The notes beneath the pieces are model-generated. The model saw only the letters and a program-made list of their open reading frames with translations. It had not been told where the DNA came from and did not search any database. This document shows, piece after piece, positions 1 through 34,051 of a stretch of 34,051 bases of DNA. Origin of the DNA: a virus; IMG/VR virus record IMGVR_UViG_3300013306_000039, positions 1 through 34,051 of that record; one strand, 5' to 3'. The position numbers and the translations under genes were made by a program. Positions within the stretch are counted from its first letter, which is position 1. Every line of letters starts with the position of its first letter.

Positions 1-1253
1 GTGCCGAACTGCTCGATCATCGTGTTGTGACCGATCGTGACGCCGGACGGCAATACGCAGCTCACCGCACTGTTGCTGGTGAAACGGATGATCTTCCCGT
101 TGTCGTCGGAGACCAGCGTGTAGCTAGTGCCAGTCTGGGTGTTGATTCCCGCTGTCTTCGGCGTGTACGTGTTCGCGATCCCGAGCGCCGTCGCGAACTG
201 GACGTCGTCGGTGCCGGCCGCCACGGTCGCGGTCGAGGCCTTGACCGGAACGTCCGGAGGCGCTGCTACTCCCAGTGCTCCGCGCGCGGTGGCGGAATCA
301 GGCGCCGACAGCACCGTCTTCATGTAGGTGGTGACGCCCAGCGTCGAGAGCGCGGTGCTCACGTCCGGGTCGTCCATCAGCGTCTTCATGTAGTCGGTGA
401 TGTCGAACTGCGAGAGCGTGCCCGCGCCGGTCGAATACTGGACCTTGTTCGCCGCCCACACCAAGTTGACGAACGCGTCGAGCTTGGCGCTCGCGTTCTG
501 CTTGCCGGACACCTGCGATGTCACGAACCCGGTCGTCGCCTTCGACGCCAGCGCATCCACTAGGCCGGCGATGTCGCCGATGATCAACGTGACCGCGCCG
601 GTCTTACCCGCCACCGAGGCCACCGGCCCGGACTGCACCGCGTCGATCAGGCCCTGCACCGTCACCATGTCGGCAGTGACGGTGTTCATCGCCGCCACTG
701 ACTGGTCCTTGGCAGCGACCGACTGGACGAGCAGGTCCTCCATCGCCGGAAGAACACCCGCATGGGCCGCGATCTGCCACTGGCTGCTGGTCTGGGTCTT
801 GCTAGCATACACAACGTGAGTGGAAAGATCGCCGGTCGTAGAGTGCCATCCATCCGGGTCGATGGAGAGGATGCCCCAGTTGCTCGGGTCGGTCTCGTCC
901 AACGCCAGACAGAAATGCGTTGGCGTGAACAGGTCGGCACCTTCGGTCACCGTCCAGCCGACAAACTCGCCCGGCACGAGAGAATGGTTCGCTCCCGTCA
1001 CCCGGCAAGTCAGAAAACCAAGCTCGGCTGCCGCCTGAATCGTCGTTAGCGCGGGCCCGAGCACCGTGTTGATGCGTACGAGCCCGAGCTGAATCAACGT
1101 GTCTTCAGCCTGACCAAAACCAGCGAACTCGGCGTCGAGCCGGTAAAGCTCATCCCATAGCGCCTTGAACCGGCGGTTATAGAACGCCTTGTCCATAGGC
1201 GTCCGCTCGGACTTAACCTCCAGGTCGTTGACATATGAGACATTGAGCGTCAT
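1..1253 (-). CDS. Tail fibre protein, cut by the left window edge
   Basis: The frame is open from the ATG at 1253 to base 1 (about 417 residues, C-terminus missing). It starts in an ATGA overlap with the stop of the gene before it. Around residues 220-240 it carries GPVASVAGKTGAVTL and then DIAGL, the motif shared by many tail fibre and collar proteins next to their trimeric shaft. After that come two related blocks, MKTLMDDPDVSTALSTLGV and MKTVLSAPDSATARGALGV, typical of fibre shaft repeats. The last gene of the baseplate block fits a fibre that contacts the host surface. The receptor-binding tip would lie beyond the window. The fibre assignment is fairly sure; the receptor cannot be guessed. 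Confidence 0.85.
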   Translation of the reverse strand, partial: MTLNVSYVNDLEVKSERTPMDKAFYNRRFKALWDELYRLDAEFAGFGQAEDTLIQLGLVRINTVLGPALTTIQAAAELGFLTCRVTGANHSLVPGEFVGWTVTEGADLFTPTHFCLALDETDPSNWGILSIDPDGWHSTTGDLSTHVVYASKTQTSSQWQIAAHAGVLPAMEDLLVQSVAAKDQSVAAMNTVTADMVTVQGLIDAVQSGPVASVAGKTGAVTLIIGDIAGLVDALASKATTGFVTSQVSGKQNASAKLDAFVNLVWAANKVQYSTGAGTLSQFDITDYMKTLMDDPDVSTALSTLGVTTYMKTVLSAPDSATARGALGVAAPPDVPVKASTATVAAGTDDVQFATALGIANTYTPKTAGINTQTGTSYTLVSDDNGKIIRFTSNSAVSCVLPSGVTIGHNTMIEQFG

Positions 1254-1459
1254 TCGCGCGGGTACTCCGGCTCTGCGGTAGCGCACAAGTCGGCGAACGG
1301 CGTGCCGTCGTCCGTCGTACCGTTGTAGACGGACAGCGGCACCCGGTAGACCGGGAATCCCTTCTTTTGCCCCTCAGTCTCGGCCGGCCGGAATGTCACG
1401 TTGTGGGCTTTGAACCACTTGTTGACCGTGACCTTGTAGCCGGTTGGTTCTGCTGCCAT
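1250..1459 (-). CDS. Small protein between baseplate and fibre genes, unknown
   Basis: A 69-residue protein beginning MAAEPTGYKVTVNKWFKAHN. The ATG at 1459 has a strong ribosome binding site (GGAGG about 7 nt upstream), and the stop overlaps the fibre start by 4 nt. It is soluble and shows no cysteines arranged as a metal site, no membrane segment and no recognised motif. Its fixed place between an 815-residue tail protein and the fibre suggests a small structural or attachment protein of the tail tip; this rests on context only. Confidence 0.7.
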   Translation of the reverse strand: MAAEPTGYKVTVNKWFKAHNVTFRPAETEGQKKGFPVYRVPLSVYNGTTDDGTPFADLCATAEPEYPRE

Positions 1460-1476
1460 CTCTCACCTCCTCCTGC

Positions 1477-3924
1477 TCATGGCGGTTGCGTGAACGCGAT
1501 GCGCTCGCCGACGATGAACGGTGCTCCAACGCCGTCGTTCGCGCCGTTGTGGATGATGCGGAACGAGGTGACCCCAACGCCCGGACTGAATGTCGTCGTG
1601 CGGACGATCGTGCCGTCATCCAACAACTCGTCCTGCGCCGTGCCTCCAGTGTCGTAGGTCGCGCCGTAGTACAGCGCGACGCTGAGGTCGTGGTGCGCCT
1701 CAACGTAGTTCTTCAGCTTGCTGATCACCTTGACGTGCTGAGTGCTCGCAGTCGTGATCGGTTTAGAGATGTGATGCACGGTCGGAGCTGACGCGCGCAT
1801 CAGCTCGACCTCGCTGTTCGTCAACGAGAACCCGGGCATCAGGTCGGTCGTACCCGTAATGACGACTCGGAACTGCAGTAGCGGATCGCCGCCGTCGAGG
1901 ACCGGCGTGTCTTGCTGGAACGCTTGCCACACACCGTCCACCATCACTTCGTAGTGCAGATCGCACGCCGCTGGGATGATGTGCTCGGCAAGCACGTCTA
2001 CGCCGCCAATGCCGCCGGGGAGTTGGAGCGGCGCAAGGTTGATCTCGTAGCGGAGCTGACCGCCCGGGCTCGACTGATCGCCCCAGCGTCCCCAGGTGCA
2101 GAAATGCAACCGGAACCGCATGACGCGCGGACCGCCCGACCAAGCGCGGAACGTCGATCCGTCGTTGTACCAAAAATGGCCTTGGCACACTTGGTAGGCC
2201 GCATCGTTGTCACAAAACGAGAACTCGTGATCGAACGTCGAGTGGACGTGGATGCCGAAGTGCTGGCCCTGCGTCAGGAACACCGGCGGGAAGTTGATGC
2301 GGACTGGCCAGACATAGGTCGGGATCACGTTGTAAGTCGGTAGGCTCATCCAGAACAGGCCGCCCAGGATGACTGTAATCACGTCCTCGACGATGATGTC
2401 GCCTGCGTAAACCGGCTGGCCGTAGCAGGTCTGGACGCTCGCAGCGTCGAGCACAGCACGCCGTAGCGACTGGTTGCCTTGGTCTGGTGTGGCGTCCTCC
2501 ATGCAGCCCGAGATGATGAGCGACAGTGGCTGGTAGAGCTGCCGATGCGAGAATAGCGTGATGCCGGAAAGCCAGCCGTCCTGCGCGTTGTAGAACGTTT
2601 GGCAGCCGTGGTTACCGCTGTGGCTGAAGTCGGTGTAAACCTTGGCCCAGTGATGGGGCTCGACCCAGTCGCGCCAGTAGTGATTCCAACGATCGTAGCC
2701 ATGGCGAGGCCAATACAGGCTCTGCTCGTTGTGAATCATCGTTTCCTGCCACTCGACCTGCTCCCACGTTTCGGTCGTGAAGCTAAGGATGTGGTAAGTC
2801 GGATCGCGCTGAGCTTCGAACCACCAGACGCTCGCCGCAGGCCACGGCACAAAACTCGGGCCGAACCGGAACCGCCAGCGTGACGGTGTCAGCTGACGCA
2901 CCGGAAAGTTCCAGAACCCCCACGTCAAAATTCTGACCGGTGTCCAAGGCTTGTCCGGGAACGAACAATCATAGCGTACACGCGCGCCCGAGGGCTTGGG
3001 CAGCACAAACCCGTCGAACGCTTGGATCACGCGCTCGGCTGGATTGAGGAGCTGCAGCGGGCCGCTCCAGCCGACGCCACCGGGCGGAAAACGCAATCCC
3101 TCCTCGATCCGGGCCGAATACGCCCCGCTCACGTTGGCCGCCAGATCGCTCTCGTCCTCATCCAAGAAACGGTCGGTGCCGTACCACTGGAACGCCTCCG
3201 GCCTGTGCGCGTAGGTCCACAGTTCGTTGACCAGATCGACCAACTGCTGGAACTGGGTCAGCAACGTGTAGAGCAGCATCTGGCTCGCGAGGTTGGCCAA
3301 GTCCGTGCGCAGGGTGTCGATCATGCCCTGCGCAACGCCGCGCCAAGCCTCCATCTGCGCGAGCCGCGCTGCCACCAGCTCGAGGTTGTCGAGCTGGGTG
3401 TCCGTCACCTGCGTGAACGAGATGATCCCGGTCGGATCGCACAGCACATAGCCAATCAGCAGGTAGGTCGCCTCCACCCCAGGGAACTGCGGGTCGGCGC
3501 TCTCGTTGCCGGCGACCGTTGAGATGTTGCAGTAGCGCGTGCGTTGCATTGCCACCGATTGCGGCTCTGCCATGCCGGTGTCGGCGTCGATCAGGAAGTT
3601 TCTGGGCTGGATGTCCTCATCGATCGTCTGGCCCCACGCCACCACCGCGAAATACTTTCGCGCCGTGACGGGAAGCTGGTTGTAGAGGTCGATGCTGACC
3701 TCATCCTCACGCGCGTACACCGCGCCGCCGCTGTAGAGCCGCCCCTGCGATGTCTTGATCGTCGTCTGCGCCGCCTTGGTCAGTGTGAAGCCGCTGTACG
3801 CCTTGGCGGGATTGATTGCGTCAAGGACGACGTGATCGAGGCTCTGCTGGACCCAGCCCTGCTGGTTAAGGAAGTCTTCGGCTTGAAGCTCCTGGTTGTC
3901 ACGGAAAACCACCATCTTTTCCAT
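1477..3924 (-). CDS. Large baseplate or tail-tip structural protein
   Basis: An 815-residue protein starting MEKMVVFRDNQELQAEDFLN, preceded by an AAGGGGAG ribosome binding site. Residues about 185-240 look helical and may form a coiled coil; the rest is rich in Trp, Tyr, Phe and Gly, as in beta-rich tail proteins. The N-terminal pattern of an oxidation-prone start followed by NQELQxxDF resembles N-termini of phage tail or baseplate proteins that attach fibres, but I cannot name the family securely. It follows gpI and precedes the fibre, so an adaptor or baseplate-periphery role is likely. Upstream, a short open frame repeats its first codons (see 3928-3984). Confidence 0.75.
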   Translation of the reverse strand: MEKMVVFRDNQELQAEDFLNQQGWVQQSLDHVVLDAINPAKAYSGFTLTKAAQTTIKTSQGRLYSGGAVYAREDEVSIDLYNQLPVTARKYFAVVAWGQTIDEDIQPRNFLIDADTGMAEPQSVAMQRTRYCNISTVAGNESADPQFPGVEATYLLIGYVLCDPTGIISFTQVTDTQLDNLELVAARLAQMEAWRGVAQGMIDTLRTDLANLASQMLLYTLLTQFQQLVDLVNELWTYAHRPEAFQWYGTDRFLDEDESDLAANVSGAYSARIEEGLRFPPGGVGWSGPLQLLNPAERVIQAFDGFVLPKPSGARVRYDCSFPDKPWTPVRILTWGFWNFPVRQLTPSRWRFRFGPSFVPWPAASVWWFEAQRDPTYHILSFTTETWEQVEWQETMIHNEQSLYWPRHGYDRWNHYWRDWVEPHHWAKVYTDFSHSGNHGCQTFYNAQDGWLSGITLFSHRQLYQPLSLIISGCMEDATPDQGNQSLRRAVLDAASVQTCYGQPVYAGDIIVEDVITVILGGLFWMSLPTYNVIPTYVWPVRINFPPVFLTQGQHFGIHVHSTFDHEFSFCDNDAAYQVCQGHFWYNDGSTFRAWSGGPRVMRFRLHFCTWGRWGDQSSPGGQLRYEINLAPLQLPGGIGGVDVLAEHIIPAACDLHYEVMVDGVWQAFQQDTPVLDGGDPLLQFRVVITGTTDLMPGFSLTNSEVELMRASAPTVHHISKPITTASTQHVKVISKLKNYVEAHHDLSVALYYGATYDTGGTAQDELLDDGTIVRTTTFSPGVGVTSFRIIHNGANDGVGAPFIVGERIAFTQPP

Positions 3925-3927
3925 GGC

Positions 3928-3984
3928 TTAGCTCCCCTTCTGGATGTGTGCTATAAAGTCTAGACGTACTTCCGTCTTCTCCAT
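3928..3984 (-). CDS. 18-codon mini-ORF, possible duplicated gene start or leader peptide
   Basis: The frame reads MEKTEVRLDFIAHIQKGS and ends with TAA 3 nt before the ATG of the 815-residue gene. Its ATG (3984) has a good ribosome binding site, AAGGAG with a 7-nt spacer. The start region resembles that of the next gene (GAGCTTCCCGATGGAGAAGA against GAGCTAAGCCATGGAAAAGA), so it looks like a partial tandem copy about 60 nt away. It sits just before the plus-strand endonuclease at 4014, so it could be a scar of that insertion or a translated leader. Whether a peptide is made is unknown. Confidence 0.4.
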   Translation of the reverse strand: MEKTEVRLDFIAHIQKGS

Positions 3985-4013
3985 CGGGAAGCTCCTTGAG
4001 AAAGGCATGAGCG

Positions 4014-4637
4014 ATGTATCGCTACGAGATCGCACCAGACGCGCTGACCGAGCACTTCTTCGCTGGACCACCTGGTCGGTACAAGTTGAGTCGCGCTGAA
4101 CGGAAACGTCAGTCCTGGCGCGCATATTACGAGCGCAACCAAGAGGCCATGGTCGAGCGCGCTACCGCATGGGCGAAAGAGAACCCAGCTCGCCGCAGAG
4201 CCATCAATGCTGCGCGCTATTCGACGCCGGAGCGCAGAGAGATCACCGCCGCTGCCACGAAACGATGGGCCGAACAGAATCCCGAAAAATGGGCAGAGAC
4301 CAGACACCGTGCCCAGTTCATTTTCCGTCTTAAGAAGTATGGCCTGACGCTCGAACAGTACGCCGCGATGTTAGAGGCGCAAGGAAACTGCTGCGCGATC
4401 TGCAAGTCCACGACCAACTACGTTCGCAGCGGCATGCAAGGCGCGAAGTCGAAGGGCAAGGGCTGGGCGAGCACCAAGCGCATCGGCTTCGCAGGGTGGT
4501 GCGTCGACCACGACCACGAGACCAACCAGGTGCGTGGCATTCTTTGCTCGACCTGCAACATCGCGATTGGTGCCGCGCAGGACGATCCCGATCTGCTAAT
4601 CACCATGGCCGCGTACTTGCAGAGCTTCAAAGGCTAG
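4014..4637 (+). CDS. HNH endonuclease, endonuclease VII-like (homing type)
   Basis: A 207-residue plus-strand gene inside a minus-strand operon. The C-terminal half matches the recombination endonuclease VII fold: KYGLTLEQYAAMLEAQGN (108-125), CAIC (127-130), CVDHDHET (163-170), then GILCSTCN (175-182). The four cysteines form the zinc site and the DHDH segment with the final Asn forms the beta-beta-alpha-metal nuclease centre. The first 100 residues are basic and helical and may bind DNA. The stop TAG interlocks with the TAG of the opposite gene through a CTAG palindrome. Such stand-alone genes in phage structural regions usually act as homing endonucleases that spread themselves between related phages. 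The nuclease call is sure; the homing role is inferred. Confidence 0.92.
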   Translation: MYRYEIAPDALTEHFFAGPPGRYKLSRAERKRQSWRAYYERNQEAMVERATAWAKENPARRRAINAARYSTPERREITAAATKRWAEQNPEKWAETRHRAQFIFRLKKYGLTLEQYAAMLEAQGNCCAICKSTTNYVRSGMQGAKSKGKGWASTKRIGFAGWCVDHDHETNQVRGILCSTCNIAIGAAQDDPDLLITMAAYLQSFKG

Positions 4638-5104
4638 TTCTCGGTCTGCTCGCCGACGTAGTGACGCCCGTCTGGGACGCGCACGTCGCGGAGCTGGATG
4701 GTCCTGGTCACGGTCGTGTCGACAAGGATCGTGTCGCGAACGGCCATGCTGGCGCGCACGCCCCGCAGCAATCGCGGGATCGCTTCATTCTGTTTCGGTC
4801 GGAAGAACCCGCGTAGGTAGCGCGTGGTTGAAACGTAGAACTGCGGCATGTCAGCCGTGATCTTGATCAGCGCCTCCGCCGTGTACTTGTGGATGCCAAA
4901 GCGGCAAGCCCCCATGTAGTACGACGCCGCACGCTGGTCCGGCGCTCGGTCGGCATCAAACAAGTAGAACCGCTCGTACATGAACTGCCACGCATTGGAG
5001 CGCGGCAAGAACTTGCCTGTTGGCCGTCCTCCGCGCACACGCGTCAGCCCGAGCTCTGGCGAGCCCGTGCTGAAATCGCGCGGAACGATCTGTTGGATTG
5101 GCAT
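4634..5104 (-). CDS. Unknown structural protein of the baseplate block
   Basis: A 156-residue protein starting MPIQQIVPRDFSTGSPELGL. It is soluble, has no signal or membrane segment, and shows no motif I recognise. The SPELGLTRVRG segment recalls the short SPxxGxP-like units at the end of the preceding gpI protein, which hints at a shared tail-tip module. The stop is TAG, interlocked with the stop of the plus-strand endonuclease. A tail-tip or fibre-attachment role is inferred from position between gpI and the 815-residue tail protein. Confidence 0.7.
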   Translation of the reverse strand: MPIQQIVPRDFSTGSPELGLTRVRGGRPTGKFLPRSNAWQFMYERFYLFDADRAPDQRAASYYMGACRFGIHKYTAEALIKITADMPQFYVSTTRYLRGFFRPKQNEAIPRLLRGVRASMAVRDTILVDTTVTRTIQLRDVRVPDGRHYVGEQTEN

Positions 5105-5109
5105 GTGTT

Positions 5110-6621
5110 TTAGAAGTTATGGGTCAGGACGGGCGCGCCGAGGACCGGCGAGCCGACCGTCATGTTGACCGTGCGGATTGCATAGCCAGGACGCGTGAAT
5201 GTTGGCGCGGAAACGATGATCGCAAACGAGTTGAGCTTGTGGCCCTGCTTGAACACAGGAACCGTGAACGTCGGATGTCCCGCCGACGCAGGAGCGGCAA
5301 ACGCCGAGTACCGCAGCAACGCCGTTCCGAACACCGGAGACGATGTGTTCAGGTTTGTCGCGTTCTTCATGCGGTAGCCCGGTTCGCCGAACCACAGCAT
5401 CGACGTCACTAGGTTGTTCGCCACGATCACGTGACGCTGCTTGAGCACACCGACGCCGATCACGGGCGAGTTGACTTCCAAGTCATCGCCGGCAAAGCCC
5501 TTAGCGGTTGCGCGGCCGAACTGCGGCGGGCCTACCTCAAGCGACGACGCCACGAGATGAGAACATAGCTTGGACGGCCGCGACAGGTACTCACCCCTTG
5601 CCGCATACAGCTCGGTCGGTCTGCGCGGATGCCGGATCGCAACGTATTCCGGCCGCACATTCAGCAGCTCCTCCTGCGGGAAGATCGTTTGGTATTGTGC
5701 CTTCCCTTGGTAGAAATCGAGGAAGCCACTGCGCCCGATGCTGATCGTCCGGAGTGGAAGCTGGACCCCAAGGAAGATGCCGTATTTGCCCGCGCCGCCG
5801 AGGAACTTGCCGCTCTCGCCAATGAAATAGTTCGGCCGCTTCTCCAGCGGCAGGATCACCTCTTCGTCATACTGCGAGACACCCGGCGTGTAGCCCCAGC
5901 CGGCGCCGGGACCCATGTTGATCTTCTCGACCTTGCGGATCGTTAGGGTCGTTTCGACTCCGGTCCGCGGCTCGTAAATCGTTGCCGTCCGCGTGTACTT
6001 GCCGCCCGCGTCTTGCACGGTCGGGTACAGCTTCCAGTTCGGGCCAAGGAACGATCCGTTTTTCTGAAAGATGCGGTTGAGCCCGGTGCCGTCGTAGTGC
6101 TTGCCGGTAAAGCACAGCCATCGAAGCTGCTCGCGCGCGACATACGGGTAGATGCGGAGCTGAGGAAAGCGGGCGACGTAGGCAGCACGCTCTTCAGCCG
6201 TTTGCTTCTTCGTGCCATATGCGCGCGCGGGAGGAACGACACAGCGTTTGACATGACCACGAACCGCCGAGACGAACTCGTCCAAGCCTGCGCGCTTGCC
6301 CCTGACCGACTTCAGGTACCACTGGCGAGCGACCCAGTTGCGCCGGAACGTTTCATCCCAGTAGTTCTCCCACAGGTTGACGCCCATCGCCCAAGCGAGA
6401 AACGGCAGGTGCTCAAACGCGACCTGCCACGGATTCCACTGGTCGATGATCGCTTCCGCATAGATGTCCATCAACCGTTCGGCATCGGTGTCGGCGGCAG
6501 CTTTCTCGAACCCGGTCGCCGATCGGTACAGCGTCAGCGCACCAGGATTCGCGATCCGCTCAGCCGGCGGAATCTCGAACGGGTCGGGGTAGTCGTTCTC
6601 GACCGGGTACAGTTCAGCCAT
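5110..6621 (-). CDS. Baseplate protein gpI (tail protein I family) with a C-terminal repeat domain
   Basis: A 503-residue protein. Residues about 35-125 carry the tail protein I pattern: FEKAAADTDAERLMDIY, then NPWQVAFEHLPFLAWAMGV, then WDETFRRNWVARQWYLKSVRGKRAG. In P2-type phages gpI is a wedge component that links the baseplate to the fibres. It is roughly twice the usual length. Residues about 356-503 form about seven units of some 20 residues with a SPxFGxPxL-like core (NSPVIGVGVL, SSPVFGTALL, SAPTFTRPGY, GSPVLGAPVL). The start overlaps the stop of the previous small membrane gene by 8 nt. The gpI call is fairly sure; the extension probably mediates attachment or binding. Confidence 0.85.
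   Translation of the reverse strand: MAELYPVENDYPDPFEIPPAERIANPGALTLYRSATGFEKAAADTDAERLMDIYAEAIIDQWNPWQVAFEHLPFLAWAMGVNLWENYWDETFRRNWVARQWYLKSVRGKRAGLDEFVSAVRGHVKRCVVPPARAYGTKKQTAEERAAYVARFPQLRIYPYVAREQLRWLCFTGKHYDGTGLNRIFQKNGSFLGPNWKLYPTVQDAGGKYTRTATIYEPRTGVETTLTIRKVEKINMGPGAGWGYTPGVSQYDEEVILPLEKRPNYFIGESGKFLGGAGKYGIFLGVQLPLRTISIGRSGFLDFYQGKAQYQTIFPQEELLNVRPEYVAIRHPRRPTELYAARGEYLSRPSKLCSHLVASSLEVGPPQFGRATAKGFAGDDLEVNSPVIGVGVLKQRHVIVANNLVTSMLWFGEPGYRMKNATNLNTSSPVFGTALLRYSAFAAPASAGHPTFTVPVFKQGHKLNSFAIIVSAPTFTRPGYAIRTVNMTVGSPVLGAPVLTHNF
5113..5556 (-). repeat. Protein-level tandem repeats at the C-terminus of gpI
   Basis: About seven degenerate units of roughly 20 codons each encode a beta-strand, turn, beta-strand pattern with a Ser/Ala-Pro-hydrophobic-Phe/Leu-Gly core. 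The DNA itself has diverged, so this is an old protein repeat and not a recent expansion. Unit boundaries are by eye. Confidence 0.65.
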
Positions 6622-6784
6622 GGATCGGAGCGCCGAACACTTTCCATCCTAGCAACAAGAACAGCACAAACAGCAAGAGCGTGCTGCCGAGCGCGCCGTA
6701 AGGTCCGATGTAGCCGAAGTGAACGATCAGTCCGAACACGAACCAGATCAGCATCAGAATCCAGAAACAAAGGCCCAGGGTCAT
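6614..6784 (-). CDS. 56-residue membrane protein between gpJ and gpI
   Basis: The frame begins MTLGLCFWILMLIWFVFGLI at an ATG (6784) that overlaps the stop of the previous gene (ATGA) and ends GWKVFGAPIHG with a TGA inside the start of gpI. Two hydrophobic stretches (about residues 3-22 and 31-48) with a short polar link including GYIGPYG indicate two membrane spans. A membrane protein in the middle of a baseplate operon is unexpected. A holin-like or other host-membrane role is possible, but nothing identifies it. Confidence 0.65.
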   Translation of the reverse strand: MTLGLCFWILMLIWFVFGLIVHFGYIGPYGALGSTLLLFVLFLLLGWKVFGAPIHG

Positions 6785-6942
6785 GTCTTGCCTCCCTCTT
6801 TAACGCAGACCCACCGATCAGTGCTAAGCACGCTCACTTGGTCCTCCGGACAATACTTGCCGTGATCTAGCAGCAGCACGATGGCGACCGCGATCAGTAC
6901 CGCGATCAAAGCCGCGATCACAGTGCGGACCGCGACGCTCAC
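6781..6942 (-). CDS. 53-residue single-span membrane protein between gpJ and gpI
   Basis: Starts at a GTG (6942) overlapping the TAG stop of gpJ by one base, as VSVAVRTVIAALIAVLIAVA. Residues about 6-27 form one clear membrane span. The tail (DHGKYCPEDQVSVLSTDRW and then VCVKEGGKT) has two cysteines that could form a disulfide outside the cytoplasm. It is translationally linked to the 56-residue membrane protein that follows (ATGA), so the two may work as a pair. Function unknown. Confidence 0.6.
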   Translation of the reverse strand: MSVAVRTVIAALIAVLIAVAIVLLLDHGKYCPEDQVSVLSTDRWVCVKEGGKT

Positions 6943-7892
6943 TAGCCGACGCCCGTCCATGTGATGTCGATGTGCGTCACCCACACTACGCTGTCCTGGC
7001 CGACGACGACGTCGCCTTGAGGCTGCTTGATGACCCGGTTGTATACGCCACCAGCATCGGTCAGCACGCCGTCGATGTTCATGATCGTGTGATCGTAGCC
7101 CAGCCATCGCTGCTTCTCGACCAACTGCATCAACCCCGTCACAACGTTGGTCAGCACGCCAGCAAGGTCGTAGCCAGGGAACGTCTTCAACGAGATGTCG
7201 TAGCGGGTCTGGTACACCTTCGGCCGCGCAATGACGATCTCGTCCGTTAAGCCTTTGCGTGTGTCGGCGATGATGTACTTGTAGACCTCGAGGATTTGGT
7301 CGTTCGTAGGGATCGGCGGCGGGCCCGGATTGATCTCGAATGACACCTTGAGTGGATCGATCAGCCCGGTCTTGATCTGCTTCTGAACAATGAACAACAC
7401 CTGTTGCTCAGACAGCGCCAACGTTGGGATGTTGACGAGGATCGGGATCGTCACAATACCGGTGCCGCGCGTGGTAAACGCGGCCGCGTCCCGCAACACG
7501 TTCGCCCCTAAAGCGCTCAGCGCATAAAAAGCATAGCTCTCCGTCGTTCCATGTGGGCCGAGGATGTTTGGGCTCAACCAGATGCGGCGGCGGTAGTTGT
7601 CGTCGCTCTCGCCCGGTTGCCTCGGAACGCCGCCCGGGTAGCGCGAAGCAATGCCGTCTAGGTTAGTGCCAAACGAGAACGCGAGCATCACAGCGCGCGC
7701 GGCTTGGTTAACCCTGTCCCGCAGCATCAGCTCGAAATAAGCCGCGTTCTCCGTCAGGATTTTGATCGGATCGAACTCGAGCTGCGCTATGTCGTACTGT
7801 GCAGCGTTTGGCGGGTCTTCCTCAGCCCAACGCAATTTGAACCGCAGCATGCGGTCGTCGATGATCTTGTCGGTGTCGATGGTCTCCAACAC
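6942..7892 (-). CDS. Baseplate assembly protein gpJ, open part downstream of an in-frame amber codon
   Basis: The open frame from a GTG at 7892 encodes 316 residues. It has the gpJ-family layout: LEFDPIKILTENAAYFELML, DRVNQAARAVMLAFSFGTNLD and RYPGGVPRQPGESDDNYRRR near the N-terminus, the typical gpJ block before the middle domain. In contractile baseplates gpJ is a wedge protein placed with gpW and gpI, exactly its neighbours here. The expected start is the ATG at 7964, 1 nt after the gpW stop. That frame reads 17 codons, hits TAG at 7911-7913 and then continues as LLQRPSVLETIDTDK into this gene. GTG 7892 lacks a clear ribosome binding site. The gene ends TAGTGA. Family assignment is secure; how the N-terminus is made is unclear. 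Confidence 0.85.
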   Translation of the reverse strand: MLETIDTDKIIDDRMLRFKLRWAEEDPPNAAQYDIAQLEFDPIKILTENAAYFELMLRDRVNQAARAVMLAFSFGTNLDGIASRYPGGVPRQPGESDDNYRRRIWLSPNILGPHGTTESYAFYALSALGANVLRDAAAFTTRGTGIVTIPILVNIPTLALSEQQVLFIVQKQIKTGLIDPLKVSFEINPGPPPIPTNDQILEVYKYIIADTRKGLTDEIVIARPKVYQTRYDISLKTFPGYDLAGVLTNVVTGLMQLVEKQRWLGYDHTIMNIDGVLTDAGGVYNRVIKQPQGDVVVGQDSVVWVTHIDITWTGVG

Positions 7893-7910
7893 CGACGGGC
7901 GCTGCAGCAG

Positions 7911-7964
7911 CTACGGCTGGATGACCGGAAAGCGCGACGGGGTCGGGGTAACCAAGGTTACCAT
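7911..7964 (-). pseudogene. 5' end of gpJ cut off by an amber codon
   Basis: The frame MVTLVTPTPSRFPVIQP then TAG occupies the normal start position of gpJ, with GGTGAG upstream of the ATG and the gpW stop 2 nt before. It is in frame with the rest of gpJ. Sense is restored by any one of several single-base changes (TGG, CAG, TAC and others). TAG is a normal stop in this phage: gpJ itself, gpV, the DUF4054 connector and genes ending at 4634 and 8575 all end in it. A general amber reassignment is therefore unlikely. A sequence error, a real nonsense mutation or readthrough remain possible. Confidence 0.6.
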
Positions 7965-7965
7965 G

Positions 7966-8565
7966 TCAGCTCACCTGTCCGCCGAGCGCCGGGTCCCATA
8001 TTTCGCCACCACGGCTCAGCAGCGTGTTGGCCCGGCGGATGTAGGGCGACGGATCACCCAGATGAGCGCGCGGGCGGTAGTTGCCCTCGGTGCGGAAGAA
8101 CACGTGGCCGAGCCTGAACTCCCCCGCCACGTCGAACGTCTCGGTCGGCTGCCATTGCTCGATCGCGGTGTCCATGAAGAACACCGTCTGGATGCGGTAG
8201 TTCGGTTCCCACAGCTCGATGCTTTCTGCCATCGCCCAGTGGAAGCGCGTGATGATCCGCGGCACCGCGATCTCGCCCAGGATGTGAGGGACGTAGGAGC
8301 CCACCCACCGCCGCAAGATGCGCTCATGGAAACCAGTGGCGAAGATCACTTTCATCGATTGCTCGACGTGATCCCAGCCCTGCATCAGCATGCCGGTTTC
8401 GCGGTTCACGCCGTTGCGGACCGGCGCGATGATGCTTTTCTGGTTGAGTAGGTCCGGCCAGATCGCGTTGACGACACGGTAATAGCGCGAGGCCTGCTCG
8501 TTCTCCGCCCGTATTTCGCCGGGCTGCGGCAGGTAGCCGCCGGCGAGGTCGGCCGGGAGCGTCAT
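7966..8565 (-). CDS. Baseplate wedge protein gpW (GPW/gp25 family)
   Basis: A 199-residue protein. Residues about 55-130 fit the GPW/gp25 domain: RETGMLMQGWDHVEQSMKVI, FATGFHERILRRWVGSYVP, then a segment ending WAMAESIELWEPNYRIQTV. The TGxxER-like turn and the final EPxxRI strand are the family's landmarks. In T4 and P2 this lysozyme-like fold anchors the sheath at the baseplate. It lies between gpV and gpJ as in P2-like baseplates. It is longer than gp25 (about 130 residues), with extra segments on both sides. Confidence 0.85.
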   Translation of the reverse strand: MTLPADLAGGYLPQPGEIRAENEQASRYYRVVNAIWPDLLNQKSIIAPVRNGVNRETGMLMQGWDHVEQSMKVIFATGFHERILRRWVGSYVPHILGEIAVPRIITRFHWAMAESIELWEPNYRIQTVFFMDTAIEQWQPTETFDVAGEFRLGHVFFRTEGNYRPRAHLGDPSPYIRRANTLLSRGGEIWDPALGGQVS

Positions 8566-8574
8566 GGCGAGCTG

Positions 8575-8841
8575 CTACTTCTTCTTCGGAGCGGCCTGCG
8601 CCTGCGCGTCCGGTGCCGCCTCAACCTTCTTGATCGAGCCGCTGTCGAGGTAAAACCGTGCCTGATCCTCGGTCAGCTTAACGAACTCCTTGCCAGACTT
8701 CTTGTAGACCTTGCCGCCGGCAAGCTCGCCGTTCAGGTCGGGCTCGTGGTGCGGGTCAAGCACTTCGTACTCGAGCAACGGCGCGGCAGGCACGCCGGCC
8801 TGCTTCACCAGATGCATGATGCGGTTTGAAACTCCTACCAT
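8575..8841 (-). CDS. Small protein between gpV and gpW, unknown
   Basis: An 88-residue protein beginning MVGVSNRIMHLVKQAGVPAA and ending in an Ala/Lys-rich tail (AQAQAAPKKK). The middle KKSGKEFVKLTEDQARFYLD and then SGSIKKVE looks like a small ordered domain similar to the Lys-rich linker domains that phages place on head or tail completion proteins, but I cannot name it. It ends in TAG. Its position inside the baseplate block suggests a small virion or assembly protein. Confidence 0.65.
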   Translation of the reverse strand: MVGVSNRIMHLVKQAGVPAAPLLEYEVLDPHHEPDLNGELAGGKVYKKSGKEFVKLTEDQARFYLDSGSIKKVEAAPDAQAQAAPKKK

Positions 8842-8850
8842 GGCAAGCTC

Positions 8851-9765
8851 CTATGCCTCGTCGTGATTCGGGACCGGATCGTCCGGCGAGTCTTTGATGA
8901 CCCACGGTTTGTTGACGTAGTTCTGGCCGTCCTTGGCGTGGACGTAGTTGTCGATCTTCGACTTGATCAGGTTCTTTTTGTCCTTCTCGGACACGAAGTA
9001 GTTGTCCTTCCCTGCCCTGATCTTGGCGCCCTTCTCGTGCGCGGCGTAGCGAACCGCGCTGTCGCCGTCGCCGATCTTGGCCGTGTGGCCCATCTTCTCG
9101 TGCATCGAGACGGCCATCGCCTTCTCTTCTTTTTTCTGCTCGCCCTGCTTGCCCTGCTGCTGGCCGCCTTTTGGGTTGAGGCCACCGCCTCCGGCGCCGC
9201 CCTGAGAGCCGCTGCTGGTCTGGGACTTGCCCGATTGCGGCGTCCACTTCTCCAGCTTCTCGTCTTCCTTGACGAGGTAGTTGGTCCAGTAGTGCTCCTT
9301 CTCCTGCTTCTGCTGTTGGCCGCCGCCGCTGCTGCCCTGATTGCCGCCACTACCGCCGCTGCCCTGCTGCTGCTCGTCCTCTCCGCCGTGCGTGGCGGAA
9401 CGAAACTTCTTGCCCACCGACTGTGACGGTCCATTGGTCTGCGGCGCGTGCTTTGGCTGTGGCGCGTGATCAGCCTCGCCTTGCGCCGAAAACGTGCCCT
9501 GCCGGAACGAGCCCTGGATGACGCCGTTCTGTCCCGGTTTGAGCGATGACTGCGAGCGCTCCTGGCCGCTGCGCTGTTCCTGCGTGCTCATCCACGGGCT
9601 CAACCACTCCGAGCCGTCCGGCCGGATGCCCATGATGCAGCGCACCTTGCGCTCGCCGCCTTCTTCCTTGACCTCCTTGATCGTGCATTGCCGGTTGGTC
9701 TCTACGCCATTGTTGCGGTTCGCCTCCGCAGACCGCTGCAACAGCCGCTGGTAAGGACTCGTCAT
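8851..9765 (-). CDS. Baseplate spike protein gpV-like, with a long low-complexity linker
   Basis: A 304-residue protein. Residues about 25-95 fit the oligonucleotide/oligosaccharide-binding barrel of phage baseplate protein V: ERKVRCIMGIRPDGSEWLSP, then WMSTQEQRSG and SLKPGQNGVIQGSF. Residues about 95-225 are rich in Gln, Gly, Ser and Lys and probably unstructured. The C-terminal 80 residues (MHEKMGHTAKIGDGDSAVRY onward) carry the shift to beta-helical spike sequence seen in gpV tips. In contractile systems the trimeric spike pierces the outer membrane. Next downstream is a small gene and then gpW, the standard order. A linker this long inside a spike is unusual. The gpV call rests on barrel pattern and context. 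Confidence 0.78.
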   Translation of the reverse strand: MTSPYQRLLQRSAEANRNNGVETNRQCTIKEVKEEGGERKVRCIMGIRPDGSEWLSPWMSTQEQRSGQERSQSSLKPGQNGVIQGSFRQGTFSAQGEADHAPQPKHAPQTNGPSQSVGKKFRSATHGGEDEQQQGSGGSGGNQGSSGGGQQQKQEKEHYWTNYLVKEDEKLEKWTPQSGKSQTSSGSQGGAGGGGLNPKGGQQQGKQGEQKKEEKAMAVSMHEKMGHTAKIGDGDSAVRYAAHEKGAKIRAGKDNYFVSEKDKKNLIKSKIDNYVHAKDGQNYVNKPWVIKDSPDDPVPNHDEA

Positions 9766-10409
9766 TTTGCCCTCTTCTTCACCGCCTTGATCGAAACCTT
9801 CAGCTCGCCGGCAATGGCGTCCGCAAGACCCTTGGCCGTGTACATCTCCTGTTCGCCAGCTCCGAACGTCACTCGCAACCGCCGCTTGTTGGCGAACGGC
9901 GTCAGCACACAGCGGCAGTTCGGATGGATCAGGTTGGTGCGGAAGCCCGGAGCTGGCCCAGTTGCTGGCTCAAAGTTCTTCCACTTCGCCACCATCGTGT
10001 CGATGTCGGCCATCGTGTATGGCCCAGACGCAGCCGCCTGTTCACACACTTCGCACGAGAACCTGTCGTGCATCGTCGTGATGTTGACGAGCACCTGCTT
10101 GTCGAACTGGTTCTGATCGCGTGTTGCCCACGGCCGCGACCAGTCTCCCGATGGTGGCAGGATTCCACTTGCATCCATCGACCATTCGAGCCTGCGCGGC
10201 GTCGCGCGCGTGACAACGATGGTCGCCATTACCTCGTGGACTTGCAGGTCGGCCTTGTCGGCAATCTTGGCCGCAGTCCTTTCCAACACGCCATCGCCGT
10301 AGGTGTTGAGCCCGCGCGCGATCGCAGCGTTCGTCACCTTTGGTATTTCCTCGATGTACCGCGCCCAGTTGAGCATGTCCTCGGCGTCGACCTTGTAGGT
10401 CGGGATCAT
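9762..10409 (-). CDS. gp7/MuF-like C-terminal module protein (CxxC and HPNCRC)
   Basis: A 215-residue protein. It has CEVC at residues 119-122 followed by IHPNCRC at 161-167, the signature at the C-terminal end of SPP1 gp7/Mu gpF head morphogenesis proteins. The long head protein at 18389-21721 carries the same pair (CIEC, HPNCRC). The first 60 residues are helical; the last 30 are basic (KAVKKRAK). It begins and ends with 4-nt overlaps in the tail-side block, far from the portal. It may be a connector or head-tail protein reusing the module, or a cysteine-bridged virion protein. The motif is plain; the role is open. Confidence 0.7.
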   Translation of the reverse strand: MIPTYKVDAEDMLNWARYIEEIPKVTNAAIARGLNTYGDGVLERTAAKIADKADLQVHEVMATIVVTRATPRRLEWSMDASGILPPSGDWSRPWATRDQNQFDKQVLVNITTMHDRFSCEVCEQAAASGPYTMADIDTMVAKWKNFEPATGPAPGFRTNLIHPNCRCVLTPFANKRRLRVTFGAGEQEMYTAKGLADAIAGELKVSIKAVKKRAK

Positions 10410-11317
10410 GGAATCCGCGTCACCTTCGGCACCGAGAACTGCGGCCGCCCAACTGTCACGTCGTACGGCGCAGGCAACTCGAACGGGTTGTCGTCCACGA
10501 GGTCTAGCTTCTCAAGGTCATAGATGCGCTCATGCATCCCCATCTCTTCCAGCGGCGGCTGCTCGACGTTGAGCTCTACGCCCGGTTCGCCCCACGGAGG
10601 CGGCACACCGTCCGGCTGGATGTTCTTGATCGACTGCCGCGAGCCGCCAATGTACGCAGCGGCGATCAGCCAAGCGGAATGCGGGTCGCTCTCCACGATC
10701 AGCTTCTCCACTGTCCGCGCACGATCGGCGACGTTGACCGGCGCAAGGCTCGATTTGCCCAATCGGATGAAATCGTGCACCGGGTGAACGTCCGGCGGCA
10801 CTACACCGGGCGCGATCTCATAGATCGTTTGGAGCTCGTACACTGTGCGCCTCGCGGCGAACTTAACGCCAGAACCCTGACCGCCGCGCCGGGACGGTAC
10901 GCGCAACACGCGCGGCGCAAACCGCTTCAACAGCTCTCCCCACACCGAATCCGGGTCGCCCCACAACGCGGCCATAATCTGGCCGTCCATCACGTCGCAG
11001 GCCCATTCGAGGCCTTCGTCCGTAGCGGAAAACCGCACGCTGATTTCTTCGGTGTTCGGAAGCGCGACAGCTGACGCAACGCCCATTTCGATTGCGAGCT
11101 GCATCTTGCGGCCGATGCCAGAATACATCTCGGCCATCGAGGCAGGAGTTCTGTCGTCAGTGTCCGTATAGACGACTATGTATGGCTTGTCGGCCTTGCC
11201 TTGAATCGCCTCGGCCATCGACTGCAAATCGGAGTCGAACACGTTGGCTCCGGCCCACGTCCGATCCCGGAGCGCGGCGACGGCGCAGCTCCTGATGATC
11301 GGACGCAGCAGGCTCAC
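10406..11317 (-). CDS. Unknown structural or tail-completion protein
   Basis: A 303-residue protein starting at GTG (GTGA overlap), VSLLRPIIRSCAVAALRDRT. The opening and the YIVVYTDTDD segment (residues about 46-55) look like N-termini of phage head-tail or tail-terminator proteins, but I cannot fix the family. It has no membrane segment or enzyme motif. The C-terminal 80 residues are Pro-rich. It sits between a small helical protein and the second HPNCRC protein and just ahead of the baseplate genes, where a tail terminator or completion protein would be expected. Confidence 0.65.
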   Translation of the reverse strand: MSLLRPIIRSCAVAALRDRTWAGANVFDSDLQSMAEAIQGKADKPYIVVYTDTDDRTPASMAEMYSGIGRKMQLAIEMGVASAVALPNTEEISVRFSATDEGLEWACDVMDGQIMAALWGDPDSVWGELLKRFAPRVLRVPSRRGGQGSGVKFAARRTVYELQTIYEIAPGVVPPDVHPVHDFIRLGKSSLAPVNVADRARTVEKLIVESDPHSAWLIAAAYIGGSRQSIKNIQPDGVPPPWGEPGVELNVEQPPLEEMGMHERIYDLEKLDLVDDNPFELPAPYDVTVGRPQFSVPKVTRIP

Positions 11318-11649
11318 GTGACAGGCGTCACTTCAGTGTTGGCAGCGATGGCAGCGCTCAACGCGGCAGCGCTCGACTGCAACTGCTGGGTCAACACCTG
11401 GATCGCCGCGTTGTCGCCCGAGTTGTTCGCCTCCTCCAACTGGCGGGCGATGCCCTGGATCAACTGAATCCCCGACTGCTCCAAGTTGGTGTTCATCTCA
11501 ACTTGCGCCTTCAGATCGTCCAACGCGCTCATGATCTTTTCCTCGCTCTTGCTCGGTTTGGTTTGGTTGAAAAGGACCTGATCCAACTTGGCCATGATCG
11601 CGTCGTAGTCGGCCTTGCTCCAGTAGAACGCGCCGAACAACTGCGCCAT
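11314..11649 (-). CDS. Small helical coiled-coil protein, unknown
   Basis: A 111-residue protein beginning MAQLFGAFYWSKADYDAIMA. From residue about 35 on it is almost all helix, with heptad-like segments (EEKIMSALDDLKAQVEMN, IQGIARQLEEANNSGD, IQVLTQQLQSSAAALSAAIA). It looks like a rod-shaped virion, head-fibre or assembly-chaperone protein. Start and stop overlap the neighbours (TGATG, GTGA). It is much too short to be the tape measure. Confidence 0.65.
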   Translation of the reverse strand: MAQLFGAFYWSKADYDAIMAKLDQVLFNQTKPSKSEEKIMSALDDLKAQVEMNTNLEQSGIQLIQGIARQLEEANNSGDNAAIQVLTQQLQSSAAALSAAIAANTEVTPVT

Positions 11650-12059
11650 CACAGCGTGCTCTCTTGAATCCGCGAAACGTAAACCTGTGGCCGTCCTGTC
11701 TTCGACGGCATTGGGTGGTCGATCATGTACCACTCGTTGCGGTCGGGAAAATACACCCGGTCGCCTTGCTGAAGGTCGCTCAGCTTGTACGGCAGCAGGT
11801 TGTACTCGGTGATCGAGAACCACGTCGTCGTGTCCAAGTATGTTGCCGTCATGCCCTGCGCGCCCGAACCCGCCTCGCCCGATGCTGCCGCGCCCGGCAT
11901 GACGAGCGCCGCTCGCGTGTCCAACGGCGGTCGAGCTGGATCGGGTTGCCCGTCGTCGTCGATCCCCACCGGGCCCCATGGAACGTACCGCATCGGCTCA
12001 GCGAAGAAGTCGTCGACGATGCTGTCCATCATCACCTGCGGGCCGCGCCAGAACACCAT
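11649..12059 (-). CDS. Head-tail joining protein candidate
   Basis: A 136-residue protein: MVFWRGPQVMMDSIVDDFFA, then DTTTWFSITEYNLLPYKLSD, QQGDRVYFPDRNEWYMIDHP and PQVYVSRI. The C-terminal beta pattern (short barrel with a GDRVxF turn, then WYxIDHP and a final strand) resembles small head-completion or stopper proteins such as those of the HK97 gp7 or SPP1 gp16 type. It directly follows the DUF4054 connector if the inserted GIY-YIG gene is ignored. The family call is tentative; position supports it. Confidence 0.55.
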   Translation of the reverse strand: MVFWRGPQVMMDSIVDDFFAEPMRYVPWGPVGIDDDGQPDPARPPLDTRAALVMPGAAASGEAGSGAQGMTATYLDTTTWFSITEYNLLPYKLSDLQQGDRVYFPDRNEWYMIDHPMPSKTGRPQVYVSRIQESTL

Positions 12060-12062
12060 GGC

Positions 12063-12512
12063 TCAGCCCCACTGTCCGCGTGTCGTGCGCGGGCGAACCT
12101 TCGCCGCCTCCCTCATGTTCGCCCTCGTGCTCTCGCGAAAGTCACTGTCTTGCCACTTCGCCTTGATCGCTGCGCTGTGCTTCGCGCGCGCCGCCGGATC
12201 GAGCCAGCGCGACTTGAGCGCATGCGCGGCGTGAAACGGTTTATTCCAAAGGTCCTTGTGCTTCGCGATCATAGCCGCTTCCAGCTTGAACGCTCCGCGC
12301 TCGTCCAGGTCGTCGCGGAAGAGGATGTATTCGATGCCGCGTCCGTCTCGCAGCGCCGCGCTCAGTTGTTCGTTGCAGTGGTTGCCGCTCTTGGCTTCGA
12401 CCACGTGCGCGTAGATGCGGCCATTGCAGCCCTTGCCGACGTACCGGACGATGCCGTCCACCTTGATCCCGTAGACGTAGAACCGGCGCAGCAATACGAT
12501 CTTCTTAGCCAT
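12063..12512 (-). CDS. GIY-YIG homing-type endonuclease
   Basis: A 149-residue protein starting MAKKIVLLRRFYVYGIKVDG. The GIY-YIG elements are present: FYVYGIK (11-17), RYVGKG (23-28), Arg32 and His36 in GRIYAH, Glu78 in the EAAMI segment that binds the metal, and Asn90 in LWN. Residues about 105-138 repeat an ARAKHSAAIKAKW-like pattern found in NUMOD-type DNA-binding tails. I chose the ATG at 12512 because GGAGG lies 5 nt upstream inside a conserved hairpin leader (12513-12587). The gene lies between two connector genes. A homing role is inferred; the nuclease centre looks complete. Confidence 0.9.
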   Translation of the reverse strand: MAKKIVLLRRFYVYGIKVDGIVRYVGKGCNGRIYAHVVEAKSGNHCNEQLSAALRDGRGIEYILFRDDLDERGAFKLEAAMIAKHKDLWNKPFHAAHALKSRWLDPAARAKHSAAIKAKWQDSDFRESTRANMREAAKVRPRTTRGQWG

Positions 12513-12587
12513 GTCGAGCCTCCAATGCTCGTTGTGGTCAGGGGCCGGTTCGCGCTTCAACGCGAGTCGGCTCCGCTACTATACCGT
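12513..12587 (-). promoter_or_regulatory. 75-nt structured leader of the GIY-YIG gene
   Basis: Read on the minus strand it starts ACGGTATAGTAGCGG and ends GGAGGCTCGAC before the ATG. It can form a large hairpin (inner stem TCGCG/CGCGA, then four GC pairs and more) followed by a short one, CGAGC, 7-nt loop, GCTCG, which holds the GGAGG ribosome binding site. The same layout at the same length precedes the HNH gene at 13479-13973. TATAGT could serve as a -10 box. It overlaps the tandem stop TAGTAG of the DUF4054 gene. Confidence 0.7.
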
Positions 12588-12998
12588 GAGGATCGGCGGT
12601 ATATTTCGACTCCGCAACCTTAAAAACTTCTGGCCGTAAATGGTGTCGTCGAACTCCGCCGCGCCGGGGCCGGTGATCTGGCCCTCCGTGGTGGACACCT
12701 TGCGCTCGCCGAACATGACGCGCCGCTCGCCGAACGCCACCATCCGCACGAACAGGTCGGAGCTGATCTCGCTGCTGCCGCCCGAACCGCCGGCCACTGC
12801 GCCGCCGATGCCGAGCGACATCTTGATGTTGTGCGCGGTCAAGTACCACCGCGCCCACACAAAGTCGGGCGGATGCCACAAGCCCGCCTCCAGCCACATA
12901 TCGGTCTCGTCAAGCGCGTTCGAGAGCTGCGGATCGGTCATCGACGCGAACTCAGGGATCGCAATCCTGAACGCAGCGATGTCCGCGCCCGAGGCCAT
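12579..12998 (-). CDS. DUF4054-type head-tail connector protein
   Basis: A 139-residue protein: MASGADIAAFRIAIPEFASM, then DPQLSNALDETDMWLEAGLW and WYLTAHNIKMSLGIGGA. The FRIAIPEF start, the helical middle and the laAHxLxM segment before a Gly/Ser loop match DUF4054 proteins, which are head-tail adaptors of the gp6/gp15 type that bind under the portal. It begins in a TAATG overlap with the upstream gene. It ends in tandem TAGTAG. Confidence 0.75.
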   Translation of the reverse strand: MASGADIAAFRIAIPEFASMTDPQLSNALDETDMWLEAGLWHPPDFVWARWYLTAHNIKMSLGIGGAVAGGSGGSSEISSDLFVRMVAFGERRVMFGERKVSTTEGQITGPGAAEFDDTIYGQKFLRLRSRNIPPILTV

Positions 12999-13486
12999 TA
13001 GCCCTTGCCCTTGCCCTTCGGCACCGCCATCGCTTGCGCGCGCGCCGCCTCACGCTCGGCAAATAGCGCCCGCTGGCGCTCGTCGTAGCGCTCGGCCGCC
13101 CCCTCGATCATGGAGCCCACGCCCTCGATCTTGATCGGGTGCAAGGGCTTCGGCCGGCCGGGCTTGGCCGGGTCGATCACCGGGTAATACCGGTCGGGCC
13201 GCCGCATCTCCTGGAACCGGGCGATCTCGTCGTTGATCATCTCGATCTCGACGCTCTGCCCACCCCGCAGCTCGTGGCCGACCATGAAGCGATCAATCAC
13301 GACATGTATCTGGCCGTTCTCCGAGGTGTTCGTCACCTTGACGCGCGAGGACGGCTCCTGCAGCCGCTCCCAGCTCGGCTCCGGACGCATCGGTGCGAAG
13401 TACGGATGGTCGGGCGGCGGCGGACGCACTAGGTTCTGCTTCTGCGGTACCGGGTGCATGTTCGGGTTGAACGGCACGTCAGCCAT
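12998..13486 (-). CDS. Unknown virion-associated protein
   Basis: A 162-residue protein starting MADVPFNPNMHPVPQKQNLV. It is Pro-rich at the N-terminus. Residues 48-85 (VKVTNTSENGQIHVVIDRFM, then VGHELRGGQSVEIEMINDEI) look like a small beta-domain. The C-terminus is helical and basic (KGKGKG). It lies between the capsid and connector genes if the inserted HNH gene is left out. It may be a capsid-associated or head-completion protein. No family recognised. Confidence 0.65.
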   Translation of the reverse strand: MADVPFNPNMHPVPQKQNLVRPPPPDHPYFAPMRPEPSWERLQEPSSRVKVTNTSENGQIHVVIDRFMVGHELRGGQSVEIEMINDEIARFQEMRRPDRYYPVIDPAKPGRPKPLHPIKIEGVGSMIEGAAERYDERQRALFAEREAARAQAMAVPKGKGKG

Positions 13487-13973
13487 TAGGCTCTCTCCAT
13501 ATTTCGCGGCGGAGAATCCTCCCCACCGTTCGTTGATCGACGTTGAACTTGGCAGCGAGCAATCGCTGCGATCCTCGGGACTTCCGTATTTGCTCGACCA
13601 GTTTCCACGTCAGCTTTGCGCGACCATTGCGCTCGCCGCGCGACGCTGTGCCGTGCTCCACCGAATCCGCGTAGTTCTCGCTCCTGGTTGCCCAGCGAAT
13701 ATGCTTCGGCGTGACGCAGCCGAGATGGCCGTTGCCACAGGAGTGCGCGGAGTCATGTTTCGGTGTTGGCGGCTCGCCGTGGACGCGCTTGCACACGATG
13801 CGAGCGACTAGGACGGTGCCGAAGTTCTTCGCTCCGATCCTGGCGTAGCCTTTGGCGGTTCTGCCATAGGGCCACAGCAGGCATTCATCGCCTTGGTACG
13901 CGCAGGCTTTTTCTAGGAAGGCCGGCAGGTCGCCGTGCGCGCGGTACGTCTTGCGGTATACTCGCTTAGCCAT
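13479..13973 (-). CDS. HNH homing-type endonuclease with C-terminal helix-turn-helix, possibly impaired
   Basis: A 164-residue protein starting MAKRVYRKTYRAHGDL. The HNH_3-like core runs from CLLWPYGRTAKGYARIG (31-47) to AHSCGNGHLGCVTPKHIRW (76-94). Residues about 118-160 form a helix-turn-helix of the kind often fused to these enzymes. It is a paralogue of the plus-strand HNH at 15967-16521. Where that protein has VHR, this one has VAR (Ala57), so the first His of the motif is missing. The family's usual Asn before Pro is Thr here. The ATG follows GGAGG in the conserved leader. Activity is uncertain. Confidence 0.85.
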   Translation of the reverse strand: MAKRVYRKTYRAHGDLPAFLEKACAYQGDECLLWPYGRTAKGYARIGAKNFGTVLVARIVCKRVHGEPPTPKHDSAHSCGNGHLGCVTPKHIRWATRSENYADSVEHGTASRGERNGRAKLTWKLVEQIRKSRGSQRLLAAKFNVDQRTVGRILRREIWREPNG

Positions 13974-14048
13974 TCGAGCCTCCTACGCTCGGGTGGTGAG
14001 GGGCCGGACCCACGTTGCAAGCGTGGCCCGGTCCCGCTAATATACCGT
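13974..14048 (-). promoter_or_regulatory. 75-nt structured leader of the minus-strand HNH gene
   Basis: Read on the minus strand it starts ACGGTATATTAGCGG and ends GGAGGCTCGA before the ATG. Inner stem CCACG/CGTGG replaces the TCGCG/CGCGA of the other leader while keeping the pairing. The second hairpin CGAGC, GTAGGAG loop, GCTCG is kept and holds the ribosome binding site. TATATT may be a -10 box with a weak TGGAAA 17 nt upstream. The rest of the gap, to 14084, shows nothing. Confidence 0.7.
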
Positions 14049-14084
14049 CATTGCCTCAGCCTTTCCATTTTGATTCGAGTTGCC

Positions 14085-15029
14085 TCAAATCCCGTCCAAG
14101 TAGCGCATGGCCCCTGGCCGCCGAATCTCTAGCCCGGCAAGCCTAAAAATTCCTGGCACGTCGAAAATCATGGGCCCCGTCCTCATCACTTCGAGGAAGC
14201 GATGCGGCATGGGCACATGCATTTTTATTACTTCGGGGTCTTTCTTGTACGCGATCATACGCGGCTGACCAGCTGCACCTGCCGTTTCCAACCCGCGCAC
14301 GGCGCGGATCGTCAGAGGCGCTTTGGCCTCTTGCGTGTACATGTTGTACTTTTCGACCCATTGCATGAGGGTCATGGTGGTGTTCGGCATTGCAGTGGTC
14401 GTGAGCACGTTGAGCTGCGTCATCGGCAGCAGCAGCGTGTCCGCGATCTCGACGCCGGACGACGATTGCCACACATTGGCGAGCACTCCGTTGACGTCCT
14501 GCATGATCATCGGGATTTGGTTGTTCGCGACCCGATAGGCCCACGTCTGCGCCGTGTTGATCACGGTCGGTGCCGGGTGGTTGATCAGCCCGAACCAGTT
14601 CTTTGCCGCCGCGCCGTACAACGCGGTGAAGTGAATGAACTCCTCCGCCGCACGCTTCGCAGCGGCCGCGCGCTCCGGTCCCAAGTTCACGTTCGGGACC
14701 ATCATCGCCTGTTGCAGCTCCTCGGTGGTGTAACGATAGCCCACCGCGGCCATCTCGATCGCCATCTCGAATTTGTCGCGGGTGATGTCGGCGAGCGGCA
14801 CGTCGTGCGCCAGGTGCGAGAACCAGTCCGCCTTGCCGACTTGGTCGACCGAGAAGAACGTGATGCTCTTCGCCCATTCCGGTGCGCTCGTGTCGATCGG
14901 CACCAGCTCCCGATAATTGAGTTCGGGATACTTCATTCTGTAGACGCCCGGCTCGATGTAGGTCGTCTGCGCGATCAGAAAGCCGAGGGCCTGCTGTTGC
15001 GCGTCTGCGGTGTAAAAATTGCTCAGCAT
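14085..15029 (-). CDS. Major capsid protein (DUF2184 type)
   Basis: A 314-residue protein. ATG 15029 is preceded by GAGGAG about 8 nt away; an earlier in-frame ATG has no support. Signature stretches are VYRMKYPELNYRELVPIDTS, then ADWFSHLAHDVPLADITRDK, and YRYTTEELQQAMM, matching the DUF2184 capsid family of HK97-fold proteins. The C-terminal MPHRFLEVMRTGPMIFDVPG is also typical. It forms the shell after processing by the protease upstream. The cement gene immediately precedes it. HNH genes sit on both sides of the cement/capsid pair. Confidence 0.9.
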   Translation of the reverse strand: MLSNFYTADAQQQALGFLIAQTTYIEPGVYRMKYPELNYRELVPIDTSAPEWAKSITFFSVDQVGKADWFSHLAHDVPLADITRDKFEMAIEMAAVGYRYTTEELQQAMMVPNVNLGPERAAAAKRAAEEFIHFTALYGAAAKNWFGLINHPAPTVINTAQTWAYRVANNQIPMIMQDVNGVLANVWQSSSGVEIADTLLLPMTQLNVLTTTAMPNTTMTLMQWVEKYNMYTQEAKAPLTIRAVRGLETAGAAGQPRMIAYKKDPEVIKMHVPMPHRFLEVMRTGPMIFDVPGIFRLAGLEIRRPGAMRYLDGI

Positions 15030-15060
15030 TGTGATCGCTCCTCTCAGCCCTAGGGCACGG

Positions 15061-15906
15061 TTAATACTGGATGCCGAGGCTGACGACAGCGAGCTGTCCC
15101 GGCATTGCCGCCAGACGCCACTTAGCGCCATTGATCAGCGTTGCCGCGGCAGTGCCGCCCGTCAGCGTGGCACCCGACTTCGTCATGCCCGTGGGGCCGG
15201 AGGTGATTGCGAGCGCGTTGCCCGCAGTCCCTGCCGCCACTGACGAGATCAGAATGGTGTCGGAACCGCCGCTACCGCCAAGCGGTTGCGCGGGATCGGT
15301 CGCGAACTGCAATGCAGCAAAGCCCGCAGTCGCAGAGTCGTTCATCGCCTTCACGGCGTTGACCAACGTGTCGTTGAGGGTGGCACCGATATTGGCTTGA
15401 TCGCCGGTCGCGCCCGTCGCCACAAATGTCAGCGTGGCACCGTTGATCACCAGCGTGGAGCCCGCCGCTGGATTGGCAGCGAACTTGACCCAGCCCGACG
15501 CATTGAGACCACCAGCGGCGTTGCCGAGCTTGCCGATGGTCTCGTCGTAGTAGACCGCCTCGCCGGGCAACACGATGTCCTGCGGCAGCACCCACATATG
15601 ACCGCGCGTCATCAACGAGATGTTGGTGCGGTAGCCGTAGGAGTCGAGCGGGTTCTGTGCCGAGCTCTGCGGATCAACGTTGGCACCTACCAACGTGATG
15701 TCGCGCACGGACAGGCCGATGAAGTTGGGGCCGCCGAGGATGGCACCTTTCGGTCCGGTGCCCCACGAGCAGGCCTTGCCGAACGTGATGCCTGCAGCGG
15801 TTTCAACCACGTGAGTCAGCACAGCGCTCGGGGACATGTCGGAGATCATGCCCTCAAGCCCAGGACGCATTTGAACGGGATAGGCCGTCTGGACCACAGT
15901 TGACAT
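15061..15906 (-). CDS. Capsid cement/decoration protein with an inserted beta-domain
   Basis: A 281-residue protein just upstream of the capsid gene. The N-terminal 135 residues (RPGLEGMISDMSPSAVLTHV onward) and the last 25 (NGAKWRLAAMPGQLAVVSLG) match structural cement proteins of the Gp24 type. Between them, residues about 143-250 form a separate Gly/Thr/Ala-rich beta-domain (STLVINGATLTFVATGATGD, TILISSVAAGTAGNALAI, SGATLTGG) of a kind widespread in phage surface proteins. ATG 15906 follows AAAGGAG. The family is quite clear; the insert probably faces outward on the shell. Confidence 0.82.
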   Translation of the reverse strand: MSTVVQTAYPVQMRPGLEGMISDMSPSAVLTHVVETAAGITFGKACSWGTGPKGAILGGPNFIGLSVRDITLVGANVDPQSSAQNPLDSYGYRTNISLMTRGHMWVLPQDIVLPGEAVYYDETIGKLGNAAGGLNASGWVKFAANPAAGSTLVINGATLTFVATGATGDQANIGATLNDTLVNAVKAMNDSATAGFAALQFATDPAQPLGGSGGSDTILISSVAAGTAGNALAITSGPTGMTKSGATLTGGTAAATLINGAKWRLAAMPGQLAVVSLGIQY

Positions 15907-15966
15907 AGCTTTAGCTCCTTTGCGTAACTGTGTAGGGATGCCCCGGTAAAGAGAGAGGAAGACGCG

Positions 15967-16521
15967 ATGCCGACGTGCTCAGTTCGTGGCTGCAAGAATC
16001 CCGTTCGCTCGAACGGTCTTTGCCACATGCACCATCAGCGTTGGGTTAGGCACGGCAATCCGCTGGTGGTCCTGCGCAAGCAGAACATCACGCACCCGGA
16101 CGGCGGGGATGGCTGCTCAGTCGAAGGCTGCAGCGAGAAGTTCTATTGCCACGGTTTTTGCCGAAGGCATTACCAGCGCTGGAGGCGCTACGGCGATCCG
16201 AACCACAACCACACCGAGGAAGTCTTGCGCTTCATCGAAGCGGCACTCTCACACCGAGACGGCTGTCTGCTCTGGCCGTTTAAGAGCAAGGCAGGGAAGG
16301 GTTACGCGCGAGCGCGGATTAACGGAGAAGATCAGTACGTCCACCGCTACATCTGCCAGCGAGTACATGGTCCGGCTCCGTCACTGATCCACGAGGTGGC
16401 CCATTCTTGCGGTAAGGGCCACCTCGCTTGCATTGCCCCTCAACATGTGCGCTGGGCGACGCCGAAAGAGAACGAGGCGGACAAGGTCCTACACGGCACC
16501 CGAAAGCGCCGCGCTGCTTAG
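15967..16521 (+). CDS. HNH homing-type endonuclease with N-terminal zinc fingers
   Basis: A 184-residue plus-strand gene. The first 70 residues hold two treble-clef-like fingers (C4 x4 C9, C19 x2 H22; C50 x4 C55, C65 x2 H68). The HNH core runs CLLWPFKSKAGKGYARARI (100-118), VHRYICQRVHGPAP, AHSCGKGHLACIAPQHVRW (145-163). The first two His are present; the Asn position is Ala. It is a paralogue of the HNH at 13479-13973. An AGAGAGGAAG stretch serves as ribosome binding site. Its TAG interlocks with the TAA of the protease gene on the other strand. A nuclease of the homing type is likely. Confidence 0.9.
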   Translation: MPTCSVRGCKNPVRSNGLCHMHHQRWVRHGNPLVVLRKQNITHPDGGDGCSVEGCSEKFYCHGFCRRHYQRWRRYGDPNHNHTEEVLRFIEAALSHRDGCLLWPFKSKAGKGYARARINGEDQYVHRYICQRVHGPAPSLIHEVAHSCGKGHLACIAPQHVRWATPKENEADKVLHGTRKRRAA

Positions 16522-17150
16522 GACGCGACGGCCGCCGGCTTTGGTTTCCAGGCGTTTTCCATGTCCTTGACCATCTCGTTGTAGGCCGCGTCTCGGACAG
16601 CTTGTGCACCCTGCATGTTGAGCGGTGGCGCACCGGCGAACGCATGACTGGCGTCGCGGATCGGATCGCGCGGAGCGCCTTGCAGGCCGGCAGTGAGGTG
16701 GTCGAACACGGCCTTCACCTCGGGATCGCCCCAGGCCTTCGCCGCGTCGCCTACGCCAGACTTTGCGGTTACCACTTCGCGCATGACGTCCTCGATCTTG
16801 CGGCCGTCCGTCTTGAAGGTCGGGCCCATGACCGCCATCGCCTTGCTGCGCACGTGGTCGCGGGCGACGAGCTGGGCGTCGAGCTTGGCCGGGTCCTGCG
16901 CGTCCTTGAGCTGGGTCTGCAGCGTGAGGATCAACGCGTCCTTGGTCTTGACCTCAGTGTCCTTGCTGGCGAGGTCCTTGGCCATCGCGTCGCATTTCTT
17001 ATCGGTCTCATCCTCGTCGTCGGCGGCCTTTTTCTTGAACGCCTCGAATGCGTCGGTGAGGTTCTGGATCGTGCGCTGCACGATCGCTGCGTCCTTGTCG
17101 CTCATCTGGCAGGGCAGCCCGTCGATCATCACAGTCCGAAGTTCGGTCAT
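16518..17150 (-). CDS. Possible nested scaffold product from an internal start
   Basis: Inside the protease gene, ATG 17150 (MTELRTVMIDGLPCQMSDKD) follows TAGGAG with an 8-nt spacer. It lies just after the protease domain and before the coiled coil. The 210-residue product would be the scaffold alone, as lambda Nu3 inside C or the internal products of other protease-scaffold genes. This is inferred from the ribosome binding site and domain border only. Confidence 0.4.
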   Translation of the reverse strand: MTELRTVMIDGLPCQMSDKDAAIVQRTIQNLTDAFEAFKKKAADDEDETDKKCDAMAKDLASKDTEVKTKDALILTLQTQLKDAQDPAKLDAQLVARDHVRSKAMAVMGPTFKTDGRKIEDVMREVVTAKSGVGDAAKAWGDPEVKAVFDHLTAGLQGAPRDPIRDASHAFAGAPPLNMQGAQAVRDAAYNEMVKDMENAWKPKPAAVAS

Positions 17151-17999
17151 CGCTTCGTCTCCTATTGTAAGAAGTGGCCCACCGCGCGCTTCCGTGACGA
17201 TGGCCAAGTGGTTGCCCCGGATGTTGGTCTGCACGGCGTCGTAGTGCTCGCCGTCTGCGGTGTAGCCGTCCTGCCATTGCAGGTCGCACGCGTAGCCAAC
17301 CGAGAGCTGCCGCTTGCCGCTCTTGACCAGCTCGATTGCCTTGCTGTCGCGCAGCATCATTGGAACGCGCACTGAGCCGCCGTCGCGCACGACCTCGTCG
17401 CCCGTCTCGCCCACAGCGTGCTTGCGCCAGCTGTCCGCGTTCACCATCGAGCGTGGATGGTCGATCGTCACAGGCAGATGCGAGTAGCTGTGCATCGCGT
17501 CGTTGTGGAAGACACTGCTTTCCGGCCGGTACACCATCACGGTGTCCATCTCCGGTCGGCCGCACTCCTTCCCGAGGTACTTCTGGAGCCCTGTGCGCGC
17601 GATGCGCGGCTGCGCTTTTAAGTAGCCGTCTGCCGTAAACGAGACCTGCGCTTTGTCGTCGAGCTTGACCGCGTCGTACATCATGCGCGTTGTCGGCGCG
17701 GGAGCGTCCATAATCACTACCAGCGGCTGCTTGAACAACGGCATGGCGTCCAACTCCTCCTCCGCGAACTCCTCCCAGGAGGTCAGCTCGCGCCCGAACT
17801 TGTCACGTGACTGCCCGCTCCTGCGCCTACGTGCGTCATTGCTCATGTTGGCCACCGTGGCATTGGCGATCCGGATCGCCTTGGAGTCGGAGCCGTGCTT
17901 GGCCAGCGCAGCGTTGGCAGCCGCGGCCCAAGCTCTCTGCTTCTTCGGAGTGTCAGCCTTCGACGTGAATTCCTTGGCGTTACTTGCTGACCAAGGCAT
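16518..17999 (-). CDS. Prohead protease and scaffold (DUF2213)
   Basis: A 493-residue protein. The first 50 residues (MPWSASNAKEFTSKADTPKK and on to AIRIANATVA) are the short helical module often fused to this family. DUF2213 spans about 105-275: RIARTGLQKYLGKE, VYRPESSVF, PVTIDHPRSMV (His181), KRQLSVGYACDLQW (Ser233), IRGNHLAIV. By analogy with the S78-type proteases His181 and Ser233 are likely catalytic. Residues 315-420 form a charged coiled coil as in scaffolds. An internal start (17150) could make the scaffold alone. It precedes the cement and capsid genes, whose products it would shape and cleave. Confidence 0.88.
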   Translation of the reverse strand: MPWSASNAKEFTSKADTPKKQRAWAAAANAALAKHGSDSKAIRIANATVANMSNDARRRRSGQSRDKFGRELTSWEEFAEEELDAMPLFKQPLVVIMDAPAPTTRMMYDAVKLDDKAQVSFTADGYLKAQPRIARTGLQKYLGKECGRPEMDTVMVYRPESSVFHNDAMHSYSHLPVTIDHPRSMVNADSWRKHAVGETGDEVVRDGGSVRVPMMLRDSKAIELVKSGKRQLSVGYACDLQWQDGYTADGEHYDAVQTNIRGNHLAIVTEARGGPLLTIGDEAMTELRTVMIDGLPCQMSDKDAAIVQRTIQNLTDAFEAFKKKAADDEDETDKKCDAMAKDLASKDTEVKTKDALILTLQTQLKDAQDPAKLDAQLVARDHVRSKAMAVMGPTFKTDGRKIEDVMREVVTAKSGVGDAAKAWGDPEVKAVFDHLTAGLQGAPRDPIRDASHAFAGAPPLNMQGAQAVRDAAYNEMVKDMENAWKPKPAAVAS

Positions 18000-18195
18000 G
18001 GCTCACGTCCTGTGCTTTGAAGGGTGCCCTGAGTTGGTTCTTCGGCAAGCAATGCCGCATCCCGTCCTCGTAGTATTCGACAATCGCCAGCTCAGGCATG
18101 ATCAGCAGAATGCGCGCGGTCTTGAGCACCGGCCGCCCACCGTTCGGGTGCGGGGCCATCACGTCAGCGCCAACGCCAACCAGTTGCTGCATCAC
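17980..18195 (-). CDS. Small protein between head protein and protease, unknown
   Basis: A 71-residue protein starting at GTG (GTGA overlap) or the next ATG: MMQQLVGVGADVMAPHPNGG. The middle ARILLIMPELAIVEYYEDGM reads as a small beta-sheet and recalls short beta-barrel proteins. It overlaps the protease gene by 20 nt. No motif or membrane segment. A small virion or assembly protein is likely from position. Confidence 0.65.
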   Translation of the reverse strand: MMQQLVGVGADVMAPHPNGGRPVLKTARILLIMPELAIVEYYEDGMRHCLPKNQLRAPFKAQDVSHALVSK

Positions 18196-18392
18196 AGGTC
18201 CTCGAATAGGTGGTCGTAATCGTCCAGGTCGTCCTCGTCGTCCTCAGGCTCCTCGCCGTCAGGCGTTTGTCCGTAGGCGCGCAGGATCGCTTTGTGCTCG
18301 AGCTGCCACGCACGCTCGTACTCGCGCCACTCTTCCTCGGTCGCGAACGCCGTCGAGCCAGGGTCCTGTGTGAAGCGCGGATCGTCGCTCAA
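18192..18392 (-). CDS. Small acidic protein, unknown
   Basis: A 66-residue protein starting at TTG, in a TTGA overlap with the long head gene: MSDDPRFTQDPGSTAFATEE. The second half is very acidic (EEPEDDEDDLDDYDHLFEDL). Acidic small proteins near head genes can act as DNA mimics, inhibitors or chaperones; nothing here decides. Coupling to the kinase/ART head protein just upstream is notable. Confidence 0.6.
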   Translation of the reverse strand: MSDDPRFTQDPGSTAFATEEEWREYERAWQLEHKAILRAYGQTPDGEEPEDDEDDLDDYDHLFEDL

Positions 18393-21300
18393 TAGACCGC
18401 CTCTACTTCCTTCAGGTGGACATGCATCGTGCCGCCGGGCTTGCCCTCGACCTTGATGACCTTGACCGGCGTGTGGGCCTTGATCAGCACCTCACCGCCT
18501 GCTTCGCTCGGGTTGAACTTGCCGAGGTCCTTCGCACGCGTCTTATGCGGCGGCAGAGGCTCGATCGTGCATTGCATGTTGCCGCCGAACGAGCCCGACT
18601 TTCCGCAGCTCGAAAAGCCATGCCACTGAATGATCGCGCCAGGAACATAGGTTGCTTGAGTCTCTGTGTCGGCAGTGAACCCGCGGTAGATCGTGCCAAC
18701 GTAAGGCGGCATCTTCGTCAACGCAGTGTTGATCGCGTTGGCGAACACGTGGGTCTTGTCATCCCATACGCCGCTGCGCAGCTTGGCGTTGGCCGCGTAA
18801 GCATTCGGCCCGACGTAGCTCTGGATCATCGCGCTTTCGAACGGCGTAACCGGGTAGCCGTGCTTTCCGGTGCCTTCCTCGTAGAACTTCTTGAACTGCT
18901 GAATGATCTTCGCTTTGTCGCCGCCAGCGAGTTGAACGAGCGTGTCGACCTGCTCGGCGTGCTCTGGATCGATCCCGATGTCGGCCGCGATCTTCGCAAG
19001 CTCGGCTTGATGCTTGGCGCTCTCGGCCTTCGCCTTAGCCTCTGCCTCGATCTTCGCCAGCTTGGTCGCGGCCGCCTGTTCCTTCTTGAGCTGGGCAGTT
19101 GCCTTTGCAGCGACCTCCGCTTCCATCTCGTCAATCTTGGCCAGCGCTGCCTTGGTCGCCTTGTACTCGGCGACCTTCTGCTCCAGCTCGTGCGCCTCGG
19201 GCGTCTTGGTCGCCCACTTCTCGTTGAACGCCTTAACCACAGCCTTGCCCAACTCAGAGGTGGGCGCGGGGTAGAACGTCCCGGTCTTCTTCGCCTTCTC
19301 CAGTTCGGCCGCTGTCGCTGTGGCCTTCGTGAACTTCTGTTCCAGCTTCGTCATCCACTCGGTCTGGCCGCCTAGAAGCTCCTCTTCAGCAGCTTCCGCC
19401 TCGATCTCGGCCTCGGCCGCAGCCTTGACGTGTGCAGGAAGGTCCGCGCCGGGGACGTCGAGCGTCTTCTGGTACTCGGCCAGCCAGTTCTTCCGCGCAA
19501 TCAGCGTGGCAGCAACGCCTTGCCCAGCAAGCCCATGTTGGTTGACCAGCGCAATAATCGAGTAATCCGGGATCGCCAGCACCTTGTCGATGGACGCCGA
19601 GACCTCGGCGTCGGTCATGTTCCCGAACACCGACGCAGTCTGCGCGTTGATCTTCGGATCGCGCATGGACGTGATCTCGCCCACAGTCGAGCCGAACTCC
19701 TTGGTCTCGCCCTGCGCCCGGTACATGAGCGTGCCGCCCTGGTCGATCCGGAACGGGACCCCCGATGGCGAAAGCAGAACGTTATTGTTGTCTTGCCCCA
19801 TCACGTCGCGGTTGCCGAGCCATGCGTCGACCGCAAAGTTCTCGCGCAGGTACAGGATGGCCCCGCCCTGCTCGTCCAGCGTCCCTTGCGAGTACGTCTT
19901 GGTACCCGGGATAAACTCGCTCGCAACTGCCGGCTTGCCCTCCAACACGGTCTTGACCTCGTGCGAGACCGGCACGCCCGCGAGCTTGTAGAGCTGGTTC
20001 GATAATAGGTCGGCGTTGACGTGCGCCTCGGTCTTCGGCGTCTTCACGTACCACTTCTGTCCAGTCATCGGCGCCAGATAGAACCCGCCCGCCACGCTAC
20101 CCGCTTGGCCACCAACCTTGGTCCAGGCCGGCGTTGCGCCTGGAATGGTGGCCTTGGCCTCGGCTTGCTCGCCTTCATACGCGGGCGTGCCCGGCTCAGC
20201 TCCCGTCGTCAGCTCGGGTGGATCAAACGGGATCGGGTCCGGTTTGGGCGTCGGTGCGTGCTCTTGATTGGATTCGGCAAGCGTCGGCTGATAGCCGTAC
20301 TGCTTGCCCTTGTAGATCATGGCGTTGGCTTGCGCCTCCAGCCCCTTCTCCTTCTTGAGCAGCCCCTGCTTGTAATAGGACTCGCCGATCTTCTGCTTGA
20401 GCCCGCTTATGATCGAGACGTCGGCACCGTGGCTCTTGGCCTCCTCGACCAGCTTGCCAACGATATAGCGGTAGTTGTCGTTGCGCTTGGCCTCGTTCTG
20501 CAGCGTGTTCTGCACCCGCATCTCGTGGTGCGCCTTGTCCTTCGACGGCTCGAACAGCTTCTTCTTTGGTGCTGCTGGCCCGCCGGTAGCACCACCACTA
20601 ATCCCTCCACCAGTGATCGAGGCGAACTGCCCGCCCTCGGACGTGCCCGCCGGCTCACGCGGCTGGTTCGGATTCCACGCGTCCTCACGCAGGAACCTGT
20701 TCTCGAACTTCCTCGGTGCAAGCCTTGCGAGAGCGCGATGGCGTTTGCGCCCCAACTGTTCAAGCAGCAGCTCGCGCTCCGTCTTCTTGCGCGCGTCCTC
20801 GATTGCCTCATCGCGACTGAACCGCTTGTCGTCCCACGGGAACCACGTGCACCGACAGTTCGGATGGATCGGCAACGTGTCTTCCACATCGTCAATATCG
20901 TGCGGCGAATTGGCAGCGAACGCGTCGCACTCGATACAGACGAACTCGTCCTCCGCGGTGCGTACGCCGACCTCGATCGGCTCCGTGACTTCGCTCAACT
21001 CCCACTCGGGACGCGCTGGCTTCTTCTCGCGATAGCCCTTGTGCTTGGCGTCGTGCGTGAGCGCGTCGCCCAACCCGCCCGGCAGCAGCAACGCTTGCTT
21101 GGGCAGCAGCTTCTCAGCAACCACGCCCACCTTGGTAATCCCGGCCGCCCGATACGCCGCCAGCCGTCCGCGGTTGTGGCACGCCACGCAGAACGTATTC
21201 GCCAGCGCCATGACCCGCCGCGGCCCGACCTTGTCGAACGCCTTGGCCATGCGGCGCCAGGTCATGGTCTTGTTGGCCCGGCGCTTGGTGAGCGCGATCG

Positions 21301-21721
21301 CCGCCTCGCGCATGAGCGCTTGGACCACGGCCGCCTCGATCGCCTGCAACTCGATCTTAGCCAGCTCAGCCCAGGCGCCAGAGCCCTCACCGGGCGCTTC
21401 CGAGCGGGTCTGGAGCGCCCCAACCGCCTCCCCGCTGGCCCAGGCCCTGGCAACCCATTGGCTTAGCCAGGGGCCCTCTAGGGCTTGCCCAGCCGCTACC
21501 CGCGCCCAGCCATTGAAAGCCTGCAGCCGGGTCTCGGGCGGCTGTAGCGCCAGCCCACCCCCGCCCAGCCCCAGCACATCGTGCTCGATCACCGCCTGCC
21601 GCATCGCCGAGCGGAACATGTTGAGACGCAGCTTGCCGGCCGCCCGGAAGCTCCGTCTGATCCCCGCGGTGCCGGTTGGATCGGGCCCGCGCGCGTCGGT
21701 GACGAACGCGTGGATGTTCAC
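18389..21721 (-). CDS. Head morphogenesis (gp7/MuF) protein fused to kinase-like and ADP-ribosyltransferase-like domains
   Basis: A 1110-residue protein starting at GTG (GTGA). Residues about 70-300 form the SPP1 gp7/Mu gpF module with CVAC (178-181), CIEC (262-265) and HPNCRC (286-291). A PAGTSEGGQF linker (358-367) follows. Residues about 530-755 look like a HipA/PI-kinase-type fold: WYVK (Lys560), DAWLGNRDVMGQDNNNVLL (632-650), FRIDQGG (Asp660). Residues 760-910 are an Ala/Glu/Lys coiled coil. Residues 955-1110 fit a mono-ADP-ribosyltransferase: IYRG (Arg1013), HGFSS (1034-1038), EAGGEVLI (Glu1077). The first Glu of the usual ExE is Gly1075. Such polyvalent proteins are packed in the head and may be injected to modify host targets. 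Confidence 0.85.
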   Translation of the reverse strand: MNIHAFVTDARGPDPTGTAGIRRSFRAAGKLRLNMFRSAMRQAVIEHDVLGLGGGGLALQPPETRLQAFNGWARVAAGQALEGPWLSQWVARAWASGEAVGALQTRSEAPGEGSGAWAELAKIELQAIEAAVVQALMREAAIALTKRRANKTMTWRRMAKAFDKVGPRRVMALANTFCVACHNRGRLAAYRAAGITKVGVVAEKLLPKQALLLPGGLGDALTHDAKHKGYREKKPARPEWELSEVTEPIEVGVRTAEDEFVCIECDAFAANSPHDIDDVEDTLPIHPNCRCTWFPWDDKRFSRDEAIEDARKKTERELLLEQLGRKRHRALARLAPRKFENRFLREDAWNPNQPREPAGTSEGGQFASITGGGISGGATGGPAAPKKKLFEPSKDKAHHEMRVQNTLQNEAKRNDNYRYIVGKLVEEAKSHGADVSIISGLKQKIGESYYKQGLLKKEKGLEAQANAMIYKGKQYGYQPTLAESNQEHAPTPKPDPIPFDPPELTTGAEPGTPAYEGEQAEAKATIPGATPAWTKVGGQAGSVAGGFYLAPMTGQKWYVKTPKTEAHVNADLLSNQLYKLAGVPVSHEVKTVLEGKPAVASEFIPGTKTYSQGTLDEQGGAILYLRENFAVDAWLGNRDVMGQDNNNVLLSPSGVPFRIDQGGTLMYRAQGETKEFGSTVGEITSMRDPKINAQTASVFGNMTDAEVSASIDKVLAIPDYSIIALVNQHGLAGQGVAATLIARKNWLAEYQKTLDVPGADLPAHVKAAAEAEIEAEAAEEELLGGQTEWMTKLEQKFTKATATAAELEKAKKTGTFYPAPTSELGKAVVKAFNEKWATKTPEAHELEQKVAEYKATKAALAKIDEMEAEVAAKATAQLKKEQAAATKLAKIEAEAKAKAESAKHQAELAKIAADIGIDPEHAEQVDTLVQLAGGDKAKIIQQFKKFYEEGTGKHGYPVTPFESAMIQSYVGPNAYAANAKLRSGVWDDKTHVFANAINTALTKMPPYVGTIYRGFTADTETQATYVPGAIIQWHGFSSCGKSGSFGGNMQCTIEPLPPHKTRAKDLGKFNPSEAGGEVLIKAHTPVKVIKVEGKPGGTMHVHLKEVEAVY

Positions 21722-21900
21722 TCTAGCCGCACTCGCAAATTGTCGACGACTATGGCGAGGTCATTGAACTTGCCGCAATCCAACAGGTGCTGCGGACATT
21801 GGCCGCGCAGGAACGGGTGCGGCGCAGCTAAGAACAACTCCACCGCCTCCGGGCCGCCCAGCAAGCGCAACAGTCGGTTGCAGATTTCGGTCTCGCTCAT
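21718..21900 (-). CDS. Small MbcA/ParS/Xre-antitoxin-like protein
   Basis: A 60-residue protein beginning MSETEICNRLLRLLGGPEAV. The segment LGGPEAVELFLAAPHPFLRG, then PQHLLDCGKFNDLAIVVDNL, resembles the C-terminal toxin-binding domain of MbcA/ParS/Xre antitoxins (short helix, PxPxLxGxxPxxLL, final helix). Those antitoxins control NAD-using toxins. The next gene, coupled by GTGA, encodes the ART-bearing head protein. The similarity is weak and by eye, so the antitoxin idea is a guess; a plain small head protein is the alternative. Confidence 0.55.
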   Translation of the reverse strand: MSETEICNRLLRLLGGPEAVELFLAAPHPFLRGQCPQHLLDCGKFNDLAIVVDNLRVRLE

Positions 21901-22156
21901 ATCCCACCACCTCCGCACATGGCGGACATTGCGGCTGCATGGTCTCGGGACACCACGGCCAGAAGAAGTGCGTGCCCAGCATTCCGAACACGATCCCGAC
22001 CGCGAACGGCAGCAGCGGCCAAGTCTCCGCCCAGCCACGCACCGTGGCCGACAGCGTCACCCCGCCTTTGTTGATCGCGCGCGCCTCCAAGATGATGAAG
22101 GTCACGAACAACGCGGATAGCCACAGAAACCAGACGCCACTCCAGTCCAGCGTCAT
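21761..22156 (-). CDS. Two-span membrane protein with a C-terminal overlap
   Basis: A 131-residue protein starting MTLDWSGVWFLWLSALFVTF in an ATGA overlap. Hydrophobic stretches at about 7-25 and 47-66 suggest two membrane spans, with CPxC-like cysteines after the second (PWCPETMQPQCPPC). The last 45 residues overlap the next gene by 140 nt and have the composition of an out-of-frame reading, so the functional part is probably the first 85. Role unknown; a holin-like function is possible. Confidence 0.6.
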   Translation of the reverse strand: MTLDWSGVWFLWLSALFVTFIILEARAINKGGVTLSATVRGWAETWPLLPFAVGIVFGMLGTHFFWPWCPETMQPQCPPCAEVVGYERDRNLQPTVALAGRPGGGGVVLSCAAPVPARPMSAAPVGLRQVQ

Positions 22157-22383
22157 AACGGGTCAACGCACTGCGCGCTGCTCACCCAGCGTTCCCACGC
22201 TTCGATGGTGCCCCAATTCACCTGAGTCGACGCGAGCCTACGACGATCGTGGCTGCAGCCGGGGATCATCACCGCCAAGCGCTGGCATTCCAACGCATTG
22301 CCGCGGAACAGCTCACAGGAGAACGCGGACGGCATGCGCGCGTCGGCGAACTCAACCGCGATGGTGACCACGTGGGTTTCCAT
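22153..22383 (-). CDS. Small protein, unknown
   Basis: A 76-residue protein: METHVVTIAVEFADARMPSA, then ELFRGNALECQRLAVMIPGC, ending IEAWERWVSSAQCVDPL. ATG 22383 lies 7 nt after the stop of the preceding gene. No membrane span. Three to four cysteines are spread out. It is a small cytosolic-type phage protein with no family I know. Confidence 0.65.
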   Translation of the reverse strand: METHVVTIAVEFADARMPSAFSCELFRGNALECQRLAVMIPGCSHDRRRLASTQVNWGTIEAWERWVSSAQCVDPL

Positions 22384-22390
22384 GCCGACC

Positions 22391-22675
22391 TCATCGGCGT
22401 TGAGGCGGGTCCGGAACGATCTCGTGCACCTTGCCATCGGGCGATGTGATCCGTACGCCATGTCCACTCTTCAGCGTGTCGACGATCTGCACGATCGCCT
22501 TCTGCGGAAACGCGCACGCCCACTCGTGGAGAAAGATGCGCAACGAGCTCGGCAGCACGTCGTGGCCCGCCATGTTCTCGGCAGCCTTCGCATGCGCCTG
22601 ATCAGCCGAGGGGCGGGCGACGTTTTGCCTTCGCCCCGGAATCAAGCCCAGGGTAGATGTCCGCACGGGGCTCAC
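22391..22675 (-). CDS. Small protein, unknown, start set by a strong ribosome binding site
   Basis: A 94-residue protein from GTG 22675, or 61 residues from ATG 22576. I prefer GTG because AAGGAGG lies 6 nt upstream, although that sequence also codes for the previous gene. The C-terminal part (FLHEWACAFPQKAIVQIVDT, then KSGHGVRITSPDGKVHEIVP) has coding composition. No motif recognised. It overlaps the previous gene by 74 nt if the long form is right. Confidence 0.55.
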   Translation of the reverse strand: MSPVRTSTLGLIPGRRQNVARPSADQAHAKAAENMAGHDVLPSSLRIFLHEWACAFPQKAIVQIVDTLKSGHGVRITSPDGKVHEIVPDPPQRR

Positions 22676-22817
22676 CGAACTCCTCCTTCATCAACTCGAG
22701 CAGCACGTCAGCGTCCCACTTATACCGCTTAATGCGCAGCTCGTTCGCTCGCTTGGTGTCAGAACTCTCAGTGTAGACGAGCAGGCTGCCATCAGCCGGC
22801 GTCCTCGGAGTCCTCAG
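22602..22817 (-). CDS. Small Lys/Glu-rich protein after the portal, start uncertain
   Basis: The frame contains SLLVYTESSDTKRANELRIK and RYKWDADVLLELMKEEFGEP, clearly coding in composition. No ATG, GTG or TTG lies at the expected place. The only start with the operon's usual 4-nt overlap is CTG 22817 (CTGA with the portal stop), giving 71 residues. CTG starts are rare, so the true start may differ. Function unknown. Confidence 0.5.
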   Translation of the reverse strand: MRTPRTPADGSLLVYTESSDTKRANELRIKRYKWDADVLLELMKEEFGEPRADIYPGLDSGAKAKRRPPLG

Positions 22818-24337
22818 CCCACCGGCGGCTTCGCCGTCTTCCCGCTCGTGGCCAGGGGCCGGGACCCGTTCGTCTTCGGCACCGCCCCCGGCACCGGCTT
22901 CGCCCCCGGAGGCGCCGGCGGCATGCTCATGTTGATCAACCCCTGCTTCTTGGTCTCCAGCTCGAGCATGTCGTGCTCGTCCTCGTCCGGCTCGAGATCG
23001 TTCTCCGCCGCCGCTTGCTCGAAGCCCGGGTAGAACCCGTCCTCGATCACCTGGTTCGCTCTCGCCTCGCGCAGCACATCCGGATTGATCAGCCCCGTGT
23101 CCACATCGATCTTGTGCGCCTGCGCCTTCTTCAACCACACGTCCGCCTTCTGAACCTCGTCCATCTGCCAGAGAGGTTTCCATGTGTAATAAATCTCTTC
23201 TGGGCGGTCCCCTAAGGCGTGGCGTATGAGCACCTCATCCAATCGCGCGAGCGCAGGCTGGACCTTGATTGCTTGCTCAGACTGCAGCCGATCATAGTAG
23301 TTTCGGATGTCGGAAGCACCCGTCGCGTTCATGCCTGACGGCTCTCTCCCAAGTAATCGTGTCGCTGGGATGTCGGCAGCTCCTGCAGCGACGTTCATGT
23401 ACATGCCCATCACTTGGTCCATGTTGCTGAACGTCAGCGCGATCCGCTCCCACTCCTCATTCGCATCAATCAGCGTGGCGTTGACCGTGCTCTTCGCCGC
23501 CATCGTGAACGAGAACCGGTTGCGCAACTTCTCGGTGCCAACCGTGGTCGACAACATCTCCAGTAGCCCTGGTATCTTAATCACGTCGAGCTTGGCCTCA
23601 GCAATCATCGACGCAATCGAACTATTGACGAGCCCGGCCGCTTTCACCGCGTCGATCACCGGCTGGAGACAACTGTCCGACCACGAGTCCTGCGAGTAGC
23701 TCAGGTCGGGATATTCCAACCCTAGCAACCGCACCACCCGCGACGGATGGATCAGCAGCTCATCCCCTGGCTTGTAACCTAGCGACGATAGCTCGAGCGG
23801 AGGCTTCACCTGCTCCTGCGCAATCGTCATCGTGTTCGTGCGCTTGTAATAGCTCGGCTCGCCATACCACGGAGACGTCAGGTCCTTGATCAGCGTCCCA
23901 GCCTCGAGCTCCCAGCGCGACACAACATGGACGAACGCGAGGTCGCCCTCGCCGACGCTTTCGACGTCCAGCTCCTCCTCGAACTTCTGGCCCTCGACGC
24001 CCATGATTAACGCAGCGCCGCCGAACAGCCGTGCCTTCGACATCGCCTGCATCAGCTTGCGCTGAATGCCGAGGTCCTTCTCGCACTCCTCGATCAGCTC
24101 GATTTCATCGTCGTCCGCGTGCCAGTCACGCCATGCCCGACACGAGTCGAACGCCGGAACGTCGATGATCTTGCGGCACAGCCAATCACCACGGTACGCG
24201 GCGTTTAGCTGTTCGGGGTCAATCAGCTCGAGCACGAACCTCTGCGCAGCGCTCTTGTCCTTGGCCGGGTCGCCGAACCCAGCCAGGAAGTTGCGCATGC
24301 CGTCGTAGACGGACTTCAGCTGAGTCACGGCCGCCAT
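22814..24337 (-). CDS. Portal protein (DUF1073 type)
   Basis: A 507-residue protein of usual portal length. Landmarks are AAYRGDWLCRKIIDVPAFDS, then RAWRDWHADDDEIEL, ARLFGGAALIMGVEG, ATRLLGREPSGMNATGASDI and RNYYDRLQSEQ. The G-x-x-PSGMNATGxxDxxNYY stretch is diagnostic for this portal family. The portal forms the dodecameric ring through which DNA enters the head. Residues 400-507 are helical then Pro-rich and variable. It lies between an RHH protein and small genes and follows the terminase block as expected. Confidence 0.92.
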   Translation of the reverse strand: MAAVTQLKSVYDGMRNFLAGFGDPAKDKSAAQRFVLELIDPEQLNAAYRGDWLCRKIIDVPAFDSCRAWRDWHADDDEIELIEECEKDLGIQRKLMQAMSKARLFGGAALIMGVEGQKFEEELDVESVGEGDLAFVHVVSRWELEAGTLIKDLTSPWYGEPSYYKRTNTMTIAQEQVKPPLELSSLGYKPGDELLIHPSRVVRLLGLEYPDLSYSQDSWSDSCLQPVIDAVKAAGLVNSSIASMIAEAKLDVIKIPGLLEMLSTTVGTEKLRNRFSFTMAAKSTVNATLIDANEEWERIALTFSNMDQVMGMYMNVAAGAADIPATRLLGREPSGMNATGASDIRNYYDRLQSEQAIKVQPALARLDEVLIRHALGDRPEEIYYTWKPLWQMDEVQKADVWLKKAQAHKIDVDTGLINPDVLREARANQVIEDGFYPGFEQAAAENDLEPDEDEHDMLELETKKQGLINMSMPPAPPGAKPVPGAVPKTNGSRPLATSGKTAKPPVG

Positions 24338-24338
24338 G

Positions 24339-24581
24339 TCAGGCCGCCCTCGCCCGCGCGATGGTCCTGTTGAGGATCGTTGTTCGGATGTGTGACGTCA
24401 TCGTGCTCCCTTCGGGACACGATTTCTCAAGTCCCCAGTACAACTGTCCGAGCGTCATGTCGTGGTCACGAGCCATCGCCTTGAACATGCGCCAGAACTC
24501 AGCCTCCAGTGACACGCTGTACTTGTGCCCTCTGAACGAGAGCGAGTGCTTTGTCATCAAACTTGGCAGGTCCCCGTACAT
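24339..24581 (-). CDS. Ribbon-helix-helix (RHH_4-like) DNA-binding protein
   Basis: An 80-residue protein: MYGDLPSLMTKHSLSFRGHK, YSVSLEAEFWRMFKAMARDH, MTLGQLYWGLE. The order of strand (HKYSVSLE), helix (EFWRMFKAMARDHDM), helix (TLGQLYWGLE), then SHIRTTIL matches the RHH_4 family common in alphaproteobacteria. Dimers of such proteins bind operators through the strand. ATG 24581 has AGGAGGGG upstream. It may regulate phage genes; no operator was found here. Confidence 0.75.
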   Translation of the reverse strand: MYGDLPSLMTKHSLSFRGHKYSVSLEAEFWRMFKAMARDHDMTLGQLYWGLEKSCPEGSTMTSHIRTTILNRTIARARAA

Positions 24582-24590
24582 GTGCCCCTC

Positions 24591-24887
24591 CTATCGGAGC
24601 AACACCGACACCCCCCACATGATCAAACAAAGCAAGACGCCGGCACCGGCCCCGAGCCCGAACGCCGAGCGAACGTGGTGCGCCATGGAGGCGGCGATCT
24701 CGCGCGAGATCGCTTGCTCCTCGTTGAGCGCCGCGCGCAGCTGGTCGATCACCGTGTCCCGCGTGGACACCTCGATCGCCAATCGCTGGTTTTCACGCCG
24801 CGCCAGCTCAAGCTCCTTCGCTTGAGCGATGTAGCCTTCGCCGTCGCCGTTGCCTTTCTTGCCAGCCATTGTGTGCAGCCAGCTCAC
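24591..24887 (-). CDS. Small coiled-coil protein with one C-terminal membrane span
   Basis: Starts at GTG 24887 (GTGA overlap) or the ATG at 24869 (MAGKKGNGDGEGYIAQAKEL). Residues about 20-65 are a charged coiled coil; residues about 75-97 (AFGLGAGAGVLLCLIMWGVS) form one membrane span. It is tail-anchored. With the neighbouring membrane proteins it could belong to a lysis set, but no endolysin is seen nearby. Confidence 0.6.
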   Translation of the reverse strand: MSWLHTMAGKKGNGDGEGYIAQAKELELARRENQRLAIEVSTRDTVIDQLRAALNEEQAISREIAASMAHHVRSAFGLGAGAGVLLCLIMWGVSVLLR

Positions 24888-25258
24888 GGCGGCATCACAA
24901 ACGGGGCGTGATTGATCGGCTGCGGCTCGTCGCTCTGCAGCTTAGGCAGCTGAGACGGCGGTCTCGGCAGCATTTGTCGGTACAGCTCCCGGTCCCGCTC
25001 CAGCGCATTGACGACGATCTCCACGACCTCCTTGCTGACGCAGTTGGCCATCAGCGAGTCGGTCTGCTGCTGCCATTTGATGATCTGATCTACCGCCATC
25101 TGGCGCTGCGCCAACGTCTGGCTGTTCGAGTAGAACAGGAACACCACCAGCGCGAAGTTCATGACCACGAGCGCGAGGCTCAGCGGCTGCATCTTCATGA
25201 TCTCCATGAAGGTGCCAGTCGCCTTGCCGACCTCCTCGGTGATGCCACCAGGGTTCAT
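24884..25258 (-). CDS. Single-span membrane protein with coiled coil, spanin- or holin-like candidate
   Basis: A 124-residue protein. The N-terminus (MNPGGITEEVGKATGTFMEI) is followed by a span at about 24-43 (PLSLALVVMNFALVVFLFYS), then a helix (QTLAQRQMAVDQIIKWQQQT onward) and a Pro-rich tail. The layout with a short inside tail, one span and a long outside helix is that of an inner-membrane spanin (Rz type), though the length and tail also fit other roles. Family not recognised. Confidence 0.6.
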   Translation of the reverse strand: MNPGGITEEVGKATGTFMEIMKMQPLSLALVVMNFALVVFLFYSNSQTLAQRQMAVDQIIKWQQQTDSLMANCVSKEVVEIVVNALERDRELYRQMLPRPPSQLPKLQSDEPQPINHAPFVMPP

Positions 25259-25285
25259 ACCGCACTCCGCAGTCTGTGCCCTGAT

Positions 25286-25420
25286 TCAGTTTGGTCTAAT
25301 CACCATCAGCACGAGCATCGCCAACACGAAGAAAATGATCGCCACACCCCAATGGACAAAGTACGCGAACCCAATCGTCACGAGAGAGACGGCTAGGTTC
25401 GCCGCCAGCCAGATGACCAC
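25286..25420 (-). CDS. 44-residue membrane protein
   Basis: Starts at GTG 25420, one base after the stop of the secreted Pro-rich protein: VVIWLAANLAVSLVTIGFAY, then FVHWGVAIIFFVLAMLVLMV. Two hydrophobic halves divided by a His/Trp link suggest two spans. Size and layout are consistent with a small holin or accessory membrane peptide. Low certainty. Confidence 0.5.
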   Translation of the reverse strand: MVIWLAANLAVSLVTIGFAYFVHWGVAIIFFVLAMLVLMVIRPN

Positions 25421-25421
25421 C

Positions 25422-26015
25422 TCACCATCTCCACTGTGACGGGTAGCCCGGCCACTGCTGTTGGGGCTGCTGGTAAGTAGGTCGTGGAGCCGCGCGCGGT
25501 GTCGGCTTTGGCTTCGGCTTAGGCTTCGGAGGCGGACGGTCAACAACCTTCTCTCGCTTGCGCTTGCCTTTAACGTCAGCGTCGTATGGCGAGGGTGGGG
25601 GCTGATCGAAGCGCATCACCGCTTCCTTGCCCCACGAATAATGTTCGTAGTCCTCGACGTTGCAACTCGTGGGCACCGGCCCGAACACGATCAGCGCCCC
25701 TCCGTAGGTCACAACGCCGCGTATGGCGTAGCTGATCGCCTTGCAGTCCTTGCTGAATGCCCACGCCTCCCCGATCAGGATGTCTTCTTCCCACTGACCA
25801 CGGACGAGCATCGTGCCGTCTGTGACGCCAAGCTCGCGCAGGTTGGCAGGAACGTTCGCGCCGAACGCGATCTCCATGCCGTTGTCGGCTGCGCGCCTGA
25901 GCACCATCTCGGTGCCGTCGTGCCAGACCTTGCGCGCTTCCTCAGCGTGTGCCGGCGAGCTCAGAAGGAGGAGGCACACGGGTATTGGCGCGCACCATGT
26001 TCTCGATGTCTTCAC
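25422..26015 (-). CDS. Secreted protein with a Pro-rich C-terminus
   Basis: A 197-residue protein starting at GTG 26015. It has a signal peptide (MKTSRTWCAPIPVCLLLLSS, cleavage after PAHA). The middle (EIAFGANVPANLRELGVTDG, then AISYAIRGVVTYGGALIVFG) is a small beta-rich domain. The last 50 residues are Pro/Lys/Gln-rich (PPPKPKPKPKPTP). It overlaps the preceding gene by 74 nt. A periplasmic role, such as entry, exclusion or lysis, is possible; nothing more can be said. Confidence 0.6.
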   Translation of the reverse strand: MKTSRTWCAPIPVCLLLLSSPAHAEEARKVWHDGTEMVLRRAADNGMEIAFGANVPANLRELGVTDGTMLVRGQWEEDILIGEAWAFSKDCKAISYAIRGVVTYGGALIVFGPVPTSCNVEDYEHYSWGKEAVMRFDQPPPSPYDADVKGKRKREKVVDRPPPKPKPKPKPTPRAAPRPTYQQPQQQWPGYPSQWRW

Positions 26016-26154
26016 GCGTTGCTGCCCACGTCCGTTCCCCTTTGAGCAACGCTTCTACATCAAAGATCACATCCCACAGCGGGTCCATCGAGCCCTTTTT
26101 TTCGGTCAGGTATCGGGCCCGATACAGCCACGCCTGCAGCTCGATGTCAGTCAT
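25942..26154 (-). CDS. Small protein after the large terminase, unknown
   Basis: A 70-residue protein: MTDIELQAWLYRARYLTEKK, then GSMDPLWDVIFDVEALLKGE, ending ANTRVPPPSELAGTR. Mostly helical and charged. It overlaps the terminase stop by 8 nt. No family recognised. It may be a packaging or head protein from position. Confidence 0.65.
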   Translation of the reverse strand: MTDIELQAWLYRARYLTEKKGSMDPLWDVIFDVEALLKGERTWAATREDIENMVRANTRVPPPSELAGTR

Positions 26155-27649
26155 CGAGGCCTTCCGCGAACAGGTTGTACCCTGCCCCAGCGGTGATCCG
26201 GTTGAACGCGCCGGCGGCAGCATCGATCTGGTCCTTCGCCTTACCGAACGGGAAGCTCTCCATCTCCTCGAGGAAGTCGTGGTGCCAACCGCCCGCGACC
26301 AGCCACACATTGCCGTTCTGCACCTGCGCGGAAAACGGCTCGGCCCGGATCACCTTGTCGCCCGTTACCTTGTCGGCAAAGGCCCGGAACCCAGCCAGCA
26401 TACGGATGCTGGCCTCAGCAGACTCTTTGCCACCCGAGCCCGGCTCTTGTTCGACTCCAACTTCATACGTTCCGGCTGCAAGGTTTGCACGATCATGCTC
26501 GGCCCAGAACTTGATGCGCTGCTCGCGGTCGAGCGCGTTCCACTGGCCTCTAACGACGTGCTCGATGATATAGCGGCCGTCCATCAAGAGGTGCATCAGC
26601 ACGCCCGCGGTATGCGCGCCCTCGTCCTCGGTGCCGGCCTTGTCCCAGTACCGCACCGACCGCCGCACATTAGAACGGTCTAACATCGGCACCGCGTGCA
26701 GCCGCTCGATCGGGAACATGCCGCCGCCAACGACGTATGGCGACTGCTGGAACAGCGCTTCCCAGCTCGCTTCGGACAGGAGTTTTTTGCGTTCTAGCAA
26801 GAACTCCAACGACTTATGCTCGGGGAAAAGCGCCTCACCTTTGTCGCGATACAGCTCGTTGCGGTCGGCGATCGCTTTGAAGTTGAGCACCCGCGTGTTG
26901 GGGAAACGGTCCAGCCAACGCCCGGTCGGGTCGTCCACGTGCCACCGCGTTTGGATCATCACCATGCCGGCGCGATCTGAGAACCGGTTGAAGAAGTCGT
27001 CCGATAGCCAATTCCAGGTCTTGTCCCGGATCACCGTCGACTGCGCTTCGGCACGGCCTTTGATCGGATCGTCTATGACCCCAAGGTCGAGCCCGAAGCC
27101 GTTGATCTTGCCGTTGATCGTGGTGTTGCGGAACGAACCGTTGCGGCCCACGAATTCGAGGAAGGTCGTGGTTCTGCGACGATGGCCACTCCCCTCCCCG
27201 CCTTCGCCTCCGTAGAGCCGGGTCTTGGGGAAGATCGCGCGATAAGCCGGCGTCGCCATCATGCGCTGCATATGCAGGTTGCAGCTCATGCCCAGCTCGT
27301 CCGCGTAGCTCGCAAATAGCGTCTTGCTGTCCGGGTCCTTGCCCGCCACCCAGCAGCAGAAGTCCTTCATGGTGTCCGACTTGCCGTGCTGCGGAGGTGC
27401 GCCCAGCACCAGCTTCGGCCGCTTGCCGGCTTTGAGGTCGTACCAAAACGTCGTCAGGTTGTCGGCCACCTCTTGCTGCCACCAACCCTCGATCAGGTTG
27501 GGGCGCACCATGCACCGATATGTCCAGAAGTCCTTGCGCGCTAACGCGTACCAGGAATTCTCCCAGAGCTTGGCGCCCTCCGGATCGAGCGGCTTGTCAT
27601 CTACCGTTCGTCGCGTGGCCGTTGCCCGCGTGCTCTCCTGTATCGTCAT
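26147..27649 (-). CDS. terL: Large terminase subunit (packaging ATPase and nuclease)
   Basis: A 500-residue protein of normal terminase length. Walker A is GAPPQHGKS (83-91), Walker B LGVIDDP (189-195), and a coupling motif is near MIQTRWH (231-237). The RNase H-like nuclease starts at RYWDKAG with Asp336, continues through DGRYIIEHVVRGQW and ends near DQIDAAAGAF. It powers DNA packaging through the portal and cuts the concatemer. It lies downstream of a candidate small subunit with a 53-nt overlap. Overlap and start are as read, since no other in-frame start fits. Gene name by function only. Confidence 0.95.
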   Translation of the reverse strand: MTIQESTRATATRRTVDDKPLDPEGAKLWENSWYALARKDFWTYRCMVRPNLIEGWWQQEVADNLTTFWYDLKAGKRPKLVLGAPPQHGKSDTMKDFCCWVAGKDPDSKTLFASYADELGMSCNLHMQRMMATPAYRAIFPKTRLYGGEGGEGSGHRRRTTTFLEFVGRNGSFRNTTINGKINGFGLDLGVIDDPIKGRAEAQSTVIRDKTWNWLSDDFFNRFSDRAGMVMIQTRWHVDDPTGRWLDRFPNTRVLNFKAIADRNELYRDKGEALFPEHKSLEFLLERKKLLSEASWEALFQQSPYVVGGGMFPIERLHAVPMLDRSNVRRSVRYWDKAGTEDEGAHTAGVLMHLLMDGRYIIEHVVRGQWNALDREQRIKFWAEHDRANLAAGTYEVGVEQEPGSGGKESAEASIRMLAGFRAFADKVTGDKVIRAEPFSAQVQNGNVWLVAGGWHHDFLEEMESFPFGKAKDQIDAAAGAFNRITAGAGYNLFAEGLDD

Positions 27650-28136
27650 CGCTCAGCTCGTGGTCCAAGATCAGGGGACGCTCGATCAGGTGGTCAACCG
27701 AAATACCCTTCCTGATCATACGGTGACGTACCTCAACCACCGTCATGTATTCCTCAGCGTCCTCAGGCTGCTCTTCACGCACTGTGATCGAGGCTAGGCG
27801 CGGGCGCTCATACGGCAGCCGCAGCGCCAACAAGTCCTTCATGTGCTTGAGCCATTCCCAGAACTCAGCTTTGTCGCCACCCTCGCGCGGCGTGCCGTTC
27901 GGATTGTAGGGCGACGTGATTGCCAGCGCACCAGCCACGTATTTGGTGAGCTCGCGCGCATGATCCAACGAGCCTTTATCGCCCCTGTGCTCCGCAACGT
28001 TCTGGAGGTGGCGCACCTCGCTCTTGGTCGCCTCCATCAGCTTCTCGCGGTTGGACTTTCTGCGCAGATCGGGGTCCCGGATGCGCTTCTTTGTGCTCTG
28101 GACGGATGGCGCACTAACGTCCTTCATGCTGGCCAT
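27597..28136 (-). CDS. Candidate small terminase subunit
   Basis: A 179-residue protein: MASMKDVSAPSVQSTKKRIR, then KSNREKLMEATKSEVRHLQN and WEWLKHMKDLLALRLPYERP. Basic N-terminus, helical middle, acidic C-terminal end. The position directly before the large terminase, and size, fit a small subunit. I see no clear helix-turn-helix, so the call is from context. ATG 28136 has AAGGA 9 nt upstream. Confidence 0.5.
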   Translation of the reverse strand: MASMKDVSAPSVQSTKKRIRDPDLRRKSNREKLMEATKSEVRHLQNVAEHRGDKGSLDHARELTKYVAGALAITSPYNPNGTPREGGDKAEFWEWLKHMKDLLALRLPYERPRLASITVREEQPEDAEEYMTVVEVRHRMIRKGISVDHLIERPLILDHELSDDDTGEHAGNGHATNGR

Positions 28137-28148
28137 GGCGTCCGGTCC

Positions 28149-28289
28149 TTAGATTCTACGCGCGGCGTATGGCAATACGACGTAGCCGTGGTCCACGATG
28201 GAGATCGTGTCACCCCATCCACCACACCATTCGCTGAAGTCGAAGTAGCAGAGGATGGGTCCGTGGTGCGACCAGATCATGGGGCTCAT
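28149..28289 (-). CDS. 46-residue small protein, unknown
   Basis: Reads MSPMIWSHHGPILCYFDFSE, then WCGGWGDTISIVDHG, ending PYAARRI, with TAA. An in-frame TAG lies 27 nt upstream of the ATG. No clear ribosome binding site. It overlaps the end of a second open frame (28210-28404); probably only one is made, and this one has the more protein-like composition in the shared part. Confidence 0.45.
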   Translation of the reverse strand: MSPMIWSHHGPILCYFDFSEWCGGWGDTISIVDHGYVVLPYAARRI

Positions 28290-28404
28290 CTCGAAACAGG
28301 TGGGGGCCGGTACCTACCCGGCGGAACGTCGGATCGACGGGCCAGCCCCCTTGCCTTCCCTGGTCCGCCCCACAGTAACGTGGGCAGGGTTGGCAACTCT
28401 TCAA
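28210..28404 (-). CDS. Possible small Cys-rich protein starting at TTG
   Basis: Starts at TTG 28404 in a TTGA overlap with the previous stop: LKSCQPCPRYCGADQGRQGG (Met in fact). CxPC and YCG give a possible metal site. The later half is read out of frame with 28149-28289 and looks less like protein. Support is the coupling overlap only. Confidence 0.35.
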   Translation of the reverse strand: MKSCQPCPRYCGADQGRQGGWPVDPTFRRVGTGPHLFRDEPHDLVAPRTHPLLLRLQRMVWWMG

Positions 28405-28667
28405 CTCAGAACGGGCACCTTCTGTTCGTTGAGGTGCTGGCGGATCGCCTTGTCCACGGCGACGAAGCGCTTGGCAACGCCATCATTGTCCGCGAGGTCG
28501 GTCAGCCGCGCGCCGACCGCGGCCATCTTGCCAGCCTCCTGCCAAAACTGCACGGCTACGTCGTCTTGGTAGATTGCAACGAGCGTATGCACGGCCGGGT
28601 AGTCGCGCTCGATTCCACGGCCCACAGCCATCGCGCAGTCGACCGCAGCGATCTGGACCGGGGTCAT
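28401..28667 (-). CDS. Small helical protein, unknown
   Basis: An 88-residue protein starting MTPVQIAAVDCAMAVGRGIE in an ATGA overlap. Mostly helical (AVQFWQEAGKMAAVGARLTD, ADNDGVAKRFVAVDKAIRQH). No motif or membrane span. One of a row of small coupled genes upstream of the terminase block. Confidence 0.65.
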   Translation of the reverse strand: MTPVQIAAVDCAMAVGRGIERDYPAVHTLVAIYQDDVAVQFWQEAGKMAAVGARLTDLADNDGVAKRFVAVDKAIRQHLNEQKVPVLS

Positions 28668-28876
28668 GTCTTGTACCTCAACTCGGGCGGGAACGTGCGC
28701 AGCGTGTGCCCGCTCAGGTGATCCGGGTCGGGAACGCGCAGCTCTGCCTCCCTCACCTTGGCGAAGTGCGCGCAGGTCGGGCAGTCCCCGGCGAAGCCGT
28801 GCGCGCAGGGCTTGCGCTCGCGCTCGATGCTCTCTGCCAGAGCCTTGCCCAGAATCTCGATCGGTACGCTGGTCAT
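28664..28876 (-). CDS. Small protein with a CxH...CPxC site, unknown
   Basis: A 70-residue protein: MTSVPIEILGKALAESIERE, then KPCAHGFAGDCPTCAHFAKV. The CAH and CPTCAH spacing could bind one zinc ion. ATGA overlaps on both ends. Could be a small zinc-binding regulator; function unknown. Confidence 0.65.
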   Translation of the reverse strand: MTSVPIEILGKALAESIERERKPCAHGFAGDCPTCAHFAKVREAELRVPDPDHLSGHTLRTFPPELRYKT

Positions 28877-29031
28877 GGACACGGCACCGAGGCCAACAGA
28901 AACAGGAACCAGAACAACGCGGCCCAGAACAGCATGAATGGCAACAGCGGGAAGCTCGCGGCCCACAGCAAGTAGGCAAACGGAATGCGCCAACCGTCGT
29001 AACGCTTGCCCTCGTATGTCACGAACGTCAT
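28873..29031 (-). CDS. 52-residue membrane protein
   Basis: Starts at ATG 29031 (ATGA): MTFVTYEGKRYDGWRIPFAY, then LLWAASFPLLPFMLFWAALF. Two adjacent hydrophobic stretches with prolines between them suggest a helical hairpin. No other feature. Holin-like roles cannot be excluded. Confidence 0.6.
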   Translation of the reverse strand: MTFVTYEGKRYDGWRIPFAYLLWAASFPLLPFMLFWAALFWFLFLLASVPCP

Positions 29032-29354
29032 TTCGGCACGTCCTGCGAGGAGCCCATCCACATCAGCGCCAAGCTGGAGGCGGCACCGCGCACACCATGC
29101 GCGTTCGCTTCGCTCGGCAGCATCAGATCGGCCACCCGCTTAAGTACTTCCTCCCAGTCGCCACCGAGAGCAACCGCAACGCTGGCCAGCTCGGCCGCGC
29201 GCACCATGGGATCGAACTCCTGCTCGGCGTTTGTGTAACCGATCCTGATCAGCTCTCGCCGGTACTGCTCAAACCGCTCCCTGGCGCGCTCGCGCTCCTC
29301 CACCGGCAGGTTGTCGAACTGCTTGATGATCGCGGTGTGGGTAGGGTCGCTCAT
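29028..29354 (-). CDS. Small helical protein, unknown
   Basis: A 108-residue protein: MSDPTHTAIIKQFDNLPVEE, then a charged helix ERERARERFEQYRRELIRIG, then VRAAELASVAVALGGDWEEV. Helical throughout. Coupled at both ends. No known family. Confidence 0.65.
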   Translation of the reverse strand: MSDPTHTAIIKQFDNLPVEERERARERFEQYRRELIRIGYTNAEQEFDPMVRAAELASVAVALGGDWEEVLKRVADLMLPSEANAHGVRGAASSLALMWMGSSQDVPK

Positions 29355-29626
29355 ACCACAACCGCTTCTCCGACCTTGCGCAGCGTGACTGGGGTAATGT
29401 CAGTATAGGCGTACCAGAGCGCCTCATACACCACGAAATACGCTCCAGGGGCCCCCGCAGCCAGTTCTCGGCACCTTTGCTTGGCGGCATCCAGGGTTGA
29501 GTGCAGCTCGGTCTGCACTGCACCCAGCGCCCCTAGCTCGCCAGGATCGGAGCCGTCATCCGGCGGCGTGAACCCGCCTACGATCCAGTGCTTTCTGATC
29601 GCTGCGGTGTTCGTCGTGTCAGGCAT
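29351..29626 (-). CDS. Small protein, unknown
   Basis: A 91-residue protein: MPDTTNTAAIRKHWIVGGFT, then AVQTELHSTLDAAKQRCREL and GAYFVVYEALWYAYTDITPV. A small alpha/beta protein by pattern. It overlaps the previous gene by 8 nt and the next by 4. Confidence 0.65.
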   Translation of the reverse strand: MPDTTNTAAIRKHWIVGGFTPPDDGSDPGELGALGAVQTELHSTLDAAKQRCRELAAGAPGAYFVVYEALWYAYTDITPVTLRKVGEAVVV

Positions 29627-29861
29627 TGCGGACCTTCGGACGGTTGGGACGCCGCTTCAGAAACTCTGTAAGCAGCAGCTGGTCACGCTTCGCCGTCGTC
29701 CGCATGCCGTCCCGATCGATCTGGAACGAGAACTCGACGCCGCACTCCCCACAAATCAGTGGTTGGTACGAGATCGTAGACAATGGCTCCGGCCAGTCCG
29801 CGACGATTGCGTTGCCCGACTGGTGATGGCAAAGCGGACAATGAAGCTCCATCCGGACCAT
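29619..29861 (-). CDS. Small zinc-ribbon-like protein
   Basis: An 80-residue protein with CPLCHH (8-13) and CGEC (37-40), a spacing typical of a zinc ribbon. The tail is basic (LKRRPNRPKVRNA). It starts at ATG 29861 directly after the TAA of the secreted small protein. Small zinc-ribbon proteins of phages often bind nucleic acid or host polymerase; that is only a possibility here. Confidence 0.7.
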   Translation of the reverse strand: MVRMELHCPLCHHQSGNAIVADWPEPLSTISYQPLICGECGVEFSFQIDRDGMRTTAKRDQLLLTEFLKRRPNRPKVRNA

Positions 29862-29999
29862 TTATTGCTGCCCGCTGCGATTGGCCGCCGCTTGTGTGGC
29901 GTCCGAGGTCAAGCGCAAGCCGTCCACCTGGCGGTTCGGTGAAGCCGGCACGATGCATGAGAACGCGATCGCTGCCGCGAAGATGGCGACCTGTTTCAT
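29862..29999 (-). CDS. 45-residue secreted or lipoprotein-like peptide
   Basis: Reads MKQVAIFAAAIAFSCIVPAS, then PNRQVDGLRLTSDATQAAAN and RSGQQ, ending TAA. Basic N-terminus, a hydrophobic stretch and a Cys at position 15 (IAFSC) suggest a signal sequence, perhaps a weak lipobox. Size would suit an outer-membrane spanin, but it is not Pro-rich and no partner is certain. Between the stop before it (30003) and this start are 3 nt. Confidence 0.55.
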   Translation of the reverse strand: MKQVAIFAAAIAFSCIVPASPNRQVDGLRLTSDATQAAANRSGQQ

Positions 30000-30002
30000 A
30001 GA

Positions 30003-30449
30003 TCATGCGCTCCCTCGCCCGGTCGAACTCCATTCCAGCCCGACCCTGGTCTCGTGCCCGCGATTGCGGCTGATCATGGTCTCGTACGCCACCACGCGCG
30101 CGATCAGCGTGCCGCCTTCGTTAACCCAACCGACCACGCGCTCGTTCATCGCGTCGTCTGTCCATTCGAACTTCTGCCCGCCTCCGCGCACCACCATGAT
30201 GCGCTCCTCTTGGCCGTACTGCGGGACATTGATGTTGCCGTACTCGCCCCGCAAGTACGCGTCCATGGTGTCGACCGCGTTCTGCAACTTGTCGAAGTAC
30301 ACCGTCCGCCAGAACACCCGCGCGCGCCACGGCACCAGCTCGATCGCGGCGTCGACCGCCTCGTTGACCTTGACCGCGGTTGCCAGCGCGGCACCGCCGA
30401 GCGCACCCGCCACGGCGCCACAAACGATCATCCTGCGCCGAGTAATCAT
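30003..30449 (-). CDS. Membrane-anchored or exported protein, unknown
   Basis: A 148-residue protein: MITRRRMIVCGAVAGALGGA, then ALATAVKVNEAVDAAIELVP. The twin basic start and Ala/Gly-rich stretch form an N-terminal anchor or signal. The rest (MDAYLRGEYGNINVPQYGQE, VVGWVNEGGTLIARVVAYET) is a small alpha/beta domain. ATGA overlap with the 45-residue gene before it. Function unknown. Confidence 0.65.
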   Translation of the reverse strand: MITRRRMIVCGAVAGALGGAALATAVKVNEAVDAAIELVPWRARVFWRTVYFDKLQNAVDTMDAYLRGEYGNINVPQYGQEERIMVVRGGGQKFEWTDDAMNERVVGWVNEGGTLIARVVAYETMISRNRGHETRVGLEWSSTGRGSA

Positions 30450-30583
30450 GGCACCGTCCGTCTATTGGCGAGCATCAACTCGATGAACGTTTTGAGCGGA
30501 ACGTAGCCGATGGCAAAGCCAGCACCGGCTGCCACAGACATGAAGAAAATGGTTGACCCGGTTATGGTTATAGTCGCGTCCAT
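30446..30583 (-). CDS. 45-residue single-span membrane peptide
   Basis: Starts at ATG 30583: MDATITITGSTIFFMSVAAG, then AGFAIGYVPLKTFIELMLAN and RRTVP. One hydrophobic span at about 10-28. It is coupled to the next gene, which also has an N-terminal anchor. The 89-nt gap between this gene and the NusG-like gene holds nothing I recognise. Confidence 0.55.
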   Translation of the reverse strand: MDATITITGSTIFFMSVAAGAGFAIGYVPLKTFIELMLANRRTVP

Positions 30584-30672
30584 AGCGGCAGCACTCGACG
30601 GGCAGTCGCGTTCAGGTCGAACCCCCACTCCAACACCCGTTCCGCGGCAACGCTGCCCTGGTTGCGTCGGGT

Positions 30673-31263
30673 CTATGGTGCTGTTGGCGTATGTACTTCG
30701 ACGTGCCGCTTGTCTTTTCGCGAATGTCTGCGTCTCTTACGTTTCTTGGTCGGCGGAGGTGGCGAGCTTACGACTGAAACGTCCCTGCTGTCCACGTCCA
30801 CAGGTACATACCGCCCCAGCCATTCAAATTCGAGCCGCAATCGGCCATCCTCGGCAACTCCCTGGTAGACTGCTTGGTGACCGGACGCTGGCCCGTAGCC
30901 ACCTACAATGACGCGATCACCGCGTTGAAAAGGTTCGGGGATTTCTTCGGGAGGGAGAACGTCAGTGCCGCCACATCGCTCGATCAGCCGATCTACGACC
31001 GGCTGGTGCAAAACGCCGATCCGTTCGCCGAACATGACAAGGCCCAGCACCTTAGTGGCGTCACGCAATACGTCCCAGCACAACTCAGTGTGCACGAAGA
31101 TGTAGCGGGGGAACGCTGGCAGGATGCGCTCGACCACGCGCCCACGATAAACCGCAGAGGCGCGGCGCTTGAAGCAAATATGATCGTAAGACAGACGCCG
31201 CAGGTCTTCGGAGACTAGGTGCTCCGAATTCGGATGCGTCACGGCCAGCGTCCAGTCGACCAA
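30673..31263 (-). CDS. NusG/RfaH-like transcription antitermination protein
   Basis: A 196-residue protein from TTG 31263, chosen for AAGGGG with a 7-nt spacer. The NGN domain (1-100) shows WTLAVTHPNSEHLVSEDLRR, then RILPAFPRYIFV (47-58), the LFPxYxFV landmark, and TKVLGLVMFGE. A KOW segment follows (FQRGDRVIVGGYGP, 112-125, then FEWLGRYVPVDV). The tail is strongly basic (TKKRKRRRHSRKDKR). It would bind host RNA polymerase and the elongation complex. Its place just after a strong terminator and before the long late operon suggests it helps polymerase read through the structural genes. Family call good, role inferred. Confidence 0.85.
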   Translation of the reverse strand: MVDWTLAVTHPNSEHLVSEDLRRLSYDHICFKRRASAVYRGRVVERILPAFPRYIFVHTELCWDVLRDATKVLGLVMFGERIGVLHQPVVDRLIERCGGTDVLPPEEIPEPFQRGDRVIVGGYGPASGHQAVYQGVAEDGRLRLEFEWLGRYVPVDVDSRDVSVVSSPPPPTKKRKRRRHSRKDKRHVEVHTPTAP

Positions 31264-31317
31264 TCGGTGGCCCCTTCGATAGGATCGAATCAGGAAGGCT
31301 TGACCGTGGCTTACACC

Positions 31318-31333
31318 ACGTTCGGTCGAACGT
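31318..31333. promoter_or_regulatory. 16-bp palindrome upstream of the NusG-like gene, operator candidate
   Basis: The sequence ACGTTCGGTCGAACGT has 7-bp perfect arms around two bases. It lies between the terminator and the NusG-like start, where a promoter for the following operon would be. A weak -35/-10 pair (TTGGAC, 16 nt, TGTAAG) on the minus strand overlaps it. It may be an operator; not proven. Confidence 0.4.
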
Positions 31334-31347
31334 CCAACATTATGGAC

Positions 31348-31378
31348 AAAAAAAGGCCGCCTCGAAGAGAGGGCGGCC
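31348..31378 (-). terminator. Intrinsic terminator of the right-hand operon
   Basis: On the minus strand GGCCGCC, a 10-nt loop, GGCGGCC is followed by seven Ts. The stem is 7 bp, all GC, and perfect. It lies 37 nt after the last stop (31415) of the right-hand gene group, and before the NusG-like gene. Confidence 0.9.
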
Positions 31379-31414
31379 AAACAAAAGGAGGAGTTAAAGG
31401 ACCTATAGCGCAGA

Positions 31415-31588
31415 CTAAAGCCCAGCCGGCGGCGATTCGTCAAGCGGCTTCTTGGCGTCCAGCAGTTGTAGCAGCGCGGTCGCCACCTCGCGCGATAGCA
31501 CAATCGCCCCCAATGGATTCCCGCTGGCAGGAAGCCGGTACTCGATCAGCTCGCGCAGCTTGGCCACGGCCTCGGCTGGCGTCGTCAT
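31415..31588 (-). CDS. 57-residue protein, unknown
   Basis: Starts at ATG 31588 (ATGA): MTTPAEAVAKLRELIEYRLP, then PLGAIVLSREVATALLQLLD and ends in SPPAGL. Helical. Last gene before the terminator. No family recognised. Confidence 0.65.
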   Translation of the reverse strand: MTTPAEAVAKLRELIEYRLPASGNPLGAIVLSREVATALLQLLDAKKPLDESPPAGL

Positions 31589-31761
31589 GCCACCTCCTCG
31601 TCGTTCGGCCACGCGTCCACGATGGTGACCCGGCGCTCGCGCCCGAACTTGAGCACCAGCTGATCGACGTGCTGCTTCAGCTCCCACAGCGTCAGCGGTC
31701 CCTTGATCATTTCCGCCAGGGCCGCGTCGAGCGGGCTGACGTCCACTTCCTTCTTGTTCAT
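31585..31761 (-). CDS. 58-residue protein, unknown
   Basis: Starts at ATG 31761 (ATGA): MNKKEVDVSPLDAALAEMIK, then TLWELKQHVDQLVLKFGRER. A helical small protein coupled at both ends. No family recognised. Confidence 0.65.
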   Translation of the reverse strand: MNKKEVDVSPLDAALAEMIKGPLTLWELKQHVDQLVLKFGRERRVTIVDAWPNDEEVA

Positions 31762-32150
31762 TTCGGCCCCACGAGGTGAGTTGGAGGTGTCGGCATCCTG
31801 TCCTTGTGCCGCGTTGGACGCCACAGGTGCAGCGTAAACGGGTGACAGTTCACGTAGTCGATCTTGCGCGGGTGAAATTGAACCACCAGTTCGTCCTCCT
31901 TCCAGAACAGCGCCTTGACCACGCACATCTCCATCCAGATCGGACAACGATCGGGCGTCGACACCGAGACGTGCTCCCACCACGCGGAGGTGCGGTCGGC
32001 CCTATTGGCGATGATCCGCAGCTCGGTCCGAGCTGCGTCTAACATGACCTCCAGCTCGAACGCGCCGAAGGGATCGCCGGGATTGCTGGCCCAGTCGCTG
32101 TCCGCCAGGATGCGGCAGCGCTCGATCTCCTCTGGCCAGGGATCACGCAC
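31758..32150 (-). CDS. DUF7694-like small protein
   Basis: Starts at GTG 32150, overlapping the previous stop by 8 nt (VRDPWPEEIERCRILADSDW). The C-terminal part CPIWMEMCVVKALFWKEDEL, then VVQFHPRKIDYVNCHPFTLH and LWRP, is a pattern I know from small phage and plasmid proteins annotated DUF7694. The VQxHPxxxxYVNxHPxxLHLWRP core is well kept. Function is unknown for the family. About 130 residues. Confidence 0.7.
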   Translation of the reverse strand: MRDPWPEEIERCRILADSDWASNPGDPFGAFELEVMLDAARTELRIIANRADRTSAWWEHVSVSTPDRCPIWMEMCVVKALFWKEDELVVQFHPRKIDYVNCHPFTLHLWRPTRHKDRMPTPPTHLVGPK

Positions 32151-32415
32151 GCCAGCCTCCCGGCCCGAACATCTCGCGCTCGTTCTCGGGCACGAGGTGG
32201 TCAATCAGCGCGATGAACATCGCGCGGAACTCAGGACGTGCTGACGGCTCGAGCCCGGCGAGGTAGGTCGCCGTCATGTCGGCCAGCACAGCAGATTGAA
32301 TTTCAGGTTCCTTGCCCTTCAGGATTGGATGCAGGTGCTGCCTAATCGCCTTGCGCAACCTCCGCGCCGTCCACTCCAGCTCGCGCATGCTCGCTGCCAT
32401 CTCCGGGTCCGACAT
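32143..32415 (-). CDS. 90-residue helical protein, unknown
   Basis: Starts at ATG 32415: MSDPEMAASMRELEWTARRL, then QSAVLADMTATYLAGLEPSA and AMFIALIDHLVPENEREMFG. Helical. The start lies inside the end of the methyltransferase-like gene (74-nt overlap). No family recognised. Confidence 0.65.
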   Translation of the reverse strand: MSDPEMAASMRELEWTARRLRKAIRQHLHPILKGKEPEIQSAVLADMTATYLAGLEPSARPEFRAMFIALIDHLVPENEREMFGPGGWRA

Positions 32416-33181
32416 CCTTGTCCCTCCACAGCTCGGTCTTGGCGATCTTGTGCTCGCGCTTCTTGATCCAGCTCGCGGCGCGGTCGTTGAGCATCGGCCA
32501 CGCGGGAAGATCGATGTCCGCCATCTGCTGGAACGCCTCGTCGCGGTACGCCCACGTCGATTCCTCGGCGCAGGCGTCCTCCTCGATGATGATCGCGCGC
32601 TGGCCAATCCGCATGGCGCGCAGGGCCTGCCTAAACCACGTCTCCTGCAGCGACGGCCAGGAGCAGAACACGGTGCGGTCGCGGAAACGGCGCACAGCTC
32701 GCTTGGCCGGCATCCTTTGTTGCGCCGGGTCGTACACGCCGAGCTTGATCCATGAGTGGCCGATGCCGCTGTCGGTGCCAATCACGTCGATGTTGCGGTG
32801 GCGCATCAGCGCGGTCAGGTAGCCAGAGCCTGCTCCGACCTCGACGATAGGCTGGTGCGCCTCCAGCGCGTCCAGCAGCTCTTTGCATGGGATGCTGAAC
32901 CCGAACTCCTTGATCGCCTTGGTGCGCGTGTCGTACATGATCCGGGTGCGCTCGACGCGCTCGTTGACGTCGAAGTTCTTCCCCTCAAGGATCGGATCGG
33001 TGCCGAGCGCCCATGCTCGCCGGTACATCAGGAAGTCGGCGCCCCACCGCTCGATGATCTGGTCGTGCGACCACACCGGCTGGCCGGTCGCCCAGCCGCG
33101 CATGGTCTCGATGATCTGGTGGTCCGCCTCGATGGTTAGCGGTCCCGCGATGCCCTGCACCACCATGTTGAAGTCGCTCAT
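32342..33181 (-). CDS. SAM-dependent methyltransferase-like protein
   Basis: A 279-residue protein from ATG 33181, chosen because it overlaps the previous stop (ATGA). Motif I is VEVGAGSGYLTALM (113-126), followed by an acidic residue (Asp137 in GTDSG) for the ribose. Later parts (CSWPSLQETWFRQALRAM, RAIIIEED) fit the Rossmann order. The target is unknown; no DPPY-type motif for DNA adenine methylation is seen, so small-molecule, protein or other methylation is possible. The last 20 residues overlap the next gene. Confidence 0.75.
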   Translation of the reverse strand: MSDFNMVVQGIAGPLTIEADHQIIETMRGWATGQPVWSHDQIIERWGADFLMYRRAWALGTDPILEGKNFDVNERVERTRIMYDTRTKAIKEFGFSIPCKELLDALEAHQPIVEVGAGSGYLTALMRHRNIDVIGTDSGIGHSWIKLGVYDPAQQRMPAKRAVRRFRDRTVFCSWPSLQETWFRQALRAMRIGQRAIIIEEDACAEESTWAYRDEAFQQMADIDLPAWPMLNDRAASWIKKREHKIAKTELWRDKDVGPGDGSEHARAGVDGAEVAQGD

Positions 33182-33549
33182 GGCTCGATCCTTTCCACGT
33201 CCTCGCGCGAGCCGAATTTGGCCAGGATGATGACCCGGTCCGCCCGCCGGGCGATCTCCCGCGCCAGAGGGCCCAGCTGGGCCAGCTGGGCGGGGTCTGC
33301 AGCGATTAAGGGTACGAAGGGGTATGGACCTAGCGGCCCGGCGCAAACCCCCTCACCGGCCTCGTCAAGGCTCAGGAAGGCCCATATATGGTCGATCCGC
33401 CGCAGGTGGTTGCCGGGATCGTGCAGCCGCTGCTCGGCATAGCCGGGCACCGCTTGCCCCAGCCGCAGTTCGGCGTTCTCGGCATGCAGCCGCGCGATCT
33501 CCTTCTCGGCGCGGTCAAGCGCCGCCTTGATCTCGTTCCAACCAGTCAT
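33178..33549 (-). CDS. Small coiled-coil protein, unknown
   Basis: A 123-residue protein: MTGWNEIKAALDRAEKEIAR, then LHAENAELRLGQAVPGY, a short coiled coil. The rest (HIWAFLSLDEAGEGVCAGPL, LAREIARRADRVIILAKFGS) is an alpha/beta segment. Coupled at both ends by ATGA. No family known. Confidence 0.65.
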   Translation of the reverse strand: MTGWNEIKAALDRAEKEIARLHAENAELRLGQAVPGYAEQRLHDPGNHLRRIDHIWAFLSLDEAGEGVCAGPLGPYPFVPLIAADPAQLAQLGPLAREIARRADRVIILAKFGSREDVERIEP

Positions 33550-34051
33550 CCCATCCTCCCGAGCGCGGCAAGCTTGGCTACGATCTCCTCAGTCGTGTGT
33601 TCCGGTGCTTCGGTGCCGTGCATGACGACGTGCCATTGATGGTCAGACACCATCGGCGGAGCGAAGATCGTGAACGCTTCATGCGCTCCGGTTCGCACAA
33701 GGGCGACATAGCCTTCGCGCGCACGCCGCTCGAGGTAAGCGCGAAGCGCTGGGTCTTCGTGGGCGTCCGGGTAGGCCGAATCGAGCCACACTTGAATGAC
33801 CGGGATGTCGTTCTTTACGCCCTCGCTTTCGATCTGGATGAAGTCCGGGACAAGATCGATGACGTAGTGCGAGCGGTCAGGCCTGCGCAGGTCGGCCGTG
33901 TCGTCATTCGACAGCCAGCGACACGTCCAGATCGCACAGTCGATCGGCCGCTTGGCGTAGATCGCGCAGCCGGTGTGGCGCTGGTGCTGACAGCGCTCGC
34001 CAGCTCCCTTGCGCAGTGCTTTGACCGGCACCAAGCGGCAGCACAGCGAAC
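33546..34051 (-). CDS. YkgJ-like cysteine-cluster protein, N-terminus beyond the right edge
   Basis: The frame is open to the window edge. It has CC before RLVPVKALRKGAGERCQHQR, then GCAIYAKRPIDCAIWTCRW, the cysteine pattern of YkgJ-type proteins (CC, WxC-like ERC, GCxIY, RPxxC, C), which bind a metal cluster or zinc. The C-terminal 90 residues (VIQVWLDSAYPDAHEDPALR onward) are soluble alpha/beta. A TTG within could be read as a start but would lose the CC pair, so the real start lies outside. Function of this family is uncertain. Confidence 0.8.
   Translation of the reverse strand, partial: SLCCRLVPVKALRKGAGERCQHQRHTGCAIYAKRPIDCAIWTCRWLSNDDTADLRRPDRSHYVIDLVPDFIQIESEGVKNDIPVIQVWLDSAYPDAHEDPALRAYLERRAREGYVALVRTGAHEAFTIFAPPMVSDHQWHVVMHGTEAPEHTTEEIVAKLAALGRMG

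Follow-up and report, generated by a model that had tools for sequence, protein, structure and literature searches.

As parasites of phage genomes, homing endonucleases need to be kept quiet. RNA-OUT (IS10) and sar RNA (phage P22) are short antisense RNAs that overlap the translation start of their target, a mobile-element gene or an antirepressor gene, and their promoters sit inside or beside that gene, as we predict for the element described here. FinP of the F-like plasmids (RF00107) covers the ribosome binding site of a single mRNA, that of traJ, with two stem-loops, and needs FinO. RepX of the IncQ-1 plasmids R1162/RSF1010 is a 75-nt antisense RNA that targets repA; it is a negative regulator of copy number, and RepX mutations raise plasmid copy number (PMC8136791). 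The T4-type hairpins at the ribosome binding sites of I-TevI, segB and mobE are a translational brake on homing endonucleases among strongly transcribed genes; they act within the mRNA, and a late promoter lets transcripts bypass the hairpin (PMC2988022). In the literature that we searched, RepX is described from IncQ plasmids only, and the same search of open-licence papers returned no report of antisense RNA control of any homing endonuclease.

The window analyzed here is a virus record of 34,051 nt (34 kb) in which two endonuclease genes, one of the GIY-YIG type and one of the HNH type, are each preceded by a copy of one structured element (Table 1). Our reading, to which we give a probability of roughly 0.82, is that each copy is a RepX/FinP-like cis-antisense RNA gene of about 76 nt lying over the endonuclease translation start, with a promoter in the first codons of the gene, and that it probably represses translation. 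The sequences themselves show the element, its covariation, strand bias, fixed start nucleotide and spread, and its match to the repA start of RSF1010.

Table 1. Features of the two endonuclease loci in the window
Feature	Position	Strand	Basis or remark
GIY-YIG-type endonuclease ORF, 149 aa, sense target gene	12063..12512	-	LEM-3_GIY-YIG E=2.6e-5, under curated cut-off
GIY mRNA leader, target side of the predicted antisense RNA	12513..12578	-	GGAGG at 12523..12519
Candidate sense -10 TATAGT for GIY mRNA	12578..12583	-	Sequence; overlaps DUF4054 stop codon
Predicted antisense RNA (~76 nt) over GIY start codon and ribosome binding site	12507..12582	+	R2 match 12507-12577, E=1.3e-13; putative 3' end
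Predicted stem-loops of GIY antisense RNA	SL1 12508-12538, SL2 12541-12574	+	Fold -38.0 kcal/mol
SL1 loop CUCCAAU (GIY), 7 nt	12520..12526	+	Complementary to mRNA loop AUUGGAG
Antisense -10-like TACGAT (weak) inside GIY ORF	12495..12500	+	Putative promoter; predicted start A12507
HNH endonuclease ORF with C-terminal helix-turn-helix, 164 aa, sense target gene	13479..13973	-	phrog_59 E=3.4e-18
HNH mRNA leader, target side of the predicted antisense RNA	13974..14048	-	GGAGG at 13983..13979
Candidate sense -10 TATATT for HNH mRNA	14039..14044	-	Sequence
Predicted antisense RNA (~76 nt) over HNH start codon and ribosome binding site	13968..14043	+	R2 match 13968-14038, E=5.3e-11; putative 3' end
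Predicted stem-loops of HNH antisense RNA	SL1 13969-13997, SL2 14000-14035	+	Fold -42.6 kcal/mol
SL1 loop CUCCUAC (HNH), 7 nt	13980..13986	+	Complementary to mRNA loop GUAGGAG
Antisense -10 box TATACT inside HNH ORF	13957..13962	+	Putative promoter at right distance; predicted start A13968

We confirmed both repeated leaders, which are read on the minus strand. The sequence-only reading had described a 75-nt leader at 12587..12513, before the GIY-YIG ORF (12512..12063), and another at 14048..13974, before the HNH ORF (13973..13479). Both stretches exist where it placed them, but the GIY copy begins with 9 nt (12579-12587, ACGGTATAG) that belong to the upstream DUF4054 gene, whose coding sequence ends there (..ILTV-stop). 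The DUF4054 gene of a relative with an empty site, L049, ends ..VLTV-stop, and this relative rules out the ACGGTATA edge as part of a mobile leader. The two gene calls hold, though Pfam support for both is weak (24.7 bits for GIY-YIG, with a cut-off of 27, and 16.6 for HNH_3, with a cut-off of 24.8); the HNH assignment is clear in PHROGs. Along the minus strand the gene order is major capsid gene, HNH, an unknown gene, the DUF4054 gene, GIY and the next gene.

Seven IMG/VR contigs have both copies with identical leaders and thus represent the same phage. L049 and L050, with capsid proteins 70% identical, are without both endonuclease genes and so present empty sites. Relatives of the GIY gene occur in L054 and L055 at the same junction without the element, which is therefore not tied to the enzyme lineage. 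The two empty sites of L049 (2350-2372 and 3170-3185) have TCTTGACGGT in common, possibly a shared insertion target of both endonuclease genes. An HNH gene in L053 occupies the same junction downstream of the capsid gene and has a different hairpin (4955-4985, ATCGTTCTCCC/GGGAGAACGAT) with the Shine-Dalgarno sequence within the stem, possibly an independent solution.

Searches of phage contigs with exact and then stem-agnostic DNA patterns revealed a common architecture: a hairpin and CCTNACCAC, then a variable second stem around NNNGGAGG, followed by ATGGC. The stem-agnostic pattern, whose fixed letters are ACCAC, GGAGG and ATGGC, matched dozens of unrelated phage loci, giving 69 distinct matches in which the stem sequences are highly divergent and pairing is maintained. 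For all 69 matches, unselected, the true arm pairs of hairpin 1 gave 17.0, compared with 13.1 ± 0.3 when arms were swapped, and those of stem 2 gave 10.1, compared with 7.7 ± 0.2; a hand-picked set of 28, whose rows are selected, agrees. The antisense alignment contains 77 two-sided changes against 28 ± 4 in shuffles (0/500 shuffles). Within the window, the inner stem does differ between the two copies by compensatory change, and CGAGC-N7-GCTCG is present in both with GGAGG in its loop, as the sequence-only reading had it. The covariance search that it proposed for the leader returned dozens of copies with strong covariation, rather than two copies without any.

These results bear on the possibility that the leaders are a recently duplicated DNA segment or a recombination site without RNA function. 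Both copies do lie within one 1.5-kb region and share the ACGGTATA edge, but this common edge is coding sequence in the GIY copy, and the covariation refutes such an origin; the asymmetry between strands also speaks against it, as does the presence of the element in unrelated phages, chromosomes and plasmids. We regard duplication as scarcely credible.

The closest relative of the element is found among plasmids. R1, a covariance model built from phage leaders only, adds copies outside the DNA pattern. It also matches the start of repA on an RSF1010-type plasmid (E = 2.4e-10) and, on pCY-VIM, a site (E = 1.3e-11) ahead of the gene preceding type IV secretion genes; E-values from the covariance models are rough. 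R2, an antisense-strand model that includes RSF1010 and excludes the window sequences, returned exactly two copies from the 34-kb window, both on the plus strand, and nothing else. Because R2 was built without the window, the window copies are not chance matches. Homology to RF00043 (Plasmid_R1162) is thus found through shared covariance models, with R1 reaching RSF1010 repA and R2 reaching both window copies. A bacterial copy, L237, passes RF00043 itself at 64 bits (cut-off 55), and other bacterial copies match it below the cut-off. The window copies do not match RF00043 at the gathering threshold, nor at E <= 1 over 12400-14150, and we therefore place them beside RF00043 in a wider family. 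By sequence and predicted fold they have the RepX form: some 75 nt long, folded into two stem-loops and complementary to the ribosome binding site and start codon, with parts and order as in the Rfam consensus, which ends AUGGCU. The difference lies in the target, which is repA in a plasmid for RepX and a homing-type endonuclease in a phage for the window RNAs.

The likeness to FinP is in the two stem-loops over a ribosome binding site, and L193, a bacterial copy, matches FinP below threshold (30 bits) on the antisense strand. FinP needs FinO, whereas no link to FinO/ProQ was found for the element: PF04352 occurs in 7/30 element-positive and 5/30 element-negative genomes, and does not track the element. 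Rfam matches to RNA-OUT or sar RNA were absent from the window. The pCY-VIM copy (L263:1500-1577) stands before a hypothetical gene heading the type IV secretion genes, a layout like that of FinP and traJ.

The sequence-only reading had treated the leader strand as the structured strand. The sequence by itself left the strand open, and the evidence favors the opposite one. The antisense strand is the more stable in 95/97 copies (-38.8 vs -29.6 kcal/mol), although shuffled sequences of the same composition also lean antisense and account for 2.5 of the 9.2 kcal/mol difference. G-U pairs number 4.9 per molecule on the antisense strand and 0.9 on the sense strand. Considered by itself, hairpin 1, whose stem sequence was left free in the search, favors antisense by 76 to 21 (p = 1e-8), while the bias of stem 2 is small once the pattern-fixed ATGGC and ACCAC letters are removed (57 to 38, p = 0.01). 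Because the pattern fixed ACCAC, GGAGG and ATGGC, the strand argument rests on hairpin 1, the codon-2 base and the -10 motif. Codon 2 is GCT in 74/74 copies, whereas T ends 16% of the other GCN codons of these ORFs, and GCT occurs in 21/62 ATGGC genes classed as lacking the element; the third base of codon 2 is absent from both the DNA pattern and R1. An extended -10 motif lies inside the ORF on the antisense strand at the proper distance from the codon-2 base, and it is clear in the family logo. In the 8 nt after stem-loop 2 of the antisense strand, U is at 0.45 vs 0.24, and both window copies are without a good U-tract after SL2. Together, the evidence points to a structured, conserved RNA on the antisense strand.

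The main competing account is a structured 5' UTR in the mRNA itself, with hairpin 2 holding the ribosome binding site and keeping translation low or timed, and no antisense RNA. This was the T4 I-TevI-like mechanism of the sequence-only reading, and T4-type endonuclease genes (I-TevI, segB, mobE) are known to use such hairpins (PMC2988022). The mRNA strand also folds, and a TG-extended sense -10 ahead of hairpin 1 is enriched in the phage set (24.5% vs 6 ± 3% in shuffles). A 5' UTR, however, gives no role to the invariant GCT at codon 2 or to the -10 motif within the ORF, and it leaves the opposite strand better structured in nearly every copy. In T4 the late promoter lets transcripts avoid the hairpin; the candidate sense -10 boxes in the window are upstream of both hairpins, unlike a promoter within or below the hairpin over the ribosome binding site. 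Since the better, covarying structure, the conserved start nucleotide and the putative internal promoter are all on the antisense strand, and the closest known relative, RepX, is an antisense RNA, the T4-like mechanism gives way, and we consider a 5' UTR without antisense RNA unlikely.

By likeness to RepX and FinP, we infer that both antisense RNAs are transcribed, pair with their mRNAs and repress them. From a promoter located within the opening codons of the endonuclease gene, transcription would begin at the A that faces the third base of codon 2. The transcript would cross the complements of the start codon and Shine-Dalgarno sequence, form stem-loop 1 with its 7-nt CUCCNNN loop, pass through the GUGGUNAGG linker and end after the terminator-like stem-loop 2. 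The CUCCNNN loop may base-pair with its NNNGGAG counterpart in the mRNA, and the ensuing duplex would extend over the start codon and ribosome binding site. Each window RNA is predicted to pair with its own leader at -181 and -173 kcal/mol, compared with about -100 with each other's, and the loop triplets differ (UAC and AAU). Endonuclease expression would likely be low and copy-number-sensitive. Where the genes are inserted among late structural genes, little endonuclease would then be made despite strong read-through.

The same antisense RNA might instead open the leader and so promote translation. Such an effect has been proposed for Asr9, which is antisense to the transposase leader of ISPpu9; when Asr9 is removed, translation falls (PMC8450116). 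The window RNAs, however, span the Shine-Dalgarno sequence and start codon as does RepX, a negative copy-number regulator, and we judge a positive effect to be quite improbable.

We examined the genes that carry the element. The fixed ATG opens 47 phage ORFs of >= 50 aa, and 30 of them encode nucleases of the HNH, endonuclease VII or GIY-YIG families (Pfam or PHROGs, hand count), with a well-placed Shine-Dalgarno sequence; the remaining phage targets are two integrases, one Rha-type antirepressor and orphans. In bacteria the targets are RuvC-like resolvases (phrog_159), a BRO/KilAC antirepressor and orphans, some of them very short. The proposal that an RNA element accompanies homing genes thus stands in part: the element is structured, covaries strongly, lies on the ribosome binding site, is common to unrelated homing-type endonuclease genes and recurs in many other phages, but it is not confined to homing genes, since integrases, antirepressors, RuvC-like resolvases, plasmid repA and orphans have it too.

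Some bacterial copies, several per genome, face ORFs of only 21-28 aa; such short ORFs suggest that part of the family may be stand-alone RNAs. This and the CUCC loop would fit a chiefly trans-acting small RNA with an anti-Shine-Dalgarno loop, for which the overlap with endonuclease starts is secondary. Against this, nucleases with well-placed Shine-Dalgarno sequences make up the majority of the phage ORFs, and loops and stems differ between copies within one phage, as expected of cognate pairs. We therefore think a mainly trans-acting role doubtful, and prefer a cis-antisense RNA gene at each endonuclease start.

Each of 40 phage records has one or two copies of the element. R1 detected it in 35/385 Alphaproteobacteria genomes (E <= 0.01) and in 38/399 sampled Pseudomonadota genomes (E <= 1e-4). 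The strict DNA pattern found no copies in the 385 Alphaproteobacteria genomes because it was too strict, and BLAST of the leaders against named phages gave nothing or noise. Matches of the first leader pattern in Reyranella genomes (L065-L068) are located within an integrase gene and were rejected as chance; those at L077, L090/L113/L123/L125/L138/L147, L096/L148, L108/L131, L105/L137, L128 and L155 were judged chance or plain coding sequence.

On balance we favor the view that a large family of portable antisense brakes exists and that RepX represents one of its branches. The unit would be a compact DNA segment made up of the RNA gene with its antisense promoter, together with the ribosome binding site and first codons of the target. 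Unrelated accessory genes, phage homing endonucleases foremost among them, would acquire or retain this segment as a whole in at least several percent of Pseudomonadota genomes. Our findings connect homing genes of phages with the RNA classically known for controlling the copy number of IncQ plasmids, and they turn an Rfam family of one plasmid group into a broad one with strong covariation. They also make dozens of natural sense-antisense pairs available for studying how loops set specificity. Annotating these elements as 5' leaders is a likely strand error to avoid.

Several observations concern the bacterial copies and short ORFs. RuvC-like resolvase genes are repeatedly preceded by the element (L243, L245, L254 and others), with several copies in some genomes, and one bacterial genome (G432) has five copies. 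Conserved N-termini of the MADSxNTxT type in bacteria were considered as protein conservation and set aside, the antisense -10 and start site explaining them better. Three copies in another bacterial genome (L196, L223 and L229 in G349) face a conserved 28-aa peptide (MAILNYIRRHGISTASPHVCGGMGTAGG-like), an arrangement reminiscent of a type I toxin-antitoxin layout. In two phages (L084:10843 and L093:10806), the element precedes a conserved 14-aa ORF (MAKTDxLTPxVKQx) with no long gene.
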